NCBI GenBank assembly: GCA_003558065.1
Contig: PWMU01000172.1
Coordinates: 1-64,000, forward strand
From: Opitutia bacterium
GTDB lineage: Bacteria > Verrucomicrobiota > Verrucomicrobiia > Opitutales > T3Sed10-336
DNA: 64,000 nucleotides
Reading direction: 5' to 3'
The stretch's first letter is position 1; each line of letters begins with the position of its first letter. The notes beneath the pieces were generated by a model, which made no database searches, was not told the origin of the DNA, and worked only from the letters and a program-made list of their open reading frames with translations. Position numbers and translations under genes: made by a program. This document shows, piece by piece, positions 1 to 64,000 of this stretch.

Positions 1-122
1 AGGTTTTAAGCGACTTCATGAACAAAACCAAAGGCAAGACGACCTCGCTTAAATGCCTACCGGACCTTTGTAGCTCGCTTTTTTCTGCCACCGCATGATC
101 CTTCGATGAACCAATCTCGAGC

Positions 123-171
123 AACACGCTGGAAGCGTGTTCCAGTGTTCCTGACCCGAGGCATTCGGGTC
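123..171 (+). promoter_or_regulatory. Leader hairpins upstream of trpB
   Basis: Two adjacent 7-bp hairpins with 5-nt loops lie about 130-175 nt before trpB: arms 123-129/135-141 and 153-159/165-171. The first overlaps a competing 6-bp pairing, 129-134 with 140-145, so two exclusive folds are possible. No U-run follows and no Trp-codon leader peptide was found. The rest of 1-298 holds no gene I recognise. The hairpins could be a leader control element or dispersed palindromic repeats. Confidence 0.35.
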
Positions 172-298
172 GGGAGAGTGTCGAGGAGACAGGCTGCAGG
201 AGCGGCTGGATGCCGCGACCCTGAAACCCGAAACCGGCCCGCTTCTTCCGAACTAGATCTTTACTATTCCGAGGGCCGTGCCTAGCCTGAGAGGAATC

Positions 299-1534
299 AT
301 GGCACAGGTCGAAGTCGAATCCAAGCCCTCCCGCCACAGTTTGCCCGATGCGACCGGGCATTTCGGGCCTTATGGCGGCATGTACGTCCCGGAAACACTG
401 GTTACGCCGCTCTTCGAGTTGGCGGAAGCCTACCGGGAGGCCTGGGAGGATCCGGCATTCCACCGGGAGTTGGACCTCCAGTTGAAGACCTATGCGGGAC
501 GGCCGACGGAACTTTATTTCGCCGAGCGGTTGACCCGGCACCTCGGCGGAGCCCGCGTCTACTTTAAGCGGGAGGATCTGCTCCATACCGGAGCCCATAA
601 AATCAACAACGCGCTCGGCCAGGCCCTGCTCGCAAAGCGCATGGGAAAGAAGAGGATTATCGCGGAAACCGGGGCGGGTCAGCACGGGATCGCGACAGCA
701 TCAGTGTGTGCCAAGTTGGGGCTCGAGTGTATCATTTACATGGGAGCGGTCGACATGGAGCGGCAGGCGCTCAACGTGTACCGCATGCGCCTGTCCGGGG
801 CCGAGGTGCGGGGGGTGGACGCCGGCCAGAAGACCCTCAAGGAAGCGATCAACGAGGCGATCCGGGATTGGGTGACCCATGTTCGTTCGACCCATTACGT
901 GCTCGGGTCGGCCTTGGGGGCTCACCCGTATCCGATGATGGTGCGAAACTTTCACAAAGTAATCGGCGAGGAAACCCGGCTGCAGATAATGGAAGCGGAA
1001 GGGAGGCTGCCCGATGAGATGGTCGCGTGCATTGGAGGCGGCAGCAACGCGATCGGGTTCTTTTTTGATTTCCTGGATGATCCCGGCGTTCGTCTGACCG
1101 GAGTGGAAGCGGGCGGCTATGGAATTGCGCCCGGGAAGCACGCCGCCCGTTTCGAGGGCGGAAAACTGGGCGTCCTCCAGGGGTGCAAGACCTTTATCCT
1201 CCAGAATCCCGACGGGCAGATCGACGTGACCCACTCGGTTTCCGCGGGCCTCGATTACGCGGCCATCGGACCGGAGCACGCTTACTACCGGGACAGGAAA
1301 CGTATCGACTTCGCCTACGCCACCGACGAGGAAACGCTCGAGGCATTCCGGATGTGCGCCCGGATGGAAGGGATCATCCCGGCGCTGGAGTCGGCTCACG
1401 CCCTGGCCTGCGTGGCGAAACGCGCGCCCCGTCTGCCGTCCGATTCGGTGATCGTGGTCAATCTCAGCGGGCGCGGCGATAAAGACGTCCAGGAGGCCGC
1501 GCGGCTGATGGATGCCGTGGAGCAGGCGAGATGA
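299..1534 (+). CDS. trpB: Tryptophan synthase beta chain
   Basis: This PLP enzyme condenses indole with L-serine to make L-tryptophan, normally in an alpha2-beta2 complex with TrpA in the cytoplasm. The Schiff-base lysine is Lys101 in GAHKINN. The glycine-rich phosphate loop GGGSNAIG and the C-terminal SGRGDKD motif are present. Its 411 residues match the classic TrpB1 type. I chose ATG 299 because GAGAGGA lies just upstream; an in-frame GTG at 278 has no comparable site. The gene ends in an overlap with yicC. No trpA follows, so TrpA must be encoded elsewhere. Confidence 0.97.
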
Positions 1535-2406
1535 TCAGCATGACCGGATACGGGCGAGCGTCCGCAACCGAAGGGCAGTACGAGGTGATCGCGGAGATCT
1601 CGTCGGTGAACAAGCGCAACCTGGACATAGCGGTATCCCTTCCCCGGGAGTGGCATGAACTCGAAGCGGATGTGGCCGGGCGGGTGCGTGGAGTGGTGAG
1701 GCGTGGAAAGGTTTATGTATCGATTCGCGCCGAGGATACGCGGAATAAGGAAGGCCTGGACTGGAATGAGGAAGCGGTGGCCGCGGCTTTGGACCGGCTG
1801 CGGAGCCTGGCCGTGCGCAACGGGGTGCCCTTCGAGGGAAGCGCGGACCTGCTCTACCGGATGGCTTTGCAGTCGTCGCAGTCCGGCGGAATGCCGGCGG
1901 CGGACGCGGTGCGCGAGGGCGTGGAAGCGGTTGTGGGGGAGGCGTTGCGCGCGCTGGCTGCGATGAGGGCGAAGGAAGGGGCCACGCTGGCTGCGGACCT
2001 GGGAACCCGGGTCGAACAGCTCAGGAGCTGGACCGGCGAGATTGAGGAGTATGCCTCCGGGGGCGTGACGCGTTACCGTGAGCTTCTCTTTCAGCGGTTA
2101 AAGCAGGCAGGGCTTGACCTCGACCTTGATGACGAGCGCGTGCTCAAGGAAATCGCGCTCTTTGCCGATCGTTGCGATATTTCGGAAGAAATCACCCGCT
2201 TGAAAAGTCACCTCGACCAGCTGGGGGCATGGGTGGGCCAGCAAGACGAACCCGTCGGACGCAAGGCCGAGTTTCTTGTGCAGGAAATCAACAGAGAGAT
2301 CAACACCATCGGCAGTAAGGCGAACGACTTGCGGATCTCCAGGAGCGTGATCGACTGCAAGAACGAACTCGAACGCATTCGCGAGCAGGTTCAGAACGTG
2401 GAGTGA
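1531..2406 (+). CDS. yicC: YicC family endoribonuclease
   Basis: The 291-residue protein has the two YicC regions: an N-terminal part opening with [10 protein letters not shown] and a C-terminal DUF1732 part with the hallmark [20 protein letters not shown]. coli YicC is an endoribonuclease involved in small-RNA turnover; that role here is inferred from family membership. Its ATG overlaps the trpB stop by four bases (ATGA), indicating translational coupling. Such coupling is unusual, because yicC more often sits next to gmk. It converges on lspA, with only 18 bp between the two stops and no clear terminator. Confidence 0.93.
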
Positions 2407-2424
2407 AGGGTCGCAGGGTCGGAC

Positions 2425-2934
2425 CTACCCATGCGGTGGTTCCAGTTTCTCGGGGTGGACAAAGGAGTAAAAGATGTAGAGACCGACTCCGATGCAGATG
2501 GCGCTGTCGGCCACGTTGAACGCGGGCCAGGCGAATTCTCCAAAGCGGAAGTCGAGAAAATCGATGACGTAGCCGTGAGCGATGCGGTCGACCAGATTGC
2601 CGACAATGCCCCCGCAAAGGAATCCGAAGCTGATCTGGCCCGGTGTGGTGCGCAAGCCGAGTTGATGACGCAGTTTGTAAATGAAGGCCAGCGCGACCAC
2701 CGCGAGCAGGGCGAGCCAGTAACTCATCCCCTGGAATATTCCCCAGGCGGCTCCGGTGTTCCCCCAATGGACAATATAAAAAAAGCCGGGAATGACGGCG
2801 ATGCGATCGAGCTCGAAATCAACCGCCAGGTAGATCCAGATCTTGGTAACCTGATCGAGAAGAAATACGGCGCTCGCAAGTGCGTACAGAGGCTTGTACC
2901 GGCACATCCGGTTGATGATGCGGCCGGCGGACAT
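2425..2934 (-). CDS. lspA: Lipoprotein signal peptidase (signal peptidase II)
   Basis: LspA is the inner-membrane aspartyl protease that cuts signal peptides from prolipoproteins after diacylglyceryl modification of the lipobox cysteine. Four membrane segments are visible. The catalytic aspartates are in GNLVDR and FNVAD, and the DQVTK motif follows the first helix. The start is uncertain: GTG 2970, ATG 2934 and ATG 2907 are all in frame and none has a good ribosome site; the latest fits the family N-terminus best. It is the last gene of ileS / DksA-like / lspA. ileS-lspA adjacency is widespread in bacteria. Confidence 0.94.
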   Translation of the reverse strand: MSAGRIINRMCRYKPLYALASAVFLLDQVTKIWIYLAVDFELDRIAVIPGFFYIVHWGNTGAAWGIFQGMSYWLALLAVVALAFIYKLRHQLGLRTTPGQISFGFLCGGIVGNLVDRIAHGYVIDFLDFRFGEFAWPAFNVADSAICIGVGLYIFYSFVHPEKLEPPHG

Positions 2935-3057
2935 CGGAAACAGGTGGCGACGGAGTTTCACAGCCGGCACAAAGACGGCCGGCAGTCAGCCCGGCGAACT
3001 TCCCTCATACAGGGACCAGTTGTTAATCGGACAGTCACAAAGCGCGTGAAACTCAAC

Positions 3058-4248
3058 CTAATCGTCGGAATCGTCGGTTAGGAATTCATTGGCGTCGTCC
3101 CCGGAATCGAGATACGTGCCCCCCCGTTGAGACGGGCGCTTGAGGGTCTTTTCGTATTCGGCCTGGCCCTCAACCGAATAACGGGCGAAAGGCACGGCCA
3201 TCAGGCGTTCTTTACGGATGGGCTGGCCGGTGATCTCACAGACGCCGTAGGTGCCTTTGTGGATTCTGTCGATGGCGGCTTCTATCTCGGCCAGGGCTTC
3301 CTGTTCGGTCGATACCAGGCTCAGGGCAAAATCCCGGTCGAAGGAGTCGGTTCCGGCATCGGCCATGTGTTGGCTGTAGCTGGAAAGATCCCCGGTATCC
3401 TCTTTGCTGGAACGTTTGAGCGTGTCTTTGGTGTGGAGGTCCAGCTCGGAAAGAACATGATCCCGCAGTTCGATCAGGAGATCGAAATAGGGCACGAGCT
3501 TCTTGGGAACCTCCTTCTTCTGCGCGCTGATCGGGTCCTCCTGGGTCTTCGGGTTCCTTCCGAGAATGTCGGACAACGAAGCGGCCCCGAGGACGCGTGC
3601 TTTGGGTTTTGGCTCCTCCGTGGCGGCGGGAGCTTTCTTTGCGGGGGCCGGCACGGCTTTCCTGGCGGCCGGTTTGGCGTCCGTTGCGGATCGGGACCGT
3701 GCCACCTGCTGAGCTTCTTCCATGGAGAATGCAATCGGGCGACTCTTGGGCGGCACGCGGGTCGACGTGGTGTCGCCTGACGAGCCCCCGGGCCTTTCGG
3801 CGGCCGCGGGTTTTCCGGAGCTCGTCGCCGGTTTCGGTGCCGGGGCCGCTTTTCTGGCCGCCTGCTTCCTGGCCGGGGCCTTCTTTGAGGCGGCCTTTTT
3901 CGCCGGAGCCTTTTTCGCGGCGGCTTTCTTTGCCGGGGCCTTTTTCGCGGCCGACTTCTTCACGGCTTTCTTCGCTTTACCCACGTTCTTCGTGACTGAT
4001 TGGGTCGGTTTTTTCTTTTTGGCGGAAGTCGAAGCTGCGGTTTTGGATTTATTCACTGAAACGGTTTTCTTTTTTGTTGTGGTTTTTCTGGCTTTCCCCT
4101 TGTTCCGGGGGATCGGCCTTTTCTTCGAAACAGGCTTGCCGGCATTTGCCTGCCGGACCTTCTTTGCCGCGACCCTATTGCTGGAAGGAGCCTTTTTCGC
4201 GGTTGTTTTTTTTGAGGAGGCCTTTGTCTGGGTAACCCTTTTTTTCAT
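3058..4248 (-). CDS. TraR/DksA-like regulator with lysine-rich histone H1-like N-terminus
   Basis: The C-terminal part of about 150 residues is TraR/DksA-like: a coiled coil containing HMADAGTDSFDRD, then the finger segment YGVCEITGQPIRKERL. Of the finger's usual four cysteines only Cys337 remains; the ARYSVEGQ stretch has Ser and Gly where Cys is typical, so zinc binding is doubtful. Residues 1 to about 160 are extremely Lys/Ala/Pro rich, with KKAPAKK- and KKAAAKK-type repeats like histone H1 or Hc1 tails. DksA relatives bind the RNA polymerase secondary channel; the tail suggests DNA binding (inference). ATG 4248 overlaps the ileS stop (ATGA), so it is coupled to ileS. Confidence 0.88.
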   Translation of the reverse strand: MKKRVTQTKASSKKTTAKKAPSSNRVAAKKVRQANAGKPVSKKRPIPRNKGKARKTTTKKKTVSVNKSKTAASTSAKKKKPTQSVTKNVGKAKKAVKKSAAKKAPAKKAAAKKAPAKKAASKKAPARKQAARKAAPAPKPATSSGKPAAAERPGGSSGDTTSTRVPPKSRPIAFSMEEAQQVARSRSATDAKPAARKAVPAPAKKAPAATEEPKPKARVLGAASLSDILGRNPKTQEDPISAQKKEVPKKLVPYFDLLIELRDHVLSELDLHTKDTLKRSSKEDTGDLSSYSQHMADAGTDSFDRDFALSLVSTEQEALAEIEAAIDRIHKGTYGVCEITGQPIRKERLMAVPFARYSVEGQAEYEKTLKRPSQRGGTYLDSGDDANEFLTDDSDD

Positions 4249-7049
4249 TGGACGTTTTTTGAGGTTGGAGGAGCGTTCACCGCTTCTGTGCAGCGGGGGC
4301 ACATCCCGGTTTCGTCGTCGTCTTTCATCAACTCAAAAACCCAACGCCAGCAGCGCGGGCATCGTTTTCCCTCGGCGTGTTGAACTTCAATGTTCGATTC
4401 CTCTGCGAACCCGATGGAGACCGCCGACACGATAAAAAGTTCGGGTAAAAAGCTCTCGTAGCGTTCCAGCAGCGCGCGGGAGGGAGAGTCGGCGGGCATG
4501 CGGATCACCACCGAGGCCTCAAGCGACTTGCCGATCTGCTTGCTCTGACGGGCGGCCTCAAGCTGGTCCAGCACCTGGCTGCGCAGCTTCAGCAGTTGGT
4601 CCACATCCTCCGCGGCTGAGGAGCGTTTCCATTCCTCGGGAATCACGGGCCAGTCCTCCAGGTGGACGGGCGAATCGGACAGATCCCGGTCGCCGTGCGC
4701 GTAGGACCAGGCTTCGTCGGCGGTGAAAGTGAGGATGGGAGCCAGGATCCGCACCAGGCAGCCGAAGATGTCGTGAATCGCGGTCTGGGACGAACGCCGG
4801 AGAGGATCGTCCGCCCCCAGAGTGTAGAGGCGGTCCTTGAGGATGTCGTGATAGGTTGCGGAAAGCGTCACCGTGGAGAACTGATTGCAGAGCTGGTAAA
4901 CGCGCTGGAATTCGAAAGCGTCGTAGGCGGCGGTTGCCTGGCGGCAGAGTTCGGCGGTCTTGGCGAGGGCCCACTGGTCGACGGCGTCGAGGGATGCGTG
5001 GGGAACGCGGTGCTTCTCGGGCTCGAAATCGTAGAGGTTGGAAATCTGGAAGCGCAGCGTGTTGCGCAGACTCCGGTAGGTGTCGCCGACGTGCTTGAGG
5101 ATCTCGTCGGAAATGGGCGCGTCGTTGCGGAGGTCGATGGACGCCACCCACAGGCGGATGACGTCGGCTCCGAACTGGTTCAGGTAGGATTCGGCCGTTT
5201 CCGGCTTGCCGTCGCTCTTGCTGATTTTTCGCCCGTCCGCTCCGACCACGAAACCGTGGGTGAGTACCTTTTTGAACGGGGCGGCCCCTTCGGTGGCCAT
5301 GGCGACCAGCAGCGAGGACTGAAACCAGCCGCGGTGCTGGTCGCTGCCTTCGAGGTAGAGGTCCGCCGGCCAATGGAGATTCTTCCGCTTTTTGAGGACC
5401 GCGAGGTGACTGGAACCGGAATCGATCCAGACATCCAGCGTGTCTTCGCCCTTGGTAAGTGTTTTGCCGCGCCGGGATTCCGGGAGATCGAGCGTCCGCA
5501 GGGTTTCCTCCGCGGACTCCTCGAACCAGAATTGTGTGCCTTCGGTTTCGACCCGGGCGGCGATGGCGCGGATGGTATCGGTATCCAGTAACGGGGTACC
5601 CGTTTCGTCGTAGAAGGCGGGGATGGGAATGCCCCAGGAGCGCTGTCGGCTGATGCACCAATCCGGGCGGTTTTCGACGGCGCCGCGGATCCGCGGCTTG
5701 CCCCACTCGGGGATCCACTCGACCTGCTCGATGGCTTCCAGGGCCTTCCGGCGAAGGTCGTCCTTGTTGAGGGAGACGAACCACTGATCCATGGCGCGGA
5801 AGATGACGGGCGTCTTGGAACGCCAGCAGTGGGGATAACTGTGTTGAACCGATTTAGAGGCCAGCAGGGCGTGACGGGTCTCCAGTGACTGCAGGACGGC
5901 CTCGTTCGCCGGGCTGTGTCCGCCCGATTCGAGCACGCTGAGGCCGGCGAGGTCGGGCGGCAGCGTTCCGTCGTCGACGAAGTTGCCGTCGTCGTCGATC
6001 GGGCAGTAGGGCGGGAGGCCGTGCTCCAGGCCCGTCAAATAGTCGTCGAGACCGTGCCCCGGGGCGATGTGCACGCAGCCGGTCCCCGAGTCGGTGGTGA
6101 CGTAGTCGGCCGTAACGAGGGGTGCGGCGCGATCGAGGAACGGATGCCGGGTCTCGAGTCCGGCGAGTTCAGCGCCCGGGAGGGTGCGCAGAACTTCGAA
6201 GTTCTCGAGGCCGCACTCGGCGACGAACGATTCTACGAGCTTTTCGGCGACGATGAACGACCGGTCTCCGGTCCGGACGACGGCGTAATCGACTCGCGGA
6301 TGCACGGCGATCGCCAGGTTCGCGGGAAGCGTCCAGGGAGTGGTGGTCCAGATCACCACCGAGGCATTGGGAGCGCCGCGGAGGCGCTCGTCTCCGGTGA
6401 CCGGAAACGCGACCCAGATGGCCGGGCTGGTGTGGTCGCGGTACTCGATTTCAAATTCGGCCAGAGCGGTGCGGCAGGGGATCGACCAGTAGACCGGTTT
6501 TTTGTCACGGTAGACCAGGCCCCGTTCGATGAACGCGGCGAGGGCGCGAAGGATCTCGGCTTCATAATCGGGATCCATGGTCCGGTAGGCGTTCTCCCAG
6601 TCGGCGAGGACTCCCATGCGTTCGAACTGGCGGCGCTGGATCCCGATATAGGTTTCGGAGAACTCAGTGCAGGCGGTGCGGATCTCGGCCGCGGAAAACT
6701 GCAGCTTTTTCTCGCGGAGTTCGCGAGCGACCCTGTGTTCGATCGGCAGGCCGTGACAGTCCCAGCCCGGGACGTAAGGGGCACTGTAGCCGCGCATGGA
6801 CAGGTACCGGGTGATCACGTCCTTGGGGATCTTGTTGAGGGCGTGGCCCATGTGAAGATCCCCGTTGGTGAAGGGCGGGCCGTCGTGGAGAACATAACGC
6901 GGCCGACCGGCGTTCTTTTGCTGGATGGCTGCGTAGAGATTCAGGGATTGCCAGTGCGCGTAGCGTTGCGGTTCCCGTTCCACCAGCCGGGCGCGCATGG
7001 GAAAACCGGTCTTGGGGAGGTTGAGTGTGTCTTTCAGGTCTTTCGCCAC
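4245..7049 (-). CDS. ileS: Isoleucyl-tRNA synthetase
   Basis: This class I synthetase charges tRNA-Ile with isoleucine and edits misactivated valine. The 934-residue protein has the HIGH-type signature HMGH at residues 66-69, the CP1 editing domain, the KMSKS-type motif KISKS, an anticodon-binding domain, and a C-terminal zinc knuckle of two CPRC motifs (CPRCWRW and CPRCTEA). It is the bacterial form. It heads the minus-strand cluster with the DksA-like gene and lspA. Divergent from it, across about 140 bp, lies the cation exchanger. Confidence 0.98.
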   Translation of the reverse strand: MAKDLKDTLNLPKTGFPMRARLVEREPQRYAHWQSLNLYAAIQQKNAGRPRYVLHDGPPFTNGDLHMGHALNKIPKDVITRYLSMRGYSAPYVPGWDCHGLPIEHRVARELREKKLQFSAAEIRTACTEFSETYIGIQRRQFERMGVLADWENAYRTMDPDYEAEILRALAAFIERGLVYRDKKPVYWSIPCRTALAEFEIEYRDHTSPAIWVAFPVTGDERLRGAPNASVVIWTTTPWTLPANLAIAVHPRVDYAVVRTGDRSFIVAEKLVESFVAECGLENFEVLRTLPGAELAGLETRHPFLDRAAPLVTADYVTTDSGTGCVHIAPGHGLDDYLTGLEHGLPPYCPIDDDGNFVDDGTLPPDLAGLSVLESGGHSPANEAVLQSLETRHALLASKSVQHSYPHCWRSKTPVIFRAMDQWFVSLNKDDLRRKALEAIEQVEWIPEWGKPRIRGAVENRPDWCISRQRSWGIPIPAFYDETGTPLLDTDTIRAIAARVETEGTQFWFEESAEETLRTLDLPESRRGKTLTKGEDTLDVWIDSGSSHLAVLKKRKNLHWPADLYLEGSDQHRGWFQSSLLVAMATEGAAPFKKVLTHGFVVGADGRKISKSDGKPETAESYLNQFGADVIRLWVASIDLRNDAPISDEILKHVGDTYRSLRNTLRFQISNLYDFEPEKHRVPHASLDAVDQWALAKTAELCRQATAAYDAFEFQRVYQLCNQFSTVTLSATYHDILKDRLYTLGADDPLRRSSQTAIHDIFGCLVRILAPILTFTADEAWSYAHGDRDLSDSPVHLEDWPVIPEEWKRSSAAEDVDQLLKLRSQVLDQLEAARQSKQIGKSLEASVVIRMPADSPSRALLERYESFLPELFIVSAVSIGFAEESNIEVQHAEGKRCPRCWRWVFELMKDDDETGMCPRCTEAVNAPPTSKNVQ

Positions 7050-7189
7050 TGGAGAAGTTTTGCCTGGATTGTCGGCCGTTTAGACAGATTGCGGGAAGCG
7101 ATTCCCTTCTGCACAATAAAAAGGCAAGAGCGTACACGACGGTGCGGAAGACGCAACCTCTTTTCATTGTCATTTCCCCGTTTATCACC

Positions 7190-8206
7190 ATGGGTGAAGG
7201 GCTCGTGGAACATTTATTTTCCCTGGATCAGGTGGGCTTTGGCTGGCTGCTCGTCTTTCATCTCGTCGGGCTGACGGTTTTGACCCTTGGGGGCGGGCTG
7301 CTGTGCCGGGGGGCGGTGGGCCTGGCCTTCCGGCTGGAATTGCGCCCGGTCGTGGTCGGGTTGACGGTGGTTTCCCTGGCGACGTCGACTCCCGAGCTCT
7401 TCATCTCGTTTTTCGGCGCGGCCTCGGGCAATACCGGGTTGGTCCTGGGCAATATCGTCGGAAGCAATGTCGCGAATATGGGGTTGATCCTCGGGCTGTC
7501 GGCCCTGATCTGCCCGCTGGTGATCCGGTTGCGGCTGATCCGCCGGGACGTACCGCTTCTGGTGGGAGTGACCGTGTTGTTCTGCGTTTTGTCCTGGAAT
7601 GTCCTGGGGCGCTGGGAGGGCGGGCTGCTGTTTGGCCTGGGGGTCCTGTATGTGGCGTTGGTCCTGCGCAAGTCACCGGCGGACGCTGACGAAGGACTGG
7701 ATCTGGGGATCGCGGAAGAGGTGGAAAACGGGGCGCGCATCAGCCTGAATCGGAGCCTGCTGCTGATCCTGGCCGGTACGGTATTTCTCGCACTGGGAGC
7801 GGAGATGCTTGTGGGGGCGGCTTCGGAAACCGCCGCCCGGCTCGGAGTGAGCGATGTGTTGATCGGGGTGACGATTGTAGCGGTCGGCACCAGTCTGCCG
7901 GAGCTTTCCGCCTCGGTTTCAGCGGCGGTGATGAGGCAGGCGGATCTTTGCGCGGGAAACCTGGTGGGATCGAACCTGTTCAACCTGCTGTTGATCGGGG
8001 GCGGCGTGGCGGTGTTTTTTCCGATTCCGGTGGAACCCCGGTTATTTGCGGTTGAGATGCCCGCGCTGCTTCTGTTTACCGTCCTGCTGTGGCCGTTTTT
8101 CCTGACCGGACGGGTGGTGAGCCGCCGGGAGGGGGGGCTCCTTCTTGGTTTGTACGTCCTGTTCCTGGTATTGAGCTACCTGTCGCAGACGGAGGTGTTG
8201 TTCTGA
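7190..8206 (+). CDS. Calcium/sodium antiporter (YrbG/CaCA family)
   Basis: This integral membrane cation exchanger has about ten hydrophobic helices. It has the duplicated alpha-repeats of the CaCA superfamily: ATSTPELFIS with GSNVANMGLIL in the first half, and GTSLPELSAS with GSNLFNLLLI in the second. Members swap Na+ (some with K+) for Ca2+; the true ion is not shown by sequence. ATG 7190 gives a 338-residue protein starting just before the first helix. Longer in-frame starts would add a hydrophilic stretch reaching into the ileS promoter region. Confidence 0.9.
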   Translation: MGEGLVEHLFSLDQVGFGWLLVFHLVGLTVLTLGGGLLCRGAVGLAFRLELRPVVVGLTVVSLATSTPELFISFFGAASGNTGLVLGNIVGSNVANMGLILGLSALICPLVIRLRLIRRDVPLLVGVTVLFCVLSWNVLGRWEGGLLFGLGVLYVALVLRKSPADADEGLDLGIAEEVENGARISLNRSLLLILAGTVFLALGAEMLVGAASETAARLGVSDVLIGVTIVAVGTSLPELSASVSAAVMRQADLCAGNLVGSNLFNLLLIGGGVAVFFPIPVEPRLFAVEMPALLLFTVLLWPFFLTGRVVSRREGGLLLGLYVLFLVLSYLSQTEVLF

Positions 8207-8361
8207 GAGGGGAGGGGGCCGGGTGTCGAGCCCGGTACCTCAATCTTTGTCGAACCCGTTGACCGGGAGCCTGTCCGGCCCGGGCGGTGGCCTAAGTCCG
8301 ACAGCCTGCCAGCCTCGGTTCCTGCTCAACATGATTCTCCCCCCTCGGCCCTCCAGCGGTT

Positions 8362-8814
8362 TTACCGGCTGATGTCGTCCCGGTTGAGAATGTGGAAGCC
8401 GCTGTGCTCGAGGGCGTGGGCGGCGACGTCGGCGTCCTCGAGGCTGATCGCCAGGGCGCAACGACCGTGCGGACGGGTGATGAACGCGTAGGTGTAATGG
8501 ATGTTGATCTCGGCTTCGAGCAGCGCGCACAGCGCTTTGTGGATGTCCACGGCGGAATTCATTTCCACGACCAGCACGGTGGTTTCATTGTAGAAGAAGT
8601 CGCTCTTCCTGAGTATGGAACCCGCTCGTTCGTGATCGTCCACGATGACGCGGAGGATGGAGCTGTCCGTGGTGTCGAGCGTGGTCATGGCCATGATGTG
8701 GACCCGGTTTTCGGCAAGAACGCGAACCAGATCGTGAAGGCGGCCCAGTTTATTCTCCATGAACACGGAGAACTGTTTAATGGGCTCGTGCCGGCCTTCC
8801 AGTGTTTGTGACAT
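8362..8814 (-). CDS. Tandem ACT-domain protein
   Basis: A 150-residue cytoplasmic protein made of two ACT-like halves. The first begins around residue 13 (KQFSVFMENKLGRLHDLVRV). The second begins around residue 80 (TTVLVVEMNS) and contains a hydrophobic strand-helix-strand pattern. No catalytic domain is attached. Stand-alone ACT pairs usually sense amino acids and act as regulatory subunits, but no partner is adjacent: the exchanger converges on it and cardiolipin synthase lies upstream on the same strand. The ligand is unknown. Confidence 0.85.
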   Translation of the reverse strand: MSQTLEGRHEPIKQFSVFMENKLGRLHDLVRVLAENRVHIMAMTTLDTTDSSILRVIVDDHERAGSILRKSDFFYNETTVLVVEMNSAVDIHKALCALLEAEINIHYTYAFITRPHGRCALAISLEDADVAAHALEHSGFHILNRDDISR

Positions 8815-8894
8815 ACGGAGAGACTAAGTCATTCTTATACGAAAAACACGGAAAAAATCGGGGATTGAGAACGCGAGTTCACCTCCGGCTTCCG

Positions 8895-10412
8895 CTACAG
8901 GTAGGGAGAGAGCAGTCGGGCGATTCCGTCCCGGACCTGGTAGGGAAGGGGGCGTTTTTCGATGTCGGCCAGCGTCAGCTGGGAGGAGCGATCCTGCTTT
9001 TCGCGCAGAATCGTTTCCAGTTGCAAGGCCAGCTTCCGGTCGTAGCACTCGACGTTGAATTCGAAGTTGAGCATCAGACTGCGGGGATCCCAGTTGGCGG
9101 AACCGATCAGCGACCAGAACCCGTCCACCACGATCATCTTCGTGTGTTCGAAGGGCGGGGGTGTCCGCCAGACGCGGCAGCCCCACCGGAGAAGCTGGGC
9201 GATCTGCGCCAGGCAGGCCCAGTCGACGAAGCGCAGATTGTTTTTTTCCGGAATCAGGATGTCCACCTCCACCCCTCTCATCGACGCGGTGTTCATGGCG
9301 CTGATCAGAGAGTTGTCCGGGAGAAAGTAGGGGGTGGCGATGCAGACGGATTTCGTCGCGGTTGCCAGAGCCCCGTGCAGGGTGAGCCGAAGGCGGTCGA
9401 AGCTCTCATCCGGGCCGTCGGTGATTCCCCGCGAGATAACGTTCCCCAGGGGCGTGAGTTCGGGAAACCACCTCCGGCCCTCGAGAATTTCCCCGCAGCT
9501 GAAGGCCCAGTCCTCGGCAAAAACCTCCTGAAGCTCGCTCACGACGGGCCCCTGCACCCGGAAATGGAGATCCTGGATCGCGTGGGCGGGGTTTTCCTTG
9601 ATGCAATTGCCTTCCGCGATGTTCATTCCCCCGGTGAAGCCGGTTTTGCCGTCCACCACAAGGATCTTGCGGTGACTGCGAAGGTTCAGGTAGGCCATCT
9701 GCCAAGGGACGATCGACGGCATAAAGCGCGCGTAGGTGATTCCGGCCCGGCGCAGCTGGCGCAGGATGGTGGGGAACGAGTACCGCGCACCGACGGCGTC
9801 GATGAGGACCCTGACCTCCACGTTGCGTTTGACCGCGCGAGCCAGGGTGGCCACAAATTTCCGGCCGGTTTCGTCGTTGGCGAAGATGTAGGTGGTGAGG
9901 GAGATGGAGATTTCGGCCTTTTCGATGGCGCGGAGCATTTCCGGGTAGGCTTCGTCGCCGCAGATGAGAGGCTCGAAACTGTTGCCGTCCAGCAAGGGGC
10001 GGCTGGTCAGGTTGCTGACAAGGCGGGCGAGCGAGGTCAAATGCGCTTTCTCGGGGGGAAGCGACTGTTCGAGCGATTCCGGAGTGCAGGGTACACTTCG
10101 CCGGGACGCCTCGAAGCGGGGCAGGCCCTCCTGGCGAATGCTTGCCCTTCGGTTGATGCGGTTGATCCCGAGGATCAGGTAAAGGACCACCCCGATGAAA
10201 GGCGCCAGCCAGATGACCCCCACCCACCCCACGGCGGCGCTGGTTTCGCGTTTGGTGAGGATGGCGTGGATCGACGCGACCACGGACATGATAAGCGTCG
10301 TTGCCGCCGCGATCAGCGGCCAAATCCCGGCGATGAGATCAAGAAGTGTGTTCAACACTGCGGGATGTTGGGGGCTTGCGGGGGCGAGGTCCAACAAACT
10401 TCTTCCTTCCAT
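8895..10412 (-). CDS. cls: Cardiolipin synthase (phospholipase D family)
   Basis: The enzyme joins two phosphatidylglycerol molecules into cardiolipin and glycerol at the inner membrane. Two to three N-terminal membrane segments (residues about 22-82) are followed by two PLD domains with full HKD motifs: His247-Lys249-Asp254 in HRKILVVDG and His423-Lys425-Asp430 in HTKMIVVDG. The 505-residue length and layout match ClsA-type synthases. It is transcribed toward the ACT gene 80 bp away. The 280-bp region between its start and the betaine gene presumably carries divergent promoters; I could not define them. Confidence 0.94.
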   Translation of the reverse strand: MEGRSLLDLAPASPQHPAVLNTLLDLIAGIWPLIAAATTLIMSVVASIHAILTKRETSAAVGWVGVIWLAPFIGVVLYLILGINRINRRASIRQEGLPRFEASRRSVPCTPESLEQSLPPEKAHLTSLARLVSNLTSRPLLDGNSFEPLICGDEAYPEMLRAIEKAEISISLTTYIFANDETGRKFVATLARAVKRNVEVRVLIDAVGARYSFPTILRQLRRAGITYARFMPSIVPWQMAYLNLRSHRKILVVDGKTGFTGGMNIAEGNCIKENPAHAIQDLHFRVQGPVVSELQEVFAEDWAFSCGEILEGRRWFPELTPLGNVISRGITDGPDESFDRLRLTLHGALATATKSVCIATPYFLPDNSLISAMNTASMRGVEVDILIPEKNNLRFVDWACLAQIAQLLRWGCRVWRTPPPFEHTKMIVVDGFWSLIGSANWDPRSLMLNFEFNVECYDRKLALQLETILREKQDRSSQLTLADIEKRPLPYQVRDGIARLLSPYL

Positions 10413-10691
10413 CGCCGAAAAGGGTCGGATGGCATAAAGGAGTTGTTTAAGAGTCTTATTTTCAAATGTTTAAGTGGAAATGCGGAAATTGATGCTTCAC
10501 ATTTGGTCAGTCTGTGTTAACGCTATTGCTTTTCCGCATGGGTTGGAGGGATTCAGACCTGTGCGCGGCATTAGGTTGCCGTTGACGCTGCCGGAAGGGC
10601 AAATCCTCCTGTTTTTTAATGCAAGGAGAACGAAAAACAAGTTAACCATGTGACCGCCCTGGAGGCGCTCGCTATTGGAACGATAAATATT

Positions 10692-12356
10692 ATGCCAACG
10701 AAAGAACAGAAAGACCAGGAATACGGGGACAATCCGATTGAGGTTCGCGACACGGACCATTATAAGGAGGAGTATGTCCACCACTTTGTGGAGAAGTGGG
10801 ACGATCTCATCGATTGGGAGGGCCGTGAAAAAAGCGAAGGCGACTTTTTTATAAAGGAGTTGAAGAAGTGCGGGGCCAGGCGGATTCTCGATGCCGCGAC
10901 CGGCACCGGATTTCATTCGGTTCGGCTTCTCCGGGCCGGCTTCGATGTCGTGAGCGCGGACGGCAGCCCGGAAATGCTGGCGAAGGCATTCGCCAACGCC
11001 AAGGAGCGGGGGTACATTCTTCGCACGGTTCAGGCGGATTGGCGTTGGCTCAGCCGCGACATCCACGGAAAATTCGATGCCGTGATTTGTCTGGGCAATT
11101 CCTTCACCCACCTGCATTCCGAACATGATCGCCGGAAGACCCTGGCCGAGTTTTACGCGGTCCTCAACCATGATGGGGTTCTGATTCTGGATCAGCGCAA
11201 TTACGACAGCATGCTCGACCACGGCTTTTCATCGAAGCACACGTATTATTACTGCGGCGATAACGTGAAGGCCGAGCCGGAGCACATCGATCCGGGTCTG
11301 GCGCGCTTCCGCTACGAGTTTCCTGACAAAGCGGTCTTTCACTTGAATATGTTTCCCCTGCGCAAAGATTACACAACGCGCCTGATGCGGGAGGTCGGCT
11401 TCCAAACGATCAAGACCTACGGGGATTTCCAGGAAACCTACCAGGAGGATGATCCCGATTTCTACATTCACTTTGCCGAGAAGAAGTACCTCGATGCCGA
11501 CAAAGTGCTGGAGGAATCGCGTAAGCAGTTCGGTGCGGTTTCGGTGAGCCGCGACTACTACGACAGTTCGGCGGCGGATAATTTTTACGCCACGATCTGG
11601 GGAGGCGAGGACATCCATATCGGCGTTTACGAAAAAGTCGGGAAACCTTCGATCGCCGAAGCGAGCCAGAAGACTCTGGAGAAGATGAGTTCTTATCTGC
11701 CCTCCGGGGTTGGTTCCGACACGAAAGTTCTCGATCTCGGCGCCGGTTACGGCGGATCGGCCCGGTACTTGGCGAAAAAATTCGGTTGTCATGTCACCTG
11801 CCTCAACCTCAGCGGCGTGCAGAATTCCCGTAACCGCCGCTTGAGCCGGGATGCCGGGCTGAATGACAAGATCGAGGTGGATGAAGGAAATTTCGAATCG
11901 ACTCCCTATCCGGACGGGAGCTTCGACATTGTGTGGTCCCAGGATTCCTTCCTCCACAGCGGCGACCGCAAGAAAGCGATCAACGAGGCCGCGCGCGTCC
12001 TCAAGAGCGGCGGTACATTCATCTTTACCGATCCGATGCAGAGCGAGGACGCCGACCTCGAAGCCCTTAAGCCAGTGCTCGATCGTCTCAAACTCGAGTC
12101 GCTCGGGTCGATCGAGTTCTACCGCAAGGCGGCGGCGGATTTCGGGATGGAAGAGGTTGAGATCGTCGACCTTTCCGAGCAACTCGCCAATCACTACGGC
12201 TCGGTGCTTGAGCAGTTACAGAAGAACCGGGAGAAACTGCTCGAAAAATGTGGCCAGGAGTACGTCGAAAATATGGAGAAAGGGCTCGGCCATTGGGTGG
12301 AAAACGGGAAAAAAGGAACCCTCAAGTGGGGAATCCTGATTTTCCGAAAAAAGTAG
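10692..12356 (+). CDS. Fused glycine/sarcosine and dimethylglycine N-methyltransferase (glycine betaine synthesis)
   Basis: This bifunctional SAM enzyme likely converts glycine to betaine by three methylations. The N-terminal domain (residues 1 to about 265) is glycine/sarcosine methyltransferase-like, with SAM motif DAATGTG at 67-73. The C-terminal domain (about 285-554) is sarcosine/dimethylglycine methyltransferase-like, with DLGAGYGG at 348-355 and the WSQDSFLHS segment. Such fusions are known in Actinopolyspora, whereas other halophiles have two separate genes. I chose ATG 10692 because MPTKEQKDQ aligns with the family start; the ribosome site is weak. A strong terminator follows, then metK and ahcY, which supply SAM and remove SAH. 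Confidence 0.93.
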   Translation: MPTKEQKDQEYGDNPIEVRDTDHYKEEYVHHFVEKWDDLIDWEGREKSEGDFFIKELKKCGARRILDAATGTGFHSVRLLRAGFDVVSADGSPEMLAKAFANAKERGYILRTVQADWRWLSRDIHGKFDAVICLGNSFTHLHSEHDRRKTLAEFYAVLNHDGVLILDQRNYDSMLDHGFSSKHTYYYCGDNVKAEPEHIDPGLARFRYEFPDKAVFHLNMFPLRKDYTTRLMREVGFQTIKTYGDFQETYQEDDPDFYIHFAEKKYLDADKVLEESRKQFGAVSVSRDYYDSSAADNFYATIWGGEDIHIGVYEKVGKPSIAEASQKTLEKMSSYLPSGVGSDTKVLDLGAGYGGSARYLAKKFGCHVTCLNLSGVQNSRNRRLSRDAGLNDKIEVDEGNFESTPYPDGSFDIVWSQDSFLHSGDRKKAINEAARVLKSGGTFIFTDPMQSEDADLEALKPVLDRLKLESLGSIEFYRKAAADFGMEEVEIVDLSEQLANHYGSVLEQLQKNREKLLEKCGQEYVENMEKGLGHWVENGKKGTLKWGILIFRKK

Positions 12357-12382
12357 GCGGGTTTCATAACCTTTTAATTAGG

Positions 12383-12416
12383 AAAGGCCTCCGCCGTTCA
12401 GGCGGAGGCCTTTTTT
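12383..12416 (+). terminator. Strong intrinsic terminator after the betaine methyltransferase
   Basis: A perfect 13-bp GC-rich stem (arms 12383-12395 and 12401-12413) closes a 5-nt loop and runs into a T-tract on the + strand. The A-run at the left arm could also make it work on the other strand. It separates the methyltransferase transcript from metK. Confidence 0.93.
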
Positions 12417-12429
12417 AGTTTTCAAGATC

Positions 12430-12507
12430 TCGGATCAAAAAAACAAATCAAACTATCCGAATATTTTGATAAAAGACTTGCCAACCCGGGGATTCGGGGT
12501 TTATCAA
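12430..12507 (+). promoter_or_regulatory. Structured metK leader (candidate cis-regulatory RNA)
   Basis: Two stems lie between the terminator and metK. Stem A is a perfect 6-bp pairing of 12430-12435 with 12455-12460 around a 19-nt A-rich loop. Stem B is a perfect 8-bp pairing of 12466-12473 with 12500-12507 (TTGATAAA / TTTATCAA), enclosing an inner CCCG/CGGG stem. Stem B encloses the only Shine-Dalgarno-like G run upstream of ATG 12507 and includes that codon's A, so folding could block translation. It resembles no SAM or SAH riboswitch class I can name with confidence. Confidence 0.5.
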
Positions 12508-13706
12508 TGGGGGCTATGTCACAGAAATTCATTTTTTCTTCAGAATCGGTCGGAGAGGGCCATCCGGATAAGGTTTCGGATTTCATCTCCGACAGCGTAC
12601 TCGACGCCTGTCTGGAACAGGATCCCAAGAGCCGCGTGGCTTGTGAAACGCTGGTCAAGAGCAATCAGGTTGTTCTCGGGGGCGAGATCACGACCAACGC
12701 GAAGCTCAATTACGAGCAGATCGTGCGCGATGCGATTCGCGAGATCGGGTACATTAACTCGGACGACGTCTTTCATGCCGACGAAGTTTTTGTCTCCAAT
12801 TTTCTGACGCGGCAGTCTCCGGATATCGCGCAGGGCGTGGACGAAAAGAAGGCTGAGGGCAAGGAAACCGCCGAGCAGGGTGCCGGCGACCAGGGAATCA
12901 TGTTTGGTTACGCCTGCGATGAAACGTCCGAGTTGATGCCCTCGGCGATCATGTATTCCCACCGTCTCGGCAGGGAGCTGACCCGGATCCGCAAAGCGGG
13001 TGAGGTGTCGTGGCTGCGTCCCGACGCGAAGTCCCAGGTTTCCATCAGCTACGAAGACGGGAAGCCCAAAGCCATCACGGCCGTGGTGATTTCGACCCAG
13101 CACGCGGAGGGTGTCACACACTCCGAGATTAAGGACTATTTGACCGAGCACGTGATCAAGAAGGTGCTTCCGACCGAAATGATGAACGAGGATACCGAGA
13201 TCCTCGTCAACCCGACGGGCAAGTTTGTTGTCGGCGGTCCCGCCGGCGATTGCGGCCTGACCGGGCGCAAAATCATCGTCGACACTTATGGCGGCTGGAG
13301 CCGTCACGGCGGGGGCGCGTTCTCCGGGAAGGATCCTTCCAAGGTCGACCGTTCCGCGGCCTACATGTGCCGTTGGGTAGCCAAGAATATCGTGGCTGCC
13401 GGCTTGGCATCCAAGGCCGAGTTGCAACTCGCCTACGCGATCGGGCATCCGCGTCCGGTCAGTATTTTTGTCGACACCTTCGGGACCGGCAGGATTTCCG
13501 ACGACGCCATCCGCGAGGCGGTGATTGAGGTCTTCGGCTTCCGGCCCTCCGACATCGTCGAGCAGCTCGATCTGCTTCGGCCGATCTACCGCGAAACCAC
13601 CAATTACGGCCACTTTGGGAAGAAGGATCTCCCCTGGGAGCAGACCGACAAGGTGGACGAACTCAAGAAGGCGGTTGAGAAGTCGGGCGCGGCGGTTTCC
13701 GCCTGA
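12507..13706 (+). CDS. metK: S-adenosylmethionine synthetase
   Basis: MetK makes SAM from methionine and ATP. The signatures [12 protein letters not shown] near the N-terminus, [15 protein letters not shown] in the middle, and [19 protein letters not shown] (ATP and Mg/K binding) are all intact. Length is 399 residues from ATG 12507, or 396 from ATG 12516. I favour 12507: a GGGG run sits seven bases upstream, while the G run before 12516 is too close. ahcY follows after 68 bp, probably on the same transcript. Next to the betaine enzyme it would meet the demand of three SAM per betaine. Confidence 0.98.
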
Positions 13707-13774
13707 GCGCGGCGTTTCGCTTTACCGGTTCCGGTTAATCCGAACCGTCCAATTCAAAATCCAATTATATTGTT

Positions 13775-15199
13775 ATGAGTACACAAACCGCAGTCGAACA
13801 AGACTACAAGATCGCGGATCTTTCACTGGCCGAATGGGGCCGCAAAGAAATGGAGATCGCCGAGCTCGAAATGCCGGGCTTGATTTCCATCCGGGAAAAA
13901 TACGCCAAAGAAAAACCGCTGCAAGGAGTCCGGATCACCGGTTCCCTGCACATGACCATCCAGACCGCCGTGTTGATCGAGACTTTGGAGGCGCTGGGTG
14001 CCGACGTCCGCTGGGCGAGCTGTAACATCTTCTCGACCCAGGATCAGGCCGCTGCGGCGATCGCCAAGCGGGGCACGCCGGTCTTTGCCTGGAAGGGAGA
14101 GACCCTTGAAGAGTACTGGTGGTGCACGCACCAGGCCCTGAGCTTCCCCGGAGGCAAGGGTCCCCAGCTGATCGTCGATGACGGCGGCGACGCCACACTC
14201 CTGATCCACAAGGGTTACGAGCTGGAGAACGGCAGCGAATGGGTGAACACCGATTCCCCGAACAAGGAAGAGGCCATCGTCAAGGACCTCCTGAAGAAGA
14301 TCCACAAGGAGAACCCGAACCATTGGCACGAACTGATCAAGGAGTGGAAGGGCGTCTCCGAAGAGACCACCACCGGTGTTCATCGGCTCTACTCGATGAT
14401 GAAGAACGGGACCCTCCTGGTTCCGGCCATCAACGTCAACGACTCCGTCACCAAGAGCAAATTCGACAACCTGTACGGCTGCCGCGAATCTCTCGTGGAC
14501 GGCATCAAGCGCGCCACCGACACCATGGTGGCCGGCAAGGTGGCTGTCGTCTGCGGCTACGGCGATGTCGGCAAGGGCTCCGCTCAGTCCCTGCGCGGGC
14601 TCGGCGCCCGGGTGATCGTCACGGAAATCGATCCGATCTGCGCCCTCCAGGCCGCGATGGAAGGTTACGAGGTCAATACCATCGAGGAGACCCTCGGCAC
14701 GGCCGACATCTACGTCACCACCACCGGCAACAAGGACGTTATTACCGCCGAGCACATGTCCAAGATGAAGGACCAGGCCATCGTTTGTAACATCGGCCAC
14801 TTCGACAACGAGATCCAGATCGACAAGCTCGAAAACTGGAAGGGCATCGAGAAAATCAACGTCAAGCCGCAACTCGACCAGTTCCGGTTCCCCGGCGGTC
14901 ATTCGATTCTCGTGCTGGCGGAAGGACGCCTGGTCAACCTGGGTTGCGCCACCGGTCACCCGTCCTTTGTCATGTCCAACTCGTTCGCCAACCAGACCCT
15001 TGCCCAGATCGAGCTCTGGAAGAACAAGGACAAGTACAAGAACGAAGTTTATCTCCTGCCGAAGGAACTGGACGAAGAAGTCGCCCGCCTGCACCTCGAA
15101 CGCATCGGGGTCAAGCTCACGAAGCTGACCAAGGACCAGGCCGACTACCTGGGTCTTCCTCAGGAAGGGCCCTACAAGCCGGACACCTACCGCTACTAA
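13775..15199 (+). CDS. ahcY: S-adenosyl-L-homocysteine hydrolase
   Basis: This NAD-dependent enzyme splits SAH, the product and inhibitor of methyltransferases, into adenosine and homocysteine. The NAD-binding loop [17 protein letters not shown] is intact, as is the C-terminal family signature ending in KPDTYRY, which reaches into the neighbouring subunit. The 474-residue length is the long bacterial/eukaryotic type, with an insertion around residues 150-190. No SAH riboswitch fits in the 68-bp gap after metK. A terminator follows at 15266. Confidence 0.98.
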
Positions 15200-15265
15200 A
15201 GAACGGCCGGAGTTGATGACAAATCAGATTTTCCGCGGGTAACCGCGGAACTCTCCTCCTCCTCC

Positions 15266-15301
15266 AAGGTCCCCGCGGCGTCGCCGCGGGGACCTTTTTT
15301 T
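15266..15301 (+). terminator. Intrinsic terminator after ahcY
   Basis: A perfect 14-bp GC-rich stem (15266-15279 with 15283-15296) has a 3-nt loop and is followed by a run of seven T. A separate 8-bp hairpin (15230-15237 with 15242-15249) lies just upstream. Together they end the metK-ahcY unit. Confidence 0.92.
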
Positions 15302-15469
15302 CCCGTTCCGGTTCGTGCCGGGATATTTGGCATTTTCCTCCGAACGGATCGGGGCGCTTCCGCGGAGCACGTGAAACCTGCTCCCGCCGACCCACCGTCT
15401 TCCGCGCCCTTCGACAAAAGCCTAGACAAAGCCTGTGCCTTATCCCAAGTATAGCCGTTTTCGACTATT

Positions 15470-16336
15470 ATGAAGATCTATCTGGACGGAAATTACGTGG
15501 AGGAAACCGAGGCCAAGATCTCGGTGTTTGACCACGGACTCCTGTACGGCGACGGTGTTTTCGAGGGTATCCGGCTTTACGACGGCTGCGTTTTTCGTCT
15601 CGAAGAGCACCTGGAACGCCTCGAATTTTCCGCCAAGGCGATACTCCTGGAACTCCCGCTGACACGAGAAGAGTTCTCGGAGGTGGTGTGTGAGACCTGC
15701 CGCCGGAATAACCTCACCAGCGGCTATGTCCGGCTGATTGTCACCCGGGGACCCGGAAACCTGGGCCTCTCGCCCCTCGGCTGCAAACAGCCCACGGTCA
15801 TTGTGATCGCCGACAAGATCGCGCTGTATCCCGATGAGTATTACGAGAAAGGCCTGGATATTGTGACTGTCCCCACCCGCCGCATCAATCCGGCTGCCTT
15901 GAATCCCGCGGTCAAATCGCTCAATTATCTGAACAATGTTCTGGCACGGATGGAGGCCTCCCAGCACGGCGCTCCGGAAGCCATCATGCTCAATGATCAG
16001 GGATTTGTCTCCGAATGCACCGGCGACAATATCTTCATGCTCAGCAAGGGCACGATTTACACCCCGGATACCAGCTGCGGCGCGCTCAAGGGGATCACAC
16101 GCGATACCGCCATCGATATCGCGCGTGAATTTGAAATCCCCATGGTGGAGACCAATCTGACGCGCTACGACTTCTGGACCGCCGAGGAATGCTTCCTGAC
16201 CGGCACGGCTGCGGAAGTCGTGCCGGTGGTGCGGATCGACGGCCGGGAGGTCGGCAACGGCCGTCCCGGTCCCCTGACGCAACGATTTATCGACAATTTC
16301 CGCAAGCGCGCATGCCGCGAGGGGACCCGGATCTGA
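15470..16336 (+). CDS. Branched-chain / D-amino-acid type class IV aminotransferase
   Basis: A PLP fold-type IV aminotransferase of 288 residues. Lys149 in NPAVKSLNYLNN is the expected Schiff-base lysine. DHGLLYGDGVFEG near the N-terminus and GFVSECTGDNIF in the second half are the standard motifs. Its length and sequence fit the IlvE branch (transamination of Val, Leu and Ile with 2-oxoglutarate) better than aminodeoxychorismate lyase, but D-amino acid aminotransferase cannot be excluded from sequence alone. It stands alone, with a terminator before it and about 290 bp of gene-free sequence after it. Confidence 0.85.
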   Translation: MKIYLDGNYVEETEAKISVFDHGLLYGDGVFEGIRLYDGCVFRLEEHLERLEFSAKAILLELPLTREEFSEVVCETCRRNNLTSGYVRLIVTRGPGNLGLSPLGCKQPTVIVIADKIALYPDEYYEKGLDIVTVPTRRINPAALNPAVKSLNYLNNVLARMEASQHGAPEAIMLNDQGFVSECTGDNIFMLSKGTIYTPDTSCGALKGITRDTAIDIAREFEIPMVETNLTRYDFWTAEECFLTGTAAEVVPVVRIDGREVGNGRPGPLTQRFIDNFRKRACREGTRI

Positions 16337-16627
16337 AACCGGGCGCCTTTCAGGCCGATCCGAATGGCTGCCGGCCGGGACTTCCTGCCGGTGCCGGGCG
16401 GGTCACAATAACCGGGCGGTGCGTCGTTTTGTCACGGGTGGGGGTGTGGCGGTCTCGGCGGAGGCGACGGTTTACCTTTGTCAAGGTGGCGTTACCGGGG
16501 GCATCGAAACGGGATGCTTTTCCGGTTTCGCATTTGGCACACTTCGTGCCTGTTAATTTTTCAAGAAATCCACCGGAATGGAAATCTTTTGTCGATCTGA
16601 GCTACAAATAGTGATATAGTTTCTTAT

Positions 16628-17131
16628 ATGGCCAAAGCGTTGAAATGTAATATCTGTGAGAATCAGGCGACGGTGCACCTGACCCAGATTCTGAACAACA
16701 AGATCCACAAAGTGGATCTCTGTGAGTCGTGTGCCCAGGAGAAGGGAGTGACCGATCCCAACGGATTTTCTTTGGCCGATCTGTTGGTGAAAGCGTCAGG
16801 CGAGGATGAAGGGGGGGATGAGGCGGCGCTGAAGTGCCCGAGTTGCGGTTACACACAGGCGAAATTTCGCAAGACGGGCCGCCTCGGCTGTCCGGATTGC
16901 TATATTCATTTCCGGGGGACGATTGATTCCATCCTCGCCAACATGCACAAGGGCACCGCCCACTGCGGGAAGGTTCCGGCCAATGCGCGGGCGCACATGT
17001 CCCTGCGCGAGGAGGTGGCCCGCCTGGAGGAGGAGTTAAAAAAGGCCGTCGACGCGGAACGCTACGAGGAGGCCGCGGAATATCGCGACCGGATTCAGGC
17101 AGTCAAAGAAGAACACGGGCGGAAGGAATAA
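16628..17131 (+). CDS. mcsA: McsA-like zinc protein, activator of McsB
   Basis: The 167-residue protein has four CxxC pairs: Cys7/10, Cys32/35, Cys70/73 and Cys88/91. A C-terminal UVR coiled-coil motif spans about residues 126-161. In Bacillus, McsA stimulates the arginine kinase McsB and helps deliver substrates to ClpC; the same pairing is implied because mcsB and clpC follow directly. No ctsR precedes it. The 290-bp region upstream has a short palindrome at 16474-16487 but no convincing CtsR or CIRCE box. Confidence 0.93.
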   Translation: MAKALKCNICENQATVHLTQILNNKIHKVDLCESCAQEKGVTDPNGFSLADLLVKASGEDEGGDEAALKCPSCGYTQAKFRKTGRLGCPDCYIHFRGTIDSILANMHKGTAHCGKVPANARAHMSLREEVARLEEELKKAVDAERYEEAAEYRDRIQAVKEEHGRKE

Positions 17132-17133
17132 TC

Positions 17134-18240
17134 GTGTCCATGATCATCAAACCGTTGCTGGATTCGAAGGCGGAGCTGACTCACGGGAATGTCTCCAAGT
17201 GCCCGGTGGTACTCAGCACCCGCATTCGCCTGGCCCGCAATCTTGCCGGTTACGCGTTTCCGGGATGGGCGGGCGAATCCCAGCGCCGCGAGGTCCTAGC
17301 CAAGTGTTTCGAATCGGCGGCCGGTGTCACCAGTCTGAAACGGGGGCTCAAGTTCGAGATCGGGGACCTCGGCGATCTGGAGAAAAAGATCCTGTACGAG
17401 CGCCACTTGATCAGCCGCGAGCTCATTTCCGGAAAGCAGGGAGCGGGGGCGCTCATCAGCAAGGACCAGTCCTGCGTGGTCATGGTCAATGAAGAGGATC
17501 ACCTCCGCATCCAGGTCCTTCGCAGCGGCTTTCATTTCAAGCGCGCCTGGCGCACCATCGACCGGATCGATTCTGGCATCGAGGAACGCCTGCCGTTCGC
17601 ATTCTCTCCCGAACTTGGCTACCTGACCGCCTGCCCGACCAACCTGGGGACAGGTATGCGCGCCTCGGCCATGATGCACCTGCCCGGGCTCGTGATCTCG
17701 AACCAGATGGAGAAGGTGATCCGCGCGGTCAACCAGCTGGGCATCGCCGTCCGCGGGCTGTTCGGGGAGGGGTCGGACGCGAGCGGCAGCATTTTTCAGA
17801 TTTCCAACCAGATGACTCTCGGGGAGGGCGAACAGCGGATCATCAAACGCCTCTCCGGTGTTCTGGAAAGCATTATCGAGCAGGAAAACAACGCCCGCGG
17901 AAAACTCTTCGAAGGCGAGCGCACGAAGCTCCACGACAAGATCGCCCGGGCCTATGGGATCCTTAGGAACAGCCGGGTGATCAGTTCCGCCGAGGCGATG
18001 AATCTGCTGTCGCTGATTCGCCTGGGGCTGGATGTCGGCTTGTTCGATCAGGACAAGCGCGACCTCCTGGATCGACTTATGATTGAAAGTCAGCCCGGGC
18101 ATATCCAGTATTCGGCCAAGCACTTGGCCGAGTCCGACGAACGGGACGTCCTTCGGGCCGCTTATTTGAGGACTGAGTTTGAAAAAATCCCGCAACCCGA
18201 TTTTGGTAGTACCAAACGAAGAAACACCAGGAAGGAATAA
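17134..18240 (+). CDS. mcsB: Protein-arginine kinase McsB
   Basis: McsB phosphorylates arginine residues on proteins to mark them for ClpC-ClpP degradation. The 368-residue protein has the guanido-kinase core: LSTRIRLARNLAGYAFP near the N-terminus and the conserved CPTNLGTGMRAS substrate-loop block. I chose GTG 17134 because GGAAGGA lies six bases upstream; an ATG two codons later is too far from it. It begins two bases after the mcsA stop. The junction sequence GGAAGGAATAATC is repeated exactly at the mcsB-clpC junction. Confidence 0.95.
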   Translation: MSMIIKPLLDSKAELTHGNVSKCPVVLSTRIRLARNLAGYAFPGWAGESQRREVLAKCFESAAGVTSLKRGLKFEIGDLGDLEKKILYERHLISRELISGKQGAGALISKDQSCVVMVNEEDHLRIQVLRSGFHFKRAWRTIDRIDSGIEERLPFAFSPELGYLTACPTNLGTGMRASAMMHLPGLVISNQMEKVIRAVNQLGIAVRGLFGEGSDASGSIFQISNQMTLGEGEQRIIKRLSGVLESIIEQENNARGKLFEGERTKLHDKIARAYGILRNSRVISSAEAMNLLSLIRLGLDVGLFDQDKRDLLDRLMIESQPGHIQYSAKHLAESDERDVLRAAYLRTEFEKIPQPDFGSTKRRNTRKE

Positions 18241-18243
18241 TCC

Positions 18244-20730
<2,487 letters not shown>

Positions 20731-20751
20731 TTTCAGCACGGGTTTTTACTT

Positions 20752-20786
20752 ATAACGGGCGCTGTTCTTCAGCGCGCGTTATTTTT
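20752..20786 (+). terminator. Intrinsic terminator after clpC
   Basis: A 13-bp stem with one mismatch (20752-20764 with 20770-20782) and a 5-nt loop is followed by a short T run. It closes the mcsA-mcsB-clpC operon ahead of ndk. Confidence 0.85.
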
Positions 20787-20828
20787 GTGTAGACTTTGCT
20801 TCGAAATCCGCCTGCTAATAAATGTCTT

Positions 20829-21245
20829 ATGGAGAAATCGCTTATCATTCTGAAACCGGATTGTATGGAAAGCCGGCAGGCGGGAACCGTTATCAGGCGC
20901 TTCGAAGAAGCCGGATTTGACATCATCGCCTGCAAGATGATTTCGCTCGTCCCGGCCATATTGAGAGAGCATTACGCCCACGTGGCGGATAAGCCGTTTT
21001 ATCCCGAAATCGAGAGCTTTATGAGTTCCCGTCCCGTGATCGTGATGATCCTGAAAGGGGACAAAGTGATCGACCGGGTCCGGGAGATTCTCGGACCGAC
21101 CGATTCCCAGGAGGCGGCTCCCGGCACGATACGGGGCGATCTCGGAACCGACAAAATGAAAAATATCGCACACGCCTCGGACGGTCCCGAGACCGCCTCC
21201 GCCGAGATCAGGCGATTCTTCTCTTCGGAGGAGATCTTCGGCTGA
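20829..21245 (+). CDS. ndk: Nucleoside diphosphate kinase
   Basis: Ndk passes the gamma-phosphate from ATP to other nucleoside diphosphates through a phosphohistidine. The phospho-acceptor His115 lies in NIAHASDGPE, and SLIILKPD opens the fold. Length from ATG 20829 is 138 residues, typical for bacteria. The usual HASDS reads HASDG here, a small departure next to the active site. An upstream in-frame ATG at 20796 would add eleven residues of unlikely sequence. The ribosome site is weak. It appears to be a single-gene unit behind the clpC terminator. Confidence 0.96.
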   Translation: MEKSLIILKPDCMESRQAGTVIRRFEEAGFDIIACKMISLVPAILREHYAHVADKPFYPEIESFMSSRPVIVMILKGDKVIDRVREILGPTDSQEAAPGTIRGDLGTDKMKNIAHASDGPETASAEIRRFFSSEEIFG

Positions 21246-21373
21246 CCGGTTGCCCGCCGGACGACCGGTCGTGCCCGGGAAACCGAAATTCCCATCAGAG
21301 AAACCAGGCAAGGGAATGACGGGGAAGTTATTGCCTTTACGGTTCCGCTCTGGTGCAATTCCCGGGTTCCGTG

Positions 21374-23839
21374 ATGAGAATTTCCGCCTGTTGCTTAGCG
21401 TTGCTCTTGATTCCGGCCGCGGTTCTTGCGGCCGCCACGACTCCGTTTGAAGGGGAGTTTTCCGAACTCGAACCATGGTTCGAGAAGGTGGTTCCGGAGC
21501 AATGGGCTGTCGAAGAGGAGGTGCTTCGGAATACACTCTTCACGGATGGCCCCGCGGTCGTTTCCAGCGCCTCGGTCGAGTTTTCCGATATCGGTGGCGG
21601 GGCCGAGGAGGACTTTATCCTCAGTGCCCGCTTCTCGGTGCCGGACTTTGAGCGAAGCGGAACCGGTAACTTTGTGATCGGTCTGGGAGTACTTGGCGAG
21701 GAACCCGTGTTCGCCGATGCCGGGTCGGGTACCGCCCCGCACTACGTCGCCTTTATTTTCTTCGACAGCAGCACCGATTCCCACAGGGGACAGTTGAGGT
21801 TGCGCCGGGTCGACGGATCGAGCACCCGCGAGAGTTCCGGCTACCTGTACGGAAGTCCGCGTACGCTCGAGACCGGCGCGGAATACGGGCTTACTCTGGG
21901 CGGACGGTATACGGATTCCGGAGAACTGGAATTGTTGTTTCGAGTCGACGACGGCGACGACGAAATAACGGTGACTTTGGAGGATTCGGAGCCGATCGAC
22001 GGGCGGTGGTTCGGTTTGCGCAACCGGATCAACGCGTTCGGCGGCGGCGACACGCATGCCCGCGTCGACTATTCGGAATTCCGGGTCGTCCGCGAGACCA
22101 TGCCCCGCCCGCCTCCCCCGCCTACCGTTCGCGGCGACGGCTACCGCGGCATCTGGTTTACCCTGGGACAATTCTCCGAGTACGGCGACAAGTACTCCGG
22201 GGGCCTGGGCACGTACACCGCCAATCATCTGCCCCTGGCCGTGTATTCACCGGAGGTGGACAAGACGTTTTTCGTCTACGGCGGCACCCGCGCCGCGGAT
22301 GAGCGCCACCTTTGGGTCATGGCTTCCTGGTACGACCATGCCGAGCACAGGGTGCCGCGGCCGACGGTGGTTTACGACAAACAGGGCGTTGACGACCCCC
22401 ACGACAACCCAAGTCTCGCCCTCGACGGGGAAGGCTATATCCGGGTGTTCGTCAGCGGCCGCGGACGGGGCCGGCCAGGCCTGATTTTTCGAAGCCGGGA
22501 GCCTTACAGTACGGATGACTTTGACGAGGTTTACACGGGAGAATTTACGTATCCCCAACCCTGGTATGTTCCGGACGCCGGCTTTTTCCATCTGTTTACC
22601 CGGTACACGGATGGACGGGAGTTGTATTTCAGCCGCAGCGAGGACGGCGCGGAGTGGGAGGCGGCGACGAAACTGGCCGGAATCGGCGGGCATTACCAGG
22701 TGAGCCGGTATGCGGACGGCAAGATCGGCACCTTCTTCAACCGGCATCCGGGCGGCAGCGTCGACCGGCGGACCGATTTGTATTACGTGGAGACGGAGGA
22801 TTTCGGGGAAACCTGGACGACTGCCGGGGGAACGGTGGTGAGTCTGCCGTTGACTTCGGTTGACAACCCGGCACGGGTCATCGATTACGCCGCGCAGGAC
22901 AAGCTTCAGTACACGGTCGACCTGGAATTCGATGAAGCCGGGCACCCCGTCCTTCTCTACGTGACGAGTTTCGGTCACCAGCCCGGCCCGGACAACGACC
23001 CCAGGGAGTGGGTGCTGACCCGGTGGGACGGCGCGCAGTGGCATTCCCATGTCGTTGCCCCGGCGGGTCACAATTATGATCATGGCAGCCTTTATCTCGG
23101 AGAAGAGGAATGGGTGATCGTCGCGCCCACAGGGACGGGACCTCAGGAATGGGGAACCGGCGGAGAAATGGAACGGTGGATGAGCCGTGACCGGGGAGAA
23201 TCCTGGGAACGGACGCGAAAGGTCACCCGCAACAGTGTTCGCAATCACAAGTTCGCACGCGTGCCGCTCGACTGCCGGGATCCGTTTTTCGCGTTCTGGG
23301 CGGACGGAGACACCGGCGAATTCAGCGAGTCCCACCTCTATTTCTCGAATTTCGCGGGCACTCGGGTGTGGGAGCTTCCCTACGACATGGAGGGCGACTA
23401 CGCGCAACCCCGGGCTACCTTTTCAGCCTGGCGGCAATTCGGGTTCAGCGCTTCGGAACTGGCGGAGGAGGAGGTTTCGGGTCCCGCGGCCGATCCTTCC
23501 GGTCGCGGAATTCCGAATCTGGCACGGTTTGCGTTCGGGCTCGATGAGAAACAGCCGGTCCGTAGCGGGCTTCCCGGTGTGCGGTTGGCAAGGGTCGACG
23601 ATTCCGGCGAACAGCCGGTGATCTCCTTGTCCTATAGCCGTTTAAAGGGAGTCGAGGGGATCGATTTTATTGTGGAGGTTTCGAATGACCTCAATGCCTG
23701 GGTGCCGCCGGGCGGCGGGGATTGGACGATGGAAACCGAGGATGCGGGCGATGCCTGGAAGGTGACGCTGTCCCGCGACCTCGGCGACGGAGAAGGGGTG
23801 CTGTTCTACCGGGTACGCCTCGTCGCCGACGCGCTCTAA
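21374..23839 (+). CDS. Secreted BNR/sialidase-like beta-propeller protein
   Basis: An 821-residue exported protein. The signal peptide is MRISACCLALLLIPAAVLA. Residues about 20-240 form a jelly-roll-like N-terminal region. From GDGYRGIWFTLGQ onward it matches the BNR_4-type beta-propeller family, some members of which are polysaccharide lyases. The C-terminal 110 residues (NLARFAFGLDEKQP to VLFYRVRLV) resemble the cell-surface tail domain common in Verrucomicrobiota and Planctomycetota exoproteins. The substrate is unknown; a polysaccharide is likely. No transporter or sulfatase gene adjoins it. ATG 21374 was chosen because it starts the signal peptide. Confidence 0.8.
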   Translation: MRISACCLALLLIPAAVLAAATTPFEGEFSELEPWFEKVVPEQWAVEEEVLRNTLFTDGPAVVSSASVEFSDIGGGAEEDFILSARFSVPDFERSGTGNFVIGLGVLGEEPVFADAGSGTAPHYVAFIFFDSSTDSHRGQLRLRRVDGSSTRESSGYLYGSPRTLETGAEYGLTLGGRYTDSGELELLFRVDDGDDEITVTLEDSEPIDGRWFGLRNRINAFGGGDTHARVDYSEFRVVRETMPRPPPPPTVRGDGYRGIWFTLGQFSEYGDKYSGGLGTYTANHLPLAVYSPEVDKTFFVYGGTRAADERHLWVMASWYDHAEHRVPRPTVVYDKQGVDDPHDNPSLALDGEGYIRVFVSGRGRGRPGLIFRSREPYSTDDFDEVYTGEFTYPQPWYVPDAGFFHLFTRYTDGRELYFSRSEDGAEWEAATKLAGIGGHYQVSRYADGKIGTFFNRHPGGSVDRRTDLYYVETEDFGETWTTAGGTVVSLPLTSVDNPARVIDYAAQDKLQYTVDLEFDEAGHPVLLYVTSFGHQPGPDNDPREWVLTRWDGAQWHSHVVAPAGHNYDHGSLYLGEEEWVIVAPTGTGPQEWGTGGEMERWMSRDRGESWERTRKVTRNSVRNHKFARVPLDCRDPFFAFWADGDTGEFSESHLYFSNFAGTRVWELPYDMEGDYAQPRATFSAWRQFGFSASELAEEEVSGPAADPSGRGIPNLARFAFGLDEKQPVRSGLPGVRLARVDDSGEQPVISLSYSRLKGVEGIDFIVEVSNDLNAWVPPGGGDWTMETEDAGDAWKVTLSRDLGDGEGVLFYRVRLVADAL

Positions 23840-23903
23840 ACGGTGGCAGGCCCGATTTCCCGGCTTGCGTTGAGCGGCACATCCCCGCAACACTGCGGCC
23901 AGG

Positions 23904-24584
23904 ATGTTTTCGATTATTCTGTGCACCTACAACCGGGCGGACATTTTGTCCGAAGCGATCGAGTCCGCGTTGCAGCAGACCTGGAAGGATTTTGAACTCC
24001 TCGTTGTGGACGATGGAAGCGAGGATTCGACGCGCCGGGTAGTCGGAAACTATCGGGCGATGGACTCGCGTGTGAGGAGTCACCGTCACGAGCACAACCG
24101 CGGTCTCCCCGCCGCGCGCAATACGGGGTTGGCGGTTGCGAGCCGCGAATGGGTGACCTTTATCGATTCGGATGATACCTACCTGCCCGAGCATTTGGAG
24201 ATTCGCGCCCGGTCGATTTGCGACAGTCCCGGCGTCGATTTGATTCATTCTCCGGCGAAAGTATCGGGCGAGGACTGGGTGGCGGACCGAGAAGATCCGA
24301 GCCGGCGGATCTCCCTCGACCAGTGCCGGCTCGGTGGCACTTTTTTTATTCGTCGTGAGAAGGCGTTGGAGATCGGAGGGTTTCCCGCCGTTGAATATGG
24401 GGATGACACCCTGTTCTACGAGCGAGCCGAATCGGCTGGGTTCAGGATTCGACTACTGGAAGCGAGAACCTATGTCTACAACCGTTCCAGAGAGGATGCC
24501 ATTACCCGGCGGATGGCGGAGCGACAGAGGAATGCGGGGCTCAAGGGTGCCGTATGCGGAGGGCTTTCCAAGCCGTTGTCATGA
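23904..24584 (+). CDS. Family 2 glycosyltransferase
   Basis: A GT-A fold transferase of 226 residues that moves a sugar from a nucleotide-sugar donor to an unknown acceptor. SIILCTYNRADIL opens the Rossmann-like fold, VVDDGSEDST follows, and the metal-binding DxD-type motif is DSDD near residue 92. A probable catalytic acidic residue lies in EYGDDTLFYER. No membrane segment is seen, so it acts at the cytoplasmic face. Its stop overlaps the ATG of the next gene (ATGA), linking a sugar transferase to a signalling kinase. Confidence 0.88.
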   Translation: MFSIILCTYNRADILSEAIESALQQTWKDFELLVVDDGSEDSTRRVVGNYRAMDSRVRSHRHEHNRGLPAARNTGLAVASREWVTFIDSDDTYLPEHLEIRARSICDSPGVDLIHSPAKVSGEDWVADREDPSRRISLDQCRLGGTFFIRREKALEIGGFPAVEYGDDTLFYERAESAGFRIRLLEARTYVYNRSREDAITRRMAERQRNAGLKGAVCGGLSKPLS

Positions 24585-25699
24585 AGTTGGAGGAACATCC
24601 CTTTATTCAGAACTTTCCCGGGGATTTCGCGAAGTCACTGGTCCGCCACGCCACGTCCCGTTCTTTGAAGGAGGGAGAGATCCTTTTTGACGAAGGGGAG
24701 CCGGCGAGTTCGCTCTTCCTCGTTCTGAGCGGAGACATGGTTCTGGAGAAAAAGTACAAGGGAGAGGAGTTCTTCACACTCGCCCGGACCCGGGCCGGAG
24801 AGTACTTCGGGGAGCTGGCCGTTCTTGACGGGAGCGCTCGAAGCGCGCGTGCCCGTTGTCTGCGGGAAGCGGACCTGGCCGAGATTCGTGCCAAGACCTT
24901 GTTTTCGGTGCTTGAGCGCGCGCCGTCGAGTTCGGTGATCCGGTTCTTTCTTCCATTGGCGAGCAATCTCCGCTCCACGAGCAGCCGTTTTATTCGCGAG
25001 ATGCTCGGCAAGGAGAAGCTGGCGGTTGTGGGGGAAATGGCGGACTCGATCATGCACGACCTCCGCAGTCCCCTCACAACGATCCAGCTTGCCTGCGACT
25101 TGCTGCGCCGGGAGGTCACGGACGGACCCGCCGAGCGTTATTGCGATATGGCGGACAACCAGATCCGCGTTCTGCAAGGCATGATGGAGGAACTGCTTGA
25201 GTTTTCCAGGGGCGCTCCGAATCTCAAGCGGAAACCGGTGCCCGTCCAAGATCTCTTTTCCGCCTTCCGAGAAAATAATGAACTGACGCTTCGCGATTCG
25301 AACATTGCCTTGAGGGTCGAACCGATCGAGGGGGTGCTCCAGATCGATAGCGAAAAAATGTTGCGTGTGATCCAGAACCTGTTCAACAACGCTGTCGATG
25401 CCATGGGTGACGGGGGAACCGTATTCCTCGGCGCCCGGCCGGCCGGCAGTGATCAGGTCGAACTGGTGTTCCGGGATGACGGCCCCGGAATCCCGGAGGC
25501 GATCCGGGAACGGATTTTCGAGCCTTTTGTGACTCATGGCAAAGAGAAGGGAACCGGCATCGGCCTGGCGATCGTCAAGACCATGGTCGAGGCCCATGGC
25601 GGTACGATCGCCTTCTCGTCCGAAGCCGGGAAGGGCACCGAATTTCGGCTGCTGCTCCCGATGTCGTCCCGCAAGACCGTCAGCCGGGAAACGGGATGA
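24581..25699 (+). CDS. Cyclic nucleotide-binding-domain sensor histidine kinase
   Basis: A soluble 372-residue kinase. Residues about 5-115 form a cNMP/Crp-type sensor with GEYFGELAVLDGSARSA at the phosphate-binding cassette. A linker leads to a HisKA domain with phospho-acceptor His159 in SIMHDLRSPLT, then a HATPase_c domain with an N box (NLFNNAVDAMG), G1 (DDGPGIP) and G2 (GTGIGLAIV). The cassette is only a partial match, so the ligand may not be a cyclic nucleotide. No receiver domain is fused or adjacent. ATG 24581 overlaps the glycosyltransferase stop, and its own stop overlaps the rhomboid start. Confidence 0.9.
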   Translation: MKLEEHPFIQNFPGDFAKSLVRHATSRSLKEGEILFDEGEPASSLFLVLSGDMVLEKKYKGEEFFTLARTRAGEYFGELAVLDGSARSARARCLREADLAEIRAKTLFSVLERAPSSSVIRFFLPLASNLRSTSSRFIREMLGKEKLAVVGEMADSIMHDLRSPLTTIQLACDLLRREVTDGPAERYCDMADNQIRVLQGMMEELLEFSRGAPNLKRKPVPVQDLFSAFRENNELTLRDSNIALRVEPIEGVLQIDSEKMLRVIQNLFNNAVDAMGDGGTVFLGARPAGSDQVELVFRDDGPGIPEAIRERIFEPFVTHGKEKGTGIGLAIVKTMVEAHGGTIAFSSEAGKGTEFRLLLPMSSRKTVSRETG

Positions 25700-26631
25700 C
25701 GGGTGGCGAGGGCAACCCCGGTCTCTCCGGCGGTGAGCCGGGACGGGTGCCCGTCGCCCGTTTCCGCAGACTGAAGGCAGCCAACGAGTACGCGCTCGTG
25801 GTGCTCTCCATGAAGCTTCCGTATTGGCTGATTGAAGAGGAGGGGCGCTACGTTCTGTATGTTCCGGCTGAAAATGAGGAGGCCGTTCGCGATCAGTTGG
25901 AACGCTACCGGCGGGAGAGTCGCTATTGGCCGCCGGTGGAACGCACGGATCCGTCTCTTTCCGTCTCGTCGATGTCGATCTGGGCGTATTGCCTTGTCTT
26001 GGGGGCCTTTTTCTACGTCAGTCACGGCACCTCCGGGGCACGCGAGGAATGGTTTGCCCTCGGGCGTCTCGATGCGGAGCGGATTTTGGAAACGGGCGAG
26101 TGGTACCGCACGGTTACGGCACTGACTTTGCACGCCGACATCGGGCATCTCGCCGGGAACCTGGCGGGCGGTGCCTTGTTTGCCTTCTTCCTGATCCGCG
26201 TGCTCGGCGCCGGCCTCGGATGGCTCCTGATCCTGATGTCGGGGATCCTGGGCAACACGGTCAATGTCCTCGCCCATGCGGACCGGAGCCACTTTTCGGT
26301 GGGAGCTTCGACGGCGGTTTTCGGCGCGCTGGGGCTGATTGTCGGCTACCAGTTGGTTCGCGAGTGGCGGAGTTCGGGGTGGCGCTGGCCGAAGCGTTTG
26401 TGGATCCCTCTCGGCGGCGGACTCGTCCTGCTCGGATTTCTCGGCGCCGGCGGGGAGCGCACCGACGTCCTGGCTCACCTCTGGGGATTCCTTGCCGGTA
26501 TGGTCCTGGCCTTGCCGGTCGCCTGGAAGGATTGGGCCTGGATCCGCTCCGTGAAAGTTCAGGCGGTCCTGGCCGTTCTCTCCCTCACGGTCGTCGCCGC
26601 GTCATGGATGACGGCGTTCGCCGGTTCCTGA
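25696..26631 (+). CDS. Rhomboid family intramembrane serine protease
   Basis: The 311-residue protein has a soluble N-terminal region of about 90 residues and then six or more membrane helices. The catalytic dyad is Ser205 in SVGASTAVFG and His261 in DVLAHLWGF; HADIGHLAGN supplies the conserved His/Asn of helix 2. Rhomboids cut membrane proteins within or near the bilayer. The N-terminal part (PYWLIEEEGRYVLYVPAE) looks like a small cytoplasmic domain of unknown role. Its ATG overlaps the histidine-kinase stop (ATGA), so the kinase and protease are made together. Substrates are unknown. Confidence 0.92.
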   Translation: MTGGEGNPGLSGGEPGRVPVARFRRLKAANEYALVVLSMKLPYWLIEEEGRYVLYVPAENEEAVRDQLERYRRESRYWPPVERTDPSLSVSSMSIWAYCLVLGAFFYVSHGTSGAREEWFALGRLDAERILETGEWYRTVTALTLHADIGHLAGNLAGGALFAFFLIRVLGAGLGWLLILMSGILGNTVNVLAHADRSHFSVGASTAVFGALGLIVGYQLVREWRSSGWRWPKRLWIPLGGGLVLLGFLGAGGERTDVLAHLWGFLAGMVLALPVAWKDWAWIRSVKVQAVLAVLSLTVVAASWMTAFAGS

Positions 26632-26799
26632 GATCCGGAGCCGGGTTGCCGATGTTTTCACATAACAACGCAAATACGGAATCCCCGGAGATGCCGAAGA
26701 TGAAACACGGTGCCTTCAATCCGCCGGCACGAACGCTTTCGCATACGGGGCTTTTTCACGCTTGCCGAGGCATTGGCCCGAAGTAAGGTCTTAGGTTCG

Positions 26800-27894
26800 A
26801 TGGGCAATATTTTTGGAACGCTTTTCAGGATCAGCACATGGGGCGAAAGCCACGGAGGCGGAGTGGGGGTGGTCGTGGACGGCTGTCCGCCCGGGCTCCC
26901 GCTTTCGGCGGAAGAGATCCAGGTCGAACTGGACCGGCGCCGTCCCGGGCAGAGCAAAATCGTTACCCAGCGGAAAGAGACGGACAGCGTCATCATTCTC
27001 TCCGGTGTGTATCAGGGTAAAAGCACGGGGACGCCGATCTCCATGATGACTTCCAACGTGGACCACCGCCCCGAGGCGTATGACGAGATGCGCACGAAGT
27101 TTCGTCCCTCCCATGCCGATTTCACCTATCAGCAGAAGTTCGGTTTTCGGAATCCCGAGGGCGGGGGCCGGTCCTCGGCCCGGGAGACAATCGGCCGGGT
27201 GGCGGCCGGGACGATCGCGCGCAAACTGCTTCGGTTGGCCGGAGAGGTGGAGATTGCAGCATTCGTCCAGCGGATACACGATATTGAGATGCCGGAGCGG
27301 AACGGCTTTCCCTCGCGGGAGGAGATTGATGCGAATCCGGTGCGCTGCCCCGATTCCGCGGCGGCTGAGAGCATGGAGAAGCGGATTATGGAAATCCGGA
27401 AGGAGGGTGATTCCGTGGGTGGTGTGATCGAGTGTCGCGTGCGCAATCTCCCCGCCGGGCTGGGGGCTCCCGTGTTCGACCGCCTCGAGGCGGATTTGGC
27501 AAAAGCTATGCTTTCACTCCCTGCAACCAAGGGATTCGAGATCGGGAGCGGGTTCGGCGGGACTTTTTCCAAAGGGTCGGAGCACAATGATGCCTTCGAG
27601 AACAGGGAGGGACGGATCCGGACAACCTCGAACCGTGCCGGGGGAGTCCTGGGCGGAATTTCCTCGGGGGAAGAGTTGCGTTTCCGGATCGCGTTCAAGC
27701 CAACCGCCACCATCCTGAAGCCACAGCAAACCGTGACCGAGAGCGGCGAGGAAACCGAACTTAAAGGCAAAGGACGGCACGACCCCTGCGTTTTGCCCCG
27801 GGCAGTCCCTATCGTCGAAGCCATGACGGCACTGGTCCTCGTCGATCACTGGATGCGGCAGCACGCGCAATGCGGGAGCCTGCCGGTTGAGTGA
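26800..27894 (+). CDS. aroC: Chorismate synthase
   Basis: AroC converts EPSP to chorismate, the last shikimate step, using reduced FMN. The 364-residue protein has the signatures [31 protein letters not shown] with [10 protein letters not shown], and [17 protein letters not shown] chose ATG 26800 ([10 protein letters not shown]) because it matches the family N-terminus; an upstream ATG at 26710 would add 30 unrelated residues. It lies 168 bp after the rhomboid gene and is coupled to the next gene. Other aromatic genes (aroA, tyrA, trpB, chorismate mutase) are scattered through the window. Confidence 0.97.
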
Positions 27895-28696
27895 AAAACT
27901 CCTGCTTGAAGAATGCGACCCCGAAGGGGATAGTGAAGGGATGACTTCAGCGCACGCCTACGTCATCCTGGGCGCCGCCGGCTCCGGGCGGCACGAGGTT
28001 CTTGCCGACCTCCTGGCCGGCTTGCCCTCGTCCCTCCGGCTCGTTGTCTGCGTTTCCGAACGCGAGCTTGAAAAAGCGACGGCGGCGGGGCTTGGGGGGG
28101 AGGCCACTTTCATTCTCAAAACCTGGAAATGGGAGGACGGGGGGATCGAGGTCGAGCTCCCCGAGGGATCCACCGGTTTCATTTTCGTTTCCGAGGGCGC
28201 CTCCAACCCGGTGGACCAGATTGAGGCCTTTTATTATTGGTCCAGGAATCAGCGGCTGGACGTCGCGAGAATTTTGTCCGTGGTGCACTGCCGGCTGGCT
28301 TACGAGAATCCGGACCTGCAGAAGTGGTACGACGCCTGCATTCACTTTTCGGACTATGTTCTGCTCAACCGCAGAGAGGGGGTTCCGGAAAAGTGGATGA
28401 AGAGCTTTCAGGAGCGCTACAGGAAATTATTTTATCCCTGTATTTTCGAGATGGTCAAGAAGGGCCGGGTCAGAAATCCGGCCCTGGTGATGGACCCTTT
28501 GCCGCGGCGTTTGTCGCAGCTGTTTGACGATGATGATGAAGAGGGGGCGGAGCCGGAAGAGCCGGGCGAGGCGGAGGGCGACGCTTTGGAGGTGTCTCTC
28601 GATCCCTATTTCGACCGGTTGCCGTCGGGAAAACGGGCCAGGGAGATTCCGGACATTGGCGGGTACCTTTCGGGGGGAGACAAAGTGCGCGAATGA
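27887..28696 (+). CDS. CobW-like protein with degenerate P-loop
   Basis: A 269-residue cytoplasmic protein. An N-terminal strand-loop-helix, [19 protein letters not shown], looks like a Walker A motif with the key Lys replaced by Arg and the following Ser/Thr by His. Later, [25 protein letters not shown] and [12 protein letters not shown] fall in the order of CobW/YjiA GTPase motifs but lack the NKxD specificity motif (NRRE here). It may therefore not hydrolyse nucleotide. The C-terminus is acidic. It may start at TTG 27887, overlapping the aroC stop, or at ATG 27941. Coupling to aroC is the only functional hint. Confidence 0.65.
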
Positions 28697-28801
28697 TTAC
28701 ATAATTTTGTTTCTGGACTTGCGCGCCCCGGTAAAGATTCTTTAACGTGCCCTTTCTCATGGGAGACCGCTCACCCGAAACGGGGTGACGTTTCCCTTCA
28801 A

Positions 28802-28883
28802 GCTCAGGTGGTGGAATTGGTAGACACGCATGATTCAGGTTCATGTGCCGCGAGGTGTGGGGGTTCGAGTCCCCCCCTGAGCA
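28802..28883 (+). tRNA. tRNA-Leu (CAG)
   Basis: A complete cloverleaf with a long variable arm. The acceptor arm pairs 28802-28808 with 28876-28882, with A as discriminator. The D-loop is GGAATTGGTAGAC, the anticodon loop reads TTCAGGT (anticodon CAG), and the T-arm has GGTTCGAGTCC. CCA is not encoded. Confidence 0.95.
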
Positions 28884-28920
28884 TCGCCTATCTCGAGGAC
28901 CCGTATTTTCGCGTTGGCAT

Positions 28921-30756
28921 TCAATCCCGCAGACGTGTCCTCATCTCCAGTCGCTCTTCCTGAAGCGGGTCAAATTTGGTGATTCTCCAACCGGACGGAA
29001 AGCCCTCAACCGTGAAGATCGCGTGATAACGGTTTCTCCGTGTGTGGATGTGTCCCCAGTGCTCCACTGTGCCGGTGACCGTCCATGAGGTTTCATAGTG
29101 AAATGCCTGGATGGCCCCGGGAGAGGCCTCGACCGGTCGGTGCGATCCGTTTATCAACTCGATTTCCTCCACCCGCGAAATTCCTCCGCCTTCTTCCTCC
29201 ATTTTCAGGTTTTGCCGGATTTGCAGGTAAAGGTCTTCGAGGAGTTTCCCCGAAACGCTTTTCTCAAGAGCGTCGTAAGTTTGTGCTTCGTGGCGGTATT
29301 CAAAGGCCTGGTAAATGTTCTTGAGAAGCGGTTGGAAGACGGAGTGGGCCGCTGAATCGTCCAGGGCGGGGGGAGAGGCAAGAGGATTGGGCAGTCGGGT
29401 GCCCGCGTAGGGTTGGGCGGCCACCGCGGCGACCGCGCAGCCACCGGCCAGGAACAGACGGAAACCACGGCGACGGATAGCGCTGCTCCTTGCGGCGAAC
29501 CCCGCCAGAATCAGGGCGGCCGTCCAGCCCAGAACGGACAGAACCGGGATCCGGACTTCCGGTGGCGCTTCGGGTGCATCCACCTGCGCGAATTCAACCG
29601 GCGATGGTTCCCTCTCGCGTTCCCATTCGAAAAGGGGCCGGCGCGGGCCGAGTTCAATTCGTCGACTGCTCTCCTCAAACTCATACAGTATCGGGGTCAG
29701 ATAGGGCATCCTTTTGTCGAAGTGCTCCCACTCAAATCTCAGTTGTTGTGGGGGAGTTTCGGCCGGAAAAGAAAGGATCACCCCCACCCGGGCATTGTAG
29801 GCGCTCACCTCGCGCCGGGGCGCTTCCCGAGCGAAATCCCGGTAGTCCGGACCAAAAAACTCGAGCCGCTGGAGCAGGGGCGTGACTCCGGTGCTGTTGA
29901 TCCGGACCCGGTTGTGCTTGCGGAGCCATTGGTAAACTCGATCGCGGGCCGCATCCTGTTCCTCCACGGTCATCACTTCCAAGTCTTCCCGATCCAGGGG
30001 AACCCAGCTTGCCAGAGTGAGCAGGGGAAGGAGTACCTCGTGGCGCACCTCGTTTTCGGTGATGTAGATGAAGCTGTAAACCTGGCTGTAACTGGTGATC
30101 CCCAGCCGGTCTTCCTCCCTTCTCCCGGCCATTTCTTCACGGAACGATTCCAACTCCTCATCGTCGAGAGCGGCAAGGTCCATCTCCCGGTCGAGTTCGA
30201 CCGTGTGGGCGGCTCCGTGGCTGAGAATAGCCTGATCGATTTCAACCCCATCCAGGTGAATCTGGGCGTCCATTTCCGAGGGAATACGCGGATCGTCCCC
30301 GTCGAAATTCTGAAACACAGTCAGGAACGAAGGCTGCGAATTGGAGGTGAATTCCAGCTCATACACGACCCAGTGCGCCATCAGATCACCGAAGGGAACG
30401 CCACCTTCAGGAATGTCGGCAAAATCAATGTCGATGATTCTTCCGTCGAATCCTTCCCCTTCGCCGTCACGCAGTTGAAAATATTGAAGAAGAAAATCGC
30501 CGTGCCCAAGAGCGCTCCGCTTAATGGTTTCCCTCGAAAAACGAGCGTCCCCGGTCGATTCCATCTCCTGGAAAAAGTAAAGATCCTCCACCATGAGAGC
30601 GAACTTCACGGATATCGAGTTCTCTTCGACGTTGATCCGAGAAGCGGTGAGAGAAATCGGATGGGCCTGCAGGAAGATGCCGGGAAAAAAGCAAAGAAAC
30701 GGAATCCAAAGCGCCGCCCGGCGAAGGGCGCCCAAAACGAAAGGCGGCCGTCCCAT
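28921..30756 (-). CDS. Exported membrane-anchored protein of unknown function
   Basis: A 611-residue protein with a signal peptide (cleavage likely after LQA, before HPISL). A large extracytoplasmic region contains HPISLTASRINVEENSISVKF. A transmembrane segment follows at about residue 450 (VLGWTAALILAGFAA) and a hydrophobic stretch near residue 475. A C-terminal domain is rich in charged helices (YRHEAQTYDALEKSVSGKL). The opening His-Pro-(Leu/Ile)-Ser pattern recalls the extracellular N-terminus of HupE/UreJ-type proteins, but no family is assigned. I chose ATG 30756 because it begins the signal peptide. It is divergent from the phosphatase gene across 200 bp. Confidence 0.7.
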   Translation of the reverse strand: MGRPPFVLGALRRAALWIPFLCFFPGIFLQAHPISLTASRINVEENSISVKFALMVEDLYFFQEMESTGDARFSRETIKRSALGHGDFLLQYFQLRDGEGEGFDGRIIDIDFADIPEGGVPFGDLMAHWVVYELEFTSNSQPSFLTVFQNFDGDDPRIPSEMDAQIHLDGVEIDQAILSHGAAHTVELDREMDLAALDDEELESFREEMAGRREEDRLGITSYSQVYSFIYITENEVRHEVLLPLLTLASWVPLDREDLEVMTVEEQDAARDRVYQWLRKHNRVRINSTGVTPLLQRLEFFGPDYRDFAREAPRREVSAYNARVGVILSFPAETPPQQLRFEWEHFDKRMPYLTPILYEFEESSRRIELGPRRPLFEWEREREPSPVEFAQVDAPEAPPEVRIPVLSVLGWTAALILAGFAARSSAIRRRGFRLFLAGGCAVAAVAAQPYAGTRLPNPLASPPALDDSAAHSVFQPLLKNIYQAFEYRHEAQTYDALEKSVSGKLLEDLYLQIRQNLKMEEEGGGISRVEEIELINGSHRPVEASPGAIQAFHYETSWTVTGTVEHWGHIHTRRNRYHAIFTVEGFPSGWRITKFDPLQEERLEMRTRLRD

Positions 30757-30956
30757 GGCCGTCTCGGAAGTAGGTCCCGACTGAAACGGAAGCATATGTT
30801 TATCAGTAGGCCAATCGCGGAAACTTGGCCAGAGAGATTTCCTTTTCTTGATCGGGAGCCGGAGCCGGGTTGGGTGCCGGTGGCGCGGATAGACCCGGAA
30901 ACTTTTGTCTATCCCGAATTTGACGGATGTTCGGCTTCCTGCATAGGGTTGGCGGC

Positions 30957-32801
30957 ATGAAGAAAAATATCCCCTTGCCCGTGTTCGTCCAGGGATCTTC
31001 CGCCGCCTGGAGATTGATGGTTCCCGTCTTGGCCGCGGCATTGTGCGCTCCATTCGCCTGGGGCGGAAGCCACGGCGAAGCTCCTTCCGAGCCCTCCGGC
31101 CTGTTCCTGACCTGGCAACAGGATCCGACCACCACAATGACCATCGACTGGCACACCGGTGCCGATGACGAGGGTGAGGCGGTCGTTCGTTACAAGAAGT
31201 TCGGCACGGACGAATGGACGGAGAAAGCGGCACGCTCCGATCCCTATGCGTTTTCCAGGCACTGGTCGGAAGAGGAGAACGAAGCGATCGGGGAAATGAC
31301 CGTTCATCGTGTCGAGTTGACCGGCTTGGAACCGCGCACGGAATATCGTTTTCAGGTCGGAGAGTTCGAACGCGCCTATTCTTTCGAAACCATTCAGGAG
31401 TCGATCGACGAGGAGCCCCTTGTCTTCGGGGCCGGAGGGGACAACGGAACCGGCGGCGGGTTTCGCGACATGAATCGAGCCGCCATGGAACACGACATCC
31501 AGTTTGTGGCCATTGGAGGCGATATGGCGTACGAAGACGGACGAGCCGACCGGTTTTCAACCATGAAGCGCTGGTTCGAAGTGGTCCGGGACACCCTGAT
31601 TACCGAAGAGGGAAGGGTGGTGCCCATCGTGGTAGGGATCGGCAACCACGAGATGAAACGGCCGCGTGGCGGCAATTTTTATTATAACTTTCCCGAATTC
31701 GGCGGGCGTGAAGATTTTGAAAACTACGAGGACGACATCGACCGGTGGCGGGTGGACAACGCTCCCTATTTCTTTTCGCTTTTCGCCTTTCCGGGACAGC
31801 CCGGCTACGGCGTTCTGGACTTCGGCGACTACCTGAGCCTGGTCATGCCGGATTCCGACCACGCGAATCCGGTCGGAGGAGTCCAGCAGGAGTGGCTGGA
31901 AGAAGTGCTTGCAGAGCGTAAAGCGCGACAGGTCGACCACATCATTCCCAAGTACCACGTTCCGGGTTATCCCTCCGCCCGAAATCCGAATGCGCGGACA
32001 TCAACCAAGGTCCGCGAAAAATGGATGCCCCTGTTCGAACAGTACGGGGTGCGGGTTGCCTTTGAGAATCATGATCACACTCAAAAGCGGACCTATCCGA
32101 TGCGCGAAGAGCGCATTGATCGGCACAATGGCATTGTTTACATCGGGGATGGTTCGTGGGGGCGGAACCCTCGCTCCTCGAACAACGAGTGGTATGTTAA
32201 GAACTTCGAGTCGCAGCTCCACGGGGTGATCGTCACCCTTCACCGAAACAGCCGGCATTTTCTGATGATCAACGAAAAAAATGAAGTGATCGACGAATAT
32301 CCACGGGTTAAAGGTGAAGAGGACATGACCATGAAGGATCTGGTCGAAGCCCGAACTCTGGGGCCGGTTTTTAAGTCTGGAGGCCTTTCTTTGCAGGTTG
32401 AGTTTGCGGGCCGAACCGGGGACATTTCGCTGAATACGGATCACAGCGGCTTTAGCGGTGATGCCTTTGCCGGTTACGAGGACGACGACAGTCATATGAG
32501 TGCGCTGGTATGGGAGATCGAGGCCAATGAGGCCGCTGTCTATGACTTGCGAGTCCGGTACGCCAATGCCGGCGACGGCGAACGCCCGCTGGAGGTGCGA
32601 GTCAATGATGAAACATTGGGGGATGCGGTGATGTTTCCCGTCACCGGCAGCTGGAGTTCGTGGAATACCGTCACCGTCGGAACGGCGGAGCTCGAAGAGG
32701 GCATCAATACAATTGGACTGCACCAAATCGAAGGCCGCACACGCGGCCCCAATATCGACCGGATGGAGCTGCATCCGTTGGGGGAATCAGGTTCGGAGTG
32801 A
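30957..32801 (+). CDS. Secreted purple acid phosphatase-like metallophosphoesterase with C-terminal CBM
   Basis: A 614-residue exported protein. A signal peptide is followed by a fibronectin-III-like purple acid phosphatase N-domain (to about residue 145). The metallophosphatase core carries metal ligands in GAGGDNG, GGDMAYED, GNHE, KYHVPGYPS and FENHDHTQ. The C-terminal 125 residues form a beta-sandwich like CBM6/35 modules (YDLRVRYANAGDGERP, GPNIDRMEL). It probably removes phosphate from phosphorylated glycans or esters outside the cytoplasm. Carbohydrate attachment through the module is inferred. ATG 30957 starts a basic n-region. Confidence 0.88.
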   Translation: MKKNIPLPVFVQGSSAAWRLMVPVLAAALCAPFAWGGSHGEAPSEPSGLFLTWQQDPTTTMTIDWHTGADDEGEAVVRYKKFGTDEWTEKAARSDPYAFSRHWSEEENEAIGEMTVHRVELTGLEPRTEYRFQVGEFERAYSFETIQESIDEEPLVFGAGGDNGTGGGFRDMNRAAMEHDIQFVAIGGDMAYEDGRADRFSTMKRWFEVVRDTLITEEGRVVPIVVGIGNHEMKRPRGGNFYYNFPEFGGREDFENYEDDIDRWRVDNAPYFFSLFAFPGQPGYGVLDFGDYLSLVMPDSDHANPVGGVQQEWLEEVLAERKARQVDHIIPKYHVPGYPSARNPNARTSTKVREKWMPLFEQYGVRVAFENHDHTQKRTYPMREERIDRHNGIVYIGDGSWGRNPRSSNNEWYVKNFESQLHGVIVTLHRNSRHFLMINEKNEVIDEYPRVKGEEDMTMKDLVEARTLGPVFKSGGLSLQVEFAGRTGDISLNTDHSGFSGDAFAGYEDDDSHMSALVWEIEANEAAVYDLRVRYANAGDGERPLEVRVNDETLGDAVMFPVTGSWSSWNTVTVGTAELEEGINTIGLHQIEGRTRGPNIDRMELHPLGESGSE

Positions 32802-32844
32802 TTGCGATTGACGGCGGTGCCGGCAACGAACCCCGGTTCCGGGA

Positions 32845-33024
32845 TCAGGCGTTTTCGAACAGGGGTTTCAGCTTTTCTTGCCGGAAGGCGAAAATCCGTT
32901 CCAGCTTTGGAATGACGAGCCAGGGAGTGAGCCGGTCGCCGATGGGGCCTACGGGTGCCTTGAAGTGAATGATGGCCGTAATTTACGTTCCGCCTTTGAC
33001 TGAGGGAAATTCACGAATTGTCAT
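32845..33024 (-). pseudogene. Remnant of an SRPBCC/polyketide-cyclase-like protein
   Basis: Sixty codons from an ATG at 33024 to a TGA at 32847-32845 contain an in-frame TAA at 32985-32983. Past that stop the translation (HFKAPVGPIGDRL and IFAFRQEKLKPLFENA) reads like the C-terminus of small SRPBCC ligand-binding proteins. The N-terminal two-thirds is missing. It lies just beyond the fasciclin terminator. I infer a decayed gene; family assignment is by eye. Confidence 0.5.
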
Positions 33025-33030
33025 GGGGAA

Positions 33031-33058
33031 AGAAAAAAGCCCGGCCGAAGCCGGGCTT
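33031..33058 (-). terminator. Intrinsic terminator after the fasciclin gene
   Basis: On the minus strand a 9-bp stem (33050-33058 with 33037-33045) with a 4-nt loop is followed by a run of T, here read as A at 33033-33038. It lies 20 bases past the fasciclin stop. Confidence 0.92.
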
Positions 33059-33077
33059 GCGTTCGGTCGATTGTTCC

Positions 33078-33602
33078 TTACGGAAGCAGGACAAAGTCGA
33101 TGACGTGGATCACCCCGTTTCTCGCGGGAATGTCCACCAGGTCGACGACCAGGCCTGCGGAGGATTCGTTTCCGACGAGGGTTGTCCCGTCCACTTTCAG
33201 AAACGCTCCGTTTACCGTGCGGATTCGTTTGGCGGAGAGTACGGATTCCGATTTCCGCTCGCCGGGGACAACATGATAGAAGAGGATGCCGGTCAAGGTC
33301 TCGACATCGAGTGCCTCCACCAGCTCGGTACCTGTGGAACCTTCTCCGAGGACCGTTTCGGCGGCGGCGTCGAACGCGTCGTTGGTCGGCGCGAAGACGG
33401 TGAATTGGCGTCGCCCGTCGAGGGTCTCTACCAAGTCGGCTTTGACGACGGCCGCCACCAGCGTACTGAAAGCGTCGTTGTCGCTCGCTATTCCGACGAT
33501 GGTGGGGTCGTCCGCCCTCTGAGCGAGCGCTGTTGAACCGATGGCCGGAACGACGAGCAAGGCTGCGGCAGCCGCATAGATGATGTTTGTCAGGATTTTC
33601 AT
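33078..33602 (-). CDS. Secreted fasciclin-domain protein
   Basis: A 174-residue exported protein with signal peptide MKILTNIIYAAAAALLVVPA (continuing to ALAQ) and one fasciclin (FAS1/BIgH3) domain. The H1 motif is FTVFAPTNDAFDAA and the H2-like region is NGVIHVIDFVLLP; ILFYHVVPGE lies between. FAS1 domains mediate weak adhesion or ligand contacts outside the cell. It has its own terminator. The 278-bp gap upstream, toward the LytTR regulator, has a TATTAT-like box on the minus strand but no clear -35. Confidence 0.93.
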   Translation of the reverse strand: MKILTNIIYAAAAALLVVPAIGSTALAQRADDPTIVGIASDNDAFSTLVAAVVKADLVETLDGRRQFTVFAPTNDAFDAAAETVLGEGSTGTELVEALDVETLTGILFYHVVPGERKSESVLSAKRIRTVNGAFLKVDGTTLVGNESSAGLVVDLVDIPARNGVIHVIDFVLLP

Positions 33603-33880
33603 AACGATTTTCTGTTTCGAGTTGTGATAATAGCCGATCGGTCATTCGATCAGTTATTGGGGCCAATCTTCGTCTCTTCTTCCGCCTTCCGCAGCGGTTT
33701 TTCCATGAGCGGGGCTTTCTTCTGTGTGAACGGTTGATTTTGGGGGTGAACGGCGGAGCGGGAGCGGCGCTTCGAGGTGGGGTTCTCTTTCGCTGTGGGG
33801 TGGTTGGTTGGTGAACCGGCGAATCCCTGGGAATGGCGGATTCAAGGGGTGCGGCCTTCGGGGCGTGACTGGTGCCCGGC

Positions 33881-34618
33881 TCAAACACCCAGTCTCGACT
33901 TGAACTCCTGGGCGGCCCGCCGGGACATCTCGACGGTGTTCTCATCCTTCATGGTCACGAGCAGTCCCCCGTTGAACCAGGGCTTGATCTTCCGGATCCA
34001 CTTCAGGTTGATGATCTGGCGGCGATTGGCACGGAAAAAAAGGCTCGCGGGCAGGCGTTCCTCCATCGAATTCAGACTGCGGTGAATAAGCGGTTTCTCT
34101 TCATGAAAAAACAGGCGTACAAAGTTTTCCTCGCTTTCCAGAAGACGGAGGTCGTCGAAATCCACAAACCAGCACGAGTCGCCGTCTTTGATGAAGATGT
34201 GGTCGATCTTGCTTTCGGTCGCCGCTTGGGCCGCGGCCCTGGAGATGCGCTGATGTTTTTCGAGGCGCGTACGGATTGCGGCAAGCAGTTCGTTGGCCTG
34301 ATAGGGTTTGACCAGGTAGTCGTCGGCGCCCAGGCCGAGGCCTTCGCGAATATCGGTCGCGTTTGTTTTGGCGGAAAGAAAGAGGAAGGGGACGACAGAA
34401 GTTTCCGGGCCGGCCTGCAGGGCTTCGAGAACCGAATAACCGTCGACTTCAGGCATCATGATATCCGAAATGATGAGGTCTGGTGGATTTGCTCGGGCGA
34501 GGCGGATGCCGGCAACGCCGTTCTCGGCGGACTCGACCTCGAATCCGTTGATCTCGAGCAGGTCGACCAGGGGGAGGCGGACCTGTTCGTCGTCTTCGAT
34601 GACGAGAATCCGTGTCAC
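33881..34618 (-). CDS. LytTR-family response regulator
   Basis: A 245-residue regulator. The N-terminal receiver domain begins RILVIEDDEQV; the phospho-acceptor Asp is in LIISDIMMPEVDGYSV, and LSAK and VKPY supply the Thr/Ser and Lys positions. The C-terminal half is a LytTR DNA-binding domain (HIFIKDGDSCWFVDFDDLR to FKSRLGV, with FFRANRRQIINL). It starts at GTG 34618, which overlaps the histidine-kinase TGA (GTGA), so the two are coupled. It probably controls transcription in response to the LOV kinase; its targets are unknown. Confidence 0.93.
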   Translation of the reverse strand: MTRILVIEDDEQVRLPLVDLLEINGFEVESAENGVAGIRLARANPPDLIISDIMMPEVDGYSVLEALQAGPETSVVPFLFLSAKTNATDIREGLGLGADDYLVKPYQANELLAAIRTRLEKHQRISRAAAQAATESKIDHIFIKDGDSCWFVDFDDLRLLESEENFVRLFFHEEKPLIHRSLNSMEERLPASLFFRANRRQIINLKWIRKIKPWFNGGLLVTMKDENTVEMSRRAAQEFKSRLGV

Positions 34619-36048
34619 GGGTTCCCTCCCTCTGCCGCCTTTGCCGGCAGGTCGACCACGAAGCGCGATCCTCGGCCCGGCTCCGAATCGAAGCGCACGG
34701 CTCCGCCGTGTCGTTCGGCCGAACGCTGCACGATGTAGAGGCCCAGCCCCGTGCCCTTGACGGTTCCAACGTTTCCGGCGCGCTGAAAGGGCGCGAAGAG
34801 CCGGTCCTGATCCGCAAGGGGAATCCCGATGCCTTCGTCTTCGACCACCATGAGAAGCCGTCCGTCGGCTTCGCCGGCCCGGAACCAGACCGGCTTTTCC
34901 GGGTTCGAGTACTTGATCGCATTCGACAGGAGGTTGTGGAGGATGTGGTTCAAAAGGGCGGGATCCGCGAGAAACCTTGTTCCGTTCGGAAAGGCGGCGG
35001 TGAAGACCACCCGGTCGTCCGCGTGGATCGCGTGAACCTCTTCGACCACCTCCTCGCAAAAAGCTTTCAGGTCGAGGGTGACCGGTTCGAAGGGAATCTC
35101 GCCTGCATCGCTCCGGCTCGAGAAAAGCACATCGTCCAAAAGCCTGTTCATGCGATTGAGCGCTTTTTCGATGTTTAAGAAATGCCGCTCCCGCTTCTCG
35201 GAGGTGAGGGCCGGGCCGTAGTCCTTGAGGAACGCCGCGGAGGCGCGCAGGCCGGTCATCGGCGTGCGAAATTCATGGCTGACCATCCGGATGAATCGGG
35301 TCTTGAGTTCCTCGGAAGCTTCCAGACGTCTGCGGTCCAAAACGCGTTCCGTCACGTCGATCTGGATGCCGACATAGTGTGTCAATTCTCCATCCTCGCC
35401 GTGCACGGGAGAGATGTGGAGCTCGTTCCAGAACATGCTCCCGTCTTTGCGATAATTGCGCAAGCGAACCTTGCAGGGTTTTCCGTCTTTCAGGGCGCTC
35501 CGCAGCACGGTCAGTCCTTCCTGATCGCGATCGTTCCCCTGAAGAAACCGGCAGTTATGGCCGAGCGATTCGCTCGCGGAGTATCCGGTGATCCGTTCGA
35601 AACCCGGGTTGACATAAATCAGCGGGAGTTCGGAATGCCGGGCATCGCAGATGGTCACACCCGACGTCACGCTTGCCATCGCTTCGTTGCGCAGCTTGAG
35701 GTCCTTCATTGCGCGTTTGTGCCGGGAAGCGTCACGCAGCATGACAAAATGCACCGGACGGTCGCTGCGGATGGCCGGCCGCACCGTCATTTCACATGGT
35801 AAAGGACCCGGGCCGGAACTTGTGAGCAGGACTTCCGAATGCCGTGTATCGTGCTCTTCGAGCCGAAGCGGAAGGGGGGCGTCAAACAGATCCGCGAACC
35901 GAACTCCCCTGAGCTCCGCGGGAGAGCGTCCGGTGTAGTTCCCCGCCCTTTTATTTGCGTCGACTACACAGGCATTGCGCGCGTCCACGACGAACAGGGC
36001 TTCGTTCGCGCTTTCGAAAATAAGGTCAAAAGACAGCTCCTGGCTCAC
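34615..36048 (-). CDS. LOV-domain (blue-light) sensor histidine kinase
   Basis: A soluble 477-residue kinase. A first PAS domain spans about residues 5-110. The second (about 122-236) is a LOV photosensor: GHNCRFLQG carries the flavin-adduct Cys166, and Asn198 (NYRKDGS), Asn208 (FWNEL) and Gln229 (GIQIDVT) are the conserved flavin contacts. HisKA follows with His258 in SHEFRTPMT, then HATPase_c (NLLSNAIKYS, DEGIGIP, GTGLGLYIV). Blue light should drive a cysteinyl-flavin adduct that alters kinase activity. No membrane segment is present. The LytTR regulator is translationally coupled downstream. Confidence 0.94.
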   Translation of the reverse strand: MSQELSFDLIFESANEALFVVDARNACVVDANKRAGNYTGRSPAELRGVRFADLFDAPLPLRLEEHDTRHSEVLLTSSGPGPLPCEMTVRPAIRSDRPVHFVMLRDASRHKRAMKDLKLRNEAMASVTSGVTICDARHSELPLIYVNPGFERITGYSASESLGHNCRFLQGNDRDQEGLTVLRSALKDGKPCKVRLRNYRKDGSMFWNELHISPVHGEDGELTHYVGIQIDVTERVLDRRRLEASEELKTRFIRMVSHEFRTPMTGLRASAAFLKDYGPALTSEKRERHFLNIEKALNRMNRLLDDVLFSSRSDAGEIPFEPVTLDLKAFCEEVVEEVHAIHADDRVVFTAAFPNGTRFLADPALLNHILHNLLSNAIKYSNPEKPVWFRAGEADGRLLMVVEDEGIGIPLADQDRLFAPFQRAGNVGTVKGTGLGLYIVQRSAERHGGAVRFDSEPGRGSRFVVDLPAKAAEGGNP

Positions 36049-36388
36049 TCAGTGCAAGAATATCCCCGGACCGGAATCTGTCAAATCGAGCGCCATTCGT
36101 CCCAGTGCTGTGTCGCGCGATTTTCCTAACAAAATGTTACGAAACGCGATTCGGCTTCGAAGCGGCCGCGGTGGGAACCAGACTTTCCCCTCCGGGCGGG
36201 TCAATGTGTTGTTGGAATAGGGAATGCCGCGGAAAGGAAGCTCGTTCAAGGTGCGAAATATGCATCATTTTCTTTTTGAATCGACCCGCCCTTTTTTTCT
36301 TTTATGATGACGTTTTTCCGGGCGTGTGTATTGGATTCTGTCGTTTTCGTGATGGCTGAGTTGCAGCACCGGCAGGATGGAGTCAATT
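36049..36388. other. Divergent intergenic region between LOV kinase and Gfo/Idh gene
   Basis: A 340-bp region without a gene. It must hold the divergent promoters of the LOV kinase and the oxidoreductase. Pyrimidine-rich runs lie near 36262-36303 and a TTAATTATG-like stretch precedes the oxidoreductase. I saw no clear LytTR direct repeat, terminator or small gene. Confidence 0.5.
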
Positions 36389-37612
36389 ATGGGAATCAGC
36401 ATAGGATTGGTGGGCCTCGGGCGGTTTGGGCAGGCCTTTGCGGATTTGTTTCGGGTCCATCCATCCGTGGACCGCGTGATGCTGTGCGACCGTGAGGCCG
36501 ACCGTATCCAGGCGATAGCAGGGCGTCCTGGATGGCATGAGACGTTCGACCCGAAGGACCAGTTCACCCGTTTCGACGACCTTCTTGCCACTGATGTGGA
36601 TGCGGTCGCTGTTATTACCCAGCCGTGGCTGCATGCGCGGCAGTGTGTGCAGGCAATGGAAGCGGGGAAGCACGTTTACAGCGCCGTTCCGATTGTTTCG
36701 CTGCCGGATGGAGACGAGATTCTGGAGTGGTGCGGCCGTTTGGTTGAAGTTAGCGAGCGGACCGGGCAACTGTATATGCTGGGCGAGACCAGCTACTACA
36801 GGCCGGAAACCATGTTCTGCCGGCGCAAGGCGCGGGAAGGGGCATTCGGCGATTTTGTCTACGGCGAGGGGGAGTATTTTCACGATGTCGATGCCGTATG
36901 CAGCCTGCGTGAAGTGCGAGAACAGCGGTTGTCGAGCCAGGCCGGGCACGAATGGCTCAAGATCCGGGAGCGTTACCGCAACGAAGGTATCAGGAGCGGC
37001 CCAATGCATTATCCGACACACTCTGTCTGCGGACCGGTGTCTGTGATGAACGCACGTGCGGAACGGGTGACCGCCTACGGTTACTCGAATCGCAATGGAG
37101 ACCCGTTCTTCGCGGACGATGCCTTCAGTAATGTGGTGGCATTGTTTCGCATGAGCAATGGGGCGGCTGTTCGCATCTGCGAGTGCCGCGAGGTTGCCGG
37201 GTCGTTTCATCAGCCGGAGACCTTTCGCCTGATGGGTACCCGGGGAACTTATGCGGAGCGTTGCTGGAAGGACAATTTTCGGACTGCCGCCGGTACCGCC
37301 AAGCCCCTGCAGGAGCAGGTGCTGACAGACGAGGAAATGCGGGATCCGCTGCCATCGGAGGTGGCGTTAGCCTTCAAACGACTTCAGGACCCGGATGCGC
37401 CGGAAGAATCCGACTTTTCCCCGAAAGGCCACGGAGGAGCTCATCCATACCTGGTGCATGAGTTTGTAGACTCGGTGCTCAAGATCCGTACCCCGGCAAT
37501 CAACGTGTGGGAGGCGGCGCGTTACATGGCGATGGGGGTAATGGCCCATAAGTCGGCCTTGCGCGACGGCGAGACACTGGAAGTTCCCGATTTTGGAGAT
37601 CCGTCCCTTTAG
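36389..37612 (+). CDS. Gfo/Idh/MocA family oxidoreductase
   Basis: A 407-residue NAD(P)-dependent dehydrogenase. The Rossmann motif is GLVGLGRFGQAFADLF at the N-terminus. VITQPWLHARQCVQAMEAG carries the helix that closes the cofactor site, and AGKHVYSAVPI is the usual EKP-type position, here SAVP, so the catalytic lysine is missing from its normal place. HYPTHSV and HPYLVHEFVDS follow in the substrate domain. Verrucomicrobiota have many paralogues that oxidise sugars or inositols. ATG 36389 was chosen because GGAG lies six bases upstream; ATG 36377 is an alternative. The substrate is unknown. Confidence 0.88.
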   Translation: MGISIGLVGLGRFGQAFADLFRVHPSVDRVMLCDREADRIQAIAGRPGWHETFDPKDQFTRFDDLLATDVDAVAVITQPWLHARQCVQAMEAGKHVYSAVPIVSLPDGDEILEWCGRLVEVSERTGQLYMLGETSYYRPETMFCRRKAREGAFGDFVYGEGEYFHDVDAVCSLREVREQRLSSQAGHEWLKIRERYRNEGIRSGPMHYPTHSVCGPVSVMNARAERVTAYGYSNRNGDPFFADDAFSNVVALFRMSNGAAVRICECREVAGSFHQPETFRLMGTRGTYAERCWKDNFRTAAGTAKPLQEQVLTDEEMRDPLPSEVALAFKRLQDPDAPEESDFSPKGHGGAHPYLVHEFVDSVLKIRTPAINVWEAARYMAMGVMAHKSALRDGETLEVPDFGDPSL

Positions 37613-37654
37613 CAGCCTGCCCGGCTTAGCCTACCGACTACGTCCGGCAGGCTG
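37613..37654 (+). terminator. Hairpin directly after the Gfo/Idh stop (possible terminator)
   Basis: An 11-bp inverted repeat with one bulge (37613-37624 with 37644-37654) and a 19-nt loop begins at the base after the stop codon. There is no T-run, so termination by this hairpin is uncertain; a dispersed palindrome is the alternative. Confidence 0.35.
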
Positions 37655-37864
37655 CCAACGGAGAAAATGTTATGGCAGGATAAGAGTTTAGAGTTCCGGG
37701 ATTTAATGGATTGATGAAGAAGCACGAAGTTGGAGTCGACTGGCGAGAGCTTTTTCGAAAAGGGTAGCGACGGCGTTTACTGCGGTAACCTCCGGCTGGA
37801 CCAAGCGTATCAGTCCCGGCCGGGAAATCCGAACCGGCTTGCGATTGGCGGGTTCGGACACGCG

Positions 37865-38446
37865 ATGGCGACTCTGGGTCCCGAAATCCCCTACTTTAAC
37901 CAGGAATGTCACCTGGCTTTCATTCGGGCTCGTTGCGCGAAGGCTGCGGCTCTTGGATGTGAGCGTGTCTTTGGCTACGCGGAGTTAGGGTCCGCAAAAT
38001 GGATATCGAAGAGTTGGCGAAGGGAGGTTTCAACAATTCGAGATTCTCTTTTCGAAGGGAGCAGTGCGGAGAATCTGGCAGACGGTCTTCGGAGCAGGAT
38101 GAGCACGGATGGCTTGCCGATGCACGTGATCGCGATCCGCGGTGACAAAGTTGTCGGATTCGGCGCGTTAAAGCTAAGGGAGATGAAGATCTGCGAGGAT
38201 CGCGAGCATTGGCTGGGCAGCCTGTACGTCCCGCCGGAGCAGCGCGGCAGAGGAATCGCCTCGGGCCTGATTGAAGAGATTGTTCGGCGCGGCCGGGAAC
38301 GTGGTGTTACCTTCCTGAGCCTCCAAACCGAACGCCTGGACGGCGGCTTGTATTCGAAAATTGGATGGACATCCCTGGAGAAGGTCCACTACAAGGGATT
38401 GGAGGTCTTGGTGATGGAGCGCTTTCTGAGGTTGGGAGATAGATGA
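37865..38446 (+). CDS. GNAT acetyltransferase, possibly with an altered N-terminus
   Basis: The last 110 residues are a clear GNAT domain: MHVIAIRGDKVVGFGALKL, the acetyl-CoA loop VPPEQRGRGIASGLIEEI, and a C-terminal GGLYSKIGWTSLEK strand-turn. Residues before that do not match the usual GNAT start and no in-frame start has a good ribosome site (TTG 37730 and ATG 37865 are options). The N-terminal part may be decayed or fused from other DNA. It acetylates an unknown substrate if active. It lies at the left side of the eroded segment next to tRNA-Ser. Confidence 0.6.
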   Translation: MATLGPEIPYFNQECHLAFIRARCAKAAALGCERVFGYAELGSAKWISKSWRREVSTIRDSLFEGSSAENLADGLRSRMSTDGLPMHVIAIRGDKVVGFGALKLREMKICEDREHWLGSLYVPPEQRGRGIASGLIEEIVRRGRERGVTFLSLQTERLDGGLYSKIGWTSLEKVHYKGLEVLVMERFLRLGDR

Positions 38447-38550
38447 GCGAGATCTCTGTCTGCGGCTTCGAAGATCGGCGCCGAATGGCTAAGAACGAGT
38501 CTAACCACTGATAGACACGGATGAACACTGATAGAGATAAACCACTGTAA

Positions 38551-38664
38551 AGAACCGAAGCTCAGCATATTGTCGGTACAGCAATGGAAGTGCTGAATAA
38601 AATCGGCCATGGTTTCCGCGAAAAGCCCTATGAAAATGATTTTATCGGTATCCATCAGTGTTGA
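38551..38664 (+). pseudogene. GxxExxY protein fragment
   Basis: One open frame between TAA 38548-38550 and TGA 38662-38664 encodes the diagnostic GxxExxY core: IVGTAMEVLNKIGHGFREK followed by PYEN. The rest of the family's 120-130 residues is absent and there is no start codon in place. The fragment is flanked by short inverted copies of an AACACTGAT-type motif (near 38524-38532 and 38653-38661) that often accompanies these genes. It is a truncated remnant. Confidence 0.7.
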
Positions 38665-38731
38665 TTAGTGCTTGAAATTGCGACATGAGCTGGAGCACCT
38701 CCCGCAACCAACTGACGAACGATGACCTTCT

Positions 38732-39061
38732 ATGACTGACAATATCTTTGTTTCCGAAGCGATCGAGCCTGTTACCTCGACCGCCGATACATCGCGGATG
38801 GCGGCCGGCGGTCCGGGGTTGCCATCGGCTTTCGTCTGGCGCGGGCAGGTGCTGGAGGTGGTCGCTCTTCATAATTCCTGGCGCGAGACGGGTCCCTGCC
38901 CTCACGGCGGTGGGGAGCAATATGCCAGGAAACACTGGTTCGAAGTCCAAACCGCCTCCCACGGTCGAGCCAGGATCTACTTTGAAAGGCAGGCGCGCGG
39001 AAAGAGCCGCACCAGGCGCTGGTGGCTTTTCAGCGTCGAGCATGATCGCCAGGTATCCTGA
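38732..39061 (+). CDS. Small DUF6504-like protein
   Basis: A 109-residue protein. PSAFVWRGQVLEVVALHNSW, then KHWFEVQTASHGRARIYFER and RRWWLFSVEHD, form the strand pattern of DUF6504, a small domain often found near translesion-polymerase (imuB/dnaE2) genes. No such genes are in this window. It sits inside the accessory segment and its base use does not differ obviously from the surroundings. The function is unknown. Confidence 0.55.
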   Translation: MTDNIFVSEAIEPVTSTADTSRMAAGGPGLPSAFVWRGQVLEVVALHNSWRETGPCPHGGGEQYARKHWFEVQTASHGRARIYFERQARGKSRTRRWWLFSVEHDRQVS

Positions 39062-39119
39062 TCATCCGCACAAAAAACTACCATGCAGGAAGCATCAGGG
39101 ATTTCGACAGCATTAAAGC

Positions 39120-39305
39120 ATGTTTATTGGCTTGGCGGCACAAGCCGCACCGGAAAATCCTTCTCTCCATCCTTATGGCCTCTGGACAACCGAGCCGGGA
39201 GGCTACACGGACGATGCCCGCTACCGGATTCTCACCTGCCGGACGTTCGTAAAAACGGGGCGGCCTCCGACGGGAGCCGATTTTGCTCGTTTTCCGCTGG
39301 ACTAA
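39120..39305 (+). pseudogene. Fragment resembling ADP-ribosylglycohydrolase
   Basis: About 60 codons ending at TAA 39303-39305. The segment PYGLWTTEPGGYTDDARYR, followed by GRPPTGADFARF, resembles the metal-binding TDD region of ADP-ribosylglycohydrolases (pattern GG-TDD-R, then a G-P-ADFA stretch). The 200 or more residues expected on either side are missing, so this is a relic. Assignment is by motif only. Confidence 0.35.
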
Positions 39306-39641
39306 TTCCGGTACTGTTCCTCTCTTTGCCGTCGGCGGGATAGGGACGGCAGGCGGGACGGAGGGGTGGTTTTTCGGTCGGGAGCGGGATGGTGTTCCGG
39401 AACCGGACTACGAGATCAAGCTTGTCCTGAATATTCCGGGGCCGGGAGGTGGATGGGTATCCCGGCGGGCTCATTCAGGGTGGGGATGCTGTGCCTCTGG
39501 ATGGGGTCCAAACAGACTGGATCCGGCGACCAAATGGACCAGAAAAACGGTAACGACGAAACGCATGGTGTGGTGTAACTTTGGCCCAGGGAGAACAGCA
39601 TTTTTGTCTAATTGCTTTATTTATGCGGGGTAGAGCCTTAC
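39306..39641. other. Accessory stretch without a recognisable gene
   Basis: About 335 bp between the glycohydrolase-like fragment and the direct repeat. Short open frames exist on both strands, but none has a start context, conserved motif or plausible composition. It is probably decayed DNA. Confidence 0.5.
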
Positions 39642-39659
39642 GGCGGAGAGGGAGGGATT
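39642..39659 (+). repeat. Direct repeat of the tRNA-Ser 3' end (candidate att site)
   Basis: The 18 bases GGCGGAGAGGGAGGGATT are identical to 39753-39770, which is the 3' acceptor and T-arm end of tRNA-Ser on the minus strand. The copies are 111 bp apart. Duplication of a tRNA 3' end is the usual trace of site-specific integration by a tyrosine recombinase. The DNA between the copies also holds a partial T-arm-like sequence near 39703. Confidence 0.6.
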
Positions 39660-39749
39660 GCTTCGCCATCTCCGCTTCGCTGCGTCAAACCCTCTCCTCG
39701 GGTTCGAACCTCCTCTCGCTTGCCGCATTGCCGGCGGCTTCACCTTGTC

Positions 39750-39841
<92 letters not shown>

Positions 39842-39963
39842 GGTGGGAAAGGGAAAGCTTCTTTTGTTCTGATTTTCGGGTCAATCAGAAAATCCTGCCG
39901 TGTTCGCGGGCTGGAGTACGGCGAAATCGCGGTCCGGCGGGTTCGGATTTGTAAAAAACCTCC

Positions 39964-39991
39964 TTGCATGCCACTGTCAGCTCACTAGGTT
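39964..39991 (+). promoter_or_regulatory. Candidate promoter of the nuo operon
   Basis: TTGCAT and TAGGTT are separated by 16 bp, about 35 bp upstream of nuoB. This is a moderate sigma-70-like match in the only sizeable gap before the operon. It is not verified. Confidence 0.3.
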
Positions 39992-40025
39992 GGCCTTTTT
40001 TGGCAGTTTTTCCCTTAACACTTTT

Positions 40026-40565
40026 ATGGCGGAGCAGAAACACGAGCTAGCATACGACACAAAGATCGAGGGCGATATTGTGGTCACCAGGGCCGATGCG
40101 GCGATCAACTGGATCCGGTCGCACTCGATGTGGCCCATGCCGATGGGCCTGGCGTGTTGTGCTATCGAGTTGATGGCGGCCGCCAGCTCGCGTTTTGACA
40201 TTGCCCGTTTCGGCGCGGAGGTGATGCGGTTCTCCCCCCGCCAGGCCGATGTAATGATCGTGGCCGGCACCGTGACCTACAAGATGGCGCCCGCCGTCCG
40301 CCGTATCTACGACCAGATGGCGGCGCCGAGGTGGGTGATCGCGATGGGTGCCTGTGCGTCGACCGGGGGGATGTACCGTTCTTATGCGGTGATGCAGGGC
40401 GTGGATAGAATCGTCCCGGTCGATGTATACGTCAGCGGCTGCCCGCCCCGTCCCGAAGCACTGCTTGACGGGCTTCTGAAGTTGCAGAAGAAGGTGGCCG
40501 GGGAGCGGTCGGTGCAGCAATTGCGGGTTCCCGAGTCCGCCCAAGCCCCGCATTCCAGCCTTTAA
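40026..40565 (+). CDS. nuoB: NADH-quinone oxidoreductase subunit B
   Basis: NuoB carries the N2 [4Fe-4S] cluster that passes electrons to quinone in complex I. The ligands are Cys44-Cys45 in GLACCAIE, Cys110 in GACAST and Cys139 in VSGCPPRP. Its 179 residues from ATG 40026 are of normal size. It is the first gene of this cluster: no nuoA lies upstream, only tRNA-Ser and a candidate promoter. nuoC follows after 16 bp. Confidence 0.97.
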
Positions 40566-40581
40566 CCGGAGGGCTTTCGCC

Positions 40582-41196
40582 ATGAGTGAAGAAATCGTTT
40601 CCCGACTACAGGAGCGTTTTACTGAAATCACGCCGCGCGAATCACTAGATTGGCCGGCGGTCAATTGTCCGGCCAGGCAGTGGGCCGACCTGGCCGCCGC
40701 CCTCAGAGAGGAGTACGGCTACAGGTTTCTAATGGACGTCAGCGGGGTGGATTGGAAAGAGGAGGCCCCCCGTTTCATGGTCGTCTACCATTTGTTTTCG
40801 ACGCGTAAACACGCTTATCTCCGCGTTGCAGTAGCGTGCCCGGAGGACAAGGAGCCGGAAGTGCCGAGTGTGGTGAAGGTTTGGCCGACCGCGGATTGGC
40901 ACGAACGGGAAACCTACGACATGTTCGGCATCCGGTTTCGGGGGCATCCCGAATTGAAGCGAATTTTGATGTGGGAGGACTATCCTTTCCACCCGTTGCG
41001 CAAGGAGTTTCCGCTTGCCGGTTGGGAAACGGAGCTGCCGGATCGCGAGGTCGCGGAACAGACCGGGGCGAAGGTAATCGGTGCGCCGATGATGGGTGGA
41101 CCGTTTGTGGCGCCTGACGAAGGTCCCATGAGCGAGCGCGAACCGAGGGCCCGGGACGAGACCTGGACCGAAAAGAATCCGAAACCGAAGAAGTAA
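40582..41196 (+). CDS. nuoC: NADH-quinone oxidoreductase subunit C
   Basis: This peripheral-arm 30-kDa subunit helps frame the quinone site. The family signature WHERETYDMFGIRFRGHPEL, followed by LMWEDYPFHPLRKEFP, is intact. At 204 residues it has a C-terminal extension (after about residue 165) that is Met/Glu/Lys rich and not typical. It is separate from nuoD (not a CD fusion), which starts three bases after its stop. Confidence 0.96.
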   Translation: MSEEIVSRLQERFTEITPRESLDWPAVNCPARQWADLAAALREEYGYRFLMDVSGVDWKEEAPRFMVVYHLFSTRKHAYLRVAVACPEDKEPEVPSVVKVWPTADWHERETYDMFGIRFRGHPELKRILMWEDYPFHPLRKEFPLAGWETELPDREVAEQTGAKVIGAPMMGGPFVAPDEGPMSEREPRARDETWTEKNPKPKK

Positions 41197-41199
41197 GTC

Positions 41200-42441
41200 A
41201 TGGCGAAAGAAGCCACCGAAGTTTCCTACGGAGATGTCCTCAGCCGCGTGTCGCGGGGCGAGGGAGAGTTGCAGCCCGACAGGATGGCCCTCAGTATGGG
41301 GCCGTCCCATCCGAGCACGCACGGGGTGTTGCGGTTGATGCTGGACCTGGACGGGGAAACCGTGACCCGGTGCGAGCCGGTGGTGGGTTACCTGCACCGC
41401 GGCGATGAGAAGATCGCCGAGAACATGACCTACAACCAGTTCGTCCCCTACACGGACCGTCTGGACTACCTCGCGCCGCTTGCGAACAACGTCGCCTACG
41501 CCCTCGCGGTCGAGAAGCTCGCTGCTTTGGAGGTGCCGCCGCGTTGCCAGGCGATCCGGGTGCTGGTTTCGGAAATGTCGCGAGTCTCCTCGCACTTGAT
41601 GGGGCTGGGAGCCTACGCCCTCGACATCGGGGCGATGACCGTCTTTCTCTACACCTTTACGGAGCGCGAGAAGCTCTACACCCTGTTTGAGGAACTCACC
41701 GGCGCACGCTTCACAACCAGTTACACACGCATCGGCGGAGTGGCCCGGGATCTTCCCGGGGGGTGGCTGGGCAAGGTCGACAAATTCTGCGATCAATTCC
41801 TGCCGGTCCTCGACGATTGCAACGACCTGTTGACCCGTAACCGTATTTTCCTCGATCGGACCGAAGGCGTCGCGGAGATTTCGAAAGAGGACGCCATCGG
41901 CTACGGGCTAACCGGTCCCAACCTGCGCGCCAGCGGTGTGCCGAGCGATCTTCGCAAGGACTGTCCGTACAGCGGTTATGAGCACTACGAGTTCGATGTC
42001 CCGATCGGGGCCCGGGGGGATTGCTACGACCGTTACCTGGTGCGGTTTGAGGAAATGCGCCAGAGCATTCGCATCATACGCCAGGTGATCCAATCCATGC
42101 CCGACGGTCCGTGGTACGCGGAGGAGGCCAAAAAGATTTTCGCTCCGCCCAAAGACAAGGTCATGACCAGCATGGAGGAGTTGATCCAGAATTTCATGAT
42201 CGTGACTCAGGGGCCGCAGATGCCGGCGGGCGAAGTGTATTTCGAAGCGGAAAATCCGAAAGGGGCTCTCGGATTCTATATCGTTTCCAAGGGCGGGGGC
42301 GTGCCTTACCGCTTGAAGATCCGGTCTCCGTCATTTTGTAATTTGAGCATCCTGCCGAAGGTGGCGCGGGGTTGCATGATCGGCGACGTGGTTTCACTGC
42401 TGGGGAGCTTCGATTTCGTGATGGGAGAGTGCGACAGCTGA
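41200..42441 (+). CDS. nuoD: NADH-quinone oxidoreductase subunit D
   Basis: This 49-kDa subunit forms the quinone cavity with NuoB. SMGPSHPSTHGVLRLMLDL opens the fold with the quinone-site histidine, and GYLHRGDEKIAE, ARFTTSYTRIGG and the C-terminal ending near SFDFVMGECD are all standard. The length is 413 residues. It follows nuoC by three bases. Confidence 0.97.
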   Translation: MAKEATEVSYGDVLSRVSRGEGELQPDRMALSMGPSHPSTHGVLRLMLDLDGETVTRCEPVVGYLHRGDEKIAENMTYNQFVPYTDRLDYLAPLANNVAYALAVEKLAALEVPPRCQAIRVLVSEMSRVSSHLMGLGAYALDIGAMTVFLYTFTEREKLYTLFEELTGARFTTSYTRIGGVARDLPGGWLGKVDKFCDQFLPVLDDCNDLLTRNRIFLDRTEGVAEISKEDAIGYGLTGPNLRASGVPSDLRKDCPYSGYEHYEFDVPIGARGDCYDRYLVRFEEMRQSIRIIRQVIQSMPDGPWYAEEAKKIFAPPKDKVMTSMEELIQNFMIVTQGPQMPAGEVYFEAENPKGALGFYIVSKGGGVPYRLKIRSPSFCNLSILPKVARGCMIGDVVSLLGSFDFVMGECDS

Positions 42442-42459
42442 GTGAAGGGAAACGAGATC

Positions 42460-42960
42460 ATGAATCTGAAACCGGAAACGCTTGAGAAGATCGAGGCTGT
42501 CATTCCACGCTACCCGCAGAAGCGGAGCGCCGTGCTGCCGGTCCTGCATCTGGTCCACGAGGACCAGGGATACATTTCGCGCGAGGCGACCGAATGGATC
42601 GCTGAAAAACTCGGCCTGGAGCCGATCAATGTCTGGGAGCTGATTACCTTCTACCCGATGCTCCGCGACAAGCCTGTCGGCAAGAAGCTGGTCCGGGTTT
42701 GCCGCACGTTGTCCTGCGCGCTCCAGGGCTCGTACAAGATCTGCGAAACCTTCCGGGAAGTGCTCGAGTGCAAACTGGACGAGCCAACGCCGGACGGCGA
42801 GGTGATGGTCGAATTTGCCGAATGCCTGGCGTCCTGCCATACCGGACCGGTCGTCATGGTGAACGACGAGCTTTATGAACACGTGGACGAAACCAAAGCG
42901 AAAGAGATCGCCGGGAAGGTCCGCAACGGGACCGGCGGCACGCCCTCCGACACCGTGTAA
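42460..42960 (+). CDS. nuoE: NADH-quinone oxidoreductase subunit E
   Basis: This 24-kDa subunit of the NADH module binds the N1a [2Fe-2S] cluster through Cys81, Cys86, Cys122 and Cys126 (CRTLSC and ECLASC). ATG 42460 gives 166 residues and starts with the usual helical region. A GTG at 42442, directly after nuoD, is also in frame. nuoF follows after 20 bp. Confidence 0.96.
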   Translation: MNLKPETLEKIEAVIPRYPQKRSAVLPVLHLVHEDQGYISREATEWIAEKLGLEPINVWELITFYPMLRDKPVGKKLVRVCRTLSCALQGSYKICETFREVLECKLDEPTPDGEVMVEFAECLASCHTGPVVMVNDELYEHVDETKAKEIAGKVRNGTGGTPSDTV

Positions 42961-42980
42961 TCCTTTTCCGGAAGACACCC

Positions 42981-44348
42981 ATGGCAGCCAAAGAACGACG
43001 CATCATTCTAAAGAACATTGACCGGCCGGGATATGGAAATCAGCTCGATTCCTACCTGGAGGAGGGCGGCTACGAAATACTCAAGAGGGCCCTTCAAAGC
43101 AAGCCGGAAGATCTGCGTGAGGAAGTCAGGAAATCGGGGGTGCGCGGTCGCGGCGGTGCGGGTTTCCCCGCGGGGATGAAGTGGAGCTTCCTCGACTTCA
43201 AGTCGGGCAAGCCCATCTACCTCCTCTGCAATGCGGACGAATCCGAGCCCGGCACCTTCAAGGACCGCCAGATCATCCACAAGGACCCGCACCAGCTCAT
43301 CGAGGGGATGCTGATCAGCGCCTACGCGATTACGGCAAAGGTCGCGTTCATCTACATCCGGGGTGAATTCCCCGAAGGCGCGAAAATTCTCGAACGCGCC
43401 GTCGAGGAGGCCCGGGAGGCGAATTTCCTGGGCGAGAACATCCTCGGGACCGACTTTTCCTGCGAGATTTACGTCCACCGCGGCGCCGGGGCCTACATCT
43501 GCGGGGAGGAGACCGGGCTGATTGAGTCGATCGAAGGCAAACGGCCGTACCCGCGGATCAAACCGCCGTACTTTCCGGCGGCCCTTGGCCTCTACATGTG
43601 CCCGACCATCGTCAACAACGTCGAAACCCTCTGCAACGTGAAGCACATCGTGGCGATGGGGGGCGAGGAATACGCGAAAATCGGCCGTCCCGGCAACACG
43701 GGAACCCGCATCTGGTGCGTGAGCGGCCATGTGCGTAAACCCGGCTACTACGAATTTGAAGGCGGTGCGCTGACGCTGGGGGAATTGATCTACGACGTCT
43801 GCGGCGGGCTCTACCCGGATCGCACACTCAAGGCGGTCATTCCGGGAGGTTCCTCCATGAAAATTCTTCGTGCCGACGAGCGCTTCAAGGGAAAGGACCG
43901 CGACGGCAATGAGTTCGACCTCGGGCTGGAGGACCTGATCCTCGATTTCGACGGCATCGCGCAGTCCGGCTCCCTGTCGGGTTCCGGCGGGATTATCGTC
44001 TTGGACGACACCACCGACATGGTGGAGGCGCTCGCCAACGTCAGCAGTTTTTACGCGCACGAAAGTTGCGGGCAATGCACGCCCTGTCGCGAGGGATCGC
44101 TCTGGCTCAAAAAGATTCTCGAGCGCATGTCCCGCGGGCAGGCCCGGCTGGAGGATGTCGACCTGCTCAAATCGGTGGCCGACCAGATACCCGGCCGCAC
44201 CATCTGCGCCTTCGGCGAAGCCACCGCCTGGCCGGTCCAGAGCTATGTGGCCAAGTTCCGTGACGAATTCATCGCCAAGGCGGAACAACAGGCGGCCGGA
44301 CACAGCCGCGGCAACGGCTGTTCGGAGGATAAGATCCAATTGGTATAA
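42981..44348 (+). CDS. nuoF: NADH-quinone oxidoreductase subunit F
   Basis: This 51-kDa subunit binds NADH, FMN and the N3 [4Fe-4S] cluster. GRGGAGFPAGMKWSF is the FMN/NADH loop, GAGAYICGEETGLIESIEG follows, and ESCGQCTPCREGS supplies three of the N3 cysteines. The length of 455 residues is normal, with a short hydrophilic tail. nuoG starts 16 bases after its stop. Confidence 0.97.
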   Translation: MAAKERRIILKNIDRPGYGNQLDSYLEEGGYEILKRALQSKPEDLREEVRKSGVRGRGGAGFPAGMKWSFLDFKSGKPIYLLCNADESEPGTFKDRQIIHKDPHQLIEGMLISAYAITAKVAFIYIRGEFPEGAKILERAVEEAREANFLGENILGTDFSCEIYVHRGAGAYICGEETGLIESIEGKRPYPRIKPPYFPAALGLYMCPTIVNNVETLCNVKHIVAMGGEEYAKIGRPGNTGTRIWCVSGHVRKPGYYEFEGGALTLGELIYDVCGGLYPDRTLKAVIPGGSSMKILRADERFKGKDRDGNEFDLGLEDLILDFDGIAQSGSLSGSGGIIVLDDTTDMVEALANVSSFYAHESCGQCTPCREGSLWLKKILERMSRGQARLEDVDLLKSVADQIPGRTICAFGEATAWPVQSYVAKFRDEFIAKAEQQAAGHSRGNGCSEDKIQLV

Positions 44349-44364
44349 GCGAGCGATTGACACC

Positions 44365-46071
44365 ATGAGCGACGAAAAGAAAGAAGAGCTGGTCACCGTC
44401 TATGTGGACGACCGGGAAGTGCAGGTGCCTCCCGGCACGAACATGATCGAGGCGGCGGCGAAGATCGGCGTCGAGGTGCCGCACTATTGCTATCATCCCA
44501 AGCTGAGCGTGGTGGGCAACTGCCGGATGTGTATGGTGGAGATGGGCATGCCCCAGAAGGACCGCGGCACCGGCCAGCCGGTGCTCGATGACGAGGGGCA
44601 CCAGAAGACCATGTGGCTGCCCAAACCGGCAATCGCCTGCTCGACGGTGGCCATGCCCGGCCTCCGGATCCGGACCGATTCCGAACTGGCGCGTTCCTGC
44701 CAGAAGGGGGTCATGGAGTTTCTCCTTGTCAACCATCCCCTGGATTGCCCCATCTGCGATCAGGCCGGCGAATGCCGCCTGCAGGAATTCGCCACCGATT
44801 ATGGTCGCGGCTACAGTCGTTTTGTCGAGGAAAAGAACGTCAAGCCCAAGCGGACCGTTCTCGGTCCGCGGGTCATTCTCGACGACGAACGTTGCATCCT
44901 CTGCTCGCGCTGCATCCGATTCTGCCAGGAGGTTCCGGAAGACGATGTGTTGGGCTTTGTGGATCGCGGGAGCTATACGACCCTGACCTGTTACCCGGGC
45001 AAGCGCCTGGAAAACAACTACTCCCTGAACACCGTGGACATATGCCCGGTGGGCGCCCTGACCAGCACCGATTTCCGTTTTCAGATGCGTGTTTGGTTCC
45101 TCAAGGAGACCCACAGTATCTGCACCGAAAGCAGTGTGGGCGCCAATACCCTGGTCGGCTCCCGCGAGGGCACAATCCACCGGATCACGCCGCGGCGCAA
45201 CGATGAGGTCAATGACACCTGGATGGCGGACAGCGGACGGGAACTCTACAAGCAGGTCGAAGCGAGAAACCGTCTCCTCCGGTCGACCGTGGATGGCGCC
45301 GAAACCGGGGATCCCGAACGTGCTGTCGAAGCGACAGCGGATCTGCTCAGGGGCGGTAAGAGGATTGCCTTCGTCGGCTCGGGTCGCTGCAGTGTCGAAG
45401 AACAGTTTCTGTTCAAAAAGCTTGCCGAGCAGGTCGGCGCGCAGAGTACGGCCCTGGTCAGCCGTGTTGCTGAAGGCGACGGACTGTTGATTTCGGCGGA
45501 CCGCAACCCCAATGTTCGAGGGGCCCTGACCACGGGTCTGATCGACGAGCTTCCCCGTCATGAATTGACCGGGCTGGCGGCTGGAATCGACAAGGGGGAA
45601 ATCGATACGGTCGTCGCCTACAACGAGGATCTGACCGCGGCAGGCATTACCGAGGAGCAGTTGGATAAAGTGACCGTGATCTACCTCGGCACCCACGCCA
45701 ACAAAACAAGCGACCGTGCCCAGGTGGTCCTGCCGACCCTGACCGTGTTTGAGAAAAACGGCAGCTTCATCAACCAGCAGTTTCGGCTGCAGAAATTCCT
45801 CCAGGCGGTTCCAGGACCGGCCGGTGTTCCGGACGACCTGCGCACCCTGGCCGGTTTGCTCGCCGGCAACGGTCTATCCATCCCTCCGGGGATTGACGAG
45901 GTCTGGGAGGAGCTGAGCGAATCCGTCGATGCCTTCAAGGGACTCCTGTTTATGAAGATTCCGGCTACAGGGATTCTGCTCGACGTGCCGCCCGGCCTGA
46001 GGAGGTTGCCGTATGCGGAAGGCAAGACCCTTCATTACGAATCGGCCGGTGAGGGGGCCGTGACGGTCTGA
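44365..46071 (+). CDS. nuoG: NADH-quinone oxidoreductase subunit G (short form)
   Basis: NuoG carries the iron-sulfur chain of the NADH module. An N-terminal [2Fe-2S] domain contains CYHPKLSVVGNCRMC, a His-Cys3 region holds CPICDQAGECRLQEF, and a ferredoxin-like part has CILCSRCIRFCQEV. The molybdopterin-type domain that follows is cut down, giving 568 residues against 680-900 in many bacteria. I chose ATG 44365 because it leads straight into the ferredoxin fold; upstream in-frame codons lie inside nuoF. nuoH follows. Confidence 0.94.
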   Translation: MSDEKKEELVTVYVDDREVQVPPGTNMIEAAAKIGVEVPHYCYHPKLSVVGNCRMCMVEMGMPQKDRGTGQPVLDDEGHQKTMWLPKPAIACSTVAMPGLRIRTDSELARSCQKGVMEFLLVNHPLDCPICDQAGECRLQEFATDYGRGYSRFVEEKNVKPKRTVLGPRVILDDERCILCSRCIRFCQEVPEDDVLGFVDRGSYTTLTCYPGKRLENNYSLNTVDICPVGALTSTDFRFQMRVWFLKETHSICTESSVGANTLVGSREGTIHRITPRRNDEVNDTWMADSGRELYKQVEARNRLLRSTVDGAETGDPERAVEATADLLRGGKRIAFVGSGRCSVEEQFLFKKLAEQVGAQSTALVSRVAEGDGLLISADRNPNVRGALTTGLIDELPRHELTGLAAGIDKGEIDTVVAYNEDLTAAGITEEQLDKVTVIYLGTHANKTSDRAQVVLPTLTVFEKNGSFINQQFRLQKFLQAVPGPAGVPDDLRTLAGLLAGNGLSIPPGIDEVWEELSESVDAFKGLLFMKIPATGILLDVPPGLRRLPYAEGKTLHYESAGEGAVTV

Positions 46072-46101
46072 TCCGCGGCCATCCGAACGTTATCCGTTAC
46101 C

Positions 46102-47196
46102 ATGGACTTCACTTCATTCCTTATCATTCTCGCCCAGGCGCTGGCGGTTGTCGTGGTGCTCATGACCTTTTGCGCCTATGCGGTGCTGGCCGAGCGGAAA
46201 GTGTCGGCCTGGATTCAGGGGCGTGTCGGGCCAAACCGGACCACGCTGCCGGTCATCGGATCCATACCCGTCATCGGGACGTTCCTGACCCGTCTGGGGA
46301 TATTCCAGCCCGTGGCCGACGGGCTCAAGTTTCTTTTCAAGGAGGACGTCACCCCGGCCCATGTGAATCGTCCCTACTATATCCTGGCACCGGCCCTGGC
46401 GCTGGTTCCGGCGTTGGTGACCGTTACGGTGGTGCCATTCGGGCAGTACATTACCGAGGCCGGCGAGATGGTGCCGCTGGTCCTGGCGGATCTCGACATC
46501 GGGATCCTCTTTATACTGGCGGTTTCCTCGCTGGGCGTCTACGGCATCGTGCTGGCGGGCTGGGCCTCAAACAGTAAGTATCCGTTTCTCGGAGGCATTC
46601 GCGCCACGGCACAGATGATTTCCTACGAGCTGGCGATGGGGCTTTCCCTCCTGCCGGTATTCATGTGGATCAACGCGCCCGGCACCGACGCGGCCCTCAA
46701 CCTGACCGCGGTCGTCCAGGGACAGCAGGGATGGTGGCTCGTCCTTTGGCAGCCGCTTTCGGCCTTTATTTTCCTGGTGGCTCTCTTTGCCGAAACCAAT
46801 CGTTTGCCCTTCGATATGCCCGAGGCGGAAACCGAGCTGGTGGGCGGGTTTCACACCGAGTACAGCAGCTTCAAGTTCGGCCTGTTTTTCGTGGCCGAAT
46901 ACGCTCACATCGTTATCGGTTCCGCCGTCTTCACCGTCCTCTTTCTGGGGGGCTGGCATCCGTTGCCCGGCGTTCCCCTCCAGCTTGAAGGGATTCTCGG
47001 AGCCATCTCCTCGGTTGGAATTTTCACCACCAAGGTGGCGCTGCTGGTCTTCCTGTTTATATGGGTGCGCTGGACGCTTCCGCGCTTCCGTTACGACCAG
47101 GTCATGCGCATGGGATGGAAGGTCCTCCTTCCGCTCGCAATCGGCAACCTGATCTTTTACGCGCTGGCTATTGCAGCCTTCGACTCTTTAAAATAA
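46102..47196 (+). CDS. nuoH: NADH-quinone oxidoreductase subunit H
   Basis: This membrane subunit links the quinone cavity to the proton channels. About eight helices are visible. ERKVSAWIQGRVGPNR and the acidic loop LPFDMPEAETELVGGFHTE are the two diagnostic segments. The length is 364 residues. It is the only membrane-arm subunit in this cluster. Confidence 0.97.
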   Translation: MDFTSFLIILAQALAVVVVLMTFCAYAVLAERKVSAWIQGRVGPNRTTLPVIGSIPVIGTFLTRLGIFQPVADGLKFLFKEDVTPAHVNRPYYILAPALALVPALVTVTVVPFGQYITEAGEMVPLVLADLDIGILFILAVSSLGVYGIVLAGWASNSKYPFLGGIRATAQMISYELAMGLSLLPVFMWINAPGTDAALNLTAVVQGQQGWWLVLWQPLSAFIFLVALFAETNRLPFDMPEAETELVGGFHTEYSSFKFGLFFVAEYAHIVIGSAVFTVLFLGGWHPLPGVPLQLEGILGAISSVGIFTTKVALLVFLFIWVRWTLPRFRYDQVMRMGWKVLLPLAIGNLIFYALAIAAFDSLK

Positions 47197-47206
47197 TCTC
47201 GGATCT

Positions 47207-47743
47207 ATGGCACTGCTTGTTCAAAGAAAGCCGCTCTCCTGGCTGGAGAAAACCTATCTTCCCCAGATCCTGGGAGGGATGAGGATCACCCTGAAGCACC
47301 TCTTCGCTCCCAAGGTGACCCTTCAGTACCCGGAGGAGCGTCCGGTGCTTCCCGAGAATTATCGCGGCGTTCCCACGCTGGTGAAGGATCCCAACGGCCG
47401 TGAGAAATGTGTTTCGTGTCAGCTCTGCGAGTTTGTCTGCCCCCCCAAGGCCATCCGCATCTGGCCGGGCGAAATCCCGGAGAACGCGGAAACCGCCCAC
47501 GTCGAGAAGGCGCCGGACGATTTCGAAATCGATATGCTCCGCTGCATTTACTGCGGCCTGTGCCAGGAAGTCTGTCCGGAAGAGGCCATCTTCCTTCAGG
47601 ATATTTTCTCGGTGACCGGTTATTCGCGCGACGAATTCAAATTCCGCAAAAACAAACTCTACGAACTCGGCGGCACCCTCCCGGACAAACACTACAAGTG
47701 GGACAAGAAAAAGGAAGCCGCCTTCCGAGGCAACGAACACTGA
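47207..47743 (+). CDS. nuoI: NADH-quinone oxidoreductase subunit I
   Basis: A two-cluster ferredoxin-type subunit (N6a, N6b). The ligands are Cys68/71/74/78 in CVSCQLCEFVCP and Cys113/116/119/123 in CIYCGLCQEVCP. An amphipathic N-terminal region docks it to the membrane. Its 178 residues are normal. The cluster ends here: nuoJ, K, L, M and N do not follow, and the next gene is a secreted beta-helix protein. Confidence 0.97.
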   Translation: MALLVQRKPLSWLEKTYLPQILGGMRITLKHLFAPKVTLQYPEERPVLPENYRGVPTLVKDPNGREKCVSCQLCEFVCPPKAIRIWPGEIPENAETAHVEKAPDDFEIDMLRCIYCGLCQEVCPEEAIFLQDIFSVTGYSRDEFKFRKNKLYELGGTLPDKHYKWDKKKEAAFRGNEH

Positions 47744-47822
47744 CGCAACCATGAAAAACCCCGACTGTCACAATCGTAAAACGGAGGATTTCCCGGGCGG
47801 GAACGGCCGCGGCTTCTCCGGA

Positions 47823-49886
47823 ATGCCGCCGTCGATCCGAACGTGCCTGGCAATCGTTGTCCTGCTCGTTACGGGCGCCGCCGTGTCGGCCGAGCCCTTT
47901 GAGATACGGCTTTCTCACGACACCATGGTTACGGAAGGCGGCCGGCCCGCGATCGTTGCTCCGGGCGGGGAGTATCCGTCGGTGGTGCTGGTTCCGGGGG
48001 TCGATGGCAGGCTTGAGGCGGTTGTGGTGTGGCTTGACGACGATTCCCCGGCGACGGCCCCGGCGGCGCGGCAACTCGAAGCCGGGAAAGAGACGCGTCT
48101 GGTGTTCGAAGGCGCCCCGGGACCGGGGCGGTACCGCATTGAGCTGGAAATAACGCGGGAAAACAGGAACCGGTTTCGGGACGCGTTTTATTTCACCGTG
48201 CTCGATGTCGACAGTCTTCCGGAAGATTATTCAGTTGTCGCCCATCCGGGAGAGGACGGACGAATGGTCTATACCCCCGATTACCGCGGAAACCGGATTC
48301 CCGATTTTTCGACCGTCGGCTACAGGGGCGGCGGGGTGCCGATTCCCGACGTGCCGGTAAGGATCACCCTGGAGCCGGGATCCGGAGATGACACGGAGAG
48401 GATTCAGAAGGCCATCGACGAAGTCGGGGCTTTGCCTCCGGATGAGGACGGTTTCCGCGGGGCGGTATTGCTGAAGCAGGGGGCCTACGAGGTCGCGGGC
48501 GATCTGGAAATCAACACGAGCGGCGTGGTGTTGCGCGGCGAGGGCCAGGGAGACCCGAAGCGACTCTGGCTTGATCCGGACAAGGGGCACAGCCTGGAGG
48601 AGTTTAAAGCGAGCCTGCGGGACAGGGACGCAACGGTTTTGATTGCGACCGGAGAGGAGCGGCGAACGGTTTTCCGCATCCGGGGCGAGAGCGGGGTATC
48701 CGTTCGGCGCGACACCGCGACGGAGATTATCGACCGGTATGTGCCGGTGGGTTCGCGGATGTTCCACGTTGAAGATGCGGGCGAGTTTGAAAGCGGGGAC
48801 CGGATCGTGGTGGAGCGGAGCGGTAACGCAGCCTGGATAGCGGAAATCGGAATGGACCGGATTCCGGCCCGGCCGGACGGGGGAACCGTCCGGCAATGGG
48901 AACCCTTCGATCTCCGCTTTGAGAACGCGGTCGTCGGCATCGAGGGAAACCGGGTGCATCTTAAGCATCCGATTGTTCACGCGGTCGAGCAACGTTGGGG
49001 AGGCGGAAGAATTTTCAAGTACGAGGATCCCGGTCGCATCAGCGAGTCGGGCATCGAAGATTTTCGGGCGGTTGCCTACTGGAAGCCGAACGAGGACGGG
49101 GTTTCGGATACGCGGAAAGCGTCGGATTTTCTCCGGTTTGAAAATATGAAGAACGGCTGGGCCAGAAAGATCACGATCGAGCACTTTATCGGTTACGGGG
49201 TCATTCGGGCCGGGAGCGGCGCCCGGGCGGTGACGATTGAGGATTCATCGAATCTGGTCGCGGATCTGCGGTTTTATCGAGGACCCGGATACAATCGCAG
49301 TGATCTCCGGGTTGGCGGCGCGGCATCCACGTTTGAGGAAACGGGGGTTTATACGGCCCGTTACGGGTTTACCTTCGGGAGGGGGTCGCAATGGATTCTC
49401 GTCCGTGGCTGTTACACTCTCAACAACCGGCACTCCTTTGTCCTGCACGCCCGCACTCCGGGTCCGAGTATTTTTGTGGACTGTGTCGCCGAAGGGAGTG
49501 TGAGCTGGAGCGAGCCCCACCATCGGTGGTCGGTCGGCGGCCTGTACGATAATGTCGTGGACGATTACGGGTTTTCGCTGATGAACCGGCTGCGTTACGG
49601 AAGCGGGCACGGCTGGTCGGCGGCGAACTGGGTGGCCTGGAATACGAGAGGAGGGGGCCTGGTCTGCCAGCAGCCGCCCACCGCGCAGAACTGGGCGATC
49701 GGTCACGAGGGAGAACGGCTCGACGGGGCGTTCCGGGACTGGAACCTCGAGATGTTTGGAGTCAGCGACGGCTACTGGGAATCGCAGGGCAATAACGTGA
49801 GGCCGGCGAGTCTTTACGTGCGGCAGTTGCAGGACCGGCTCGGCTCCGGGGTGGTCCGCAGGATGGGATTCAAGACCGAGGAGTAG
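47823..49886 (+). CDS. Secreted right-handed beta-helix (pectate-lyase-like) protein
   Basis: An exported protein of 687 residues. The signal peptide is MPPSIRTCLAIVVLLVTG, ending near AVSA. An N-terminal Ig-like domain spans to about residue 120. The segment DDTERIQKAIDEV, with GAVLLKQGAYEVAGDLEI and VVLRGEGQGD, then begins a parallel beta-helix typical of pectate-lyase-superfamily proteins. No specific enzyme family or catalytic residues were identified. An upstream in-frame ATG at 47751, eight bases after nuoI, would put 24 hydrophilic residues before the signal sequence. Polysaccharide binding or cleavage is inferred. Confidence 0.75.
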   Translation: MPPSIRTCLAIVVLLVTGAAVSAEPFEIRLSHDTMVTEGGRPAIVAPGGEYPSVVLVPGVDGRLEAVVVWLDDDSPATAPAARQLEAGKETRLVFEGAPGPGRYRIELEITRENRNRFRDAFYFTVLDVDSLPEDYSVVAHPGEDGRMVYTPDYRGNRIPDFSTVGYRGGGVPIPDVPVRITLEPGSGDDTERIQKAIDEVGALPPDEDGFRGAVLLKQGAYEVAGDLEINTSGVVLRGEGQGDPKRLWLDPDKGHSLEEFKASLRDRDATVLIATGEERRTVFRIRGESGVSVRRDTATEIIDRYVPVGSRMFHVEDAGEFESGDRIVVERSGNAAWIAEIGMDRIPARPDGGTVRQWEPFDLRFENAVVGIEGNRVHLKHPIVHAVEQRWGGGRIFKYEDPGRISESGIEDFRAVAYWKPNEDGVSDTRKASDFLRFENMKNGWARKITIEHFIGYGVIRAGSGARAVTIEDSSNLVADLRFYRGPGYNRSDLRVGGAASTFEETGVYTARYGFTFGRGSQWILVRGCYTLNNRHSFVLHARTPGPSIFVDCVAEGSVSWSEPHHRWSVGGLYDNVVDDYGFSLMNRLRYGSGHGWSAANWVAWNTRGGGLVCQQPPTAQNWAIGHEGERLDGAFRDWNLEMFGVSDGYWESQGNNVRPASLYVRQLQDRLGSGVVRRMGFKTEE

Positions 49887-50082
49887 GCCCGGATTGTCGT
49901 GTTGTCGTCGTGGAGTGACACGTAAGGCGACGTGCTGTTCCCCTGTGTTTCAGGTGGGCGCGACTGAGAGACCGGTTGCAGTGAACATGACCCACCGGAG
50001 TGGTGGAAAAGAGCGTTCATGGCAACTCGAACAGATTCCGTTTCTTTGGCGGGCCAGGGAGTTGCCGCCCGGAAATGCCGCC

Positions 50083-50490
50083 TTATTGCGCCTTGCCATC
50101 GCGGTCGAGCACCCGTTCCAGTTCCGCTTTGAGCGCGACCCCGCTGAGGGTGATCTCCCGGAAGCTGACGGCAAGCGAACCGAGCATCAGGAACAGCGCC
50201 GCCGCAAAGGCGATTTTCCCGCTGAAAAGGAATTCAAAATAGAGGAGGACGATCGCCAGGACACAGAAGAAAAGGCTGGCAATGCCGAAGGCCTGCATGG
50301 CCTTGATGAGGCTGATGCGTACCCGCAGGTTGCGGATTTGTTTCAGGACGTTTGCGTTGCGCTGGACATCGGCACGGTTGACCAGGGTCCGCACGATGCC
50401 GGCGATGGCCAGGAATCGGTTGGTGTAGGCCAGCAGCAGGAGCGAAACGGCGGGAAACAGAATCGCGGGCGTCGTCAGGGAGATTTCCAT
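50083..50490 (-). CDS. DUF2721 family membrane protein
   Basis: A 135-residue protein with three membrane segments. LTTPAILFPAVSLLLLAYTN, then a basic cytoplasmic loop, then two further helices ending in LFLMLGSLAVSFREI, match the DUF2721 pattern. The function is unknown. It stands alone on the minus strand downstream of the tyrA-aroA-Gfo/Idh cluster, 120 bp from it. The 196 bp separating it from the beta-helix gene is empty. Confidence 0.85.
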   Translation of the reverse strand: MEISLTTPAILFPAVSLLLLAYTNRFLAIAGIVRTLVNRADVQRNANVLKQIRNLRVRISLIKAMQAFGIASLFFCVLAIVLLYFEFLFSGKIAFAAALFLMLGSLAVSFREITLSGVALKAELERVLDRDGKAQ

Positions 50491-50612
50491 GTTTACGGAA
50501 GCGTCCCTGAAAATCCGCCTCAGTTCAAGCCCTCTATCGCGAATCCCGGGGGCTTCGGCCTTGTCCGACGACAGGTCCGGGTGCCCGGGTCAACTAAATT
50601 GAGCCCGGTGAA

Positions 50613-51689
50613 TCAGGGAATCGGCGTCGGGTCGATTTTGACTGCGTCGCCGGTGCGTGCGGATTCGTAGATGGCATCGGTGAGTTGCTGGATGAGGCGG
50701 CCCTTTTCGAGGGAAGTCCGGGGCGGGCGGCCCTCGCTGACCGCTTCGGCGAAATCGCGAATGGGCATCAAGTGGTTGACGTCCTCGACCGGTCCCTCGA
50801 CGAGCGTTTTGCTGACGACACCGTAATCGGCCGGCGCAACGTCGTTGATGACCGGGGCGGCCTCGCTCTGGCCGGGCACCATCTGGAGCCGGAGTGAACC
50901 CCGCTCACCGGTGATCTGCCAGGCGGTGTCGGATTGCAGGCTCAGAAATTCGCCCCGTTCCAGGCTCAGGACGATGCCGTCGTCGCACCGGATCAGCGCG
51001 GCGACGTGGTTTTCCGCGTCCGACCCTTCGGCCGCCCGTCCCGGCGCCAGGTGGGCGGGTGTTTGCCACGCCTGGGCAAGCACGGTCCGGGGCCGCAACT
51101 GCCAGCCGGTCACCTCGAGGAGGTAGTTGAGGTCGTAACAGCCCCAGTTGGCCATGATGCCGCCGCCGTTCAGCTTGTGAGAGAGACGCCAGGGCGGGGG
51201 CGGTTTCCCGGAAGGCCCTTTGGCGGCGAGCAGGCCCCGGGCGCGCACGACCCGCAGCGGACCCAGAACGCCGCTGGCGACGGTTTCACGGGCGACGCGG
51301 GCGGAATCAAGAAAGGTGAAGCGGCTGGAACAGACCCCGACGGTCAGTTCGCCGCGGGCTTTGAGGAGCTGATCCACTTCGGCCACGCTGCAGGCGGTCG
51401 GCTTCTCCAAAAGCACGTGTTTGCCGGCTTTCAGGGCCTGAACGGCGATGGCGCAGCGAATGCCCGCGGGTAAAGCGAGAACGACGGCGTCAACATCCGG
51501 ATCGTCAATCAGAGGACCGGCGTCCTCGTAACGTTTCTTGATTTCGAATTCCTCGGCCGTGCGGCGCAGTGTCTCGGGGTCGCGATCCGCAACCGCCACC
51601 ACTTCCAGGCCGGGAGCCTCCCGGGCCGAACGCAGGTGGTGCTGCGCGATGACCCCGCAGCCGATAATTCCGGTTTTCACTGGTTTCAT
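50613..51689 (-). CDS. Gfo/Idh/MocA family oxidoreductase
   Basis: A 358-residue NAD(P)-dependent dehydrogenase. The Rossmann motif is GIIGCGVIAQHHLRSA, and AGKHVLLEKPTACSVAEVD holds the catalytic-region Lys of the EKP motif, unlike the paralogue at 36.4 kb. GGGIMANWGCYDLNYLLEV follows in the substrate domain. Its ATG overlaps the aroA stop (ATGA), so it is coupled to aromatic biosynthesis genes. A role in shikimate or quinate-related chemistry is possible but unproven. Confidence 0.9.
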   Translation of the reverse strand: MKPVKTGIIGCGVIAQHHLRSAREAPGLEVVAVADRDPETLRRTAEEFEIKKRYEDAGPLIDDPDVDAVVLALPAGIRCAIAVQALKAGKHVLLEKPTACSVAEVDQLLKARGELTVGVCSSRFTFLDSARVARETVASGVLGPLRVVRARGLLAAKGPSGKPPPPWRLSHKLNGGGIMANWGCYDLNYLLEVTGWQLRPRTVLAQAWQTPAHLAPGRAAEGSDAENHVAALIRCDDGIVLSLERGEFLSLQSDTAWQITGERGSLRLQMVPGQSEAAPVINDVAPADYGVVSKTLVEGPVEDVNHLMPIRDFAEAVSEGRPPRTSLEKGRLIQQLTDAIYESARTGDAVKIDPTPIP

Positions 51690-53026
51690 AAAGCGACCTT
51701 TTCGTTGACGCGGAGACTCTCCAGGACCTCGAAGAAGTCGGGAAAGGTTTTTGCGCAGCAGCCGGGATCCTTGATATGGAGCCAGGGGCTGCCGTCGCCG
51801 CGGAGATCGTAGCTGCCGAGAATGGCGAAGCTCATGGCGATGCGGTGGTCGTCGTAGGTCTTGATCTCGACATCCGGCATCAGGGGCGCGGGGTGAATCT
51901 CGAGGGAGTCTTTGGTTTCGCGGATTCCCTGACCGAGCTTACGGAGTTCGAACGACATGGCGTGAATGCGGTCGGTTTCCTGTAGCCGCGTGTGGGCGAT
52001 CCCGGTGATGCGGGTCAGGCCTTCAAGAACCGGCGCTATGGCCGCCAGAGTCAGAAATGTGTCGGATATCGAGGTGAAGTCGCGGTCCACGCCCTTCGGT
52101 TTGGGCGCTCCGGATGGGTTTCGCGCCCAGAGGCCCGCCGGGGTGGCTTCAATGTTCGCGCCCGTGGCGGCAAGCACTTCGGCGAAGTCCACGTCGCCCT
52201 GCAGGCCGGAGAAACGAAGGTCGCGAACCAGAATTCGCCCCCCGACCACCGAGGGAAGCGCGAGGAAATAGCTGGCGGCCGTAGCGTCTCCTTCCACCGG
52301 ATACACGCCCGAAACAGGACTGCGATAGGGCGTGCCGGCCGTGACCGCGAACGTGTCTTTCGACTTCGTCCCGTAAAAAGGCTGCCCGAACTGGTGCATC
52401 ATGGCCTCGGTCATATTGACGAACGGACGGGAGACGGTTTCCTTGTCGAGGCGGATCCTGAGATCTTCGCCGGCCAGGGGAGCGACCATCAGGAGAGCGG
52501 AGAGAAACTGGCTGCTGGTTGTGGCGTCGAGCGAGATTTCGCCCCCGCTGAGGCCGTCGGTATCGATTGCGATCGGAAACGAGTCGCGGTCGGAAGCCTT
52601 GATCCGTACGCCGAGGGAACGCAATGCCTGGAGAAGGCCGGACATGGGGCGTTGACGCATCTGGGAAACGCCGTCGAGGCGGTATTTTCCCCGGGGCGAG
52701 ATCGAGCAGAACGCGGTCAGGAAACGTGCCGCCGTGCCCGCGTTGCCGACGTCGATGTCGGCGTTTTTGACCGGGATGACGCCGCCCTGGCCTTCGACTT
52801 CGATGGTTTTCGCCCGGCGGTCCTCGCGGACCGGGAAACCGAGTTTTTTCAGCGCCCGGATCATGATGAGGGTGTCGTCGCTGAACAGGGCGTTTTCGAG
52901 GCGGGTGGTGCCTTCGGCCATCGCGGCCAGCAGAAGTGCCCGGTTCGTGATGCTCTTTGAGCCCGGCAATGACACCTCGCCGGCGGCGGGATGGCTGAAA
53001 GGAATGACGGAATGTGATCGGGACAT
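51686..53026 (-). CDS. aroA: 3-phosphoshikimate 1-carboxyvinyltransferase (EPSP synthase)
   Basis: AroA joins phosphoenolpyruvate to shikimate-3-phosphate. PGSKSITNRALLLAAMAEG, DVGNAGTAARFLTA, RQRPMSGLLQAL and the late YDDHRIAMSFAILG block are all intact. I chose ATG 53026 (MSRSHSVIPF), giving 446 residues; an earlier in-frame start at 53083 would run into tyrA. It lies 22 bp after tyrA and overlaps the Gfo/Idh gene by four bases. Confidence 0.97.
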   Translation of the reverse strand: MSRSHSVIPFSHPAAGEVSLPGSKSITNRALLLAAMAEGTTRLENALFSDDTLIMIRALKKLGFPVREDRRAKTIEVEGQGGVIPVKNADIDVGNAGTAARFLTAFCSISPRGKYRLDGVSQMRQRPMSGLLQALRSLGVRIKASDRDSFPIAIDTDGLSGGEISLDATTSSQFLSALLMVAPLAGEDLRIRLDKETVSRPFVNMTEAMMHQFGQPFYGTKSKDTFAVTAGTPYRSPVSGVYPVEGDATAASYFLALPSVVGGRILVRDLRFSGLQGDVDFAEVLAATGANIEATPAGLWARNPSGAPKPKGVDRDFTSISDTFLTLAAIAPVLEGLTRITGIAHTRLQETDRIHAMSFELRKLGQGIRETKDSLEIHPAPLMPDVEIKTYDDHRIAMSFAILGSYDLRGDGSPWLHIKDPGCCAKTFPDFFEVLESLRVNEKVAL

Positions 53027-53048
53027 GCTAAAGCTGAAATAAAAGAGG

Positions 53049-53891
53049 TTAGAGTTTGTCGCGATAGGATTTGCCGCGATCAAGAAAATGCCGCGCGAGG
53101 TAGTAATCCTCGTTGGCCAGGGCGGACTGAAACGAATGGAGTTCGTCGCGGTAAGCGTCCAGGGCGCGGATTATTTCGTGCCGGTTTTGCTGCAGGATCT
53201 CGCGCCACATCTCGGTATTCCCGGAGGCGACCCGTGTTGTGTCGCGCAGCCCCGCGCCGGCGTACTGGATCCAGCTCGGGTCCTTGAGTTCGAGGGAGCT
53301 GCAGAGGATCGAGGCCAGCACATGGGGGAGGTGGCTGATGTGGGCGACGATTTCGTCGTGCTTTTCGGGGTTGATCGTCGTGACGTCCGCGTCGAGTTCC
53401 CGCCAGAAGGCGACGACGGTTTCGGCGGCTTTCGGGTCGCTGTCTTCGAGCGGCGTGACGAAACAGGGACGTCTCTCGAAAAGATCCTCCCGCGCGTGGT
53501 CCATCCCGGACTTTTCGGACCCGGCCATCGGATGGGATCCGATAAAGTGACGTTCGGGGCCGAGTTGATGGCTGCCCTGCCGGCAGATCAGGCTCTTGAC
53601 GCTGCCGACATCGGTGACGATGGCTCCGTGCGGGACGTGCTCCCGGATCTTGCGGACGAGTTCGACGATTTTTCCGACCGGGGTGCAAATGACCACCAGG
53701 TCTGCCCCGCTGCAGGCGGCTTCCGGTTTCTCGAAGACTTCGTCGCACCAGGCAACCTCCCTGAGCTTCAGCCGGGTTTCCGGGCGCCGGGCCCATACGG
53801 CAATCGTTGAGGCCAGCTTCCTGAGATGCACGGCCTGTGCCAGGGAGGCCCCGAGAAGACCGGGAGCGAGAATGGAGATTTTTTCGAACAC
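53049..53891 (-). CDS. tyrA: Prephenate/arogenate dehydrogenase
   Basis: TyrA oxidatively decarboxylates prephenate (or arogenate) in tyrosine synthesis. The NAD-binding loop ISILAPGLLGASLAQAV opens the protein; IGSHPMAGSEKSGMDHA and HISHLPHVLAS hold the catalytic His residues. No chorismate mutase or ACT domain is fused. I prefer GTG 53891, which starts right before the Rossmann strand (280 residues); GTG 53927 would add 12 residues. It heads the tyrA-aroA-Gfo/Idh unit. Confidence 0.94.
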   Translation of the reverse strand: MFEKISILAPGLLGASLAQAVHLRKLASTIAVWARRPETRLKLREVAWCDEVFEKPEAACSGADLVVICTPVGKIVELVRKIREHVPHGAIVTDVGSVKSLICRQGSHQLGPERHFIGSHPMAGSEKSGMDHAREDLFERRPCFVTPLEDSDPKAAETVVAFWRELDADVTTINPEKHDEIVAHISHLPHVLASILCSSLELKDPSWIQYAGAGLRDTTRVASGNTEMWREILQQNRHEIIRALDAYRDELHSFQSALANEDYYLARHFLDRGKSYRDKL

Positions 53892-54160
53892 CTTAATTTG
53901 TCGGTTTTCCCGAGGATCACCCGGCACCGGGAACCCCGGGACTGGATTCGGAAGCCGGGAAGGGGACCCTTCCGGATTGACCTGCCTGTATGTTAGGGCG
54001 GGCGTGACACTGAAATCAAACCAAACGCCACCATTTTTCTTGTTCTTTCTCCTTTGATGCTTTTTTTACTGAAAGGGGGGACCTCGCCTGGATTCGCGGG
54101 ATGCGTGTCCCCTGCTGTCATTATCACTATGCCTTACAGGAGTCATTTACACCCGAAAAT

Positions 54161-55894
54161 ATGCCGTACCGACAAAAGCTGAGTGCCAAGGCGAAAATAA
54201 AACGGTTGGGCTACGTGCTGTTTTTTTCCCTGATCATCGGGGTGCTCGGGGCTATTCTTTACCTGCTCGTAGAGCCCGGGAGCGGACCGCGCGGTGCGCG
54301 CGGTCCGGAGCGGACGGAGATTTCGCAGGCGGAACGCTCCGCCCTGATGGAGAGGAGTCGCGAGCTGGAAGCCCGCTTCAGGGAGAGCGTTTCCGGCGAC
54401 GAGGAGCCGGATGCGGAGGCGATCGGAATTCTCAAAGAGGCTTATGCCAGCCATCGCCGGGCTACGGTCAACAATCCCTATGCGTCACTTTCGGACCAGC
54501 GGCGGTTGGAGCGGCTGGCGGAGTACGTAATGGAGTACGAGGGCGACTATCTTGCCCGCCGCGTGGAAGAGCTCCAGGAAGAAGCCGAGCAGAAACGGAG
54601 CGAAGGCGATTACCGGGCCGGCATTGCGTTGTTGGAGGAAGCCGGCGGGATTCAGGAGCACATCAACCGGGAGATGCGGCGGAGCCCGCACAGCAGCACT
54701 GCATTGCTGTCGTCCCTGGAGCGGAGGATTATTAACTGGCAGGCCGAACCGATAGTGGAACGCAGCCGGGAGGCCGAACGTGAAGCCGAGCAGGCCGTGA
54801 GGGAGGAGCGCTGGGCGGACGCCCTGGAACTTTTTACGGAAGCCAAAGAAGGGCAGCAGCGCATCAATGAGGATTTTCGCCGAACCCCTTTCCTGGACCG
54901 GTCGCGGGTGAGCAGTCTTGAGGAGGAGATTGCATCGCTTCGCACTCTGGAACTCCGTGCCGAAATCACGTCGCTGGCTGAGGAAGGACGGCAATTGCTG
55001 GAGGATGAGGCCTTTGAACGGGCCGCCGAGCGATTCGCCGCCGCCTCGGAGCGTCAGCGGCACCTGAATCGCGAGTTTTCCGGCAGCCGGTATGCGTCGA
55101 GCGGAGCGGTGCGCGAGTTCGAAACATCGCGGCAGACAGCCCTGAGCGGCGGGGTGGTGAAGGAGTTGAACGGCGTTGTGGAGGCGATGCGGCAGGCGTT
55201 TCGCGAGCGGCGTCCGGACGAGGCCCGGCGGCACCTGGAAGGCGCCCAACGGAAGATCCGGACTCTGGAAGAGGATTTTCCCCTGAGCGAATTCATCGAC
55301 GAAGACCTCTCCCTGAGGATCAGTTACCTGCACTCAATCCGGGACCGCCTGACAGCGATTCACGAAGACGTCTACGGGTACCTCACCGAGATCCCCGGCG
55401 GGGAGGTTTCGCTTTACGCGGTGGAGGTTCCGCAAAGCCTTTACTCCCGTGTCATGAACCGGAATCCCAGTCGCAACCAAGGGTCGAGTCTTCCGGTTGA
55501 CTCGGTGAACTGGGAGGAAGCAACCGAATTCTGCCGCAGGCTTTCCTGGGTGCTCGGCCTTCCTGTTCGCCTGCCCACTCGCGGGGAGTTTTTGCAGGCC
55601 GTGGGGAGCCTTGAGGAGACCGACATTTCGGGGAGCAGTTGGAACCTGCGCAACAGTGACGGAGAATCTCAACCGGTCGGGACTCGCGAACCCAACCGGC
55701 AGGGATTTTACGATTTACTCGGCAACGTCGCTGAATGGCTCGGGACGACCGAGGGCGATCGGCGTGCTTTTGTGGCCGGAGGAAGTTATAACGACGATCT
55801 CGAAGAGGTCCGGGAGCCGCCGATGGAAACCGTCGATACGGGACAGCGTTCGCGCGCCATCGGATTTCGCTTCGTGGTTGAGCGCGACGGTTAG
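54161..55894 (+). CDS. Membrane-anchored formylglycine-generating-enzyme-like protein
   Basis: A 577-residue protein with one N-terminal membrane helix (residues about 16-38). A long Glu/Arg-rich helical region with three similar repeats follows (each with a pattern like ALELFTEAKEGQQRINEDF or RFAAASERQRHLNREF). The C-terminal FGE-sulfatase/SUMF1-type domain starts near residue 420 (PVDSVNWEEATEFCRRLS, RLPTRGEFLQA, GFYDLLGNVAEWLG, RAIGFRFV). The domain is short and shows no clear active-site cysteine pair, so it may bind rather than modify. No sulfatase gene is adjacent. Confidence 0.8.
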   Translation: MPYRQKLSAKAKIKRLGYVLFFSLIIGVLGAILYLLVEPGSGPRGARGPERTEISQAERSALMERSRELEARFRESVSGDEEPDAEAIGILKEAYASHRRATVNNPYASLSDQRRLERLAEYVMEYEGDYLARRVEELQEEAEQKRSEGDYRAGIALLEEAGGIQEHINREMRRSPHSSTALLSSLERRIINWQAEPIVERSREAEREAEQAVREERWADALELFTEAKEGQQRINEDFRRTPFLDRSRVSSLEEEIASLRTLELRAEITSLAEEGRQLLEDEAFERAAERFAAASERQRHLNREFSGSRYASSGAVREFETSRQTALSGGVVKELNGVVEAMRQAFRERRPDEARRHLEGAQRKIRTLEEDFPLSEFIDEDLSLRISYLHSIRDRLTAIHEDVYGYLTEIPGGEVSLYAVEVPQSLYSRVMNRNPSRNQGSSLPVDSVNWEEATEFCRRLSWVLGLPVRLPTRGEFLQAVGSLEETDISGSSWNLRNSDGESQPVGTREPNRQGFYDLLGNVAEWLGTTEGDRRAFVAGGSYNDDLEEVREPPMETVDTGQRSRAIGFRFVVERDG

Positions 55895-55985
55895 CGAATG
55901 TGGGAGCGATCCGTGGTTCCGGAAGGTATTTTTCCGGAAAAGGCGTTGACAGACCCATTGGGGTGCGTTTCGCTCTTCCTTTCTT

Positions 55986-56111
55986 ATGAAAGTTGTCACA
56001 TCATTGAAATCCGTAAAGGGCCGTCATCCCGGTTGCCAGGTGGTGCGCCGCCGCGGGAAGGTCTACGTCATCAATAAAACGAATCCTCGGTTCAAAGCGC
56101 GCCAGAGGTAG
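55986..56111 (+). CDS. rpmJ: 50S ribosomal protein L36, type B (zinc-free)
   Basis: A 41-codon gene encoding [20 protein letters not shown], continuing [21 protein letters not shown], which matches the YkgO-type L36. One Cys remains (Cys17); the other zinc ligands of the C+ form are absent. A TTGACA box lies 35-40 bp upstream (55946-55951) without a good -10. rpmE of the zinc-free type follows 18 bp later. Confidence 0.92.
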
Positions 56112-56129
56112 AACTTTTTGTTTCCTGTT

Positions 56130-56384
56130 GTGAAGAAAGACATCCATCCAAAACTCAATCCGGTTGCCTTTGTCGACGTTGCCTCGGGAAAACGTTTCCT
56201 GACCCGTTCGGCCGCCCGGTCCGCCCGCAAGGAAGAGATCGACGGCGTCGAGCACTTCGTGATTCTGCGCGACGTAACGGCGGACTCCCATCCGGCGTAT
56301 ACCGGTGAAAAACGCATGGTCGATTCGGCCGGACGGGTGGAAAAGTTCGAAAAGAAATTCCGCCGCGTTCGCCGCAAGGCCTGA
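56130..56384 (+). CDS. rpmE2: 50S ribosomal protein L31, type B
   Basis: An 84-residue protein. MKKDIHPKLNPVAFVDVASG and the mid-protein TADSHPAYTGEKR are the hallmarks of type B L31. The CxxC zinc motif of type A is absent. I chose GTG 56130 because it gives the standard MKKDIHP start; TTG 56118 has a slightly better upstream purine run but adds four odd residues. It pairs with the zinc-free L36, as in Zur-controlled pairs elsewhere, though no Zur box was identified. Confidence 0.93.
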   Translation: MKKDIHPKLNPVAFVDVASGKRFLTRSAARSARKEEIDGVEHFVILRDVTADSHPAYTGEKRMVDSAGRVEKFEKKFRRVRRKA

Positions 56385-56584
56385 CGGCCCGGCCGGAAAC
56401 GGCGGATTCCGGGCTCTGCCCCGCAGGAGCGGCTTGACGGCGCGAGGCGCTCGCGGGCAGTTGCCCTCTGGAACTCCGGGCAAATCGGTCCGGGTAGCAT
56501 TCCGGTGGGTTCAGCTCCCCCCTGCGCTCTGATGAACGGGGGAGAGGCGTTGCTGCTGTACTTTCGACCCGATCAAACGGCGCC

Positions 56585-57829
56585 TCAATCGAGGGTGTGC
56601 ACCACGAGCCCGCTCCTCAGCTTGGGTTCGAACCAGGTCGTTTTCGGCGGCATGATATTGCCGGTGTCGGCGATCGTCATCAGTTGCCGCATGCTCACGG
56701 GATAAAGGGCGAAGGCGACCTTCATCTCGCCGCTGTCCACCCGCCTTTCCAGCTCCTTGAGTCCGCGAATTCCGCCGACAAAATCAATCCGTTTGTCGGT
56801 GCGCAGGTCCCGGATGTCGAGGATGTTCTCGAGGACGCAGCGGGACAGAATGGTCACGTCGAGCCCCCGGATCGGGTCGTTGTCGTCATACGTTTCCGGC
56901 TTGGCCGCCAGCGAATACCACTTGCCCTCGAGGTACATCCCGAATGTGTGCATGGCCCCGGGTTTGCAGGGCTCCGTTCCTTTCTCCGTTACTTCAAAAA
57001 ACTCCTTCAACCTGGCGAGGAACGCTTCGGACCCGAGACCGTTGAGGTCTTTCACCACACGGTTGTAGTCTATGATAGTCAATTGGTTGTCAGGGAAGAG
57101 CACGGTCATGAAAAAGTTGTATTCTTCGTTGCCGGTATGAGACGGATTGGCTTTCTTTTTCTCGTTTCCGACGAGGGCTGCCGCGGCCGTCCGGTGGTGC
57201 CCGTCCGCCACGTAGAGACAGGGGACTTCGGCGAAAAGCTTTTCGAGCCGCTCGATCGTCGAGTCATCGTCGATGACCCAAAAACCGTGGGCGAAGCCGT
57301 CGTCTGAGGTGAAGTCGTAAACGGGAGGATTTGCGGCCGTTTCACTCACGATGCGGTCAATCTCTTCGACGCGCCTGTAGGTGAAGAAGACCGGTTCGGC
57401 GTTGGCGTTGATGACGCGGACGTGCTTCATCCGGTCCTCCTCCTTGTCGGGACGGGTTAGTTCGTGCTTCTTGATCACGTCGTTCAGGTAGTCCTCAACG
57501 CCGGCGCATCCCACGATGCCGTACTGGGTCTTCTCTCCCCAGGTCTGAGCGTAAACGTAATACTGCGGCTTGGAGTCCTGAACCAGGTAGCCCTGATCAA
57601 TAAACTTCTGAAAATTCTCCTTCGCGGTTTGATAGACCGCCTCGGAGTAGGGATTGGCATCCTCCGGAAGCTCGATCTCGGGCTTGACCACCCGCAGGAA
57701 GCTGTGGGGATTGCCGGCGGCTTCCACGCGCGCCTCCTCTGAATTAAGAACATCATAGGGGCGGGAAGCCAGATTTTTTGCGATTTCCGAGGGGGGACGG
57801 TAACCCTTGAATGGTTTGAATACAGCCAT
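56585..57829 (-). CDS. DUF1015 family protein
   Basis: A 414-residue cytoplasmic protein with the DUF1015 features: FKPFKGYRPP near the start, ASRPYDVLNSEEAR, then HELTRPDKEEDRMKH and LYVADGHHRTAAAAL, and a C-terminal FVGGIRGLKELERRVD. The DGHHR segment recalls ParB/sulfiredoxin-like nucleotide-binding sites, but the biochemical role is unknown. ATG 57829 gives the standard N-terminus. It is divergent from the secreted chorismate mutase with a 121-bp gap. About 200 bp past its end toward rpmE2 is empty. Confidence 0.92.
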   Translation of the reverse strand: MAVFKPFKGYRPPSEIAKNLASRPYDVLNSEEARVEAAGNPHSFLRVVKPEIELPEDANPYSEAVYQTAKENFQKFIDQGYLVQDSKPQYYVYAQTWGEKTQYGIVGCAGVEDYLNDVIKKHELTRPDKEEDRMKHVRVINANAEPVFFTYRRVEEIDRIVSETAANPPVYDFTSDDGFAHGFWVIDDDSTIERLEKLFAEVPCLYVADGHHRTAAAALVGNEKKKANPSHTGNEEYNFFMTVLFPDNQLTIIDYNRVVKDLNGLGSEAFLARLKEFFEVTEKGTEPCKPGAMHTFGMYLEGKWYSLAAKPETYDDNDPIRGLDVTILSRCVLENILDIRDLRTDKRIDFVGGIRGLKELERRVDSGEMKVAFALYPVSMRQLMTIADTGNIMPPKTTWFEPKLRSGLVVHTLD

Positions 57830-57950
57830 GCGTTGTGCGTTGGTTTGTTGGTGCGAAAAGATAAATCCTTCCCAGGGCGCCCGCCGGCATGCAAGCATAA
57901 ATGACTGGGAGGCCTTGACACTCGGATTGCGAAGCTGCGTAATACGGCGG

Positions 57951-58529
57951 ATGCGAAATACCGCTTGTCCGCTGTTTTTCTTCATTCTGGCTGTTGCGTT
58001 CGGTGGTTGCGAGACTCCGGAGGGGGAGCGTTCGCCCGGGGCCGGGGCGCAGGATGTCGCCTTTGCCGAGTTGGTCGACCTTGTCGGGGAGCGGCTTGAA
58101 CTGATGTACCCGGCAGCGCAGTACAAATGGAACAACGGATTGCAGGTTGAGGGGGCCGGTCGCGATGAAGCCGCGCTGGCGCGTGCCGTGGAGGAGGGCG
58201 AGGGCAGGGGATTGCCGCCATTCGTGACGGAGAGCTTCTTCCTCGTTCAGATGGAGGCCGGAAGGTTGCTGCAGCAGGTTTATTTTGAAGATTGGGAGGA
58301 TGACGCGGCCGGTTCGTTCGATCTGGCGGCGGATTACGAGTCGGAGCTGTTGCCCGACCTCGATCGCATTGAATTGGAGATGATCGAGGCACTCGCGCAG
58401 GTGCATGCCGCCCCCCCGTCCGAGGACCGCGCCCGGGAACGGATAGAAGCTGTCCGTGAGCGGTTGCTGAACTCGGATCGGTTTCCGGAGGAGATTGTCG
58501 AGATCGCGATGTCTCCATTTGCCCTTTAA
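57951..58529 (+). CDS. Secreted chorismate mutase (AroQ gamma type), probable lipoprotein
   Basis: A 192-residue exported protein. A hydrophobic signal sequence (CPLFFFILAVAFGGC) ends in a lipobox-like FGGC. The mature part is an all-helical AroQ-gamma fold: FAELVDLVGERLELMYPAAQ, then YKWNNG with the active-site Lys, GRDEAALARAV with the conserved Arg, and FVTESFFLVQMEAGR with the Glu. The enzyme converts chorismate to prephenate, here outside the cytoplasm. ATG 57951 starts the signal sequence. thyX-like follows after 60 bp. Tyrosine genes lie 4 kb away but on the other strand. Confidence 0.85.
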   Translation: MRNTACPLFFFILAVAFGGCETPEGERSPGAGAQDVAFAELVDLVGERLELMYPAAQYKWNNGLQVEGAGRDEAALARAVEEGEGRGLPPFVTESFFLVQMEAGRLLQQVYFEDWEDDAAGSFDLAADYESELLPDLDRIELEMIEALAQVHAAPPSEDRARERIEAVRERLLNSDRFPEEIVEIAMSPFAL

Positions 58530-58589
58530 GGCAAATTTCCGCTGGTCAAAGCCGGGAGGGACTTTCATTCTGACGGCAATTTCGCCGTT

Positions 58590-59936
58590 ATGAACGTTAC
58601 AGGTCTCGCCATTGTCCCCCCTCCCGAAGCTGCCGGAATGCCCCCTGTCACCCCGGAGCTGCTTGCCTCGGTCCTGGCGCGATACTCCCGCAGCAACGAT
58701 GGCCTGGGAGCGATTCTGGAAAAAGTCGATCCGGACAACCCGGATGCGTCGATCGACCGGATACTGAAGTTCGTGGACTATGGGCACGCGTCGATCGGCG
58801 GCCTGACGGGCGGTATTGCCATGGCGGTGGACGATGTGTCCATGTGGCTGGCCTACAAAATGTTCGAGATCTCCCAGATGGCCGACGGCCAGGAGTCCAG
58901 CACCCGTTACATCACCATGCGAGCCGACAATCTGCCGGCTTCGGAGGAGATCGGGTTGCCGGAGGACCTTGCTGATGAATGGAGGGCGGTCATGAAGGCG
59001 GCGTTCGACGCCTACAACCGGGAATACCGGCGCCTGGATAAGCTGGCCGAGGAGAATCCCGAAATGATCCGGTACCCGGAAGGGGCCGGGCCCGCGGTGA
59101 TCAAACGGCTGCGCAAAAACTTCGCTCTCGACCGGGCCAGGTATTTTGTTCCTTTCGCCACGCGCACCAACCTCGCGCTGGTGATGACCTCCCGCATGTG
59201 GGCGGAAACGGTCAAGCACCTGGATTCGTTGCCGCAGCAGGAGGCGAAAACGGCGGCGGAGCGGCTGCGGACGGAGCTGGAAAAGTTGTCCCCGCGGTTG
59301 ATGCGGCACAGCCGGGCGGAGGAATCCTTTCGTCGCCAGGCCGAGGCCGACCTGGATTACAGTTTCGAGATGGGACTCTCCGAGCTGTCGGTGGAGAATC
59401 GACCGGATGAGGTCTGGGTTCGCACGGACAACGAGGCTCCCCCGTTCCTGCCGGAGACCCAGTCGGTGCCCGACGCCCTCCGGCACCGGAGCAACCGTTA
59501 CGGCAGGGCAGGGCGCGCCCTGCGCCGGATGCGGGTAACCTTCGCCTGGAACAATATGGCTGTCGCGGAACTGCGGGATCTGAACCGTCATCGAACGGGC
59601 CACCGGTTTACGCCCTTGATCCAGAACGGATTCTATCTTCCCCCCGAAATCGACGCGGGCTCGCACCGGGAGCTGTTGGACCTCCAGGCGGCCCTGTTGA
59701 AGCAGTTGCTTGAGCGTCGGTCGTCCGCCTATACCTGCGCCCTGCTCCTCGGTAGCCAGACTCCCTTCGAACACGCGACGCAGGCGGACAAGTTCATCTA
59801 CGAGGCCGAACTGCGCACCGGGATGGGCGCTCATTTCCGCTACGGCGAGCATTTGAGTGCCGCCCTGCAGCGCTTTTATGAATCCGTACCCGGCGCGCGC
59901 GCCTGGGTGGAGGAGGGAGCGGCCGAACCCGAATAA
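58590..59936 (+). CDS. Tandem-duplicated ThyX-like flavin-dependent thymidylate synthase
   Basis: A 448-residue protein, twice the usual ThyX size. The N-half has YGHASIG (65-71) and QESSTRY (101-107), the flavin/dUMP loop end, but no RHR motif. The C-half has ELRDLNRHRTGHRF with Arg333-His334-Arg335, but lacks the STRY end. Each half also has the ThyX C-terminal helices (FATRTNLALVMTSRMW; YEAELRTGMGAHFRYG). Residues of one active site appear split across two fused copies. It may make dTMP from dUMP with FADH2 and methylene-folate, or it may have drifted. No thyA is in the window. Confidence 0.75.
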   Translation: MNVTGLAIVPPPEAAGMPPVTPELLASVLARYSRSNDGLGAILEKVDPDNPDASIDRILKFVDYGHASIGGLTGGIAMAVDDVSMWLAYKMFEISQMADGQESSTRYITMRADNLPASEEIGLPEDLADEWRAVMKAAFDAYNREYRRLDKLAEENPEMIRYPEGAGPAVIKRLRKNFALDRARYFVPFATRTNLALVMTSRMWAETVKHLDSLPQQEAKTAAERLRTELEKLSPRLMRHSRAEESFRRQAEADLDYSFEMGLSELSVENRPDEVWVRTDNEAPPFLPETQSVPDALRHRSNRYGRAGRALRRMRVTFAWNNMAVAELRDLNRHRTGHRFTPLIQNGFYLPPEIDAGSHRELLDLQAALLKQLLERRSSAYTCALLLGSQTPFEHATQADKFIYEAELRTGMGAHFRYGEHLSAALQRFYESVPGARAWVEEGAAEPE

Positions 59937-60026
59937 GTCGGCGAATTCCCGTGCCGCCCCCCTGACTCCGATGTCTCCTTCAAACTTGGGCTTGATTTTC
60001 CCCGCAGGGATCTCTACCAAAATGGC

Positions 60027-60587
60027 ATGCTCTTTTCGGTTAGAAACGTGATCCTCGCAGGAGTTGTGGCCATGCTGCTGCCTGTGGCGCTTCCAGCCCG
60101 TGATGTAGCCAATGCTGATTTCTCCAAACGGGCATGGTCCGGCGGCGAACGTTTTTCCACCGAGCAAAAGCAGTTTCACATGAACGAAGACATGGCGTCG
60201 AAGCGATTCGATGTTAAGGATTGGCATACCAAATTCAGCGGCCTGGGGCGCAAGCGCGCCAATATCGATATGTCCGCGGACGAGCGAAACGTCATTACTC
60301 ACGAAACCCTGTCGTTTGACCGGAAGGAGACCCGGAGGTCGCGTTTTGAAGGCCGCCAGGCGTACATTCGCAATTACGGAGAAGTCGAGCGTTCCGTTGA
60401 TGCGACCGTTCACGAGGACGCCGCGGTCCGGCGGTTCTCGGGGCCGATGCGCGAGGTGAGATCGGAGTTTGGCGATACGGGACAGGTTTCCATGGAGGAT
60501 CTGAACCGGTTTTTCTACATGCGTAATAAACCGGGGGCCTCCACATCCGAGGAAATTCCCCGCAACCAGCCGGGTTCGCGGAATTGA
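60027..60587 (+). CDS. Exported protein of unknown function
   Basis: A 186-residue protein with a signal peptide (MLFSVRNVILAGVVAMLLPV, cleavage after LPA). The mature part is highly charged, with many Arg/Glu pairs and repeated FxxxxxHxxxFS-type segments (KRAWSGGERFSTEQKQFHMN). No domain is recognised and cysteines are absent. It stands between thyX and the nuclease-like gene on the same strand. The short distance (90 bp) does not show whether it is co-transcribed. Confidence 0.6.
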   Translation: MLFSVRNVILAGVVAMLLPVALPARDVANADFSKRAWSGGERFSTEQKQFHMNEDMASKRFDVKDWHTKFSGLGRKRANIDMSADERNVITHETLSFDRKETRRSRFEGRQAYIRNYGEVERSVDATVHEDAAVRRFSGPMREVRSEFGDTGQVSMEDLNRFFYMRNKPGASTSEEIPRNQPGSRN

Positions 60588-60636
60588 TTCGGGCTTTGTG
60601 CGGGTTTCCCTTCGGTCGGTCAATCTTATCGTTCGC

Positions 60637-61413
60637 ATGGATAGCCCCGAGTTTTCCGTTCTGCAGTTCAACATGCAGTATGGAATCTGTTGGAACCGGG
60701 AGGGCCCTGAGGCAGCTGTCGCCAGGATTGACCAAACGGTCGCCGAATTGCAGCGACACCACGCGGACCTGATCTGCCTGCAGGAGGTGGAGCACGCAGC
60801 GGACGGTGCAAAGCAGGTCGATCCGCCGCCCAACTACACCTATCTCAAGGAGTGCCTGGAGGATTACGACTCCTGGTTTTCCTATCCCCCGCCGGACGAA
60901 CGCGAGCTTCCATTCGGGTTCGGGCTGGCTTTGTTTTCCAAGGCGCCCTTGACCGACCGGGTCTGCCTGACTTTACCCAGTCCGAAGATCCCGTTTGAAT
61001 TCAACGGCGAACTGAAAACTCCAAGCGACCGGATCGTTATTGGAGCGAAGGTGATGTTTGCCGAACGTTCCGTTCGGGTCTTCAACGCCCACCTCTTGGC
61101 GTTCTTCATGCTGGGGGCCAGGCGGGAGGATTATCCCGAGGAAGCGGCTGTGCTCCGGTCCGCCCTGAGCGAAGCTGACGGGCCGGTGATTCTGGCAGGA
61201 GATTTCAATACTCCCCCGGGCGATCCACTGGTGGGAGAACTGGGAACCCTCGGGTTCCGCACCCTGCAGGAAGAGGCACCCACCTGGAAGCGCCGGCCGT
61301 ACGTGGTCGACCAAATCTTTTACAATGATCACCTCACGTGCGAAACCGGGGAGGTGATCGAGACGCCGGTTTCCGATCACCACATTCTTCTGGGAAAATT
61401 CAGCCTGCGGTGA
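60637..61413 (+). CDS. Endonuclease/exonuclease/phosphatase family protein
   Basis: A 258-residue metal-dependent hydrolase of the EEP (DNase I-like) fold. VLQFNMQYG holds the first Asn, LICLQEVE the metal-binding Glu, GDFNTPPGDP the catalytic Asp-Asn, and SDHHILLG the final Asp-His pair. Members cleave phosphodiesters in nucleic acids, lipids or inositols; the substrate here cannot be told. No signal peptide is seen from ATG 60637. A GTG at 60598 would add 13 residues. Confidence 0.88.
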   Translation: MDSPEFSVLQFNMQYGICWNREGPEAAVARIDQTVAELQRHHADLICLQEVEHAADGAKQVDPPPNYTYLKECLEDYDSWFSYPPPDERELPFGFGLALFSKAPLTDRVCLTLPSPKIPFEFNGELKTPSDRIVIGAKVMFAERSVRVFNAHLLAFFMLGARREDYPEEAAVLRSALSEADGPVILAGDFNTPPGDPLVGELGTLGFRTLQEEAPTWKRRPYVVDQIFYNDHLTCETGEVIETPVSDHHILLGKFSLR

Positions 61414-61434
61414 GGGCCGAATGTTCCGCGGGCC

Positions 61435-61722
61435 TCATTTGGCCTGGTTTCTGATCCGGTTCTTTTTGTCTTCCTTTTCTTCCTCCATCCGTGCCTTTTC
61501 GCCGGCTATCTGCGTCTTGATCTGTTCGGCTTCCGCAGGTTCCCCCTTGTCGAGGGCGTCGGCGAGTTGTTTCTGAAGAAAGATCTCCCGTTCGGCAATC
61601 TTGGCCGCATACTCCTTGTCGATCCCGGCCAGGGCTTCCTTTTGCTCCTGAGTGAGGGATTGCCGCTCCTCGGTGTCCCCTTCCTTCAACCGTTCCATGG
61701 CGAGTTCGTAAGCGCTTTTCAT
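61435..61722 (-). CDS. Small charged coiled-coil protein
   Basis: A 95-residue protein, nearly all helical and rich in Glu, Lys, Ala and Gln (MKSAYELAMERLKEGDTEER, then KEALAGIDKEYAAKIAERE and GEKARMEEEKEDKKNRIRN). No known domain. It is encoded 17 bp downstream of comEC on the same strand, so it is probably co-transcribed. The function is unknown. Confidence 0.7.
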   Translation of the reverse strand: MKSAYELAMERLKEGDTEERQSLTQEQKEALAGIDKEYAAKIAEREIFLQKQLADALDKGEPAEAEQIKTQIAGEKARMEEEKEDKKNRIRNQAK

Positions 61723-61739
61723 AATGCAAATCTCCCCGG

Positions 61740-63392
61740 TTATTCGGTGAATGTCAACCGCACCCCCGCCAGAAGCAGCAGGGTGAAGACCAGAAACGGC
61801 GTGACGGCGTTGATCCAGCCGGGGCGTCCCGCCCGTTCGGAGTAAAGGAGGACGCTGCCCAGCAAAGCCGCCACGGTCAGCCCGGTCCAGAAGCCGGCCC
61901 GGTATTCCGCCTGCCAGAACTGGGCGGGAACGTGTCGCCAGGCGGCGACCGCGGTTTCCATGAAAACTATGACCAGCCAAGCGGCGTGATTGAAGAGTAC
62001 CGCAAGCGGGACCAGTCCGAGATGCCCGAAAAAGAGCGCGAGCATGCCGGCGGAGATCACGAGCGAAGCCACGGTGACGAGGATGACGTTCAGCAAAACC
62101 GCGCCCGGGGCGAAGACGTTGAAATAATGAATACTCAAAGGGCTGCTGGCCAAAGTGGCCGACAGACTGACAGCCAGGGTAACAAGGAAAAACCGTACCC
62201 CTGTTTCGGTCATTAGGTGGATTCGTCCCAATCTGTCCCGGGGAAGCCCGGAAAAGGGACGGAAGGTTTGCTGCCAATACTCAGCGAGCGGCATGCCCAG
62301 CATCAGGATGGCCGCAACGACCGTGTAGGAAAGCTGAAAGCCGGCGTTCCAGAGTTGATAAGGGAACAGCAGCAGCACGCAGAGGGCGGAGCAGCCGAGC
62401 GCCGCAAGCGGATTCGCGGGCCGCGCGAAGAGAAAGGAACTCCAGAGAAAGGCGACCATGATGAAGGCGCGCACTGCGGAAGGCGTTCCGCCCGTAACCT
62501 CGACGTACAGCAGCAGCGTCGCCAGGCCCGCGATCAGCGTGGGGAGCCGGCGTACTCTGAGAATGGTGAGGACGGTGTGCAGGCCGAAGGCGATCACGCC
62601 GATGTGCAGGCCGCTGATGGCAAAGAGGTGGAGCGTTCCGGTTTCCATGAACGCCGATTGCTGTGCCGGTTCGAGGGCCTGTCGTTTGCCCAGAAGCATG
62701 GCGACGTGTACGCGTACATAAGCAGCTTCGGGATTGTCGTCGCTCCCCGAGCGGAGGTGTTTGGCAAAGGTGTCGCGCCGTTCCCGGCAAAAACGAAAGA
62801 ACGCGCGCGCCGGCCGGCTTTTTTCGGGTGGGGGACCGCGTCCGAACCGGAACTGTACGCCCGAGCGGAGCAGGTAGTCGTGGAAGCCGTCGGATGACGG
62901 ATCGGTTTTCAGTGCCTCCAGGACGCCGCGCGCGCGAAGCCGCGTGCTCCGTGCGGGAATCGGCTCTTCCGGATCGAGCGGAAAGAAGAAATGCAGCCGC
63001 CGTCCTTCGAGTTCGCCCAGGTGTGACGGAGCCCGCACGATCCGGCCGAGGCCGGAGACGCGGTTCTCGAACGGTGACGCAAATATACGCTCGACGTGGT
63101 ACTCCAGTTCGACTTCCCGCGGCGGCAATTTCTCCCAGGCGTCCAGGTAGCCTTTGCGGTGTTCATAGTACGCGGCGGCCAGGCAAAAGGCGCCTCCCGA
63201 TAAACAGGCAATCCAGGCCATGTTGTGTTCCGGCCGCCGGTAAACCAGCGTCACGGCGGCCGCCGTGAACGCCAGTCCGACCAGCAGTGCCGGCCAGAAC
63301 GGGGCGGAATAGGCGTGTTCGGCGAAGGTGTAGCCCGCGATCAGTGGCAGAAGCAGCCGGAGAACGGGGCAGCGCTGACTTTTTGGGGGCAT
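61740..63392 (-). CDS. comEC: ComEC/Rec2-like DNA uptake channel lacking the MBL domain
   Basis: A 550-residue membrane protein. Two N-terminal helices precede a DUF4131-type soluble region (about residues 80-190). The competence domain follows with HLFAISGLHIGVIAFGLH and about eight helices. The protein ends in a membrane helix and has no C-terminal metallo-beta-lactamase domain, which the longer ComEC proteins (700-800 residues) carry. ComEC forms the inner-membrane channel for DNA in transformation. ATG 63392 (MPPKSQR) begins just before the first helix; longer in-frame starts would add a hydrophilic leader. Confidence 0.88.
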   Translation of the reverse strand: MPPKSQRCPVLRLLLPLIAGYTFAEHAYSAPFWPALLVGLAFTAAAVTLVYRRPEHNMAWIACLSGGAFCLAAAYYEHRKGYLDAWEKLPPREVELEYHVERIFASPFENRVSGLGRIVRAPSHLGELEGRRLHFFFPLDPEEPIPARSTRLRARGVLEALKTDPSSDGFHDYLLRSGVQFRFGRGPPPEKSRPARAFFRFCRERRDTFAKHLRSGSDDNPEAAYVRVHVAMLLGKRQALEPAQQSAFMETGTLHLFAISGLHIGVIAFGLHTVLTILRVRRLPTLIAGLATLLLYVEVTGGTPSAVRAFIMVAFLWSSFLFARPANPLAALGCSALCVLLLFPYQLWNAGFQLSYTVVAAILMLGMPLAEYWQQTFRPFSGLPRDRLGRIHLMTETGVRFFLVTLAVSLSATLASSPLSIHYFNVFAPGAVLLNVILVTVASLVISAGMLALFFGHLGLVPLAVLFNHAAWLVIVFMETAVAAWRHVPAQFWQAEYRAGFWTGLTVAALLGSVLLYSERAGRPGWINAVTPFLVFTLLLLAGVRLTFTE

Positions 63393-63594
63393 GGGGTAAA
63401 GGCGGCTTTCGGTGAAATTCCCTTTCAGCAGATGAGGGGATCCGGGCGGAAAACCGGCTGATCCCGGAGTCTGCGGCTCAGGCAATCGGCTGCCGCCCGG
63501 GATGTCGAGTCTTATCAGCAACCGCGATTCTCAGACCGGAGAGAAAATGACGCCGGCGGTTTTCACAGGCTCCCTTCGATGATAAAGTAGCGGC

Positions 63595-63870
63595 ATGCGG
63601 GTCTTTTCCGGGCAAACCAATGAAGCGAGCTTTCAGGAGACCCTCGACGCATTTTACGACTGGCCCTGCACCTTCACTTTCAAGTTTATCGTTTCCCGAA
63701 GCGACTTCCCGGCGATCCTGGATCTGTTCGCCGACGACGCGGTTCGGACGCGCCATTCCTCGCGCGGCCGTTACGTCGCGCTTACGGTGGAGCGGCAGGT
63801 CGCCTCGAGCGACGAAGTGGTCGACGTCTACCGGCAGGCCTGGGGGGTGGCCAGCGTCATGCCCCTGTAG
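63595..63870 (+). CDS. DUF493/YbeD-like protein
   Basis: A 91-residue cytoplasmic protein. YDWPCTFTFKFIVSRSDFPA, then SSRGRYVALTVERQVASSDE and VVDVYRQAWGVASVMPL, give the ACT-like ferredoxin fold of DUF493 proteins. E. coli YbeD is a small regulatory-type domain of unknown role. It is divergent from comEC with about 200 bp between them and converges on the partial Gln-rich gene. Confidence 0.8.
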   Translation: MRVFSGQTNEASFQETLDAFYDWPCTFTFKFIVSRSDFPAILDLFADDAVRTRHSSRGRYVALTVERQVASSDEVVDVYRQAWGVASVMPL

Positions 63871-63910
63871 GTGAACGGCGCTTTTGGGCGACCGTACGGC
63901 TGGCTTCAAG

Positions 63911-63944
63911 CAACGGGCGAATTCGGAAACGAATCCGCCCGTTG
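63911..63944. terminator. Long hairpin between converging genes
   Basis: A 9-bp GC-rich stem (63911-63919 with 63936-63944), one A-C mismatch and an inner 5-bp stem (63921-63925 with 63930-63934) close on a GAAA tetraloop. It sits 40 bp past the DUF493 stop and a few bases beyond the stop of the opposing gene. No T-run follows on either strand, so it may act as a transcript end or stability element. Confidence 0.5.
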
Positions 63945-63948
63945 GCGC

Positions 63949-64000
63949 TTACCACTGCTGCGGTTGCTGCTCCTGCTGCTGAGGTTGAGGCTGCTGCTGT
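63949..64000 (-). CDS. C-terminus of a Gln/Pro-rich protein (partial)
   Basis: The last 16 codons and stop (TAA at 63951-63949) of a gene that enters from beyond the window edge. The visible tail is QQQPQPQQQEQQPQQW. Nothing else can be said about its function; low-complexity Gln-rich tails are common in secreted or structural proteins. Confidence 0.5.
   Translation of the reverse strand, partial: QQQPQPQQQEQQPQQW

Follow-up and report, generated by a model that had tools for sequence, protein, structure and literature searches.

A LOV histidine kinase paired with a LytTR regulator, and a fasciclin gene as its candidate target, in an Opitutia bacterium

LOV histidine kinases, that is, the Brucella and Caulobacter types and the engineered YF1-FixJ system, are soluble proteins in which a LOV domain with an adduct cysteine precedes a histidine kinase and is joined to it by a short helical linker. 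The locus that we describe encodes a kinase of the same plan; unlike those systems, its HisKA-type kinase is coupled to a LytTR regulator. Regulators such as AlgR, AgrA, ComE, and BtsR share with this regulator the receiver-LytTR architecture and operators of 8-bp direct repeats separated by 12–13 bp spacers; they differ from it in that its receiver is of the OmpR/PhoB type and its partner is a HisKA LOV kinase rather than a kinase of the LytS/AgrC type. The AlgR half-site consensus is CCGTTCGTC. Published LytTR operators also include those of RcoM-1 and CoxC, in which three imperfect 8-bp direct repeats are spaced at 12–13 bp as in the array described here, but their half-site is TTCNNGCA and the proteins are one-component gas sensors (PMC11347149); the direct repeats bound by AgrA lie near −60 (PMC4227749). 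In the literature that we searched, no paper joins LOV histidine kinases with LytTR.

The locus lies in a 64,000-nucleotide stretch of contig PWMU01000172.1 of an Opitutia bacterium, which we refer to as the window. The sensor operon consists of the following features.

36057..36084, minus strand: sigma-70-like promoter of the kinase-regulator operon, TTGACA-N16-TATTCT, ending 8 nt before the GTG
34615..36048, minus strand: PAS-LOV-HisKA-HATPase sensor kinase, 477 aa, GTG start, intact
33881..34618, minus strand: receiver-LytTR response regulator, 245 aa, GTG start, OmpR-type receiver plus LytTR domain

A first-pass annotation of the window had assigned the kinase a full LOV signature followed by HisKA and HATPase domains, and both assignments hold. 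In the translated ORF, Cys166 (within GHNCRFLQG), Asn198, Asn208, and Gln229 stand at exactly the residues that it named, in a segment whose alignment to solved LOV proteins needs no gaps (best match 7a6p, E 1.5e-39; YtvA 2pr5 and phototropins match likewise); the flavin-contact positions are retained in the alignments shown, with the LQ, NYRKDG, FWNEL, and GIQ segments intact. Pfam places PAS_9 at residues 130–234 (4e-31), HisKA at 249–316 (6e-15), and HATPase_c at 362–470 (4e-28), and finds an additional N-terminal PAS domain that the annotation did not mention. His258 is the phospho-acceptor of the H-box, the N, G1, and G2 boxes (NLLSNAIK, DEGIGI, GTGLGL) are all found, and the linker from Gln229 to His258 is short (29 residues) and helical. 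Judged by its sequence, the kinase is a probable LOV photoreceptor, for which flavin binding and photo-adduct formation are predicted. The NCBIfam blue-light kinase model NF052306 covers only residues 111–258 (128.8 bits vs a cut-off of 450 bits). No other clear LOV protein occurs among the own-genome matches that we looked at, and the kinases found in a plasmid search are all <60% identical.

The annotation had also noted that the kinase stop overlaps the GTG start of the regulator gene; indeed, the TGA of the kinase (34617–34615) and the GTG of the regulator (34618–34616) share GTGA, a 4-nt overlap. With a Response_reg match of 2e-26 (92.7 bits), a phospho-acceptor, and a LytTR match of 2e-22 (79.5 bits vs a curated cut-off of 22.6), the protein is by these matches a LytTR response regulator; Asp9, Asp10, Asp52, and Lys104 are invariant in alignment A1. 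It falls outside the LytSR/AlgZR type, because the receiver is not of the LytR/AlgR type and the kinase is not of the PF06580 type (His_kinase, LytS type), a family that is not among its Pfam matches. The receiver is 48–51% identical to Bacteroidota receivers and 31–33% identical to the AlgR-like regulators widespread in the order's family f3; for the LytTR domain the identities are 16–30% to Bacteroidota regulators and 52–57% to the f3 regulators. Among the NCBIfam receiver models, CseB, RpaB, MtrA, and PhoB match best. Because the identities of the two domains split in this way and the NCBIfam matches agree, we infer that the regulator is a mosaic in which a domain swap placed a HisKA-compatible OmpR-type receiver on a local LytTR output. 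It is the sole LytTR-domain protein of the genome (4.13-Mb assembly, 97% complete), so LytTR half-sites have one candidate binder there.

Across 373 genomes of the order, a profile search identified 11 further orthologues of the regulator, all in one other family (f5) and 62–73% identical to the window's regulator in pairwise comparison. A LOV-kinase gene lies directly upstream in 11/11 of these genomes, as far as the contigs reach (at L247 the contig holds only the C-terminal part of the kinase, the LOV domain being outside the sequence); some start codons are assumed. Since 12 genomes retain the pair, a chance pairing is ruled out, and the two genes are kept together while the remaining neighborhood differs. 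Among 117 other receiver or receiver-LytTR loci, a LOV motif occurs in one and does not adjoin a LytTR gene. In genus g202, the pair is near an ion-transporter-like cluster that resembles Mrp/NADH dehydrogenase subunits (L250 after 8767; L251 after 9352). The pair was found in none of the 7 other genomes of the source's own family. In the regulator tree the window's sequence nests with genus g19 inside f5 (support 96/95), which suggests horizontal transfer into this lineage, but no more than that, because the branch is long and f5 by itself remains acceptable as a clade in an AU test (p = 0.19).

The homologues also bear on the cue that the kinase senses. Their architecture varies: the window has PAS-LOV, L069 and L070 have PAS-LOV-PAS, and at L071 the LOV domain is preceded by no detected PAS. 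A second PAS before the LOV domain would be in keeping with a kinase that responds to another cue through its N-terminal PAS, or to redox or oxygen through the LOV flavin, and a review notes that some LOV proteins may be redox sensors (PMC6798134). However, no homologue with a sequenced LOV domain lacks the adduct cysteine (the motif asparagine is serine in several relatives), whereas the extra PAS domains come and go, and a sensor of redox state alone could do without this cysteine; we therefore regard a cue other than light as improbable. The proposal of light-controlled transcription in the first-pass annotation stands in this part: a real LOV kinase/LytTR pair is conserved as a unit, and its most likely output is transcription. 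That light switches one particular gene, encoding a fasciclin, is suggested by the DNA downstream of the regulator.

In the window, the next gene downstream of the regulator encodes a fasciclin, a type of surface-adhesion protein, and a 278-bp gap separates the two genes. The features of this gap and of the fasciclin gene are the following.

33746..33753, minus strand: half-site 1 of the predicted LytTR operator, CCGTTCAC
33726..33733, minus strand: half-site 2 of the predicted operator, CCGTTCAC, 20 bp downstream of half-site 1 (12-bp spacer)
33705..33712, minus strand: half-site 3 of the predicted operator, CCGCTCAT, 21 bp downstream of half-site 2 (13-bp spacer)
33627..33632, minus strand: candidate −10 element of the fasciclin promoter, TATTAT
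33078..33602, minus strand: fasciclin, the predicted target; secreted, single-domain, 174 aa, Pfam Fasciclin 5e-24, signal-peptide-like N terminus
33037..33058, minus strand: intrinsic terminator-like hairpin 3′ of the fasciclin gene

The hairpin makes it probable that the transcript contains one gene. The predicted operator has the form of LytTR sites, that is, direct repeats of 8–9 bp in pairs or triplets with 10–13 bp spacers, and we take its half-site to resemble that of AlgR. The exact 28-bp double repeat CCGTTCAC-N12-CCGTTCAC (33726–33753) occurs once in 4.13 Mb, where ~0.003 occurrences are expected; the chance of any exact 8-bp repeat with a period of 20–23 in a random gap of the same size and composition is 0.027, so the window's repeat by itself is suggestive only.

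Arrays similar to that of the window's fasciclin gene precede fasciclin genes in seven other pair-bearing genomes. Arrays with a 20/21-bp period lie ~90–150 bp before fasciclin starts in G000 (the window's genome), G139, G430, G167, G475, G528, and G482; that in G438 is weaker.

G139: CCGCTCAG-N13-CCGCTAAA
G430: CCGTTTAA-N13-CCGCTAAG
G167: CCGCTCAC-N12-CCGCTTAA-N13-CCATTAAA, between the fasciclin gene and a DNA photolyase gene
G475: CCGTCCAA, CCGTCCGG, and CCGCTGAC at 20 then 21 bp
G528: CCATTCAG, CCATTCAT, and CCACTCAT at 20 then 21 bp
G482: CCGCTCAG-N12-CCGCTGAG

The arrays of G139 and G430, congeners in genus g22, are in the same place though their spacers differ. With a template built from the window's own letters only and a null of 16,604 genomic 300-bp windows, 11 fasciclin promoters of other pair-bearing genomes gave a combined p = 3e-6 for the triple and 1e-4 for the pair; the five fasciclin promoters used as controls (four from relatives that lack the pair, and that of the second fasciclin of the window's genome) gave p = 0.3–0.4, one of them (G003) having a weak pair at −268 and the others no array. 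In 12 whole genomes, a degenerate form of the triple is matched exactly at six sites, 3/6 of them at fasciclin promoters, and the fasciclin-promoter match is the only one in each of G000, G167, and G528; this pattern was widened after some sites had been seen and so is an illustration more than a proof; the window-template test alone escapes that bias. The exact triple match in G507 was rejected as a target (it is intergenic, in a repetitive stretch, with no fasciclin), and the array comparison leaves G507 unjudged because its contigs are short. In G139, two further loose half-site pairs lie between genes (L235 ~1501; L237 ~1501) and are possibly regulon members or chance.

The system might instead have its main targets elsewhere, the fasciclin array being a minor site or one bound by another regulator. 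Such an arrangement would agree with three pair-bearing genomes (G120, G444, and G521) having no clear array upstream of the fasciclin genes examined, and with some loose matches being intergenic at other loci (the L235 and L237 sites of G139). We consider it rather unlikely: the window's genome has neither a second LytTR protein nor a second exact array, and across genomes the array tracks the pair, being absent or weak in the pair-less relatives.

Gene order adds to the case for the fasciclin gene. At L071 (G139) and L249 (G430) a two-domain fasciclin gene directly follows the regulator, and in G139 it is the genome's sole fasciclin gene; the window's fasciclin is 72% identical to a single-domain fasciclin in G475, which also bears the pair. 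Fasciclin genes do not adjoin the pair in most f5 genomes. The first-pass annotation had named both flanking genes, an oxidoreductase and the fasciclin, as candidate targets. The fasciclin is upheld by its adjacency in a second genus and its conserved promoter array, and is a strong candidate for a target at which the regulator is predicted to bind; the oxidoreductase (36377–37612) is set aside, because the region between its gene and the kinase contains no array and it is not beside the pair in other genomes.

DNA photolyase was also considered as a general target and rejected: a full array is present at its promoter only in G167, where it is common to the fasciclin gene, and the other genomes have none beyond weak matches in G139 and G430. 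In G167, the photolyase gene is divergent from a two-domain fasciclin gene with ~212 bp between them (L222:4871–5084), and the intergenic array is possibly a common light-controlled promoter region. The weak matches (CCGCTKG-N14-CCGYTCA, ~95 bp before the start; L260, L264) could mark a second target in g22. Photolyase (PF03441) was found in 17/18 other genomes checked but not in the window's genome assembly, where it may be in an assembly gap; its absence from the assembly would place it outside the regulon of the window's genome.

The promoters suggest how the system would be wired. No half-sites accompany the sigma-70-like promoter that serves the kinase-regulator operon, and the operon is thus probably made constitutively; autoregulation was rejected because the half-site array was not seen upstream of the kinase genes. 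In G120 and G475 the kinase promoter is TTGACA-N16-CATCCT, ending 7–8 nt before the GTG. The −10 element ends just 7–8 nt before the GTG in three genomes (36048–36084, minus strand, in the window; L069 ~6197; L248 ~1477), a position that would yield a leaderless mRNA starting at or beside the GTG codon. For the fasciclin promoter we found no good −35 element, as would fit a need for an activator. In five genomes half-site 1 precedes a −10-like hexamer by 81–84 bp; in the window the distance is 121 bp, the extra ~40 bp corresponding to about four helical turns. Repression, for example by bending or blocking the promoter, is a reading with a low probability: CoxC shows that LytTR proteins can repress where their sites overlap the −35 (PMC11347149), but here the sites are upstream of the predicted −35 region, with half-site 1 at the distances just given. 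Because the array precedes a promoter whose −35 is poor, activation is most likely, and the layout appears to fit a constitutive sensor operon with an activated target.

Taken as a whole, the sequences make it probable that a soluble LOV-kinase/LytTR two-component system acts on the fasciclin gene via the upstream array. Blue light would form a flavin-Cys166 adduct in the LOV domain, Gln229 would relay the change into the helical linker, and a shifted kinase/phosphatase balance at His258 would alter the phosphorylation of Asp52 of the regulator. The regulator would then bind CCGTTCAC-N12-CCGTTCAC-N13-CCGCTCAT in tandem, as the conserved DNA pattern suggests, and most likely activate the fasciclin gene, either sign of the light effect being compatible with the sequence. 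What the system chiefly controls would be a fasciclin (FAS1) protein, secreted and active in adhesion or photoprotection; in one relative, the array has a DNA photolyase gene on its other side as well. FAS1 proteins are induced by photooxidative stress elsewhere: RSP_1409 of Rhodobacter sphaeroides responds to light and singlet oxygen (PMC7074977), the algal FAS1 protein AstaP is inducible by photooxidative stress (PMC7477208), and carotenoid-binding algal FAS1 proteins are likewise induced (PMC7477208; PMC10147662). RSP_1409 and AstaP are under other regulators, with no LOV-LytTR pair, but their induction makes a photoprotective or adhesive role plausible for the window's fasciclin.

A broader reading, which we offer tentatively, is that this order has a dedicated, portable blue-light cassette. 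It would comprise the LOV kinase, the regulator with its mosaic of OmpR-type receiver and LytTR domain, and a fasciclin gene whose LytTR operator has a 20/21-bp period; the window's lineage would have received it from another family, and some members would use it to control DNA photolyase as well. With the fasciclin gene as its target, a natural LOV kinase gains a candidate transcription target at one 50-bp site whose geometry is already understood for LytTR; optogenetics, which uses light-driven two-component systems, would gain one with a LytTR output. It also links light sensing to fasciclin proteins, whose role in bacteria is poorly known and which elsewhere are induced by photooxidative stress. 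If the cassette reading is true, light would couple surface adhesion or photoprotection to DNA repair.
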